Assembly: GCF_040954835.1 (NCBI RefSeq)
Contig: NC_090703.1
Span: 12,581,001 to 12,645,000, forward strand
Direction of reading: 5' to 3'
From: Lepisosteus oculatus
Taxonomy: Eukaryota; Chordata; Actinopteri; Semionotiformes; Lepisosteidae
Length of the DNA: 64,000 nt
Shown: piece by piece, positions 1 through 64,000 of the stretch
Position numbering within the stretch: position 1 is the stretch's first letter
Layout of the letters: every line of letters begins with the position of its first letter
Notes under the pieces: generated by a model
What the model saw: the letters and a program-made list of their open reading frames with translations, nothing else
What the model was told of the DNA's origin: nothing
Database searches by the model: none
Program-made: the position numbers and the translations under genes

Positions 1-760
1 TTATAAGTAATAATTGCGTATCAACGTGCAACAACTATTTCCGCCCCGCTTTGAAGTACTTCCGTGATCAAAATGTTGTCTGTTTCCGCCCTGCACTTGA
101 GCAGAGTACTGAATATTTTCAGGCTCTGTAAATACCTTGCTTGGCCGTCAAGATAAAAATAACTTTGAAGAAGCTGTCCTAAAGCTCTTCAAAAAAAAAG
201 AAAGAATCAGGAATATAATAAATAAATATGTCCATGATGAGCATATAGGTTTAAATGAAAACTTCCCGAGAGGAAACACTTCTGACAGATTTTTGAATGT
301 GCAATGAAATAATAGTTTCACAGATCCCAGACTTGAGAGAGAGAGAGAGAGAGTACTTGAAGCGTTTCGTCTGAATGCTGTCTCATCTAAAAACTCAGTC
401 AGGTGGAAGCAATACCAGTGAAATATTAAAGATTAAAAAACAAACTGGTAAAAACCTGAGGAGTTCGTTTGGTATTAAGTAATTTAAAATGTGCTTAAAA
501 TATAATCTAATATTTATTATTAATATAATATATTTCTTTAAATGTGCACTTTAATCTGCAGCTGTAGCCTGCCTAGACATACGGATATTCTGAAATGATT
601 GTAGCTGGTTAATACTCATATATCCCTAAAAGACAGTCAACCTATAGAAGCTGACTCTGTGAAACCTGATATGCAAGGCTGTGGGGGTTATGTCCAGAAT
701 TACATACAGTACATTCCATACACAGATAGGTATGTCACAGATAGACTATATAGCAGTTAT
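1..760. other. AT-rich non-coding stretch, no gene seen
   Basis: No open reading frame or splice pattern here resembles a known protein. A short (GA)n run lies near 335-353. The right end leads into the Penelope-like remnant that follows, and part of this stretch may be the same element decayed beyond recognition. Confidence 0.5.
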
Positions 761-764
761 TTAT

Positions 765-1500
765 AAAATATGGAGATTCTACCACCCACTACCAAAAAGG
801 AAGTTTAATCCATAATCTCACTTCTAGTCAGCAATGAATTATCCCTGGGAGGGCAACTGTCTCATTCTTGAACATCCTCAGGAACCTCAATTCTACCTCA
901 ATCTACCTATCGATCTGGATACAAAATGTCTCAGACCGTTACTGGCCCACTACACACATCTCAGCTTTTCTTGACAGGCTTGTGAGACCACAGGTCGAAA
1001 AGCTTCCTTCATATATCACAAACACCAACCATTGTATCTCGGTTATCTTTAACATTTTCCAATTTCATTGTCCAGAATTTTTCATGTTCACCATGGACAT
1101 CACACCTCTGTACACCATCATTCCCCATGATGCTCTCAAGCACACAGTTAACGATCACACAGTGTTGAACTCTCTACCCATGCCCTTGTACGATGAGCTT
1201 TGAGATTTGATCCTCACACTGAATGCATTTATGGATCCATCCATTTTCCAACCATTTTATCCAACAGAGGGTTGTGGGGGAGCCGGGGCCTATCCCAGCA
1301 AACACTGGGTGCACTTTCTTTCAATATCCTTTTATACCAACAGGTCAGTGGAGTTGCCTTGGGTACCAGGTTGGGACCAAGCTATGCCAACATCTTCTCC
1401 TTTTGTATTTCCCTGACTTCTACAAGTAATACATTGGTAACTGTGACAGTGCTGCCATCTGCACCAATAATCAGCTGCAACACGCAGTCACGCAGTAACC
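765..1500 (+). pseudogene. Decayed Penelope-like element reverse transcriptase
   Basis: Translated fragments in shifting frames match the order of Penelope-like (Neptune-type) reverse transcriptase motifs. They are an FYH.LPK-like block near 772-805, a FLDRLVRPQVEKLPSYI block near 968-1018, a TMDITPLYTIIPHDAL block near 1093-1137, a QQVSGVALGTRLGPSYANIF block near 1338-1400, and a YIGNCDSAAICTNNQLQ block near 1428-1480. The last block corresponds to the catalytic Y-x-D-D motif, with the aspartates changed. Stop codons and frameshifts separate the blocks. A fragment of another dispersed repeat (about 1229-1318) splits the sequence between the LNAF and FNILLYQQ segments. No GIY-YIG endonuclease domain was found. 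This is a dead copy. Confidence 0.8.
1233..1318 (+). repeat. Fragment of a common fish dispersed repeat nested in the Penelope remnant
   Basis: The phrases CATCCATTTTCCAACC and GGGGCCTATCCCAGCA identify the left end of the same family as the copies at about 1680-2020, 23125-23625 and 63140-63390. The fragment interrupts the reverse transcriptase remnant, so it inserted after the Penelope-like element. Confidence 0.7.
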
Positions 1501-1677
1501 ATCAAAAGAGTTCTTTATACAAAGGGGTTACTATCTGTGGTCACATCTAGAGACCAGTGATAGCAACTTTTTTTTTCTTTCTTTGATCTATTTTAAAGTT
1601 TTTCTGTCACCAATGACTGAATCGTCTTCAGACATTTTGAGAAGGACCATCTTTTGTGAAGAAGGAGTAGAAGAGCA

Positions 1678-2022
1678 TATCCATCCATTCGTTTATTTTC
1701 TAGCCGCTTTGCCCAATACAGGGCTGGGGGGGAGTCAGAGCCTATCCCAGCAGGCAATGGGAGCAAGGCAGAGTACTTCCTGGATGGGACTTCAGTGAAT
1801 CGCATGGCAGACACAGACACAAACACACATACATTTACACCAGGGGCAATTGTCCTAGAAGCCAATTGCCCCCCCTCCCAGTACTGTATGTCTTTGGACT
1901 GTGGGAGGAAACCTTGCACGAACACGGGAGAATGTACTACCACCACATATAGCAACCCAGGTCTGGAACTGAACTCAGGGCGCCAGTGCTGTGAGGCAGC
2001 AATGCTAACCATTGTTCCATAG
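1678..2022 (+). repeat. Dispersed fish repeat (CCATCCATTC...CTATCCCAGCAGGCAATGGG family)
   Basis: This is a near full-length copy of a very common fish interspersed repeat. Diagnostic phrases in order are CCATCCATTCGTTTATTTTC, GAGCCTATCCCAGCAGGCAA, ACACAAACACACATACATTT, TCTTTGGACTGTGGGAGGAA, GCGCCAGTGCTGTGAGGCAG and AATGCTAACCATTGTTCCAT. It has no coding capacity. Related pieces occur at 1233-1318, 23125-23625 and, inverted, 63140-63390. Confidence 0.8.
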
Positions 2023-2029
2023 ACAAACA

Positions 2030-3740
2030 GAATCCGCATAACAGTGAAAATCGTGAAAATATATGGAATTATTTTCATCAGCTTAATAGATCTGGGGAAG
2101 AGGACACAAGGTTCAATTTTTTTTTGTTAAAACAAGGACACTTTCAGCACATTGGAGAGCACCTCGGCCCAAACTGCCAGAGATTTAACATCTGGCAACT
2201 GTTCGGCCAAGTCAGCGGAGTCCCGTCGGTTTTTTTATTGATAAAACCGCTGATGCCTAACATGTTTTCTCATTTTAAAGGTTTGCCGATACACACCGAG
2301 GGATTAAAATTGATTTCGAAAGACGGGTTGGTCATCTGTAATTACTGAATTAATCTATTCATCAAATAATTGGTTGATTGCCTTAATTTCACTTCACCGC
2401 GACTATTAATCAGCTGTCTGCTCCACCACCTTCTTCCGTTCTGCAGTAGAATCGCTCGGGTTTTTCAGTTGCCTCCTTACTAGAAAGAATAATTGATTGG
2501 CTGTCACCTTTAGCTTTAAGGACACCATCACAGCTCTCTTTTATCTACAAAGAGATGTCTGTTGAAAGATTGGTGCGTCATCGCCTCGCCACGAAAAGCT
2601 ACTGTACATTTCCGAAATGAGTAAAATCGGGAACACAATTAAACTGTAAATAAAATATTCACCTTATGGAACTCCTCGTTTTTATTGAAATGCACATACC
2701 CTTCTTAAATGATTACAAAGGTGCGTGGTTTACAATCAGTCTCATTTCCATAATGTTCTCTTCCATTTGAGTTGTTGGAAGTATTTTCTACATATGTTGA
2801 TGATATTGATGATAAGGAGCTCTAAAGATTTTTTTAAAAAAAATGCAATTTGTGTCCTCACATTTGTGCTCATTGTGCAAACAACATTTTGGTGTCAGTG
2901 TGGAGATATTAGCACATAAGTGAGTTTTTGTTGCTTTAAGCACAAAAACGTCGTGAAGCCGTTCAATCACAATTAGTGTAGTATATGAAGGCTAATGTAA
3001 TACAGCTATAATATTTGTAAAAAGCGTGTTCATTAGGCGCATATTCTTCTTTGTCCATTATTCTTCATCGGAGCATGCACCTCAAACGCTGCACACATCA
3101 TTCATGACCCTAAAACAGATTGTTGTTTTCATTCCCTGGGGAATACAGAGGGCTCCTGTTTCCTACTCCACGCGGGATGGCCGTGTTGAGCACCAGGCAG
3201 CCAGGCTGCAGCTGAGAGCCGGCGGTTCTGAATTTCTCAATGAAAAAAGATGCTCACATGTTCCTATTACCCGAGCTCAAAGTACACTGCACCGCTGCGG
3301 AGATTGCTGGGGTTGTAAGATTACCTCGCTTGGTGGAGTCCGGTTTAAAAGAGCTTCTATTTGTTTGCGGCAGCATTTTCTTGGAAAACGACCTAACAGG
3401 CTAATTTGCCGTACTGTTGATCACCAACCCCTGATGCTATAAAGAACACACAAAAAAAAACGCTTGGCAAGGAGGACGGAGGGGACGGATTCAGTAATTG
3501 TGCTCAAGGACAGCGGATGCTGAATTGTTGGTGTGCTGTACTACTCTCGCTATTTAATGCATTACGAAATATGCTCAAGGCGTCACCTAATTTTTCTGTG
3601 TGCAAAAGAATCGTTCATTCAGCAATTAAGAAGGACTTTTTTACTAGTCTCCATCTAAGTTTTGGTGCATTTATTTATTTATGGTGCTGCGGGGAATGGC
3701 TTGTGCATTTGGGTCGGAGTGGCTAAAATACCATAAGCAA
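2030..3740. other. Non-coding stretch upstream of tmem151b, no gene seen
   Basis: Several open frames of 60-140 codons occur, but none has a recognisable motif, splice context or family resemblance. The GC content rises after about 3740 toward the first tmem151b exon. Confidence 0.5.
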
Positions 3741-3977
3741 CCCGCGCTATTTGGGGGGTTTCCTTCTCCACAGTCCTTGAACGCGTCGGATAGCCTCTGC
3801 AGTCCCTCCGTCCCCGCCCCCCTCGCCGCGATGGGAGCACCTTAAGCGGGATCCCCGTCCTCCTTGGCTCCGGACCAGCGGCGGCTCGGGAGGGGAAAGG
3901 AGCTGAGCTGGGACCGAGGGAGCCGGGATCGGGGGACTGGTTTTGATACTGCGGGTCTGCGATGTCAAGAAAGCAGG

Positions 3978-13535
<9,558 letters not shown>

Positions 13536-14790
13536 GACCCCCGGTGAGCTGCTGCTTCTTACTGCTCACCCTCGGAAGGACATTCATCTGTAAGGCACAT
13601 TTCATAGTATATCCCATCCAGAAACCAATCCAGGAAGCTCTGGGTAGGTCTACTAAACATCTAGAGACCATCCTAACAAACTGGGGCCTCACTGTGTGAA
13701 CCCAGGTTCTCCTGCTTCACTTGGAATCCTGCTGGCTTCTTGGGGTGGGCCTTTTTTGATGAGGACTCATGGGCAGATTCAAAACAAGAACCCCAACAAA
13801 ACCGCCCAGATTCTGGAGCACCTTCTATCATTGCCAAGGATCTCACAAGGTGCTCTATATGATGATTAAAAGCGGGATGCAGCAACAAAAGAGTTCCACC
13901 CTAAAGTCCCGATCTCTGATTGAGCTTTCACATGGCACACCTCATCAAGAATGATCTCTTCTCATAGCTGCCAGAGAAGAACAGTTGTTCAGAATAACTA
14001 CTGTGATATTCCTCCCTCCAACTATTGGACTTGACCTCACCCTGATTACCGCTTAACAAAGACAACCAGGGACATTTCATTGTCAGATCCCGCCTGGAAA
14101 TTCCTTACTGGTGCCTCTTGACCAGAACAATAACTAAAAATGTACTCTGCTGCCAAATGTTTACACATTCATTTTCCAGTAGAACTGTTCCCCTGTCTCC
14201 TCTCTTGGCACTAATGTTAGAAAAGAATCCTATAGACAATACATATTAATAAGATGCTCCAGTGATCTGCCACCCAAGTGTGAAAGACATCTGTCCCCTG
14301 AACTGACTCTGCCTAGTGAGAATACACAGATAAAGATCTTTCATCTGTGAACTTCATCCTGAGATACACTTTAATTTGTTTGCCTCATCTGTAGGTTTCT
14401 GAACTGTTTTCTCTTATTCAGAGCTCTCTTACATTCTGAATGAGTCATTACCCATGGTACATCTCCCTGTCTCCCTCTGGAGACACAGGCGTGCTGTTCC
14501 TGAAGCCAGGCATGGAAATTCTGCTCTTGTTTTTCTCATGTTTCCCATTTTCATCAGTGCAAATTAATGTTGTTCCTATATCCTGGAATGTAGACAAAAA
14601 AAGATGGCAAAGGTCAAGTCAACTTTTTTAGTATCTTATGCTTCATAATAATCCCTAATCAGCTGTTTCTAATCTTTCAACTTGTCCAGCATTGTTCAAA
14701 TACTTTTTATTCACTTGCCAAGTGTGGAAAATCAGGTGCAGGAGAGTTTTATCTTTTAGACATCATCTTGCATTTGCGGTCTATAGAAAG
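13536..14790 (+). other. Presumed tmem151b 3' UTR and downstream DNA
   Basis: Non-coding sequence follows the TAA stop. No clear, single poly(A) signal could be assigned, and no other gene is visible. Confidence 0.4.
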
Positions 14791-14792
14791 TA

Positions 14793-15653
14793 CAGTGTCG
14801 AGAAAAAGTTGAAAAAGTTTAATCAAAACCTGTTTTTTCTGAAGTAAACAAATGGTTTATATTGACCAATTCAGTGTTTTTTTACATGCAATGGTATAAA
14901 GTTGAAAGAATGAGTAGTTAAGAATCAGTGTATGTGAAATAATAAGTGAACCCTTATTTAGTTCAATTAAGGTGGTAATTAGAATAAGGTGGTTAAATAA
15001 TTGAATAACAAGTAAGAAGTAATATATAATGGTTAGAATCTTTGTGAGTTTTATCTTCACCATACAAGTTAGTGGAAGTATGTTATGTCATTAAAAGAAA
15101 TTTCGGAAGAGTTCAGAAATAAAATGAGTCTAATCAGATGTCTGAACAAGCTCCCTCCATCCCCTGTCAGATAGATAGTCTATTAACGGAAGACCACAGT
15201 GAGTGGTCATCCCTTCTCCTTCAGGCAAGAGCTCCTGGATGATCCACAAGATTTCTGGAACTATGTTCTCTGGTCAGTTAAGTCAAGAGTTTTTTGGCCA
15301 CAGTGAGAAAATCTAGATATTCATGTGAGACTGATAATACATTACAGGAAACCTCTAGCTGATGTCACTGCTGTTCAGGAAGGTGCCACCAACTACTGAA
15401 TCTAAGGGTTCACATACTTATTCACATTAGAATATTAATGGTTGGATCATTAATTAAATTTAATAGTTGAGTAAATAATCCAAACATATCTTACGTCTTT
15501 GTGTTAGATAGTTAATACGGTTACCTTGATCTTTTATTAAGACTCACAGAAGATCTTATTATATGTTATGAGAATCTAAATTTTTTGTGAGCTGTCAAAC
15601 ATCCATGACAATGCAGACTAAACTAATGGGTTCAAAATATTTTCTCGGCACTG
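14793..15653. mobile_element. Internally deleted Tc1/mariner-like element
   Basis: The element is flanked by TA dinucleotides at 14791-14792 and 15654-15655. Its ends match as inverted repeats: CAGTGTCGAGAAAA on the left and CAGTGCCGAGAAAA read inward from the right. Long inverted repeats of roughly 200 bp are interrupted by substitutions. The interior (about 15235-15300) keeps a transposase scrap reading F-W-N-Y-V-L-W-S, which is the region around the first catalytic Asp of Tc1 enzymes, but no usable frame remains. Total length is 861 bp, about half of a full element. Confidence 0.8.
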
Positions 15654-15655
15654 TA

Positions 15656-18600
15656 TAGATGGACTTGTCCTCAAGAGTTTAATTTGTGTTTTGGAATATC
15701 AGGTTTGGACCAGGGAGAACTGGTCACATATGCTCACATCTGCTCTTAACATTTGTATCATAATGTTTGAGGTGAAGTGACACAAAAAACAATCTGATCA
15801 TGAACATCCTGTATAGTTATCCCAAAACATGAAGATCCAGAACGACTCCTTGTGGGTTTGTAAGGCTTAATGATCCTCACTAAATGTGTGTTTCCACTGA
15901 GACTCCTAACAAACTCCCCACTTATTTTATAAGTACAGGAATTATAACAATCTACTGATCACTTACCTTTATGTTATGATTGCAGAGAATACAGGGACAG
16001 AACAAGTAAATGTAGATTATTTTGATGGTCCTGGTTGGGTTTTGGATTAAAAGGCTACAACATTAAAAGGCCTTTCCTCTTTGAAAGAAACTGAAGAATT
16101 TAAAGCAGTGCTACAGATAGAAGTTGTTACCATCACAAAGCCTTCTCCTTCTACATGGGCTTTCCTGAAGTACTGCTTCTCTCTTTTCTTTGGTCTACTG
16201 TTTTCTTGTCTGCATCAGTGCTGACTGTCCACTGCAAGACAGTAGCACTCTAGTTTTGATCCATTCTTAGCTTAGATACATTTTCCTACGTTCTTGAGAA
16301 TCTGAAATCGCTCAAAGATCTAGGAAATTGCTCAAATATAATAAATTAGAAAGGTTATTTGCTGTAACTTTAAAATGTGGTATATACTATGTATCTGTAA
16401 TTTTATTTTTATCATAATAATGTCTTTCAACATTTCATTTCTTTCTGTTTTTGGCCTGTTAATTTGTCATTGCTTTCAATGAATCAAATCTTAAACTACA
16501 TGGTTCAGAAAAAAGAAAGGAGATCTGAAGTGTAGAGAGAATGAGATAGACAAATTCTATTATATTTTGTGCTCCAATTATAATCCCCTTTAATCTACAT
16601 TTGTAGTAACCCATCTGTTGTTCTATCCCTTATGTATGGAGGGACATGAAGTACAAGACAATGCCTTAGTGAATTATGATGCTAATCAAGTTTTTTTTAA
16701 CTTGCAATCCAAGCTACCTTCCCTAATTAAAGTTGAATGTACTCTTTCATTTGCACTTGTATTTTTAGAAACATCCAGCCCCAATAAGGCAATGTTTCTT
16801 CTAGATATGTGTGCTAATGCTTCACCCATTGTGCTTATTCACTAGGGTCTCTTGATCGTGGTCAGCAAGGGGCAAAGTCAGGGTACAACCAGTTTCTGGG
16901 GCTCTTATTGTGCTCTGGGAAGAGCCTGGACATTTTCCTGCAGTGTTTGATGTCTAATTCAGACAAAGAAATGTCCCAGAGCTTGCTTTTGTTGCACTCA
17001 TCTGATCTCTGCAGTGTGGCTGTTTTCCAAAACTCAGCACTGAAATCCAAGTGACTGCTCCTAAATGTCAGTTAGTGCTATGTGCTGACTCATCACCTTG
17101 GCGTTCTGAAACACTGATAAATGACAGCACTGACAAGAAGCCAGCACAAAGTTGCAGCAGCACATTAAAATTAATTGACAACAAGGCACAATGATCTTAA
17201 GAGATATATGCCAAAATATGCAGAAAATTGTAAGTCAGACATCGTTTTTGCTCATTTTTACCTATGTACTCTGTGAAGTGATTCTTACTTAACCTTAACA
17301 GTGCATTGACTATATGAGGACTTCTTGATAATTTAAAAGTGAATAGTCTTGATTACACAGGATAGCAATGAGTATTGTTTACAGTCCAATGTACAAATAT
17401 CTCTGTAGACATGAGTTTTATGGTGACTTATAATCTCTGTGTATCTTATGGTGACTTGAATATGGCACTTGTGTAAATAATTAGGAGTTCCATTTTGTGT
17501 GTGGACTACACAGCTGGAAAAGATTCCCCACCTTAAGACATAACACCTTAAGACATTTCTTTGCGTTCCACAGAGGATCAGTCAATGAGTCCTCACTGAC
17601 TGGGTGGCACCCAACACTGCAAGCAGTAAAACAGCCTTGAGCTGCTTATTTGGCATTTTTGTGGTGCAGCAGCTTTAATTGAGCCTCGAGTTGACTGATG
17701 TCATGATTCAGTATCTCAGCGTGCACACATGCATTCAAACAGTGGAGCCAGCTTGACTTGCAGCACAATGCTGTTAACCTTCATCGTCTTTCACTGGATT
17801 TCATTTAATGCAGCCTCTGAGATGCACAGGAGGGTGTTCAGACCATTCCAGCTATTTTCATTTAATTTTTCAACCACAATGAAGAAAGAAATATCACAGT
17901 GTTTTTAAAAGGATATTTTAGTGATATTTCAGACTCCTGCATTTTCAATTAACATTCAGAGAGCATGAGCTACACTAGAACCCAGAGGAGGATTTTCACT
18001 CTGGTCCAAGTTTATATGTTGGTCTAAAGTACCTTTGCTGATGCCAAAGCCCTGGATTTTGTATTTTATTTTGTTCATATAGACACAGGTTTATGCTGAT
18101 GTCGCTCTCAAGAAATGTCCACATGGATATCACACCAGCGTTTAGTCAGAAAGACATGAACTGGCAGCAGACTCAGAGTAATATTGAGAAAATATCTGTC
18201 TCATCTTCACAGCCTCTAGAGGAATGCAGGAAGATTCACTCTGAAATAGATCTGCAGGCTTTTAATGAGAAGGCAGAAATTAGTCATAGCAGTGCCATGT
18301 TTTGTTCCCAGCAAACATCACACTAGCACAAATGCTCAGTAGATGCGGCCAATAGAAGGACATTTGATGACTGATATCTGTTCTTAAAATATATAGAAAA
18401 GGAAATGTAGCTTTTCATATGTCCTTGCATTGTTGGTAGATAGGCTAACGAACCACAAAGGGGAATAAGAATATTTAATTTTATTTTTTTATCTTAAAAA
18501 ACTGCTAATACATGTTAATACTTTTACCCACAAGTAAAAGTATACCCCAAATCACATGTCTCTACAAAGACAAATGTAACCCTAGCCTATGTACAAGTGT

Positions 18601-18745
18601 AAGACCATGTACCCATTAATAATGCAGGTGTTTTCCTAACTTTTGTTTTGTATGAGGTGCCCATTATTCTTTTTTGACATAAAATAATTAGTCACTGTGC
18701 AGACAGTGAGGCATTTTAACAAGTGAAGAAGCCTCACACCTCACC
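15656..18745. other. Intergenic DNA between tmem151b and heatr4, no gene seen
   Basis: This is AT-rich sequence with scattered short open frames and no recognisable domain, RNA gene or splice chain. Confidence 0.5.
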
Positions 18746-18749
18746 TCCC

Positions 18750-18846
18750 CCTCACACCTGAAGAAGGCTCCACGGCCGAAACATTGTGTTCTCTTTCTTC
18801 TTTTTTTCAGCATGGAATAAACCTATTACTTGTTCCTTTGCATTTT
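18750..18846 (+). repeat. Dispersed repeat with hammerhead-like core and CAGCATGGAATAAACC tail
   Basis: The copy starts with CTGAAGA at 18758, then a GGC/GCC stem, then GAAAC at 18778. A pyrimidine-rich run follows, and then TTTCAGCATGGAATAAACC and TTGTTCCTTTGCA. The same block recurs at about 32095-32260, 48815-48965, 53545-53670 and 53840-53935, in both orientations. The CUGANGA...GAAA arrangement resembles the minimal hammerhead ribozymes reported from Penelope-like retroelements, but an extra A precedes the stem and stem I is not evident. Confidence 0.6.
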
Positions 18847-18849
18847 AAC

Positions 18850-20440
18850 AAGTGTGCCTGCAGACTGAACTCACACGTACACCAATAGAATTAACTGAAC
18901 TGCTCAACCATGGTGTTTGGGCCTGGGTGTTACTGTGGTGAGCTTCCTGCTGAAGAAGATCAGCCTGTTGTACGGACTTTTAACTGTTGTGAAAGGCCTG
19001 AAGCCCCCCAGGCTGTCTGTAACAGTGTTGTTCAACAAATGGCAGTGACTGTTAGTATATGTGTTCCAACAAACTTCTGTTTTCTGGGACATAGCTGGTA
19101 AACACAGTTCTGTTTCCTTTGTGTTCGTAAGCTTTTGTTTTTACCAACACAATTCTGTAAAATTGTTATCATTTTAGAGGCTATTCTTGCATTTTACCCT
19201 TGTATACCAGTATAGTATTAAAATATAAGAAAACAACCTTAATAACAGCTCTAATGTTTCCCACAATCACCAGTATTGGCCTAAATCATTATTCTTATTC
19301 CAAAAACACACTTTTAAAGTAACCCCCTTACATATATTATTAGCTTGTGCTAGTTACTATTGGATTTTATTATACGAGAGGGAATAGCCTGTAAAAGTGA
19401 CTCTCAGTCTGCATCAGAGTCTTTCTGAGAACACATGTTGTCTATGTGTTTATGCATTTATTGACTTTTTTTATATTTTTCTTAATTTTCAGCAAAAATG
19501 TAAGAAAATATTTTTTAAAAGTGGGGGGAAATGCTCTTGGTGTTAATATAATAAACCAGAACAAAAGATTCATCCATGTCACTGGTTTATAAAAAGCGTC
19601 TTTATTTTGTCGTGTTCTTCATTAGGAATTTGCGCCAGAATCTGTTCAAAACATGCAATTTTCGTATTTGAAATTTACAGACAATTACTGTCACCTAGTG
19701 GTAAATACTGGAACAGCAGTTTATATGGTATTCTACGGCTCTGTAGTACAGTATATTGCCTAAATTGTATAACTAAAAAGAAAAAAGTTAACAAATCAAA
19801 GGCATTTGTGAAAATGCTAAATTTGTCCTATTTTTGAAAAACTCTTGCCATTAATACGGCATTCTAAAAGGTATATTAAACAACATTAGATTGATAAAAT
19901 GAAAGATTACTAAACCACATTTATAAATTTTCAGTGGAACTTCAATAATAAAATCAATGCATTTGATCTTTTTTAACATTACGAGTTTTATTTTTTACAT
20001 TTGGATTTGAGCAAAAATCATAAATCGTAAAAGAGGTTTGAAGAAAAAGCACCATTGTGAGAAGAACGCCATCGTGGGGTTTGAGATAAGATGTAACCTC
20101 CTTTCATTTTTGTGTTTTTCCTGTTTAAGTTGCTTAGTTTGCTAGTTTATTTTATTAGTAAAATTCGAACAAATTTTTCTTCTCCCCCTTTTTAAGATGT
20201 TGTTTTTTTGTCACTTTGCTCTTCTGTTGAACTGTAGCAGCGTCTCCGACTGTCCACTCTAGGGCAGCTTTTAACAGCTTAAAAAGCAGATCAATACCAC
20301 TATTGCGATAAGTCCCCTATCTTGTAGGTAAATCGTTTTCACCGATGAACGATACAGCAAGGGGTGAAAGGATTTTAAACATGTAAAATAAAAACCGCCG
20401 GCAAGTGATGAGAGGGGAGACAGGACCCGTCTCGAAACGC
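18850..20440. other. Intergenic DNA upstream of heatr4, no gene seen
   Basis: AT-rich, without recognisable coding or RNA features. The base composition changes near 20390, where the presumed heatr4 promoter begins. Confidence 0.5.
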
Positions 20441-20446
20441 TTGACT

Positions 20447-20460
20447 GTTGCCCGGGCAAC
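20447..20460. promoter_or_regulatory. Perfect palindromic RFX X-box, presumed heatr4 promoter
   Basis: GTTGCCCGGGCAAC is an exact inverted repeat. It fits the RFX X-box consensus GTTGCC-N2-GGCAAC. It lies about 100 bp upstream of a good donor (GAG|GTATGAG at 20563/20564) that would end a non-coding first exon of heatr4. A matching acceptor (TTTACAG at 20949-20955) precedes the coding exon. RFX factors drive ciliary and spermatogenic genes. Confidence 0.65.
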
Positions 20461-21100
20461 GCTGTCAACATAAAGCCAAGTCGCAACGGCCCACCTGGAG
20501 TGACAGGACACAGGAATTCATTACTGGAGTCCTCAAAACAGGACTTCCACAGCTCTCCTTGAGGTATGAGAATGTTCAATGTCTAAAAAGCGGGAATATG
20601 TTTTCGTTAACCAGAGACTGTACACTGTCTATATATAGATCTATAGATCTATAGACTGTGATACTACTACTGTACTACAATTGCAATGTACTGGCCGGTG
20701 CGCTAAGAAACCTTTTTTTTGCTTTTAAATTGTATTTATTAGTTCATTGAGCTCGTAAATACTGTTAATAAAGGGCCATGATTAGCGGTATTTAAAACAA
20801 AGTTTTGACTTTAATACTCACCTCTGGGCTTTTCGACACCAGTCCCTTCACGTTATTCAGAATGCGACAGTCCTTTCACTTAGCAGTCGTTTTTAATGTC
20901 ATTTTTGTTTGTTTGTTTGTTTGTTTGTTTTTTGTTCGATGTTGTTTATTTACAGCTGCAATTTCAGAATTGGAAAATGTGACCTATCTTTATGGTGCAC
21001 GTCTTCCTTCCAGTCCTTTCTCAGGAAGTGCTGAGCAGAGTGTAGCTACGATTTGCTTGTGGACCACCATCTCTCCCACATTCATCTTGGAGCTCCATTC

Positions 21101-24100
21101 ATGCCAGACACAATGGACCCTGTACTGTTTTCTAAGCCTCCTGTGACTACTCCTGGCCTGAAGCATCTGAGACAAGAGCGCCTGTACTTGCAGTTCCTGC
21201 ACAGAATTTCCTCAGGCCTGACTTTCACCCAGGATGTGGTAAAGGAGAGAGGTCCTGACACCCTCTCATATAGCCAAATGGACTTCAGCCGGCTCTTCGA
21301 TGCTTCAGGACTCTTAACAACAACTGCAAAGCTTAAGAATCACACCTCACACAAGAGGGCCACTCCCAGACAGCTCCCTGTCTGTTCTTCAGGATGTGCA
21401 GAGGAATTAAGTAAGAGTTCACTTACAGGGCCAAAAAATACATACACCATTAGCACTCTGCCACCTGAGTTGCCCTCCTTGTTTCCCACAGAGCTGCCTC
21501 CTTCTCTGCACAGTGTGTCTGAACTGAGCACAGTTCAGAGGACAGATTCATGCTTGCTTCAGTCTAACCAAAGTGAAGCCCTCAATGTCTCTAAGAAGGT
21601 GAAAGGAAAGAGGAAGGCAAATGTTTCTGGTTCACTCAAAAAAACAGTTTCTGATGATTGCATCAGCAGCAGCAGCAAGTGGGATGAGTTTGTGTTGAAG
21701 AAGCTGACAAAGACCACTGCACAGTGGATAGTGAGCCAGCAGATGCCAGGTCAGAGTGCGAACAAAGCCCGGCTCCAGGACCTGCTCAAACAGCACTATG
21801 GGTCTGCCAGTGCCACGGATCTAGTGTGTGATGAGCCCATGAACATGGAGGATTTCCGCAGGTACCATGATCTCCCCAAGGAGGAGCCAAAGGAGCAAAT
21901 TGTGGACGGCACCCATCCAGAAACACCTCTTCCACTGTACTACAGGCAAGTGAAAAAAACTGACAGCAGAAGCTGTCAGGACACCATGACTCACTTTCCC
22001 ATACTGCATATATTTTAATATACTGAAAGGCATTAAACACACAACAGTGAATAATGGAACCAATAACATCTGTTATGTGTTGCATGTTTCTCATTATGTA
22101 TATTTACATACAGTAAACCTTAGCACAGTGGTTACGAAGAAGCATCTGGGAACCCTTTGGTATGTGTATTTCACACTGTCCAACTGGTATGACGATCAGG
22201 AGTTTACAATGGATGTTTGTGCACAGAAATAAGAAGTCCCACTTTTCATGTTTGTTTTCCTGTTGTGGTAGATAGAACAGTCACTAGGCACTGTAGAATC
22301 ACGCTGTCTAGTGATTCTAAGTACTCTTTACATTTACCTCTCCTTCCACCTTCTGTGCTCCAGAGTGCCTGGGTTCTGCCTGCTCCCCACCCAACCTGAT
22401 GAGCCAGGAGGAAATAATTGGACTGCAGACAATGTCAAGGTTAGGCATCTGGAGCCCCCACAGCCACCGCGTCTCCAGGATAGACTGAATCCCCGGGCAG
22501 GAAGATATGTCTACCACACTGACAACTCATTTGAACAGGAGCTCTATTCTGGTAAGGGCCCCAACTAGCTCTGTTGGTAGAGCATGAGACTCATAATCTC
22601 AGTGAAGTGGGTTTGTGTCCCATGTTGGGCACCAGGCCCTCCATGTTGGAGGTTGGGCACAAGGCTAACAACCCTCTCCTATCAAAAACTAATGTTACAG
22701 TTACAGCAACAGGATGTTGCTGTCCCTACATGCCGGAAGGCATAGTGGGCAAAGAGCCATCTATTCTGGTATAACCTCGTGACTTGATCTCATTCATGAG
22801 ATAGTATAAGTGTGGCTCTATGTCTCCTTTGCTTTGTCTGTTTTTCTGTGTGAATTCAGAGATCTCCAGGCAAGTACACCAACATGATGGAAGACAGAGG
22901 GATAGGATAATAATGGACAACAACTCGGAATACCAGAAACACCTCCAGGACCGTTTTCCCCGTGGTCCTGAGGAATGGAGTAAAATCGGGGCAGGAATCC
23001 GCCCCCCAAAAAGAACAGGTCAGGATGTACCCTTATAAGAACCTGAGACCATCAGCGTGAATACACTAAAAGATAACACATTCTATTACCTTGCAGAGAA
23101 ACCTTTATAATACTTCTTTCAGATACATTCACCCATTTTCTAACCACTTCGTACAATTTAAGGTTGCAGGAGAGCCAGAGCCCATCCCGACAAACAACAA
23201 GTGCAAGGCAGGATACACCCTGGACAGGACCCAAGTCCATTGCAGTTGAACACACAGACACAAACACGCACAGTGGGCCAGTTTTCCCAGATGCCAGTTC
23301 ATTTATGTCTTTGGACTATGTGAAGGAACCTGAGCATTTAAAGGGAAACCCCCAAACACAGAAAGAACATAGATGCTTTATTGTCCACTTCTGTGGACAT
23401 TTGTCTTTGGCATCTCCCACAGACGTACAGAACACACACAAGCAAAACATAAGAGTCACATAAAATCACAATGACAGTATGTGATAGATACATACATAGA
23501 TGGATGAATAAATAGGTGGAGGAGGGAATACATTTACATACATCTCCACACAAATAGCACCCCAGAATTGAACTAAGGGCCCCAGTGCTGCAAGGCAACA
23601 ATTCTAACTACCTTGCCACCCTCTCTTTCAGATACAGTGCTTCCCAAAACAAAACTTGTACGTACTGTTTCAAACTCCACAACAAAAGCCTCTTACCCTC
23701 CTTTAATTATGTCAACATCTATAAATGAACACATTGTAATAACATGTTTATATAAGCCTACTGTTATTCAAAGACTACAATCACAGTTAAAGAAAGGGGC
23801 CAGTTGGCTCACTTCATTCTGTATCTTCCTGCAGCAATTCTGAAGCCTGAGAAAGGGGCCAGGCGATGGGTTAGCCTGCCCAGCCCGGCTGACTATGCCA
23901 TGGAGAGAGGACTGCAGCCCCCCGACTACAGCGGTCAGGACACTATCCTGCCTGGCACGCTTAGAAAGCAGCCCCAGAGCTGCCCCCCACAAGAGCGCCA
24001 CGCACTGCGGTACATGGTGGAGGAGTGGAGGAAGGCCTGGAAACTCAGTGGGTGACCTTTCTTTCTTTGCTGTCTGTTTGTCTCTGTCAATAAGACAGCG

Positions 24101-27100
24101 AATATTATAGTTAGGGGTGAAATTCATACCTACCCAGAATATTTAGTGGCTTTATCTTTTTCTCAGTGGTAAGATTGAGAATGAATTAAAGATAGTAAAT
24201 TCTGTGTGTTGCCAAATACTTCCCATTAGTGACCCGATGGCAGAATGTGACGATTGAAGGGCTCAAGAGGAACCTCAGTGACCTTCACTATCACGTGCGC
24301 ATCATTGCCATAGCAACTTGTGCCTCTGGAGCTGTGAACAGGCCCAGTATGGGTCAGGAATCGACTGCAACAGGTTAGGCTTCTTTGTGCCCACTTCGAC
24401 GTAGTCTAGTGAAAATTCCTTATGCACTTTATGTGGACTAATTTAGGAAGAGCAAAATTCAGTTCTGAATATCTGATTTTCACTGTCTTTCTTCTTCATA
24501 TCTTCTAACTACTTGTAAGTGTTCAGTTATTTGTTAAGTCCTGTGGATCGGATAAAATAAACTAGTGAAACTATATCTGCTGGAAGGAAATCTATATTAG
24601 CCTGTAGATGAAATGGTTTAAAATCATTTTATGTTTTTCTTACTTTCGTCTTAGCTTTGTAGGCTCCTAAGTGTCAGCAGACAGAGTTTAGGTATAATAG
24701 CCCATGCCTGTGAGGGTATGTCCCTGGAGTACTCAGGAGCTGACTGTTTTTCTTCCAGCTCCATTTTGGAGGCCCAGGGATGTTCAGGTTGTGCCAGAAG
24801 AGCTGCAGCCTCTCCTGCTGTCAGCCCTAGAGGACCCCAGCGACAGAGTGCGTCTGGCAGCTGCCCTGTGCCAGTATGTCATGGGAACAGCTAACAGGCA
24901 GGCTAGGAACATTCTTCACAGTGTGCTTCAGCAAGGTGAGAAGGGGTGACTGATTAGAATGAAAGCACTTTTAACACCTGAGACCATCTCATTTGGTATG
25001 AAAAAAGCATTTAGTCTCTTCGGCTTCTGTTATAGAAGTCATATTCCGTGCAACAAATTCAAGACAATATCCAATCTGCACACAAATACTGTATGTCACA
25101 TTACTCTGTCTGCTCTGTTGAATAAACAGTTAACACAATGAAAACTGCAACCACTTGGACTCAGGATACAGAATTGCCGCTGTTAATGTTAATGTTGATC
25201 TTATACATCTGCATTAATTGCACTGTGATTTATGTCATTATATTTCTACTGTATATCAGTAAATGCAGAGTTTGGTGATCTTCATGCATTTGGCAGGTGC
25301 AACTCTGTAGTTTTATCAAGCTTATCAGTTCATTAAATGTTTTCTGAGCTAATAGTTAATTACTAAGAGTTAGTGTTACTTTCCTTATTATTTTTTTTTA
25401 ATTCAGTTTCGTTTGGACAGGAAAACAATAATTTTAATATTATTTTTTTTAATATTTAATATTTAGAAGAACTCTAGCCTATGATTGAAATATGTTCTGT
25501 CTTCTTAGATTATCTGCAAAGAGTGAAGAAGGCAAAAATCCATACACACACGCTGAAATAAAAAAAGAGATGAGCTGAAGTAGAATAATAAAGTGTGTTT
25601 GTCCTGAAGATTTGGCAGGTGTGGGCGCAGACAGCTGGGCTGCCGCTCAGTGCCTGGCACTGGAGGGAGACACCAGCATAGCTGTCATACAGAGGCTCCT
25701 CTCTCAGCTGTACGAAGGCGAAGCACATAGTGACAGAGAACAAGCCACTGTCCTGCTGGCCAGCCTCAGCAAGAGCACTGTGTGTACCTCCCCATGGTTG
25801 TTTTTTTCTGTTTTATAGTACCACCGTATTTTCTGATATTCAAAACAAAATGCAGTGTGAGCTACCCTAAGTGTCTGAACTTTAATTCTGCTGCATTGAT
25901 TGTAATGTGATTTACATAACAGGAATACACTGCTCAGGAGCAAGATTTACATTTCCCATCATTGTTCTTTTGCATCAGTAATAGCAGAGTTTGATGTCCT
26001 TTATCTATCTGGCAGGTGAAATTCAGTGGAATTCACTAAAGTGTCTTTTGATGCACAGGATATTAAACATTTATACTGTTAACATGCTATACGTAAAATG
26101 GTGAGTTCATGTTTAGAAAGTAATTAAAAGTAAATGAAAATCTTTCTATTTAATATGATTTTAACTACATCAGCTCTTTTTCATCCTTGCTCTTACTTTC
26201 AGACTTTAGTGCGCTCCCTGCTGGCTGAGAAGCTGAACAGTGGAAACTGGAGAGACAGAGCCGTGTCCTGTAACACCATCGCAGGTCTCAGTGGGCCCAT
26301 CAATAAGGTAGGGCCTTTTGCACTGTTATCTTGAATCTAATACAAAGCATGTAACTTAAGAGATTTTCATGCTTAAATATACATTCCACTGAGTTAATTC
26401 CTCTTTATTCTGTTCATGCGCATCGAGTCATTCTACACAAAAATAATAATAAAAAAACCTTGGTCTCTGCATTAAAGGAGAAAGTATCAAAACTAAGTAA
26501 GCAAAACTAAACCTTATTATTAAAGATTAAAACCTCCATCCAGCCTTAAAACAGTAAACGTGCTTAATAAAAAACAGAATGATCACATCTCATATACTGT
26601 AAAGATGTAAACTTGTACGTACGTACGTAGATGTTTACATGATCAAATTTAATTTTAGCCTGCACACAAAAGTTATCACGCACAAATGATTATATTTACA
26701 TCTCATTCAGATGTTTTTGCAGCATTTTAGGACAACCTCCTATGGAAAGCTCTTATGTGTGGTTGTGTTTTAGGACATAGCTAACAAGCTAGTATTCCTG
26801 ATGTGGAATGATTGGAACAGGAACGTGCGCCTGGCTGCTGCTCGGGCACTAGGAAAGATGGAGCTGGGCAAGGAAGTGCACAATGAACTCAGGTATGGCA
26901 TGGTCATGGGCTAGGAGGACAGACTGGTCACAAGGTTACTGGATTGAGCTATTTCTCTCGGTGAAAAAAAAAGAGATGCTGATGGTGGTTTTTGGAATTG
27001 ATCCTGATGATCTTTTCAGGAAAAAGCTGGAAGAAGCCCCCCCCAGCTGGCGTGTAGAGGCGCTGTCTCTCCTGGCTCAGCTGGAAATCATGACAGCTAA

Positions 27101-29696
27101 GCTGCTACCAGCATTCCTGTGCTGCCTCAGCGATGACTATGCAGCTGTGCGCAAACAGGCTTGTCAGACTGCTGCTGCGCTCGGTATAAAGGATGAAATG
27201 GTGAGGGCTGGACTGGGCTCAGATTAACAAAAGTTCAGCAAATTAAATTCACTGAATAAATAAGGTGAAACTGCAGATTCCATGTTTGAATAACTAGAAA
27301 CTCTACTAGGATAATCTCTTAGCTTAGAATTCTGTATATTTATTTTTGTTTGCAATAAAGATTAATAACATTTTTATGGTTGATTGACAGACTATTCTTA
27401 GGACAAGAGAAAAATGAAAATAAAACTGCAAGATAATTTCATTCTCATTTGTATAACTTTATGTACATTAGTAATCAGGTTGAGACTAATGTAAAACTGG
27501 GACAAAATATTCTAAATATTTTTTTTTAATATATTTCTCCCCCAATTCTAGGTTTTAAATCATCTGATTCATTTGATGCAGACTGACCCACTGTGGGAAG
27601 TTAGAGTCAGAGCCATTTCTGGTGAGATAAGACATTTACTGTGCAATATGACCAAAACTTGGGAAAATTTAAAGCGGTTTATCTGCGTTTACTGTAGAAT
27701 AACACCTTTGATATTTAGAATCAACAGGTGTCTTTTTAACAGTCTAATCTTTCACTGTTAAAATTATGCAAACCACACTGCCCAAGCTAAATTCCAGTTC
27801 AGGCTTTCTTGGTCTAGCCTACGCAAATCCCACCCGTGAATTAAGAAGAAGTTTATTTCTTTCAAACCTTACTTACTGCATGGTGGAGCTGTTGGCACAG
27901 AATATGTGCCCTTTAACATATAGATGTGGGATCTACTGTAGTTGATGAGTGGAACACCCAACCTCCCAACTGTATTGGTATCCCCCTAGATGAAAAGTCA
28001 TATTCAAAATCCACAATATTAATTAAATGCATAATTAAAACTTTTTACCTATTTTGCCCAAGACTTACAACTCCTGTTACATTCTGCTGTATCCTTGTTT
28101 TTATATAATTGGATTTTGCTCATCACCAAACCTCCAAGGCCTGTTCTGCACAGCCACAGTTTTCAGGCTGGAGGCAGGCCCAACACTGATTGAGACTTTA
28201 GAGACGGGGAAGCCAGTCACTTTCATAGTGGTGTGCCACAAGCCAGCAGCAGCTGTTGGATTGTGCTAAAGGAAAAGTGGAGTATGTTTGGATTTAGGGT
28301 TTCTGATGTAGTTAATTTTCCCTCACTCCTGTGTGTCAGCCCTGGGTAAGATTGGCTGTCTGACACCTGCTGTCCAGGAGCACCTCCTCTGGGCACTACA
28401 CCATGAGGAGGAGCCCAGGGTTCGTATCGCCACATGTGATGCCATCAAAGCCCTGTGTGTAAGTGGGCCTGAGCTACAGCACTTCTTGCAGGAACGCCTT
28501 ATCCTTGAGGCCAACCCAGAGGTACAGAGGTAAGGCATACACATGGACTAATAATAATTGCAATCCTTATATGGTAAGAATGTATTTTGCATACCCCTTT
28601 AAAAGGCAAGCACTATTTAATTTCCATTCCAATATTTGTATTTGTACAAAATAATCTCTTTGAGGGGCACATTTCCAGGCATATTCAATTTCATATTGCC
28701 ATGCTGCGGTATAACTCCATTTGTATATCCTTTCTCTGCAGGAAAATTGCTGATGTCCTAAGAACATATGGCTGTAGTCTGAATAATGACAAGGATACGA
28801 TCTGTAAAATCAAGGAACAGGTAGCTTCTTCTTACGATTGTGCTAGAACCTAAAAAAACTGGAAGAAACAAAATACTACTCAGCTGTAAAGAGTGTTTGT
28901 TATTTAAACGGTAGCCTATTTCCTCTCTAAAGGTAGACAAACTGTGCACAAAAGGTGTCATCACTCAGAAGGTTCTCATGCTGGAGGAGCTGGAGGAAAC
29001 ACACATGCAGCAGAAACGACACCTTGACCTGGCCAGCGATCCAGGCAGACAGTTCACACACACAGACATGGCTCGGTTGCTGGAGGACTCGTACACAGGT
29101 CAGCGAAACTAGGAAGAAAACACAAGGCCGCACAATTGTTCCAACTCATTTTTGAAAGAATATGTTCAACTTTAACACGACTCACAGAAAATAAACCATA
29201 TCTCTTCCAGAACATCATAACCCACAGCCCACTACCCTGCCACCTGATTCAAGGCAGTCTACTGATGAGACCAAAACCCAGGTGCCACATCCTTTTTCTG
29301 TTTCTGTACTCCATTCATCTGTTTGTTCCCATTTCCATCAAAGTGACATATATTTTGAAGATAACGGGAGCCAAGTTTCACTTGTTTTTCAAGTCTATTT
29401 GGAGCTACAGATAGAGTATTGTCATATTTTTTATCACAATAAAAAAAATATCCTTTTCATTCAAACAGCAAAGTGTGAATCGTGTCACTGAATTTCTCCA
29501 TGCTTTCAGTCCTTTTCAGATACCTTCCGGTCTTCAAGCCCAGCTACAGGAGATTCTATTACTACACCACAGGGACACCTCTCCATTGAATTCCATGTCT
29601 AATTACACAAACAAAGAGGATCAACTTCTCCTTCAGGCATGTGTCAACAAGAAGGATCTACTGTACACACAATTGTTCTCTGGACAGTTACGATAA
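21101..29696 (+). CDS. heatr4: HEAT repeat-containing protein 4, 16 coding exons
   Basis: Exons: 21101-21945, 22364-22551, 22860-23018, 23835-24047, 24230-24373, 24759-24935, 25619-25779, 26203-26307, 26774-26892, 27020-27200, 27552-27621, 28340-28529, 28742-28820, 28933-29098, 29211-29392, 29469-29696. Phases agree throughout and give about 1068 residues (human HEATR4 is about 1026). The first exon encodes a long, Ser/Thr-rich N-terminal region. From about residue 470 to 930 there are HEAT-type helical repeats, for example LEDPSDRVRLAAALCQY, WNDWNRNVRLAAARALGKM and HHEEEPRVRIATCDAIKALC. The precise function is unknown; human expression is mainly testicular. Intron 1 uses a GC donor. The ATG at 21101 is the first in frame in this exon; 21113 is an alternative. 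The donor at 29392 is weak, so a read-through ending near 29491 is possible. The poly(A) signal AATAAA is at 29757. Confidence 0.9.
22558..22634 (+). repeat. tRNA-Lys-like sequence, probable SINE head or tRNA pseudogene
   Basis: These 77 bases align along the whole tRNA-Lys cloverleaf: acceptor GCCCCAA, D arm TAGCTCTGTTGGTAGAGC, anticodon arm GAGACTCATAATCTC, T arm and TTGGGC. They end in ACCA, which nuclear tRNA genes do not encode. The anticodon loop reads CAT where lysine tRNA has CTT. Both internal promoter boxes carry substitutions (box B is GGTTTGTGTCC). Partly duplicated sequence follows to about 22760. The piece begins seven bases after the heatr4 exon 2 boundary. Confidence 0.7.
23125..23625 (+). 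repeat. Dispersed fish repeat with an internal insertion
   Basis: This copy of the family seen at 1678-2022 lies in heatr4 intron 3. Diagnostic phrases are CACCCATTTTCTAACCACTT, GATACACCCTGGACAGGACC and GTCTTTGGACTATGTGAAGG. The final part, GGCCCCAGTGCTGCAAGGCA, resumes only after an unrelated block of about 180 bp (about 23372-23545, starting GCTTTATTGTCCACTTCTG). Confidence 0.7.
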
Positions 29697-29756
29697 TTTA
29701 AGATGGCATAAATCATGAAAAACAATCTCATTAAAAAAAATCTTAAGTAATATTTG

Positions 29757-29762
29757 AATAAA
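29757..29762 (+). terminator. heatr4 poly(A) signal AATAAA
   Basis: It is a canonical hexamer 61 bases after the heatr4 stop codon and the only one close to it. It implies a very short 3' UTR. Confidence 0.65.
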
Positions 29763-29802
29763 TGGACTGTACCAGCAAAGCAATAGTTAAAACTGCATGG
29801 GA

Positions 29803-29808
29803 TTTATT
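29803..29808 (-). terminator. haus2 poly(A) signal AATAAA (minus strand)
   Basis: The plus strand reads TTTATT, so the minus strand has AATAAA about 330 bases downstream of the haus2 stop. It faces the heatr4 signal at 29757, with 40 bp between the hexamers. Confidence 0.55.
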
Positions 29809-30137
29809 TATAAAAGAGATTAATAAGAAGACATTTTAAAATATCATTAGCCAATAAGCATGAGTCATAACAGTGGAAACCGTAAAATGTATTAATACAG
29901 AATATCAAGGAACATACCGTTGGTTAAAAAAAGTCTTCCTCTTGATTGTTTTTAAGGCTAAAGATGTGGTCCCAAATTACTTATTGTAAACACAATGCTA
30001 ACACTTCAATTATGAGTAGTAGTCAGTAATAAGTAAAAGTAATAAGTGTACAAAAACTATGAATATCCTGTTTTAAACTGATTCCTGTATTAATGATGAT
30101 AATACTAGAGGTGCTTAGAAGTATATTTTCTGCATTG

Positions 30138-33100
30138 TTAGTGTTTTTCTGGTGATTGTTTTGGGGCATTAATCTGTAGATCCTTCCACTGTAGAATTTG
30201 CTTAGACAGCTCTTCCACATCTGATACCAAAGACAGAAGCCGAGTGAGAGCATTATCCTGTGGGGGAGAAAAAAAGGATTCCTACTTATATCAACATTCA
30301 GAGACAAACATTGTTAAGGCTCTACCTAAATTGTTGTATAAATATACTCTACTGGAAGCAAAGAAGGAAAAATACAGAAAAGGTAATTATATTTATTAAA
30401 TAAGTGCATTCATTTTTAAAAACTTCAACTGAATTATTTTCAGAAAATTAATTAAGACAACTTTAAGTAATGTAAAACCTCTGTAACATTAAGGATTTTT
30501 ACTATGCTTTTGTTTTCACAGAAAATAATCTTGGGGAAACTTGTTTGCAAAACAGCCTCTGTGATTAGAATTGTTTTTCAAACTGTACTTCCTTATAATA
30601 CGTTAATAGTTCCCCAAAAGTTCTTCTGTATTTCAGAACACCTTTATAGATTAAAAACAAGCCAAATTCCACTACTCTCAACGTTACAATTAAATAGCAA
30701 ATGTGTGACTTGCTATCAACATCACATCAGTCTCACCATTTGTATGCATATCTGTATTAACTGACTGTTTTTGTCCTAATGTGTCTTTGCAGAAAAGAGA
30801 AAAGTGGAGTATAGTTAAATATGCTTAGTTTTGTCCTGCTTTCCAAAAGATTGGTTGTCTCACTAAATGTAGAATACAAGGTACCACATCCAAGATTCTG
30901 AGTGATCAAAATGCATGGATATTTTGTCAATTTGGGGTTCCAGAGAGAAGTCAGGAAAAACAAACATTGCAAATCCCATCATCTGACATCATGCATCGAC
31001 AGGTGAACATCAAGCACAGAGATTCTATATCATGCAGAGTTACTGTTTGCTCAAGTTGCATCATGCATTTTACAATAAGAAATGTACATTGCAAAATATT
31101 TAATAATAATAATTCCTTAGTTTATATAGCTCTTTCCTGGACAATCCACTCAAAGCGTACAGTGTGCCAGTACGCTCCCTTCACACCAGCTATATGAAAT
31201 CACAAACTTAGCAGGGCCCTAGCTGTTATGCTTTTCACTCCCCTTTGGATTTTTGTCTTCACTTTTGCAATGCTGCAGCTATAAATGAATTCCTGATGGT
31301 GATACTTGTTATTTTAGAATACAAACATATTTAACACACTGATGTCTTATTTTGATCAATATATTCAGTATCCAAAGAGCATTTCATGCGGTTGTATGCC
31401 TAAGGAACTTTGAGTAACAGATGTAGGGAGAAGTTTTGCTCTTAACTGTAGGATGCGGTAATTTGCCAATTTAGCCAGCAGGAGGAACTGGCTACTAAGA
31501 TGCAGTTTTTGGAACAGCTGTTTGTTACAGGTTGTAAAAAAGGCCTGTCAGAGAAACTGGCCTTCAATATTATTTTGTTGGCTTGGTATTCCTAAGAAAT
31601 AAATTAGGCTCAGATTATGGCCCAGGGATAGTCCTGGTTCTGGAGTGCTGGCATGTCTGCAGGTTTTCATTCAAACCATGCTCTTAACAAGCTCAATCAG
31701 CTCAGTTCTGGTTTAATAGGACCAATGTAAAAGCTTCTCCCATTGTTTTAGGAGCTGGTGCTTTGAAGAAACCTAGAAAACTGGCAGACGCACTGGCCCC
31801 TCCAGGACCAGGGGTGCCCACCCCTGCTATAGCCGCTTGAGATAACTGAATGCACATACCAGGCTGGCCATGGACTGGCCAATGTCAGGAATGGAGCGCG
31901 TTGTCTGCACCCTGCTCTCCAGGTTCTTGATGAAGTCTGCGGCCATACTTACGAGCTGCACCACATACCTGCAGCGGGGAAGATTGTAATATAGGCGCTA
32001 TTTTGGGAAGTCTGACTGCACATTTCACCACACGGATTCAATGGAAACGCCTGTACCCACCCGCCGGGGCGGCTGAGGTGGGCTTGACAGAAACACATTC
32101 ATGTAGGCAGCTGCGTGGGCATGCATAGCCTGCAAAGGAGCAGGTAAAGAGTTATTCCATGCTGAAAGAAAAAGAAAGCTCCACAGCCAAAATGGTAAGT
32201 CTCTTTTCTTTTGCTTTCAGCAAGGAATAAACCCTTACCTGTTCCTTGACAGAAACATGTACCCCCATGAGGATTCTTCTGGCTTGGCAGCTTGTTTGCT
32301 TTCCTGCAGGGGGTGAAGGTTCCCCTCTTATTGCTGTTCCAAGTGAAGCAAGAGAGGTGGCCATCATAATTAAGGGAAGACCCTGGGGCCCCTTTCCTCT
32401 TTTTGACATCCCATTGACATCAGTATCAACGAATAATCTTCTACCAGGTTGTTGCGTTACAGACTTGTCAAGATATCATTCCTGGAAGAAAACTGTTAAA
32501 TTGCAGTTTGTCTTAAACACTGAAGGGCTGCCTCTATACTTGCCTGTGCAGGTTGGCCTCAACGGGCAGATTCTGCTGGCAATGTGGTTTCATCAGCCTT
32601 TGCCAAAGACTCCTACGTTCATGCAATACTTCCTGCAAATGGGAGGTGAACTGCTGCAGGGCTTCAAACTTCTTGGCTGGAGAAACAATAACTTCCATCA
32701 CTGTCCATATCATTTTAAAACAGGCAGCACCGAGACAAGAACTCAAGTCCCAGCTCTTCTTAAAAATGTCAATGTAACCACTGCAGGAGTTAATTTAATA
32801 TTACAAAGACCAAAAAAGTGAAGCATTTAGCTTAATACATTCTTCATATTACTTTAAAGTAAGTGAAGTGAACATTTTGAGCATTAACATCTCGTAAATC
32901 TCTATTAGAAGCCAGAAAAGTATATTCAAGCAACTCTCCTGGAGGAGACTGTATTGCTACCAAGTTGGACATGTACCACCTACAGAGATAAAAGCTGTGG
33001 GTGACCTCAGCTCCCTCTTTTTCTAGCTGTAAGAGTTCCACTTCCAGGCTTTTCTGAAAGCAAGAAAAAACGCACAATGAGAAGCATTCTGTGAAGTACA

Positions 33101-33714
33101 GGCGCAACAGCTTGAGCAACGCGAAGGGAACCCGCCCTTTCCAAAACGGATTGAAAACATTCAATGATTCAGGTGCAAGGAAAACAGAAAGGATACTTTT
33201 TCAGAGAAGTGAGAAAACAGGTAGCGTCTGCGGAGGTCAGAGGTTACCTCGTTAATGTCGTGCCTCAATGCTGCAACTTGTTCAGCTTCAAGGAGTTGAG
33301 GAGAGAAGACAGTTATGTCTCTGGGGATGCCATCCACGTCCTGCAACACGGCAAGGAAGCCGAGTAAGCATCTCATTACCATGTGCATTATACTTCAGTT
33401 CACACCACAAGCATAAAACAGAAGGAAAAGGAACCCCGAGGAAAAGTGAAGCATTTTTGTCAAATACCATGTCTCAGGGGAAGAACATGATACGTATCAT
33501 TTAAAAACGTGAAGTGGACTGAACCTAGAAAATACAGCTGGATACATGCTGAAAACCCGTGTACACTTCAGATTGATTCGTTTGAGTAACGTCCGGTGGC
33601 TCAGTTGAAAGCGTGCTCTACCCTCACCTCAGACAGCGCTCCGGAAGCCACACATCTGGCCAGCACCTGGGCTGCAGGGGTCACGGCATAGGGCGCCGGC
33701 ACCCAGGGATTCAT
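30138..33714 (-). CDS. haus2: HAUS augmin-like complex subunit 2, six coding exons
   Basis: HAUS2 is a subunit of augmin, which recruits gamma-tubulin to spindle microtubules. Minus-strand coding exons in order: 33714-33628, 33340-33248, 33053-32984, 32676-32544, 31968-31860, 30257-30138. They give 203 residues with matching phases. Family blocks are the N-terminal MNPWVPAP, then SLEVELLQLEKEGAEVTH, then [33 protein letters not shown], and SDVEELSKQILQWKDLQ near the end. The protein is largely heptad-like coiled coil. The HRY junction requires a GC donor (CAG|GCAAGT) at the end of the fourth coding exon. The last exon stops after PEKH, so the protein is about 30 residues shorter than human HAUS2. 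A non-coding first exon probably ends at 34251 (CTTAG|GTGAGA). lrrc57 diverges on the other side. Confidence 0.9.
31105..31195 (-). repeat. Short fragment of the 5S-derived SINE family
   Basis: It starts with AATAATAATAATTCC, then TATATAGCTCTTTCCTGGAC and AATCCACTCAAAGCG. This matches the 3' end of the element at 50165-50930. It lies in haus2 intron 6. Confidence 0.6.
31620..31832. mobile_element. Palindromic MITE
   Basis: The left end (AGTCCTGGTTCTGGAGTGCTGG) and the right end, read inward (CACCCCTGGTCCTGGAGGGG), are diverged inverted repeats. They belong to a common fish non-autonomous DNA transposon family. There is no coding capacity. It lies 28 bp from a haus2 exon. Confidence 0.6.
32095..32260. 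repeat. Two head-to-head copies of the CAGCATGGAATAAACC repeat
   Basis: About 32098-32190 carries the repeat on the minus strand (TTCCATGCTGAAAG, CAAAGGAGCAGGTAAAG, AGGCAGCTGCGT). About 32200-32255 carries the pyrimidine tract and tail on the plus strand (TTTCAGCAAGGAATAAACCC, TTACCTGTTCCTTGACAG). It sits in haus2 intron 5. Confidence 0.6.
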
Positions 33715-34250
33715 CTCCAGGGCAGGGACGCGCCACTCATCAACTGAAATCATCATCGGTATCATTCGGCACTGAATAACAAGCACTGATCGGTAAAGAC
33801 GACAAAGGCACTGTTGGTGTTGGGTGTTGGTGATGAAACAGGAAAATGCAAGACAAATAAGATACATTTCAGACGTTGCACTTACTTCTAACCCGTAGCT
33901 TACTGTAAGTACAAAACATGTACCGGTAGTGGTTATGTTTACAGTTTTTTTTATGCAACCCAAAACCGTTAAAAATCTAATGGAATTAAACAAAATCATT
34001 TAAATAAATTCGAATAAACATCTGCAAAAATCTGAAAGCCGTCGAACACACAATTACTGACATTTTCGAGTGCAGTTCTTTTTGATTCAGCTTGAAGGAG
34101 ACAATACATTTTCTTAATCCCCATTTAAAACTTTAAATATAACAAGACTCATATTTCGCCGCTGGTAGGTTCGCTAGAAGAATATATCACCTTAGCGTGT
34201 TTGAGAACAGGAAGGATCCGTGTTATAATACAACATAACAATAATCTCAC

Positions 34251-34340
34251 CTAAGTGTGATCTTATTTTCCCTCTGCAGTCCCATCACTGCCATTCTATT
34301 TTAAACAATCCCGCACCCGCCTCTTTTCTGCGCACACTGA
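34251..34340 (-). other. Presumed non-coding first exon and start region of haus2
   Basis: On the minus strand a good donor (CTTAG|GTGAGA at 34251/34250) pairs with the acceptor TGATTTCAG just upstream of the coding start. A CRE-like TGACGTA lies near 34341 on the plus strand. The 5' limit is inferred, not seen. Confidence 0.5.
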
Positions 34341-34569
34341 TGACGTATTTTAAAAGCGATTTGGTAATTTGTCAAATTTGTTTCCTCGCCTAACATAATA
34401 ATACAAGACATTTGCACAATTTTAATGTCAAATCACTTATTTTATTGCAGAATTAGTTGCAAAATAAAGATGAGGTTTACTGCGGCTGATATTTTTCAGT
34501 TTCTTAAATAATAACATAATAGCACGAACGTGAACAACATTTTGCCATGTTGTCAGTGCCAGTCTTGTT

Positions 34570-34750
34570 TGAGGGTTCAAGGTAAAAGTTCCGTGAAGTT
34601 GCCCCCCCCCCCCCTAAAGACAGCACAAACGATTAAACCCACTTCATTCGTTAGTGCTGCGTTTGTGCCGGTTTGTGTCGCTGTAAGTAGCGTCTGTGCT
34701 GCTTTCGTTTCAGAGATGTAGCGCCTTGTTTTTTCGGGTAATCACGTGAC
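34570..34750 (-). repeat. Left arm of an inverted repeat pair
   Basis: Read on the minus strand this matches 36822-36995 at roughly 80 percent. Long shared blocks include AGCACTAACGAATGA and GTGGGTTTAATCGTTTGTGC. Both arms end at a TCACGTGA palindrome. A run of 14 C lies near 34602-34615. Confidence 0.8.
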
Positions 34751-34904
34751 TATTTACAAGGACATTTACGGGTACCAACAAACTGGGTACTTGAACTCCT
34801 GATTGTGATTAAAACAATGCGGGCAATTTGTTTTCCGAGTCCGTCTTTTCGGGTTGGGTGGATGTTTCAGTATATTTCAATATAGCGCCTTCTTTTCCTG
34901 CCTT

Positions 34905-34925
34905 TGACGTCACTCTGTGACGTAA
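34905..34925. promoter_or_regulatory. Pair of CRE sites
   Basis: A full CRE palindrome, TGACGTCA (34905-34912), is followed 13 bp later by TGACGTAA (34918-34925). It lies in the divergent haus2-lrrc57 region. Binding is inferred from the motif only. Confidence 0.4.
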
Positions 34926-35568
34926 AAACATTTAAGTCACGACTACCAGATCTTTCAGTTGCGCTCTTTTGACCAGTTGACCCCAGACTTTGCAGCCTTT
35001 ACACGAATAAACAGTCTTACATTTAGGGAGGAGTTGCTATGTTAGCTCATTGGGTAAGGTGTTTCTTTTAATTTTTAACCATGTTCTCGAAAATGTATTG
35101 CTTGTGCACTCCTTTCATTAGTGGTGAAGAGACACCAGTTTCCAAATTACCGCTGGTACAACACGAGAGCCCATATTCACATTTTTATGTATTAGTTTCA
35201 AGATCGAAATAATTTAACAATAAAAACAAAATTGAAAGCACTAGCATAATAATATAATGATCACAGACTTTACATTTCTATTCATTTTTACGTACATAGT
35301 AGAAGGTGTTTCCCCTACCTTAAATATACAAATTAAAATTGTTCAAATACCATGTATTCATTACAGAAAGCAGCGGAGACAGTTATATTGCAAATAAAAA
35401 ATGTATTTATTTCGAAGAGTACGGGACATTGTGAATCAATAAAGACGTTAAAAAAATAAGACGTGTAGTTATTTTGCAAATAAGTAAAGCATTTTAAAAA
35501 TAGCTTCTCATTAACAAAAAACAAGCCGATCCACCCGGCGCTGCTAGCTTGAACAGCTCTCAGACCCG

Positions 35569-35655
35569 TGATTGGCTAAACCCCCGAACAGCTCGGGCCA
35601 CGATTGGGTGAAGATTGAGAATCGACACTCTGATTGGGTAAAGCGCCACAGCGGA
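35569..35655. promoter_or_regulatory. Triple CCAAT-box (NF-Y) array with ETS-like site
   Basis: ATTGG occurs at 35571, 35603 and 35633, each in a favourable GATTGGnT context, spaced 32 and 30 bp. GCGGAAGTTC near 35651 resembles an ETS site. Arrays of CCAAT boxes about 31-33 bp apart are typical of vertebrate cell-cycle promoters. The transcript it would serve is not identified: haus2 exon 1 is about 1.3 kb left, lrrc57 about 1.7 kb right. Confidence 0.5.
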
Positions 35656-35814
35656 AGTTCTGTGTATACCGTGTGTGCTGTATGAGCACGCTGGATATAC
35701 AGAAATACATCCAATGGTTTCCAATTTCTGATCAAGCTTAGAGAAGTCGCACTGAGGTCAAAACTGAATAGCAGACAAAGAATGCCATGGCATCCACAGC
35801 ACGTTCACGATTCC

Positions 35815-36530
35815 GACAGCATGTCACGATAGGAGTACGCGCACATCGGACACATCGCGATACCCATTTTGACTGGCGGATCACTGTCAAGGCGCCACTG
35901 TTGCGACATTAAGTCCATATATCGCGATATGACATACACGACAAAATGCCCCCGCCCCCATGTCCCGACATGGAGCCCGCATATCGCGATATGACATACC
36001 CCGGCAAAAGTGCCCCGCCCCCATGTCGCGACATGAAGCCCCCATGTCGCGATATGAGATACCCCGGCAGAAGCGCCCCGCCCCCATGTCGCGACATGAA
36101 ACCCGCATATCGCGATATGACCTACCCAGCCAAAATGCCCTGCCCCCAGGTCGCGACATGAAGACCCCATATCGCGATACGACATACCCCGGCAGAAGCG
36201 CCCCGCCTCCATGTCGCGACATGAAGCCCGTATATCGCAATATGACATACACCGACAAAATGCCCTGCCCCCATGTCGTGACATGGAATCCATATGTTGC
36301 CATAGAACATACCCTGGACAGGATATGCTGACCCCATGTTGCGACACAAAGTCCATGTATCACGGCACGTCCTATCTGGGTATATCATGTCCTGATATGA
36401 GACCTTTGTTGCGACAGCAGTTCCAGGGTGGCATGGAACCAAGGCGCCAGTCGTGATATACACTGCCGCGATATACATGGGGTCCCAATCATGACATGCT
36501 GCGGAGCTCTTGTCGCAATGGTATCCCACA
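35815..36530. repeat. 62-63 bp palindromic satellite array
   Basis: The core (about 35898-36345) contains seven to eight units with intervals of 62, 63, 63, 62, 63, 62 and 63 bp. Each well-preserved unit has CATGTCGCGACATG followed by CATATCGCGATATG, both 14-bp palindromes centred on TCGCGA, centres 21 bp apart. Between them lies a C-rich linker including CCCCGGCA and GCCCCGCC. Odd and even units differ slightly, suggesting a two-unit higher-order repeat. Units decay at both ends (for example 35821-35860 and 36385-36520). CpG is dense, which is unusual for old fish repeats. Long open frames across it arise from the repeat and are not genes. Confidence 0.9.
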
Positions 36531-36821
36531 ATTACGCGTTTGGCAACAGCATGTCAGGGTAGGGAAAGCAAAGGAAAACGTGCCATAGAAAATAAAAACC
36601 ATGGATCTTACAATCACGATTATTTTACATACATTAGAACCACAGGTTTATGTCACAGATGTTAATTTGTTGGCATGCGTCAAGTCTTAGTATTATTCAC
36701 ATCTAAGGAGGCTCATAGTTTATGGATGTTGTCTTTAAAATGTTAAGGTTACGAGCTAAACTATAACTGAGCGCTTGAACTCGGCAGACGGGGTCACTGG
36801 AGGTCAAAGTCACCGTGCATG

Positions 36822-36995
36822 TTCACGTGATCACCGGGAAACTAAGGCGCTATATCTCGGGAACGAAAGAAGCACAAACGCTAATTTCAACGGCACAAAC
36901 CGGCACAAAAGTAGCACTAACGAATGAGGTGGGTTTAATCGTTTGTGCAGTCTGTAGGGGGGCCATCTTCATGGAGCTCAAGGTGAACTTCGGTA
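36822..36995 (+). repeat. Right arm of an inverted repeat pair
   Basis: This is the inverted partner of 34570-34750. It begins at TTCACGTGATC, runs through GGCGCTATATCTCGGGAACG and GTGGGTTTAATCGTTTGTGC, and ends near AGGTGAACTTCGG. The pair spans about 2.4 kb and encloses the CCAAT array and the satellite. Confidence 0.8.
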
Positions 36996-37376
36996 ACAGA
37001 ATAGAAAGGGCATCTCTTTGGCCCTTCAAACTGTGCATTGTATAGACTAATCATAATTATGTCTTAATTAAAATATAATGTTCAGATTAAAGTACTAACT
37101 TCAGGTGAGATTATCAAAATAGCGAATATCAAATTAGTCATTTTTTCTACGTTTTTTAAAGAGAAGCAGAATTTCATGTGATCCCTTCTTCAAATAGTCA
37201 CGAAACAAATTAATCCCTAGTCTAGCAACGTAGTGTTCTTCCATATATACCAAAATTTTATAATTAACATATGATCCAGACCAAGTGTTTATTTGTTTTT
37301 TCAAAAGTGCAATATACCTTGAACTTTTTAAAATACATGTCAAGATATAAAAAGTTTTAGAGCTTAAGGCTGTTTT

Positions 37377-37399
37377 GTTGCCATTGGTAACATGGCTGC
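37377..37399 (+). promoter_or_regulatory. X-box and overlapping YY1-like motif, presumed lrrc57 promoter
   Basis: GTTGCCATTGGTAAC (37377-37391) fits the RFX X-box with a three-base spacer. AACATGGCTGC (37389-37399) overlaps it and resembles the YY1 site often found at vertebrate transcription starts. A candidate donor (TTCAT|GTGAGC at 37500) and acceptor (CCCGTACAG at 38225) would join this region to the lrrc57 start exon. Confidence 0.45.
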
Positions 37400-38174
37400 T
37401 CGGTGGGCTAGCCCATTTCCTTTCGTCAGCAAGTTTGTCTTTTCTGTTTCCGGGAGATTAAAAACAAAATCTTATTTAGCGGCTTCTGTTCTCAGTTCAT
37501 GTGAGCCCGTGTTGTTGTAAATAGAGCAATCATCTTAACGCACCGAAAATAAGCTTTGGGAATCAGGTAACAACAATCGTTTTGTTTTGCTTCGTTAATG
37601 TTTAAAAACAATTGAAAATAATCAACATATTTATTTTGTGTTTTTGTTACACAGCTAAAATCATTGTAGCGCGATCTGTTTGAGAGTACAATATTATCTG
37701 TTGTAATTTAGACGTATATTTCTGCGTATTTCAGAAAATATTGTTTTGTGCTAAGTTTGCAATAACGTGACTCTGGCGCCTTCCTTGGCATGTTGTTATT
37801 TAATGTAAGTCGTATCAAACTACATTGCTTTGTAGCCTGATTGAAACTTGCACCTAACAGTATTTTAAAATGTTTCTATCAGGATCAAGGGCGTTCGTCT
37901 GTTTCTTTTTTATTATTTTTTTCACGCCATCCTAATAAACCGACATGTTTAATAAAGTATTATTATTAAAAACGTCCCATGTTATAACACTTTAAAGAAA
38001 AACAGTCATTTTAACGCTTTCATGTTACATTGGGCTATTCTTTCAAGTGAGATTGGTAGTGATTTTTTTTGTTTTTGTACGGGAAAACAATACCATTGCA
38101 CAGTCCGAATGAATCAGGCGAAAGGAAAAAAACTGTAGGTGGTACAACAACATAACTGTAGTTATTTCGATTAA

Positions 38175-42443
<4,269 letters not shown>

Positions 42444-43950
42444 AGTCTGGCTTCTGGAGGGCACTTTTAAGAATGGAGGAGATGGGATTTACAGTATAGC
42501 TTCCTCTATACCTGTCAGTAACGGGAGAACAAGGAGAGAGAGGCTGTATGATCTCACAGAGCCATCAGAAGGACAGAGCTACTCAGCTGTCCAGAAGACT
42601 GGAGACCACTTCCACAGCACAGAATGCAATTTTTTAACACAAAACTGCATATATATGCATGGGCTGCATATAGAGATTTGATTGATTTCTCACTGATAAA
42701 TTGGTTGAAAAAGGATAGGTCTGTAAGATTAATCCTTTAAACAATTTGGTATGTGATCCTGCCAAAATAATTACCTTTCTCAATACTCAACACTATTCTA
42801 GACCTGTGTCTAGAGAAAATTGTGTAAATGTTATTTTTTATTAATTGGCAATCTTCACTATCCACTTTGCTCTCAATACATTGGGCCTATTTCTGAAACA
42901 ATGCAGGAGTCTCATGAAACAAGTAAAGTTGTTACCTTTTTTAAAAAGTGCAGTGTAATAATGATAGTATTTATATGCATTGCTTGTATGTACTTCAGGT
43001 TTTTATAAACATTAAAAACAGCTTCATTAGCAAAAAAAAATGTTGGCCCAATGTCTTGCGTGCTTTTCTCTTTCGCTTTTCTCTCTTTATTTATGAAAGT
43101 AGGGGATTAAAAATGACGACCTCTCTGTGAGCATTTTCTCATGAAATGTTGTGTGTATGCAAATAATACATTATAAAGCATTTGTATCTATATATTGAAA
43201 TTAAATGTGTTTTATAACCATACTATTGTTTGATTTAGAAGTGTGTAAAGTGGTGTGAGAATTTAAAAGGAAAGCGAGATGATGTAAGCTTCTTGTTTAC
43301 TACCGAAAGGTCTTCAAAATGTGTTATCGAAAAAACAGTTTTTCAATCTGAGGATTTTGACGATAGTTAACGTTGTACTTCCTTCCAATATATGACGTCG
43401 GATTTTATTTAAATGCTGATTAGAGTTCAAACTATAAATTGCCTCCTGACACATTTTAAGCACGTTTTTTTCCCCTTAGATGAGTGAAAATATAAACACT
43501 AGAGCTATTCGCTAAGAACGCGAATGTAGTCGTTAAATTATATTTTAAAATATATCCTTAAAATATTTCAAAATTAATTTGTAATTACGACTTGAATATA
43601 TTATCTCGGTATTTCAAACACCGCAAAGACTCGCTAGGCGGCGCGTGTCCTGCACATTTCTGCCCAAGGAAAAAAGCGAATTCGGAGTTCAGCTGAAGTA
43701 GCTCTTTTTTTCCATATACAAGGAGAAAGAACTGAAAAAAATTGGTTTAATTTTACCAAGGGGAGTCTAATATAAATATAATTAGTCTGTTGCAACATTT
43801 ATCAAAGATTGACTGGGAGGGGTTGTTTTTCAAGTCAAGTCTAGAGCGACGGAATGTATAGAACGATTTCCGATTGTCGAGTGCGGCTACTGCTGTCCCA
43901 AGTTTCCACATTTTCTCACATCAAGACAGGACGCCGAGCTTTTCGGCTAC
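42444..43950. other. lrrc57 3' UTR and lrrc57-tyro3 intergenic DNA
   Basis: No coding or RNA gene is visible. The part after about 43620 is less AT-rich and presumably carries the tyro3 promoter and 5' UTR. Confidence 0.5.
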
Positions 43951-43956
43951 AATGAG

Positions 43957-46900
43957 ATGAAAATGAAGCTCTTTGGACTCTGGGTTGCCTTTCTCCTGGC
44001 GAGCACTTATCGATGTGGTGAAGGTAAGCGATTTTCGGATGATTCAGCTTACCTTGCCGTGTTCGCTGTTTAGGAATTTGATGTGTGATTTATTCAACTG
44101 TGCAACTTCGAAAAGGGAAACTAACGTTAACTAATGCACTATTTGTATCTGTTACGTTACAGTATACAATATCGTAGAGAAGTCTGGTGAAATATCTTTG
44201 CATATATTTTGTTGTTGTTGTATGTCCCAAAGGAGCAACAAACACGTCCCTACAACAAATCCGTTTGAGGTTAATCTGTTTTGCAATAATTAGACGCGAT
44301 TTAAGAATAAATAGCGAACAGTTTCTTTTTGATTTCCAAGACACATTTAGCCAGTGTGTCAGCATTTTTTTCTAACCAGTGCTGGAAGTGTACTATCAGT
44401 ATCAGTTAATCGCTTTCCCAGCAAGATGCGATCAGTGATTTCCATCAGCAAGGTAATCGGTTTTGAAAAGGCCAGCGTTTAAATTCCGCAAAAAAATGAG
44501 CATGAATATAACATGTAACTAATTCTGTTTGCAGGACTTCACGTTCTGAATTTCTAAGTAAAGAATAAATTATATGGATGGATGATTTACAGAAGCATTT
44601 GAAAATGCGCCTGATTACCCGTTACAAAGAAATGATGACATATATTTATATACTTGGGTTTAGAATACTATGAAAGGAGTGGTTAAAATTTCGTTGTTTT
44701 GTTCCGCTCTGTTCTGATCTGTCGCTTAATTCCCCAAAGTCTTTAAAATGTAATTACACCTAGCGAAATGTACAATTGCAGGAATCACTCTGACTATGTT
44801 TACACCAAAGTATAGACTGAAAAATAAAATAACTCTTTGCGTGCTAAATTCTGATTTGACTCTTAGCGTCATTGAAGGTTTTGTCAGTGATGCTCTCCAG
44901 ATTAAAATAAAATCTTTCTGAAGCAAAATCGTTGGGTTTATAGTTCTAAAAATGTTTTCAAACTACAGGATTCTGAAAATACCTAGACTTTGAAACGCAA
45001 CTGCTTTATTTCCGAAACTGACCGGTTAAATATCTCCTTGCCAAGTGACCATAAACAGAAATATTTGCATTCCTTCTTAGAAGCTTCTTATATTGCTTTC
45101 TGTGACTGTACCAGCAACTAAATGGACAGGTTGTGATATAACACAGATAAAAACCTCTTCCGGTTTTTATGATCTTGTTTAATTGTTTTAGAGTCTGCTG
45201 TCATAGGCACCCCTGCCCTCCACAGATTAATTCATTTAAACAATGCAAACTGTATGAAGCAAGATGAAAAATATATAGTTAGTTTAAGAATAGTTTCTTA
45301 AAGCGCCGCTGAGCTACCTCCACAGATAATTAAACATTTTTCCAAATTAAACAGCCATTTTATACAATACGATGTCCTACTGTTCCACGAAGGGTATTGC
45401 ACCCTCAGGTGCGATTGTAAAAGAATATTTTTGTGCGTGGTCACTTAAATTGGGCGGAATATCAGGAAGTGCAAAGGTATGGAAGTGATCAGGCCTAAAA
45501 ATAAGCTTAAACATTATTACAAATAATGGCAATCTTAGCTCATACAGGGCAGTTTAATCTTCTTCACATAAGTGCATGGAATCTATCAAAGTAGACTTTT
45601 AGAATACTAAAAAAAAGTTGAAGATTTTCGTAAAAAATTGATGTTTGGTGTCTGTGTGGAGTTAAAATTGCCAAAACAAGTTGATTAAGAATTGGTATGA
45701 ATAGATATGCAAAACATGATGGTGAATGCTAGAACACTAAGCGAATGACCCACTTGACCAGTGAGCAGTGATTGTGTGGTCCCTCTGAGCAGGACCACCG
45801 TAGGGAACCTGTTCTGTGACAGTGTGGAGAGGCCAGGAGAGACAGGTTATGTTCTGACAAGCCACACCGGCTGAGAGCGGCTGAGTTTTCTGTCTGCAGT
45901 GGCTACAGCACATGAAATTCCAGGAAGAAATGACTGCAGTTCCCCATCTGCTTGGACATCATTTGCATGCCTGTAGGCTGTTCAGGGTTAACCTGTTTAC
46001 CACACAGAGACTCAATCACTGTCTTCAGGTGGCCAGCACGCATCAGAGGTGGAGGAGAAGGGAGTGGTGAGGTTTTACTCACAATAAAGGCTGTTTAACC
46101 TTGACATAGTGTGGAGATTGTGCAATGGGTGGAATGCTGACTGTGGCATGAACGCAGCGGAAATATGATGATATACAGAGGAGTCTCCTTTCATACCAGA
46201 ATGTCTCTGGTGCCGGCTCTGAGCAATCTTACTGCTCGGAGACTAATTGCAATTTCCATAATACTTTACTGTACTCTTGTGTGAGTCCAGTGCTTCACCT
46301 GAGAATATCCCTTCTTTGTAGGTATTCACAGACAGATGTTCTTTTGTCAGTGTTCTGAAATATCATAGGACGTCGGGCCTCCTTTTGGTGAAGACAGCGA
46401 CCATTATGATGAGACAGTACAGTCAGACCCAGCTATAGTGTGCAGACATAATACAGAGCCTCTGCTCTTTTCAGCAGGATAACTTACAATGTCACAGTTA
46501 ACACGTCCAGCCAAACAGAGATGTGTATGGTTATTACGCAGTATCATGGAAGCCAAAAATATGACCTTTTTTATTTAAATCTACAACCTACAGTTACAAA
46601 ATTTCCTAATTTTACTATAAAAATGATGAGGTTGTAGGCAAAGAGACTCATAATCCACTAACCAATCGCAAGCTCAGCTTCCCATTTCTCTCAGTTCCTG
46701 GCATTGCCACACTCATGGCATTTGAACTGCATGATTCCAGGTTCATTTTTACTGGGAAAGGATTGGTCAGAACTTGACCCTTTTTGTGCATCAGGTCATC
46801 ATTGTATTGCGGGTCATCCCAGTTGTCTTTTGTGTGATCCTGGAGAAACGGGTGCCCTGTCAGACACCCATGCTACATGGGTCGCACAAAAACTGCGAGC

Positions 46901-49900
46901 CTGAACAACAGCCACTAGGAAGTTTAACCCATTTACTTCTCCTCTCCAAGGGCTGCAGTTCACAAGGAACCCCACCAACCTGACAGTGTCCCAGGGCAAT
47001 AAGGCCATGCTGCACTGTGCTGTAGAGGGGGAGAGTGAGCCTGAAATCGTCTGGATGAAGGATGGAGAGAAGACCCACAACGCTGAAGAAATGTACATCA
47101 CTGTAGACCCAAACCACTGGGAGACCTTCTACAGGTAATGCTTAAGTCAGCACCAGCTGAACCAACAGAGTCCAGTACTGGATCAAAGAACACAGGACAC
47201 AGGACTGAGTCTCCACCTTTTTGGGAGTGGATATTATTAGCATAGAGACAGTATTTACCAGTCATAGTTTTTCAATTTGCTCAGCGTTTTTGAGTTCATG
47301 AATTTCATTGAAGTTTCCAAATAGCAAAAAATGGATTATCTTCTCATTTTAGCACAGACTATTACGAAAAAAATGCAATTTCAGCTGTCAGCTTGTTTTG
47401 TTTCCTCAACTTCTTGTTTCCAGTCTACATGACTTTATTTTCCCTCATATTTCCATGTCAGAGACTGACTAGGTAAGGGTGCCTTTAAAAACACACATTG
47501 CTCAGAGAAGGAAGACAGTTGGGAATGAAAGAGCACCACTCCCGCGTTCCTAAATTCCAGATCCATCTCTTGTTTAAAATGTTATTAGAGCCTTCAGCAG
47601 TTTGCTGCCTGAATAGCTGTCATTTACACGGGCTGATGTTTGTACACCTACTGTCAAAATCACCCACATTATCTTTTTTCCATGCCTGCTACGTTTTGTT
47701 ATGAAAACAAAAACAGAGCATAAAATAGAGGCGATGCAGTCTTTGCCTCTAAAACGAGTTTCCTCGTGCTCCCGTGGTCAGGTTTACGGGAAAGTGTTTA
47801 GGGAAACTGATCCTCCTGGGCTAATCAGATTGAGGCAGTAATGAGTTGCCTTTGTCCCAGTGAGTGAATGTGAGCTTCACGCAGGGGCACACCCAGCAGG
47901 TAAGAATGGCCACAGCCATTCCTCAGCTCCTGAGCAACTTTGGAATGCGGCCAGCTACACCCATGCAGCATGCTCTGCCCAGTGCTGCAGCCAGTCATGT
48001 GACCCAGCCTAGCTGTTTTACAGCTAATCTTCAACACATGCACTAGTCCAATACAGATGTCCTTCCTCTCTGGTGAGTCCCAAGAGGACTGAGCTGGACT
48101 TATTACACTTTTTCATCTGAATAGGATATAGAGGCTCTCTGTGTTTTGAAGACCCCCTGCAGGTCTCAGTTTTCAATTGTGGACCTTTTGTAACCCAGAC
48201 CCAAAGCTCCATGTCTGTGTTAAGCTGGACCTGATGCACAAGCAGAGTTTGAAGAAACTTCCCCATAGTGAAAAGCACTAGTACAAAAATGCTTGTGCAT
48301 GCTGTTGTCTTGAGTACAACATTTGCGTTGCCAGGAACCAGAGGAAATCGGACATTGACATAATGGGAGATTAGTTATTACTCCCTTTATCTTAAAACGT
48401 AGCCTGTAAGATCGCAAAACCTATGCTGACATTACACTGAAGACCGTTTTAGCACAGCTGTATGTTTACACATCCGTGTTTTATCATTTTTGGGAAAAGG
48501 CATGTGGATAAAACAAAATATGTACTTTATTTATGTGCTTGGCTGTTTTTCTACAAGAGTAAATTGAGTAAAAGTTACAGGGGCTTGCGTGACAGGCAGT
48601 AGTCTGTTAGCTCAGAGTCCTGTGCAGAAGACTTTCTCTGAGGTGTCTATTCTGACTGCAGTGTCAAGTCTGCCCAGAAGCTGGATGCAGGAAAGTACTG
48701 GTGTGCTGCTGATTTTGGTGGTGAAACTGTGTCATCAGAGCCAGCCTGGATCACCGTGGAAGGTAAACCCCACCAATATCTACCACACTAGTAAGGCCTT
48801 GTTTAGAATATACAGTCAAGGAGCAGGTAAAGGTTCATTCCATGCTGAAAAGTAAAGAAATACAATGTTTAGGCTGCTGAGCCTTCTTCAGGTATGAGGA
48901 AGAAAGTGGAAATGACTTTTACCTGTTCCTCTGCAGCCAAAACATCCTGATGCAGCTACCTACCTGAACTTGTTTGGAATATTGTGTACAATTTCGGTCA
49001 TCCCATTATAGAAAGCAATTTGCTGCTCTGAAGTCAGTCCAGACAGGAGTGACCAGATACATGCCAGGGTTTAAGAGGGTGTCCTACACTGGCAGGTTGA
49101 AGGAACTGAACCTTTTTAGTCTTGGACAGAAAAGAGTATGACTGGACCCAATACAAGTATTAATAAGTATTACAATCCTCAAAGGTGTTGACAAAGTCCA
49201 CCCAGTGGACTTGCTGAGAATCATCAGTGGAACACAAAAGGAGACAAGTGGAAACTATGTGGAAGTGCATTACAATCTGACTTTAAATAACATTTCTTTA
49301 CCCAGAAGGTTGTGGGAGCAGGGAACAAGCTACCCTAGGGATAGAGGATAAACCTGCTCTTGCACTGTAGCTCCTGTTTATGTGAGATTTTTTTTTTAAA
49401 AAGGGAGACGAGTGAAACTGTATCATACCCAGTTTCAAATATATAAAACCTGCTATCACAGAAAAAAAATTAAAGCCCCCATGCCTTCTGAGCAATAACT
49501 TATCTTACCAGCATTGTTTGAAAAGTGATTAATATAATACAATGTAGATTGCTGGTGTTTGAACAAATGTGAGATCAAGGCACACAGGAAAAGTAAAACA
49601 CAAGAATCTCCTACTGGTGGAGTAAAGATCTGGATTAGAGAGTACAGATTTTATTTTCTCATGGCTTAGTTATATCCTAGATGGTCAGCATTGTCTAAAA
49701 TCTTTCAAACAGTGCAAGCAAGAGGCTCACAATTGTTACTGTCTTTAACAGATAGAAGAAAGGCTTTGCTTACTTCACCAAGCAAATACATGTAAAACCA
49801 ACCAGGGTATATTGCTGGCAGCACTGGACAGTCACACACAACCTTTCACACCCCAACACCCTCTTGCCCTCCTTCCTGTCAACCCCCAGGTGTGCCACAC

Positions 49901-52900
49901 TTTGTGGTGGAGCCCCAGGATGTGGCGGTGCTGCCCGGCGTGCCCTTTAACCTCAGCTGCGCGGCCGAGGGCCCCCCCGAGCCGGTGGTGGTAGTGTGGT
50001 GGATAGAGGAGAAGCAGAGCGGAGAGCCAGCCCCTTCTCCTGCTGTCCTCTCGCTCCCAGGTGAGTCTCCACACGTTCCCACTGTCGGCTGCCTCTTTTC
50101 CTGCGCTGCCGTCTGACCCTCTGCCATGTGTAGAGACCTCTCTTTGCTTTGGAGCTACTAAATCAGGCATTGAGACCGCCAAATAATAATAAAAATAATA
50201 ATGATTGCTTATACTTCTATAGCGCTTTTCTGGACACTCCACTCAAAGCGCTTTACAGGTAATGGGGACTCCCTTCCACCACCACCAATGTGCCGCATCC
50301 ACCTGGATGATGCGACGGCAGCCATAGTGCGCCAGAACGCTCACTGATCAGCTATCAGTGGGGAGGAGAACTGAGTGAGGAAGCCAGTTTAGTAGTGATG
50401 CACGGGTTGACTCACACCCGCGGGCGGCTGTGGGTTTACTTATGGGTCGGGCGGTCTCGGGATAAAAAAAAGAAAAGATTTTAAATCGGGTTGGGTGGGT
50501 GCAGGTTCATTTCTCATGACCGCGGGCGGGTGTGGGTTAAAAAAAGCCAACCCACGCATCACTACTGTTCAGAGATGGGGATTATTAGGAGGCCTTGACT
50601 GGTAAAAGCCAGGGAGGGAATTTGGCCAGGACGCTGGGGTTACACCCCTACTCTTTTTGAGAAACACCCTGGGATTTTTAATTACCACAGAGTCAGGACT
50701 TCGGTTTTACATCTCATCCAAAGGACGGCGCCTGTTTACAGTATAGTGTCCCCGTCACTATACTGGGGCATTAGGACCCACATGGACTACAGGGTGAGCG
50801 CCCCCTGCTGGTCCCACTAACACCTCTTCCAGCAGCAACCTCACAGGAGTCTCCCATCCAGGTATTGACCAGGCTCACACCTGCTGAGCTTCAGTGGGCT
50901 GCCAGTTGTGAGGAATATAACAGCTGCCTTAATAGATTTTTCTGGAGTAACTCCATTACTAAACAAGGTGCTGCCATCTCCATCCTATAGCACATGGATG
51001 GGGCTCATGAGAGCCATTGTAGGGTCCATTGACATTACTCCTTGGTAGCAGGTCTTTTTTACAGAGTGCTGGCACTGTGGTATTTCTTTTTTAGATCCCC
51101 TCTCATAAGTCAAGCATTCATTAGAAATGGCATGGCATGTAAGGCTCAACTGTTTTGCTGAAAAAAATGATGTTGGAAAGTATGATTCACTGCAGTTCAG
51201 AGTTCTGTTGTGAGCCAAAGGTCTCCAGAGATTCCAGTGAGTGGGGCACAGTCTGGATCGCTTCCAAATCTCTCCATGAGAGCCGTTACATCACAGTGCT
51301 TGCTACTTTAGCCAGGAGTGTGTGCAAGCCCCGCTGGTCATGAATATTGTAGGCCAAAGAGATGCTTTGGTTTCCTTAAAATTTGATCATGTTTCCGCAA
51401 GCCATTGCTGTTCTAGAGGCTACACAAAGGAGAGCAACTAGACTGATTCCTCATCTGAAGGGGGATGTCACACTCTGACAGGAGACAGGAAACTGAATCT
51501 TTTTATCTCAGAACAGATAAGATTACATTCAGAACAGTTTGAAATCTGGGTTGGAATGGGGGTATTCAAAATCCTGACTTGCCAAATCAAATACAGTAAG
51601 TGGACGTTTTCACACTTCAAAGCAAGAGGGGCAATAAAGATAGGTAGAACGGAAGATTTATGGATTTCGACTGAGGATTGTGGAACAGGCTCCCTAACTA
51701 CACGGTTGAAAGGGACTCCAGAGTCCTGTAAGAAACAACTTGATTCTTAATCATTAAAGCAGCAAGATGGGCCAAATAGTCACCTCTCAATTGGAACGCT
51801 TTTTGTTGACTTTTTCATGTAACTGGTCATTTCTCGTTTTTTTTCCATTGAATTAGAATTGAGTCAGAGCACAGCAAAACATACTGTTGCGGACAAAAAT
51901 ATCTGCACCTTTCACGTTATGCCGGTTTTAGCTTAGTGTTTTTTACTTTTTTCACCAGCTGCTGGAGAGTATTTTTTCTGTGATGGCAGATAATGAGTCT
52001 TCTTGATTCAAGAGTTGAGAATGTGAAAGCTGCGTGCACAAGAGCTCTCGCCATCCCTAGAAAGCTATATACGTCTCATAATCTCGTTTGTACAGACTAT
52101 GAATATAGCAGCTGCCAAATGGTTTAACTGCATTTGTTTAAAATACTCCACAGAGGTGCTTTGCCAGCCAGTGGCAAATGGGTCAGAAATGTACCTTGTG
52201 TTCAATTCTATATGGGGGAGGAGGGTAAGGGGCCATAATTTACCCCTGATTTAAAGACTGAGAATGCAGGGGCATCTCTTAGATGTTTTTTTCCAAGGAT
52301 GTCATGAGTAATATCCTAGTATGTATTATATATATATAGCTTAAGCATGTGGTCAAGTCCTTGTTGTAGTTTTTGTTTTTTCCATTTTTTTCATCTTGTA
52401 TTCCTCACATTTGTAATGATATTAATGAGACAGCTAGCTGTGTTAAGGAAATTGTGCCCATACCACAAAAGTCAATTGGGGAAAATAATCCTCTTCTGTG
52501 TCCTGATTGATCTGCAAGATAACATTTTTAATCTGACATACAGATGTACAGCAAAATCTGGGTTATAGCTCTTTTTTCGTTCTATTTAATAGGCAATATG
52601 CTACTCTTTTGTTGGTGCTTGTATAAGCTCTAGGGGATAGAGGTGCGCTGGCAGAAGTCAAGCCCAAAATGTAGGTATGCAGAGAGCAGATTAAGGTCAA
52701 GACGGGAAGAATGTTGTGACTTGTTTTTTCAAGGAACTTCAGATTCTCAAAAACTACGGGCAAGTGGAGACACAGGGAGTCTTCTGGGTGCTAGCCTGAG
52801 TTTCCATGAGGTGCTGTAACTGGTTATAGCTGTGAAACAGTCTCCCTGCAGAAGTCTGCAGTCTCTGAGAAAGAGGAGATTGTCTTCCTCAGGCTGCTGA

Positions 52901-55900
52901 ATGAGCCTCTGCAGTTCAGCTCTGCGTGCTGTGGCAGGCTGGGCGGGCTGAGGGCGACGCTGCCCCCCAGACCTCTGGCATGCTGTTTCTCCCTTGTGCC
53001 AAACACTCCTGAGTGACTGACACTTGCCATTCCCATGAAGGGAAGGACCACTGGACAGGCAGATAGACTTGTATATGCTGCCTTTGATTAATTTTCTAAA
53101 ACCCGTACAGAGCTCGTATTTATCATTAGTCTATATTTTCTAAGTGTGTCTGGAGTAAACAGAGGCTACTTAAAAACACTAAGATTAGACTAAGGTGTGT
53201 TGTGGTTTAATGTGTGATTCCTGTGCTGCACACAGCTCTTGATAAAGGAGAAGGAATGGACAGTTTCGCTTTTAAACGCTTTTAACAAAGATATGTTTTT
53301 TCTTCCTCTAACAGAACCTCACAACACTATGTTAAGGACACTTAAACAAGAACATTTTCCACAGAGTAAAGGATAAAGGAAGCTTGACAATGTGTCAAAA
53401 GGTTTGCCGCTGTGATTCAAGTCTGTATGAGAAAAAAGTTTTGAGTAGTTTCGGAGGTCCTGTTGAAGAAAGACATCCAAAACCAAAATTATACTGAAAC
53501 TTGGATCACACCTTTTCCCTTCTCTCAACAACAGACTACGTCTAAATCCAACGTTTTGGCTGTGGAGCACCCGAAGAAGAAACGTTGTTTCTTTTCTTCT
53601 CTTTTCAGCATGGAATGAACCTTGACTTGTTCCTTTGCCACCTACGCATGCTGACGCAGCTCCCTACTTCAACAGCTTCTAAATCCTGTCTGTTCATCTG
53701 CAGATTTTGGCTCTTCACACCTCCCTTGTGCTCCCTGAGTATGGGCAGTCATTCTCACGTGCCTCATACTCATTTCCTCCCTGCTTCCTGCCCCTTCTCA
53801 GCCACTCTTTTGTCCTCCTTAGCTTTATTTATCTGCCACTTTCCCTCCTTCCCTCACACCTGAAGAAATCTCCACAGGGAAAAAATGTTTTTTTTTCTTT
53901 TCCTTTCAACATAGAACAAACCTATTCCTTAGAAAAACAATGAGGAAGGAAACTAAATTCACTGTCAATTTTGAAGACCGAAGAGCAGCACTGCTAAAAG
54001 TGATACTAATATAGACTAATATATACTAAGTAAATACTAATATAGAAACCTTGTGAGCCATTGCCACATTCTTAGTTAAAGTTCATGTTCCCACTGGAAG
54101 CGGTGCAGGTCAGACACTAGATCGAGTACATGGTACATTGAGGCTGAGGCCTGTTAGCTCTCTCCAACCTTGGGGTCCTACTAGGTGATGCTTTGTTCCA
54201 GCTGACCTGGGTCTGGGTTGTGGTTGTAGCTCAGGGGGGAAAGACCTCTCTACACAACCGCTGCACCGAAGATCCAGGCAGCGGGAATATAAAAAGATGG
54301 GAAAGTGTTTAACAACAGCTGGATCTTGAGCCTTGATTTAAAGACTGAGCTTACCAACTGATTAGGGGCATCTCGTAGACATTACTTTCCAGAAATGTAT
54401 TATTTTCTAAAGCTGTCTTAACAAAAGGATGGCATTGATAATATCCTAGTATGTACCTTAATTATTGCATAAGCATGTGGTTAGGTCCTTGTTATGTTTT
54501 TTTATTTTTTTCCATTTGATTAATATTTTATTGATCTTATGTCCCTACCATTTGTTATGACATTAATGAGACAGCTAGCTGTGTAAAGGAAATTGTGACC
54601 CTAATGGCGTTAATGAGGAAAATAATCCTCATCTGTGTCCTGATTGAGCTATAATCTGCATGCTGTTTCTGCTCCTGTGTTTGTCCAGGCATCAATGAGA
54701 GCATCAAGATCCACTGTGAAGCCAGGAATGTCAAGGGGATCTCTGTGTCTCGTACCGGCATCGTCTCCATCAAGGGTAAGGCATCTTCACTCCTGTTCAG
54801 TTCCTGGACATAGCCCTGAGGTCACACTGGAGTCACATATGTTGGTTTGTACAGTAGCATGTTAAACGTACTTTTCAACAGTGTGTTCAAATCATCTTCC
54901 TCTAATTCTCAAGCAGGTATTACGAAATCCTTACAGAATAACTTTAAACTGCTGTTTTACCTTTGTAAGCTGTTTGTAACGGGTGGTGTGTACGATACAT
55001 GAAGGATCTGAGAAAATGATTTATTGTGATAACAGAAATATTCAGTGCCTGTCACAGGACATTGTGGATGGAGGTTTGCTGGGCAGGTTTCTGTGTTTTG
55101 CCATCAGTTTATTTGTTTGTCATGTCCCCTGCATGCCTGAACTTGTTTTAACATGGATTGTGGTTGATTCAAGCTGATGACCACTTTCAGGAATTTGCCA
55201 ACCACCTGAAAGTGAGGTTAGTGACGGTAAATTAAATGAGTAGCTTTACAGTGCAGAAAGTTGGTATTGACCTCTGCCCTTTCCAATTTGACAAAATCCA
55301 TGTTGTTGTCACATGGTTCATCACCAGCACATGAAGTGTGCGGATGAAGGAAGAAGGGCACGATTATAAAAAGGCATCATAAAAATGACTCATTCTTATG
55401 TGTACATAATGCATTGTAAATGTGGTAACTGCCCATTATAAATACTGCAGTCATGCTTTGTAATATTTAGATCATCAGGAATGTATTTTTTGTGTTGTTG
55501 GCGATACAAACCACCTCTTACTTCAGGTTTACAAATAGCAACAAAGTGAATCTGCATTTGTCTAACCCTGATTAAGTGGGAGAAGCATCGTGTTTAATTG
55601 TGTGTTTGTGTCCTGTCTTTCTTGTTGGGGAAGTAGTAGCTGGGAGTGTTCAATGGATTCAACGTTTAAGTTAGTAGAGGTGAATGTCTGGGTGCACAAG
55701 TGGAAAGGAGGCTAGACTCTTTGATTCTACCATTCAGGAAACCAATCCTTTGTTTTTCATAGTATTTTGAGATGGATGAGCTTGTTTTTTTAACCATGAA
55801 ACTCATAAGTCTATTTCTGGGCAGCAGCCGTGTGATTGTGTGTCTCTATGCAGGTCTCCCAGAAGCCCCCAGTGCACTGCATGTGATTGAGGTCCAGGAG

Positions 55901-58900
55901 AGTAATGTCACCATATCATGGACCCCAGGCTTCAATGGATACTCCCCCCTGATGTCCTGTACTGTCCAGGTACCACACTATACTAAAGTACTGCCCCTTC
56001 TTTCTCCTGAGTCCTTGCTCAGCTGAAGCTCATCTGGCCCTGTCTTACCCTGAGCCATACAGTTAAACTGTCCAGCACTCTCTCCTTTGGCCTCCAGACT
56101 CTGTTCACCTCTGTCAGTAAGTGCAGTCAGCCTGCCTTGACATCTCTTTTGCTCTTAGCTAATATCTCCATCCAAACAGTCCTTACACACACACAATTTT
56201 ATGTTTCAAATCTCATTCAGCTCTTTCTTATCCTCCCTCTTTCTCTTTCCTTATAGACTTTTGCTATATGAACAGCTATAGTAAATAACTGGGAATATTT
56301 AGAGGTGTCTGCCAAAGCTCCTTCAGTATGCAAACAATTGTTTTTTTCCTCAGAGGAGATTGTAGAAGGATGGCCAAAAAAGCATTTCAAGCCCTTTGCT
56401 ACTTAGGCTATTTAAGGGGGCATTTTATTTTTAGTTTGTTTCTTTGTTTTCAGAAGGTGGTGTGGTCAGTTGAGATGCCATTACAGTCTGTTCTTAAACT
56501 GATTGCAGTTTCCAGTGGCTGGACATGAGCCAAATGACTGCCTGCAGCCTGTCCACTGCAGAGCCTCATCTGACTGGGGATGACAATAGCGATTTAGTTG
56601 TGCACCCTATAGTCTGTGGTCAGTTGTCCTATGATTCAGGTTTATAAAAGAGAACAAAGTCTGTTTTGTGGCCAGCATGTGCAACATTAAGGAATTGCAA
56701 GTTCAGTCTTTTTTAAAGTGTAACTAGGAGAGGTTTTCAGATTTCAGGTCCGTCTTAATCCAGTTAGGGAGGGAAAAGAAGGAACTTTGGCCAAACATAC
56801 TGTTTAACGATTTTTTTTTCCTACGTGTGATTTCAGACACAGAAGATTCTCTAATTCTTTATTCTCTTCCTGCCAATTAAGTAAAATAAGTTGGATTAAG
56901 TTTTATTAATCCCTGAAGAAGAAACCTGATTTTTTTTTGCCACTGTTTTGTTTTGTGTGTGTTGAGCCTTTTGGGATATAAGGTTGTGTGAAATGCAGGT
57001 ATTTCATTTTTCAGATTCTTCAACTTTTGCCCAATTTATTTCAACAGCTTAATTTGGTCCACTGACACATTGCATTTTTGTCTTTATAAACTATTCAACA
57101 GATGTCAAAGAATTCTGGGAAGAAGATGGAAACTTTAGAGCATTATGTGACTGTACCTCCCTTCCAGCACCTCATTGGAGGGCTGAAGAGCTTTTCAAAC
57201 TACAGTGCAAGAATCTGCTGTGAAAATGAGGTTGGGACCTCTCCTTTCTCACACTGGGTAGATTTCCAGACAAAAGAATCAGGTTGGTGAAAAAGTCACT
57301 GCTGAAAGCCTGCTGTAGGGCTGTCATTACATGCTTATCTATTTATAAGTCCTCCCTCTCATTACATTTTGAAGTATCTTCCTTCTCCTAAAACTTGACA
57401 CATGATTTATCAACTCTTATATGGTACTTGTACTACAGGAGTGTTCTTCACAAGAAAACCACATCTAAATTTCTTTTGTGATTGGCGTACTGACAACCAG
57501 GTCTTCTTCAAGCCACTAATTAAATGCATAAATGTTAAGGGTTTTGCTGTTAAAGCCAGTTCTTATGACTCATATGAGCAACCTAAAAACTAAGAACTGG
57601 GCAGTACTGTTGATATGTTGAAATATAAAACAAAAGCCTGCTTGTGTAACAGCACAAAAGCATTAGGCTTGAGACACCTCTATATTATGATAAAGTCAAC
57701 TGCAGGGTTTTCTGTGCACAATGCAAAATGTTCATGGCCTTTGTGTGAACGATGAAGGGGGATTATAGCCGAGAGAAAATGTCACGTACAGTTTGGGGCA
57801 CCAGTAAAGACAAAAAAAAAAACAGCGCCAAGCTTCGTGGCCTGAAGCCCTCAAACAAATAAATGGACGAATGGACAGGCTTTCCTCCCCCACCTCAGTG
57901 TGAGGATTGGAGGGCTGGCGGCAGGGGGGGATGAGGGAACAGCAGTCTTGGCAGGGAGGGGGGAGATGCAGAGGAGTCTGGTTTGACCTTGTTTGCAAGT
58001 TTGTAAACTCGGAGACCTGGCAGGGTGCCAGCGGATTCAATCCCTAAGTGTACAATGAAGCATTGTCAGTGTCCCCAATCCTCCTCAGTAGAGCACAGGG
58101 CACCTCCAGTCTCTGGCGCCATCTAGACCGAAGCCGGGCATTACAGCTTCAGATCATCTCTTTACCATGCTCTAGGGGAGATCCTTGGAACACCCTTGGA
58201 AATTAGGGGGTCGCATTACCTGTAACTGTTTCTATTTTGATGGAGGGAATGAAAACATGTTGGATTCCATCCCAAATTGCCTACTGCACCACTTAGTCAG
58301 TTGTCAAAGAGCACTTTAAAAAACCTTTAGTACAGTATGCTCAAAACTCACCAGACAGACATCTGTCTAGGTCTCGTTCTGGCAATCATATATCCTGTTT
58401 GTATTATATATAGACTTCAGGATATTTCATATGCATCTTTCCCCAACTGTGTTACTACCTTCTTTGTAAATTGCATCCCTTGCCACAGGCTCTGGGCCTA
58501 TGACTTCTTATTTGTCCTCTCAATTACGTTGTTACCTAAGTGAGAGCCTTCTCCTGCTGTGCACCTGGACTGTGGAAAACTCTTTCCTATACTTTTGAGA
58601 ATAATGAGCCTTTCCATTTTCAGATCTGGCTTTGAAACTTACTTAAAACAATAGATTTTATTATATCTGTATTCTATTGTTTGTTGGTGTATTGTATGTA
58701 ATTCTTTGTTTTTTATTGTTTGCAGTTTTTGTGGAGGTTGTTTGTAAAGGCACTTTATAAAATAGGCTGAGTATCGTAATCTATCTTAAATGTACCATTT
58801 ACAGTGCCTTGCGAAAGTATTCGGCCCCCTTGAACTTTTCAACCTTTTGCCACATTTCAGGCTTCAAACATAAAGATATAATTTTTTTATTTTATGTGAA

Positions 58901-61900
58901 GAATCACCAACAAGTGGGACACAATTGTGAAGTGGAACGAAATCTATTGGATTTTTGAAACTTTAACTAATAAAAAAATGAAAAGTGGGGCGTGCAAAAT
59001 TATTCGGCCCCCTTGCGTTAATACTTTGTAGAGCCACCTTTTGCTGCGATTACAGCTGCAAGTCGCTTGGGGTATGTCTCTATCAGTTTTGCACATCGAG
59101 AGACTGAAATTCTTGCCCATTCTTCCTTGCAAAACAGCTCGAGCTCAGTGAGGTTGGATGGAGAGCGTTTGTGAACAGCAGTTTTCAGCTCTTTCCACAG
59201 ATTCTCGATTGGATTCAAGTCTGGACTTTGACTTGGCCATTCAAACACCTGGATACGTTTATTTGTGAACCATTCCTTTGTAGATTTTGCTGTATGTTTG
59301 GGATCATTGTCTTGTTGGAAGATAAATCTCCGTCCCAGTTTCAGGTCTTTTGCAGACTCCAACAGGTTTTCATCCAGAATGGTCCTGTATTTGGCTGCAT
59401 CCATCTTCCCCTCAATTTTAACCATCTTCCCTGTCCCTGCTGAAGAAAAGCAGGCCCAAACCATGATGCTGCCACCACCATGTTTGACAGTGGGGATGGT
59501 GTGTTGAGGGTGATGAGCTGTGTTGCTTTTACGCCAAACATATCGTTTTGCATTGTGGCCAAAAAGTTCGATTTTGGTTTCATCTGACCAGAGCACCTTC
59601 TTCCACATGTTTGGGGTGTCTCCCAGGTGGCTTGTGGCAAACTTTAGACGAGACTTTTTATGGATATCTTTGAGAAATGGCTTTCTTCTTGCCACTCTTC
59701 CATAAAGGCCAGATTTGTGCAGTGTAAGACTGATTGTTGTCCTATGGACAGACTCTCCCACCTCAGCTGTAGTTCTCTGCAGTTCATCCAGAGTGATCAT
59801 GGGCCTCTTGGCTGCATCTCTGATCAGTCTTCTCCTTGTCTGAGCTGAAAGTTTAGAGGGACGGCCAGGTCTTGGTAGATTTGCAGTGGTCTGATACTCC
59901 TTCCATTTCAAGATGATCGCTTGCACAGTGCTCCTTGGGATGTCTGAAGCTTGGGAAATCTTTTTGTATCCAAATCCGGCTTTAAACTTCTCCACAACAG
60001 TATTACGGACCTGCCTGGTGTGTTCCTTGGTCTTCATGATGCTCTCTGCGCTTTCAACAGAACCTTGAGACTATCACAGAGCAGGTGCATTTATACAGAG
60101 ACTTGATTACACACAGGTGGATTCTATTTATCACCATCAGTCATTTAGGACAACATTGGATCATTCAGAGATCCTCGCTGAACTTCTGGAGTGAGTTTGC
60201 TGCACTGAAAGTAAAGGGGCCGAATAATTTTGCACGCCCCACTTTTCATTTTTTTATTAGTTAAAAAAGTTTCAAAAATCCAATAGATTTCGTTCCACTT
60301 CACAATTGTGTCCCACTTGTTGGTGATTCTTCACATAAAATAACAAATTTATATCTTTATGTTTGAAGCCTGAAATGTGGCAAAAGGTTGAAAAGTTCAA
60401 GGGGGCCGAATACTTTCGCAAGGCACTGTATATCAAAAGCCACACAGTTGACAATGTTTCATTCTAGCACAGGGTGTTTGAGCTGAACCTGCATTTGTTT
60501 AGAGGTTTCCTTGCAGATGTCAGATCTCTGCTGCTGCCGTTGCAGGCCTGTGTGTCCAGTGTTCGGTTGATCTAGATCTCTCTAGCTCAGCTGGATCACT
60601 GAAGATAGTCGATTACTGCTCCGCTGTCATGGGGATTGAGGTGTGTGTGTCCAGAAGACACGGTCACCTGACTGCTCTTTGTCCCACCAGTGCCCATGGC
60701 TGCCCCCCTGAATTTGACCGTCCAGCTGACAGAGCAGCAGCTGTCCTTCCGCTGGGAGGCCCTGGAGGAGGAACAGCTCAATGGTGTGCTGTGGGGCTAC
60801 AGAGTGCAGTGGGAGCTGGGGGGGAAGAGTCAGGTACAGTGGCCCTGCGTCCTGTGTCATCACGTCGGTCTTCCTGCATTTGTGTTAATTACTGTGGGGC
60901 TCGGGGAAGGGCTGCAGATGTTGGGCCTGGCATGCTTAATTAACCCCACTGTCCAGAGCATGTGCGTAGCTTGAGTGCTAGAGTTCACCAGGCCTTGTGT
61001 GTCTGATTGATTGTCCCCTGCATGCATACTTCATACTGCATGCATACTGGATCCAGTTACCAGCAACCCTTAAGCCGTAGCTCAGGTAAAAATTAAACCA
61101 CAAGGCTCACCAAGAGTCAGCTTGCCCTGTAAAGTGGTTTGAGGGTTGTCAGAGGAACCCTCCCTAACCCAGGGATCAGTTCCCAGACACATAAGGCCAT
61201 TTTTCCCAGAGGTGTCCTGGATTCCCTCTACTAATCCACTACATTTGTAATTTATAGTGATGTCACGTGAATGTTTAAAATGTAACATCTAACAGAGATG
61301 TCATGAACTTTTAAACTGATTGAGGATATATTGGTATATTCTGAGGGATTCTACAGGCAGGTGTGGAAAACTGAAAGAGATCGTGACAGTAGTAAAGATA
61401 ATCAAACAATTCCAGGAATTTTGTCAATCTTTATAACATTTTATTATGCATGCCCTCTTTCATATCCCAGTTTCATATTTCCTCTTTTTGCTTAGAGTAT
61501 ATATCCTAAAACCCTGCTGGTTGCATCAGAATCCTAGATTGGTACAGGAAACAAATGCTTGCTCAGGTTTGGTAAATAATTTCAGTGCATTACTGCCCCC
61601 TGCAGGAATTGCAGTTCAGGGAGAATAAAGCCAACCTGTCCAGCGAGGGCCAGTTCTTCAATGCTTCTTTCCGGGTCTCTGCCTGCACTGCAGTGGGCTG
61701 TGGACCCTGGAGCCCACCTGTCATGGTGCTGCCAGCCCAGGGTGAGTCTGTCAGTGCAGAATCCAAACTGCAGGAACATCACTGTGCTACTCAAGGTGGA
61801 CACATTCCAGGGACCTTACGGAGCATGCCGAAGGCATCTCGCGTAATGTGTTTCTAAAACACACAAGCATCAGCGAACAGGTGTTGAACACCATTAGTGG

Positions 61901-63905
61901 GCTTTGCGCACTGGTTTGGCCTGTTTCTCTGGTTCAGTTTCACTCAAGCTGTTTCTGAATCGGTGTGGAGCACTGAGATCAGTAGCTGATGAAGAAGAAG
62001 AATACTTCTCATTAAAAATCGCAGGGTGTTTCTTGAAAAGAGTAGGGGTGTAACCCCGGCGTCCTGGTCAAATTTCTATTTGGCCCTTACCAATCGTGGC
62101 CTCCTAATAATCCCCCTCTATGAATCGGCTACATTACTCTGCTCTCCTCCCCACTGATAGCTGATGTGTGGTGAGCGTTCTGGCGCACTATGGCTGCTGT
62201 CGCATCATCCAGGTGGATGCTGCACATTGTTGGTGGTGGAAGGGAGTCCCTATTACCTGTAAAGCGCTTTGAGTGGAGTGTCCAGAAAAGCGCTATATAA
62301 GTGTAAGCAATTATTATTACTGTATAGGACTAGAAGGTCAATGAAAACCTTTCCTTTCCCTGCTAGGTTGTGTCCACATGTCTTGGGCTCTTCACAGCTT
62401 GGTGTCCTTCAAGCATCCTCTCCTGAAACCCAGATCTATCCTCTGTTCCCAAGACAGAGTGACAGCTTAGTAGCAAAGACATTCAAAATATTTACTTGTT
62501 TATTCTGTGCATTTTTTGCCTTTAATATTTCAAAAATTAGACTTAAATAGAGTTTTGGAAGCATTGTTTTCCTTATTTATCGTGAACTCCACTGAGCCAG
62601 GAGGATGATTATCCCTGTATAAGTACGTAGGAAAGGTTAGAATCGAGAGGAGGCCATATAGGCCCATCTGACACGTGTTTGGTACTGTAGTTAATAGCTA
62701 TTTGATCCGAGGATCTCATCCAGGGAATGGGCTTTGACAGCGTGGTTGGGTAGTTGATTTATAACCCCACTGAGGAGCCTGTGGGCTGGGCGTGGCAGGT
62801 GCTGGGGAAGTTGGGAAGATCAGCCCCTCCCTTCTGGTATGTGTGCTGAGTGTGATGGACACTCGGGGGGGGTCTGGAATGCGTGTCGTGAGTGGAATGC
62901 GGAAAGGGCCGCTGTACTCCTGCTCGGAGGGGTAATCTGTGCATCTCCCTGCAGCTCCCAGGCCGCGAGCCCAGCGTGGGCACGGCTGGGTGGCGCTGCT
63001 GGTGGCCGTCCTCACCGCGGTCATGCTGGGGCTGCTGATCGCCATGCTGATCCGCCGCAGGGAGAAGGAAACGCAGTTCGGGTAAGGAGTCATATCGCTG
63101 CTGCTTGGAGAGGTGGTGTGGAGGTTACCATTACCATCCTCGCAGTGCTGGGGCCTGGGGTTGGGGTGCTGTCTGTGTGGAGTTTGTATGTTCTCCTCGT
63201 TTTTAAATGGGTTTCCTCCCTCAGCCCAAGGACATGCTGGTAGGTGAACTGGTTTCTTGGATAATGTGCCCGAGGCGTGTCTGCCCTGTGATGGACTGGA
63301 GCCCCGGTCAGGGTGTTGTGCCTGTTGATTGGTGGGATGGGCTCCGGCTCCCCTGGGACCTGGAATTGGGAAAGACAGTTAGAAAAAGGAGGGTTGGATA
63401 AGAACATGGGAAAAGATCCGAATGACTGGAGGCCGTCCAGCCCATCTCTCCTTTTTGATGATCAGCAGCAAATCGATCCATGGATCTCTCTCAGCTGTTT
63501 CTGAAAGGAATGCAGTGTATCAGCTTCAAGTACATGGCTGGGCAGCTCGTGTCCTTCTTCCAGGACCCTTTGGGTTAAGAAGTGCCCCCTGTTCTCTGGT
63601 TAAAATACACATCCAGGTCGTTTCCACTTGTATCCTCTGGTTTGTGTTGCCTTGCATAGTGAAAAACATAAAAAAAGAATGAAGGGTTGCACTATATTTT
63701 GAAAAAAAAATGTCCTTGTAAATCCTGACTGCAGAGACAACTAATGTGCATTCAGTATTGTTCAGCCTGGCAAGGTGGTAATGTGGCATGTGTTGTATTT
63801 GCAGGGCAGTGTTTGATGATGTATCTCACAGGGCCGAGCCGACAGTGTCCTTCACAGCTGCCAGGTCCTTCAACAGACAGGGCCCTGAGATCACTGAATC
63901 CACCT
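43957..63905 (+). CDS. tyro3: TYRO3 receptor tyrosine kinase, 5' part (exons 1-11; kinase lies beyond the window)
   Basis: Exons: 43957-44023, 46951-47134, 48662-48762, 49890-50060, 54689-54775, 55854-55969, 57102-57282, 60691-60833, 61606-61741, 62955-63081, 63805-63905. Phases agree and give 471 residues. There is a signal peptide (MKMKLFGLWVAFLLASTY). Ig domain 1 has LHC and KYWC cysteines; Ig domain 2 has LSC and IHC cysteines. Two fibronectin III domains follow (about 204-302 and 303-395, the second ending CGPWSPPV). A membrane helix spans about 408-428, and a juxtamembrane part reads AARSFNR. Blocks such as GPPEPV..VWW and GEPAPSPAVL identify TYRO3 rather than AXL or MERTK. TAM receptors bind GAS6 and PROS1 and control efferocytosis and innate immune damping. 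The kinase exons are off the right edge. Introns 4 and 7 are enlarged by repeats. Confidence 0.93.
48815..48965. repeat. Inverted plus direct copies of the CAGCATGGAATAAACC repeat
   Basis: About 48820-48900 is a minus-strand copy (GAGCAGGTAAAGG, TTCCATGCTGAAAAG, GAGCCTTCTTCAGGT). The minus strand reads CTGAAGA, an AGGCT/AGCCT stem and then TAAAC. About 48920-48965 is a plus-strand tail (TTTTACCTGTTCCTCTGCA, GATGCAGCTACCTACCTGAA). It lies in tyro3 intron 3. Confidence 0.6.
48990..49375 (+). mobile_element. LINE ORF2 3'-end remnant
   Basis: The sequence translates in pieces to the C-terminal region of L2/CR1-like LINEs: a GRLKELNLFSLGQKR-like block, then I-L-K-G-V-D-K-V-H-P-V-D, then F-F-T-Q-K-V-V-G-A-G-N-K-L-P. 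It is 5'-truncated with frame breaks. Confidence 0.65.
50165..50930 (-). mobile_element. 5S rRNA-derived SINE with nested hAT MITE
   Basis: The minus-strand 5' end (about 50915-50840) matches the 3' half of 5S rRNA: GAAGCTCAGCAGG, GCCTGGTCAATACC and TGGATGGGAGAC. A long body follows, and a 3' tail near AAGCGCTTTGAGTGGAGTGT and AGCGCTATAGAAG ends in an ATT-rich run. The copy is interrupted at 50393-50564 by a MITE. It lies in tyro3 intron 4. Other members are 62010-62330 and 31105-31195. Confidence 0.8.
50393..50564. mobile_element. hAT-type MITE
   Basis: The element is 172 bp. Its terminal inverted repeats begin TAGTGATGC on both ends, continuing ACGGGTTG on the left and GTGGGTTG read inward from the right. 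It is flanked by CAGTTTAG and CTGTTCAG, an 8-bp target duplication with two differences. The underlying SINE resumes on both sides. Confidence 0.75.
51400..51790 (+). mobile_element. LINE ORF2 3'-end remnant
   Basis: Pieces resemble the C-terminal LINE region, including R-A-T-R-L-I-P-H and E-T-G-N-W-I-F-L near the start and a WNRLPNYTVERDSRVL-like block near the end. The tail GATGGGCCAAATAGTCACCT follows. It is decayed and 5'-truncated. Confidence 0.55.
52240..52525 (+). repeat. Copy 1 of a local duplication in tyro3 intron 4
   Basis: It shares with 54330-54650 the blocks GATTTAAAGACTGAG, GGGGCATCTC, AATATCCTAGTATGTA, TTAATGAGACAGCTAGCTGT and GGAAAATAATCCTC, in the same order and direction, 2.1 kb apart. 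Confidence 0.75.
53545..53935 (+). repeat. Two tandem copies of the CAGCATGGAATAAACC repeat
   Basis: The first copy, about 53545-53670, reads GGCTGTGGAGCACCCGAAGA, GAAACGTTG, TTTTCAGCATGGAATGAACC and GCATGCTGACGCAGCTCCCT. The second, about 53840-53935, reads CACACCTGAAGAAATCTCCA and TTCAACATAGAACAAACC. Both are degraded. Confidence 0.6.
54330..54650 (+). repeat. Copy 2 of a local duplication in tyro3 intron 4
   Basis: This partner of 52240-52525 ends about 40 bp before tyro3 exon 5, so the duplicated unit lies directly upstream of that exon's acceptor region. Confidence 0.75.
58802..60428 (-). mobile_element. Complete Tc1-like transposon
   Basis: The element is 1627 bp and flanked by TA at 58800-58801 and 60429-60430. 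Inverted repeats of about 215 bp (58802 to about 59014, and about 60214 to 60428) start CAGTGCCTTGCGAAAGTATT on both strands. They differ at only a few positions, and each ends inside in a second GGGGCCGAATAAT-type direct repeat. The element contains one uninterrupted transposase gene. It lies in tyro3 intron 7, opposite in orientation to tyro3. Confidence 0.95.
59018..60037 (-). CDS. Tc1-like transposase, 339 residues, intact
   Basis: This DDE transposase catalyses cut-and-paste transposition into TA. The N-terminal paired-type DNA-binding region has a helix-turn-helix near residues 24-46 (KKISQASDIPRSTVQAIILK), then PRPGRPSKLS at 55-64, then a second helix-turn-helix. The catalytic triad is D152 (in WSDETK), D243 (in QQDNDPKH) and E278 (in NPIENLW). 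There are 34 residues between the last two, giving DD34E. Length matches the family (about 340). No frameshift or stop is present. The start ATG at 60037 gives the usual N-terminus. There is no reason to think the host uses this protein. Confidence 0.95.
   Translation of the reverse strand: MKTKEHTRQVRNTVVEKFKAGFGYKKISQASDIPRSTVQAIILKWKEYQTTANLPRPGRPSKLSAQTRRRLIRDAAKRPMITLDELQRTTAEVGESVHRTTISLTLHKSGLYGRVARRKPFLKDIHKKSRLKFATSHLGDTPNMWKKVLWSDETKIELFGHNAKRYVWRKSNTAHHPQHTIPTVKHGGGSIMVWACFSSAGTGKMVKIEGKMDAAKYRTILDENLLESAKDLKLGRRFIFQQDNDPKHTAKSTKEWFTNKRIQVFEWPSQSPDLNPIENLWKELKTAVHKRSPSNLTELELFCKEEWARISVSRCAKLIETYPKRLAAVIAAKGGSTKY
62010..62330 (+). mobile_element. 5'-truncated 5S-derived SINE
   Basis: Plus-strand copy of the family at 50165-50930: AGTAGGGGTGTAACCCCGGC, CATCATCCAGGTGGATGCTG and AAGCGCTTTGAGTGGAGTGT, ending in an ATTATTATT run. 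The 5S-like head is missing, as expected for truncated retrotransposition. It lies in tyro3 intron 9. Confidence 0.75.
62630..62735 (-). repeat. LINE 3'-tail fragment
   Basis: On the minus strand it reads TGGATGAGATCCTCGGATC and then ATATGGCCTCCTCTCG, the conserved tail of the LINE family seen at 5015-5160. Confidence 0.6.
63140..63390 (-). repeat. Dispersed fish repeat, inverted copy
   Basis: Phrases such as GTGCTGTCTGTGTGGAGTTT, GGTTTCCTCCCTCAGCCCAA and CCTGTGATGGACTGGAGCCC are the reverse complement of the family at 1678-2022. It lies in tyro3 intron 10. Confidence 0.7.
63395..63680 (-). repeat. LINE/SINE 3'-region repeat
   Basis: AAGAACATGGGAAAAGATC, GGAGGCCGTCCAGCCCATCT and TAAGAAGTGCCCCCTGTTCT mark a widespread fish repeat found at the 3' end of L2/CR1-like elements. 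It lies in tyro3 intron 10, just before exon 11. Confidence 0.6.
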
Positions 63906-64000
63906 GTGAGTAACACATACCTACAGACACGCCAACATGCCTGCAAAAATGTCTCAAACAGAAAACGGCACTAAGAGGTAAAAATCTCTTTCGGCTGTGA

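Follow-up and report, generated by a model that had tools for sequence, protein, structure and literature searches.

A 62-63 bp minisatellite, located in a CpG-rich island that separates two divergently oriented genes, HAUS2 and LRRC57, may represent a homotypic cluster of ZBED1/DREF-type binding sites. This interpretation is tentative and was drawn from the sequence of a 64-kb window (the whole stretch of DNA that was analysed). The array was read in this way because the published ZBED1 consensus (hDRE) fits five places exactly, and another known element of similar core, the CGCG element TCTCGCGAGA, is absent. The coordinates of the features are collected in Table 1.

Table 1 Features of the array, of the island containing it and of the enclosing inverted repeat (window coordinates).
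Feature	Position	Strand	Basis or remarks
Possible target-site duplication, TCAAGGT	34577-34583; second copy 36978-36984	+	Shared word
Left arm of the inverted repeat	34584-34749	+	141-bp core 34609-34749 plus weaker outward extension
Right arm of the inverted repeat	36823-36977	-	141-bp core up to 36962 plus extension
Tandem array, eight units of 62-63 bp	35896-36395	.	TRF, site map, unit alignment
Site A of one unit (example), matching the hDRE exactly on either strand	36024-36033	.	Motif match
GC box GCCCCGCCCC in unit linker	36012-36021, again at 36075	+	Word search
Left outer sites, one mismatch each	35822 and 35853 (range 35822-35862)	.	Site map, shuffle enrichment
Right outer sites, 1-2 mismatches	36407, 36449, 36464, 36511 (range 36407-36520)	.	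Site map, shuffles
CpG-rich island holding the array, between HAUS2 and LRRC57	33400-38400	.	CpG o/e 0.96, G+C 0.41
HAUS2, putative first coding exon	33628-33714, start codon 33714	-	GTGAGG donor end, read by eye
LRRC57, probable first coding exon	38394-38477, start codon 38394	+	Translation; exon end read by eye

Organisation of the array

TRF analysis of the window detected a 62-63 bp tandem array at 35899-36285 (score 507), for which a period of 125 bp scored higher (560). The unit alignment, anchored on site A, comprises eight units, and this is the sole array of its kind in the window. Each unit harbours two palindromic sites: site A (TGTCGCGACA type), starting at 35899, 35961, 36024, 36087, 36149, 36212, 36274 and 36337 (intervals of 62, 63, 63, 62, 63, 62 and 63 bp); and site B (TATCGCGATA type), located at +21 bp from site A in all eight units, with a step of 41 or 42 bp to the following site A. 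Both the intervals and the 21-bp spacing are those described in the first-pass annotation of this DNA, which also assigned a pair of palindromes to each unit; two sites are present in all eight, but the exact 14-mers CATGTCGCGACATG (site A) and CATATCGCGATATG (site B) are conserved in only three and two units, respectively. Compared with TRTCGCGAYA, eight of the 16 unit sites are exact, six have one mismatch and two have two mismatches. The word TCGCGA appears 10 times in the window, always within 35855-36219 (1.52 expected; none of 100 shuffles reached 10).

The only change of length in the unit alignment is a single 1-bp indel column. Identity reaches 90% between units 3 and 5, and 89% between units 4 and 6; unit 8 is just 48-56% identical to the remaining units. 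The high identity of these two pairs, together with the 125-bp period outscoring the single unit, indicates that the array probably grew by two-unit duplication. A GC box, which we take to be an Sp1/KLF-type word, is present in three of the eight units (Table 1, with CCCCGCCC additionally at 35950).

Two further readings of the unit were discarded. When the unit is divided into three 21-mers, 14 of 21 positions are the same in the A and B segments, but only 2 of the 7 that fall outside the 14-mers; the remaining 21-bp segment matches them at 7 and 4 of 21 positions, no better than chance. As a coding sequence, the array is spanned by overlapping open reading frames of 123-183 aa; the one compared with Pfam (35808-36356, minus strand) had LEAP-2 as its sole match, below the cut-off (E 0.055).

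Sites related to the palindromes were also found outside the units (Table 1), including a two-mismatch site at 36388-36397 that straddles the end of the last unit (36395). In total there are about two dozen sites, spanning 35822 to 36520; the interval 35898..36345 originally assigned to the satellite contains a real array, but the sites continue beyond it. The flanks without units (115 and 175 bp, limits set after the sites had been seen) contain six sites at two mismatches or fewer against 0.51 expected, a number reached in none of 3000 dinucleotide shuffles; including 17 bases of the last unit, there are seven against 0.56. When the flanks are aligned to the complete unit, hardly any of 289 random segments score as high (1, 5 and 0), whereas with the palindromes masked they fall to background (78, 262 and 262 of 289 as high), indicating that the words persist there while the unit is no longer recognisable. 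Elsewhere in the island, sites were not in excess (1 where 1.6 were expected, and 2 where 1.4 were expected).

The CpG-rich island and its flanking genes

HAUS2 (minus strand, left) and LRRC57 (plus strand, right) are separated by 4.7 kb, with the array close to the midpoint; the outermost sites are ~2.1 kb from the start codon of the former and ~1.9 kb from that of the latter. The putative first coding exon on the left had no database match and is probably that of HAUS2, given its resemblance to this gene; exons downstream match HAUS2 in Pfam (7e-11) and HAUS2 chains in PDB (3.1e-4). The gene on the right is, we assume, LRRC57, and a later open reading frame at 40578 encodes a leucine-rich repeat (E 1.3e-18).

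Several other elements were observed in this region: the word ATTGG (inverted CCAAT) in three copies, which start at 35571, 35603 and 35633, and then GCGGAAGT at 35651, a promoter-like group beside the array (35565-35660); a CRE-like pair within the island (TGACGTCA then TGACGTAA, 34905-34925); and GTTGCCATTGGTAAC (37377-37391), a palindromic X-box-like word that may be close to where an LRRC57 transcript starts, with a donor at ~37566 and an acceptor at ~38226 read by eye. More distant features of the window include a TMEM151-family open reading frame at 11976-13535 (Pfam 4.1e-210); a tRNA-Met (CAT) gene at 22559-22634 (Rfam and ARAGORN); and a second CpG-rich, low-GC stretch at 43000-45000 (o/e 1.05), with a short signal-peptide-like reading at ~43960 (MKMKLFGLWVAFLLAS..., read by eye).

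CpG o/e at 33.4-38.4 kb is 0.96, compared to 0.34 in the rest of the window (43-45 kb left out), and the highest value among 98 other 5-kb windows is 0.57. Non-methylated islands are reported to be general at vertebrate promoters, cold-blooded species included (PMC3583005). In the island, CpG is not depleted, and a promoter would lie there, as judged from the gene starts. When the array is left out, the o/e of the island is still 0.92; no particular trait of the palindromes is thus needed to explain why CpGs are kept, which is mainly a feature of the island. Eight of the 32 palindrome CpGs in the array have been lost (six of these eight are now TpG or CpA); palindrome CpGs are therefore not immune to decay. 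The first-pass annotation had called the keeping of these CpGs unusual in a methylated genome; the unmethylated CpG element that it proposed is indirectly supported by the 5-kb island.

Conservation of the palindrome cores

Compared with the core consensus, 13 of 160 cells are changed in the 10-mer cores of the eight units and 76 of 336 elsewhere, a count that leans because units 7 and 8 were admitted for carrying sites. The corresponding values are 27 of 224 inside and 62 of 272 elsewhere when 14-mers are used, and 5 of 96 in cores versus 62 of 288 elsewhere when only non-CpG positions are considered. In the edge units, 9 of 60 core cells and 56 of 126 other cells are changed (p 4.5e-5); in the five core units alone, the difference is not significant (4 of 100 versus 20 of 210, p 0.065). 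Minimal changes per column were counted because the units have common ancestry: 11 in the 20 core columns versus 50 in the other 42 for the eight units (p 0.01); 5 versus 27 for the six TRF-defined units (p 0.03); and 4 versus 16 for the five core units (p 0.18).

Under circular shift, the true placing ranked 1/62 for the 10-mers and 6/62 for the 14-mers, which show a weaker contrast. Of all 10-column windows, the best kept are the one that begins with the exact hDRE of site A and its neighbour one base further (5 changes each, median 13), the best-kept stretch of the array coinciding with the 10-bp hDRE; the window of site B is ninth among the 62 starts, tied with the eighth. Better keeping of the cores than of the linkers, which rests on the edge units, is moderately supported, and the earlier claim that the palindromes are kept over their flanks holds for the eight units together but is not significant within the five core units.

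These data also bear on a neutral explanation, unlikely in our judgement, in which a minisatellite inside an unmethylated CpG island was made by repeat turnover (unequal exchange, seen as the two-unit duplication) and the palindromes look kept largely because the units have recent common ancestry. The identity of the unit pairs, the best score of the 125-bp period, a decay at the edges as in an ordinary array and the non-significant contrast within the core units all agree with it, and the island accounts for most of the kept CpGs without any role of the array. Neutral turnover fits less well with the edge units and the outer sites, which retain cores while their linkers are gone, and with the minimal changes favouring the cores in the eight units and in the six TRF-defined units.

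Helical phase of the sites

With 10.45 bp per turn, the unit sites share a phase (R 0.97), which the first-pass annotation had described as exact helical phase. To take it as the rule that organises the array is an over-reading: the phasing depends on two independent distances (one spacing and one unit length) and belongs to a single unit, of which copies were then made. A null of random spacing and unit length, whose ranges were chosen by us, attained the observed phase in a fraction of 0.02-0.04 of the trials. Among the seven outer sites, counting 36388, no shared phase was seen at 10.5 bp per turn (R 0.50, p 0.18), and their mean cosine to the core phase is -0.2 at 10.45-10.5 bp per turn. 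Linker indels keeping the phase are a weak argument with a single 1-bp indel column in the alignment. It is consequently extremely improbable that the array is phased in order to position nucleosomes or to form a one-sided protein filament: the phase of the unit sites is what such an array would display, but 2-4% of the random units do as well, and the phase is absent from the outer sites, so the nucleosome-positioning function suggested at first is not supported.

Fit to the hDRE and to the CGCG element

The hDRE, TGTCG(C/T)GA(C/T)A, has been reported as the target of human ZBED1/DREF, whose binding needs self-association (PMC6179265), and the same consensus appears in PMC8775481. In human ribosomal protein promoters, ZBED1 sites are described at a distance of 11-73 bp upstream of the transcription start in 20 of 22 cases (PMC3575287), and a flatfish zbed1 is presented as a DREF/hDREF homologue (PMC10967968).

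The motif TGTCGYGAYA, picked from known elements after the array had been seen, gave eight strand hits at five places in the window, all of them in the array (0.10 expected; none of 100 shuffles reached eight). Besides the example in Table 1, exact hDREs start at 36045, 36087, 36212 and 36274; five of the 16 unit sites are therefore exact and the other 11 are off by at least one base, the TATCGCGATA form of site B departing from the hDRE at one position per strand. The dimeric DNA-binding protein postulated in the first reading gains indirect support, as the kept core fits the hDRE of the self-associating ZBED1. The array and the known hDRE/ZBED1 promoters (ribosomal protein and proliferation genes) share the 10-bp palindromic consensus and a CpG-rich region between divergent genes. 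They differ in that the known promoters have a site near the transcription start, whereas here there are about two dozen sites, the majority belonging to a minisatellite and none closer than 1.9 kb to a start codon; in addition, site B is mostly either decayed or of the TATCGCGATA form. The Drosophila DRE (TATCGATA, bound by DREF) is a related palindromic word recognised by the same protein family, but the centre of the array sites has an additional CG, and the 64-kb window has no copy of the 8-bp word of the fly.

BANP is the factor of the CGCG element, which is bound by Kaiso when methylated. This element resembles the array in its TCGCGA core, its CpG-island setting and the several copies known per promoter, and differs in its flanks, which here are TGT/ACA and TAT/ATA. 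The word TCTCGCGAGA had no match in the 64-kb window at one mismatch or fewer, so the doubts previously expressed about BANP and Kaiso, based on the differing flanks, were right; ZBED1/DREF and the inverted repeats around the array had escaped that first reading. According to PMC6192621, this element drives two-way transcription from CpG islands, scaling with copy number, is separate from the hDRE and has active variants with TAT/ATA flanks, and a gene with the element was unaltered by ZBED1 knock-down. With the exact word absent, the CGCG/BANP/Kaiso reading of the array was rejected and retained only in a minor form, in which site B, with its TAT/ATA flanks, would act like the TCTCGCGAGA of CpG-island promoters. 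We regard this form as highly improbable: site B does resemble the TAT/ATA variants, but site A has the TGT/ACA flanks of the hDRE, which the same source sets apart from the CGCG element, and the lack of TCTCGCGAGA even at one mismatch also counts against it. Judged by the words themselves, the hDRE is the better fit.

The inverted repeat enclosing the array

The array is enclosed by an inverted repeat, whose left core is identical to the reverse complement of 36823-36962 at 121 of 141 positions (86%, E ~1e-40). The arms reach ~155 bp: beyond a C-run, the extension agrees at 11 of 14 positions, and 3 of 20000 shuffles were as good. A TCACGTGA palindrome was observed at the inner end of each arm. 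Further out or in, the inverted similarity was no better than in shuffles over longer stretches. The word TCAAGGT, outside both arms, might be a target-site duplication; a common word of this length (7 bp) in the 20 bp outside the arms was found in 42 of 5000 shuffles and, for pairs of places drawn at random, in 69 of 5000. TCAAGGT is therefore a candidate only, being 4 bp away from the left 14-bp extension; moreover, the wider flanks have three 7-bp words in common, including this one. The 141-bp arms, 14% apart, have eight CpGs in common and three in one arm only, none of these being TpG or CpA in the other, a pattern that points to a largely unmethylated germ-line state.

The search for a transposase in the six frames of 34500-37100 found no family above the cut-off (DUF7451, 0.065, and LEAP-2, 0.022, were below it), and there is no second copy of the arms in the 64-kb window. 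An arm 20-mer had no match in viral contigs and one in genome contigs (bacterial, 22 bp in common), taken as chance; the array pattern matched 16 stretches of viral contigs, once each, also taken as chance. A Tc1-type copy elsewhere in the window (58797-60433; 339-aa transposase open reading frame with Pfam HTH_Tnp_Tc3_2, DDE_3 and HTH_SB; inverted repeats 97% alike) is apparently young.

That the array lies within a non-autonomous DNA transposon of 2.39 kb (~34584-36977), as yet an unclassified candidate, is a serious possibility. A stronger version, which we consider rather unlikely, is that the array is nothing but the internal repeats of this transposon, the palindromes being current or former transposase sites with no present host role. 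The hAT transposons, with which the element may be compared, have ends with short terminal repeats and an 8-bp duplication; here the arms are ~155 bp, a 7-bp duplication is only possible and no transposase was found. They resemble the present case in their clusters of short words inside inverted repeats, which in hAT elements are bound by BED-finger proteins. Binding of hAT transposases to subterminal and terminal repeats has been reported, with the ZBED factors of vertebrates described as domesticated hAT proteins (PMC8097297). Together with this precedent, the enclosing repeat, its 14-bp outward extension and the direct repeat TCAAGGT favour the transposase-site explanation. It is weakened by the position of TCAAGGT, which was noticed on re-reading, by the lack of further outward similarity, of a transposase family and of a second copy in the window, and by arms unlike the short hAT ends.

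Discussion

Under the ZBED1/DREF-type interpretation that we tentatively prefer, the sites would be bound by ZBED1 or a near relative, a regulator that is derived from hAT, has a BED finger and acts as a dimer; they would have been amplified as a 62-63 bp minisatellite, three of the eight units having a GC box. Binding may help to hold the island open and unmethylated, and would support the transcription of HAUS2, LRRC57 or both. Several observations count against this interpretation: the motif and the flank limits were chosen after the array had been seen, only five unit sites fit the hDRE exactly, the contrast within the five core units is not significant, palindrome CpGs do decay, known ZBED1 sites are much nearer to the transcription start, and ZBED1 knock-down did not alter a gene with a CGCG element. 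No such array is mentioned in the titles and opening abstract lines of open-licence papers on TGTCGCGACA, TATCGCGATA, ZBED1 together with CGCGACATA, ZBED1 repeats or promoters, or HAUS2/LRRC57.

A ZBED1 cluster and a transposon origin may both hold, since hAT transposases bind subterminal repeats and the ZBED factors are domesticated hAT proteins. The combined scenario, quite unlikely as a whole, is that a transposon brought the palindrome block, that domesticated ZBED1 now uses this block as the central element of an unmethylated promoter region shared by the divergent genes, and that amplification tuned the number of sites.

If about two dozen ZBED1-type sites do lie between these divergent genes, the locus would constitute a natural test bed for the role of ZBED1: as repeat turnover can alter the number of sites, alleles and species could be compared for binding, methylation and expression. 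Should the enclosing element indeed be a transposon, a domesticated transposase would be tied to a locus of transposon origin, and the manner in which transposon words become promoter words would be directly testable.
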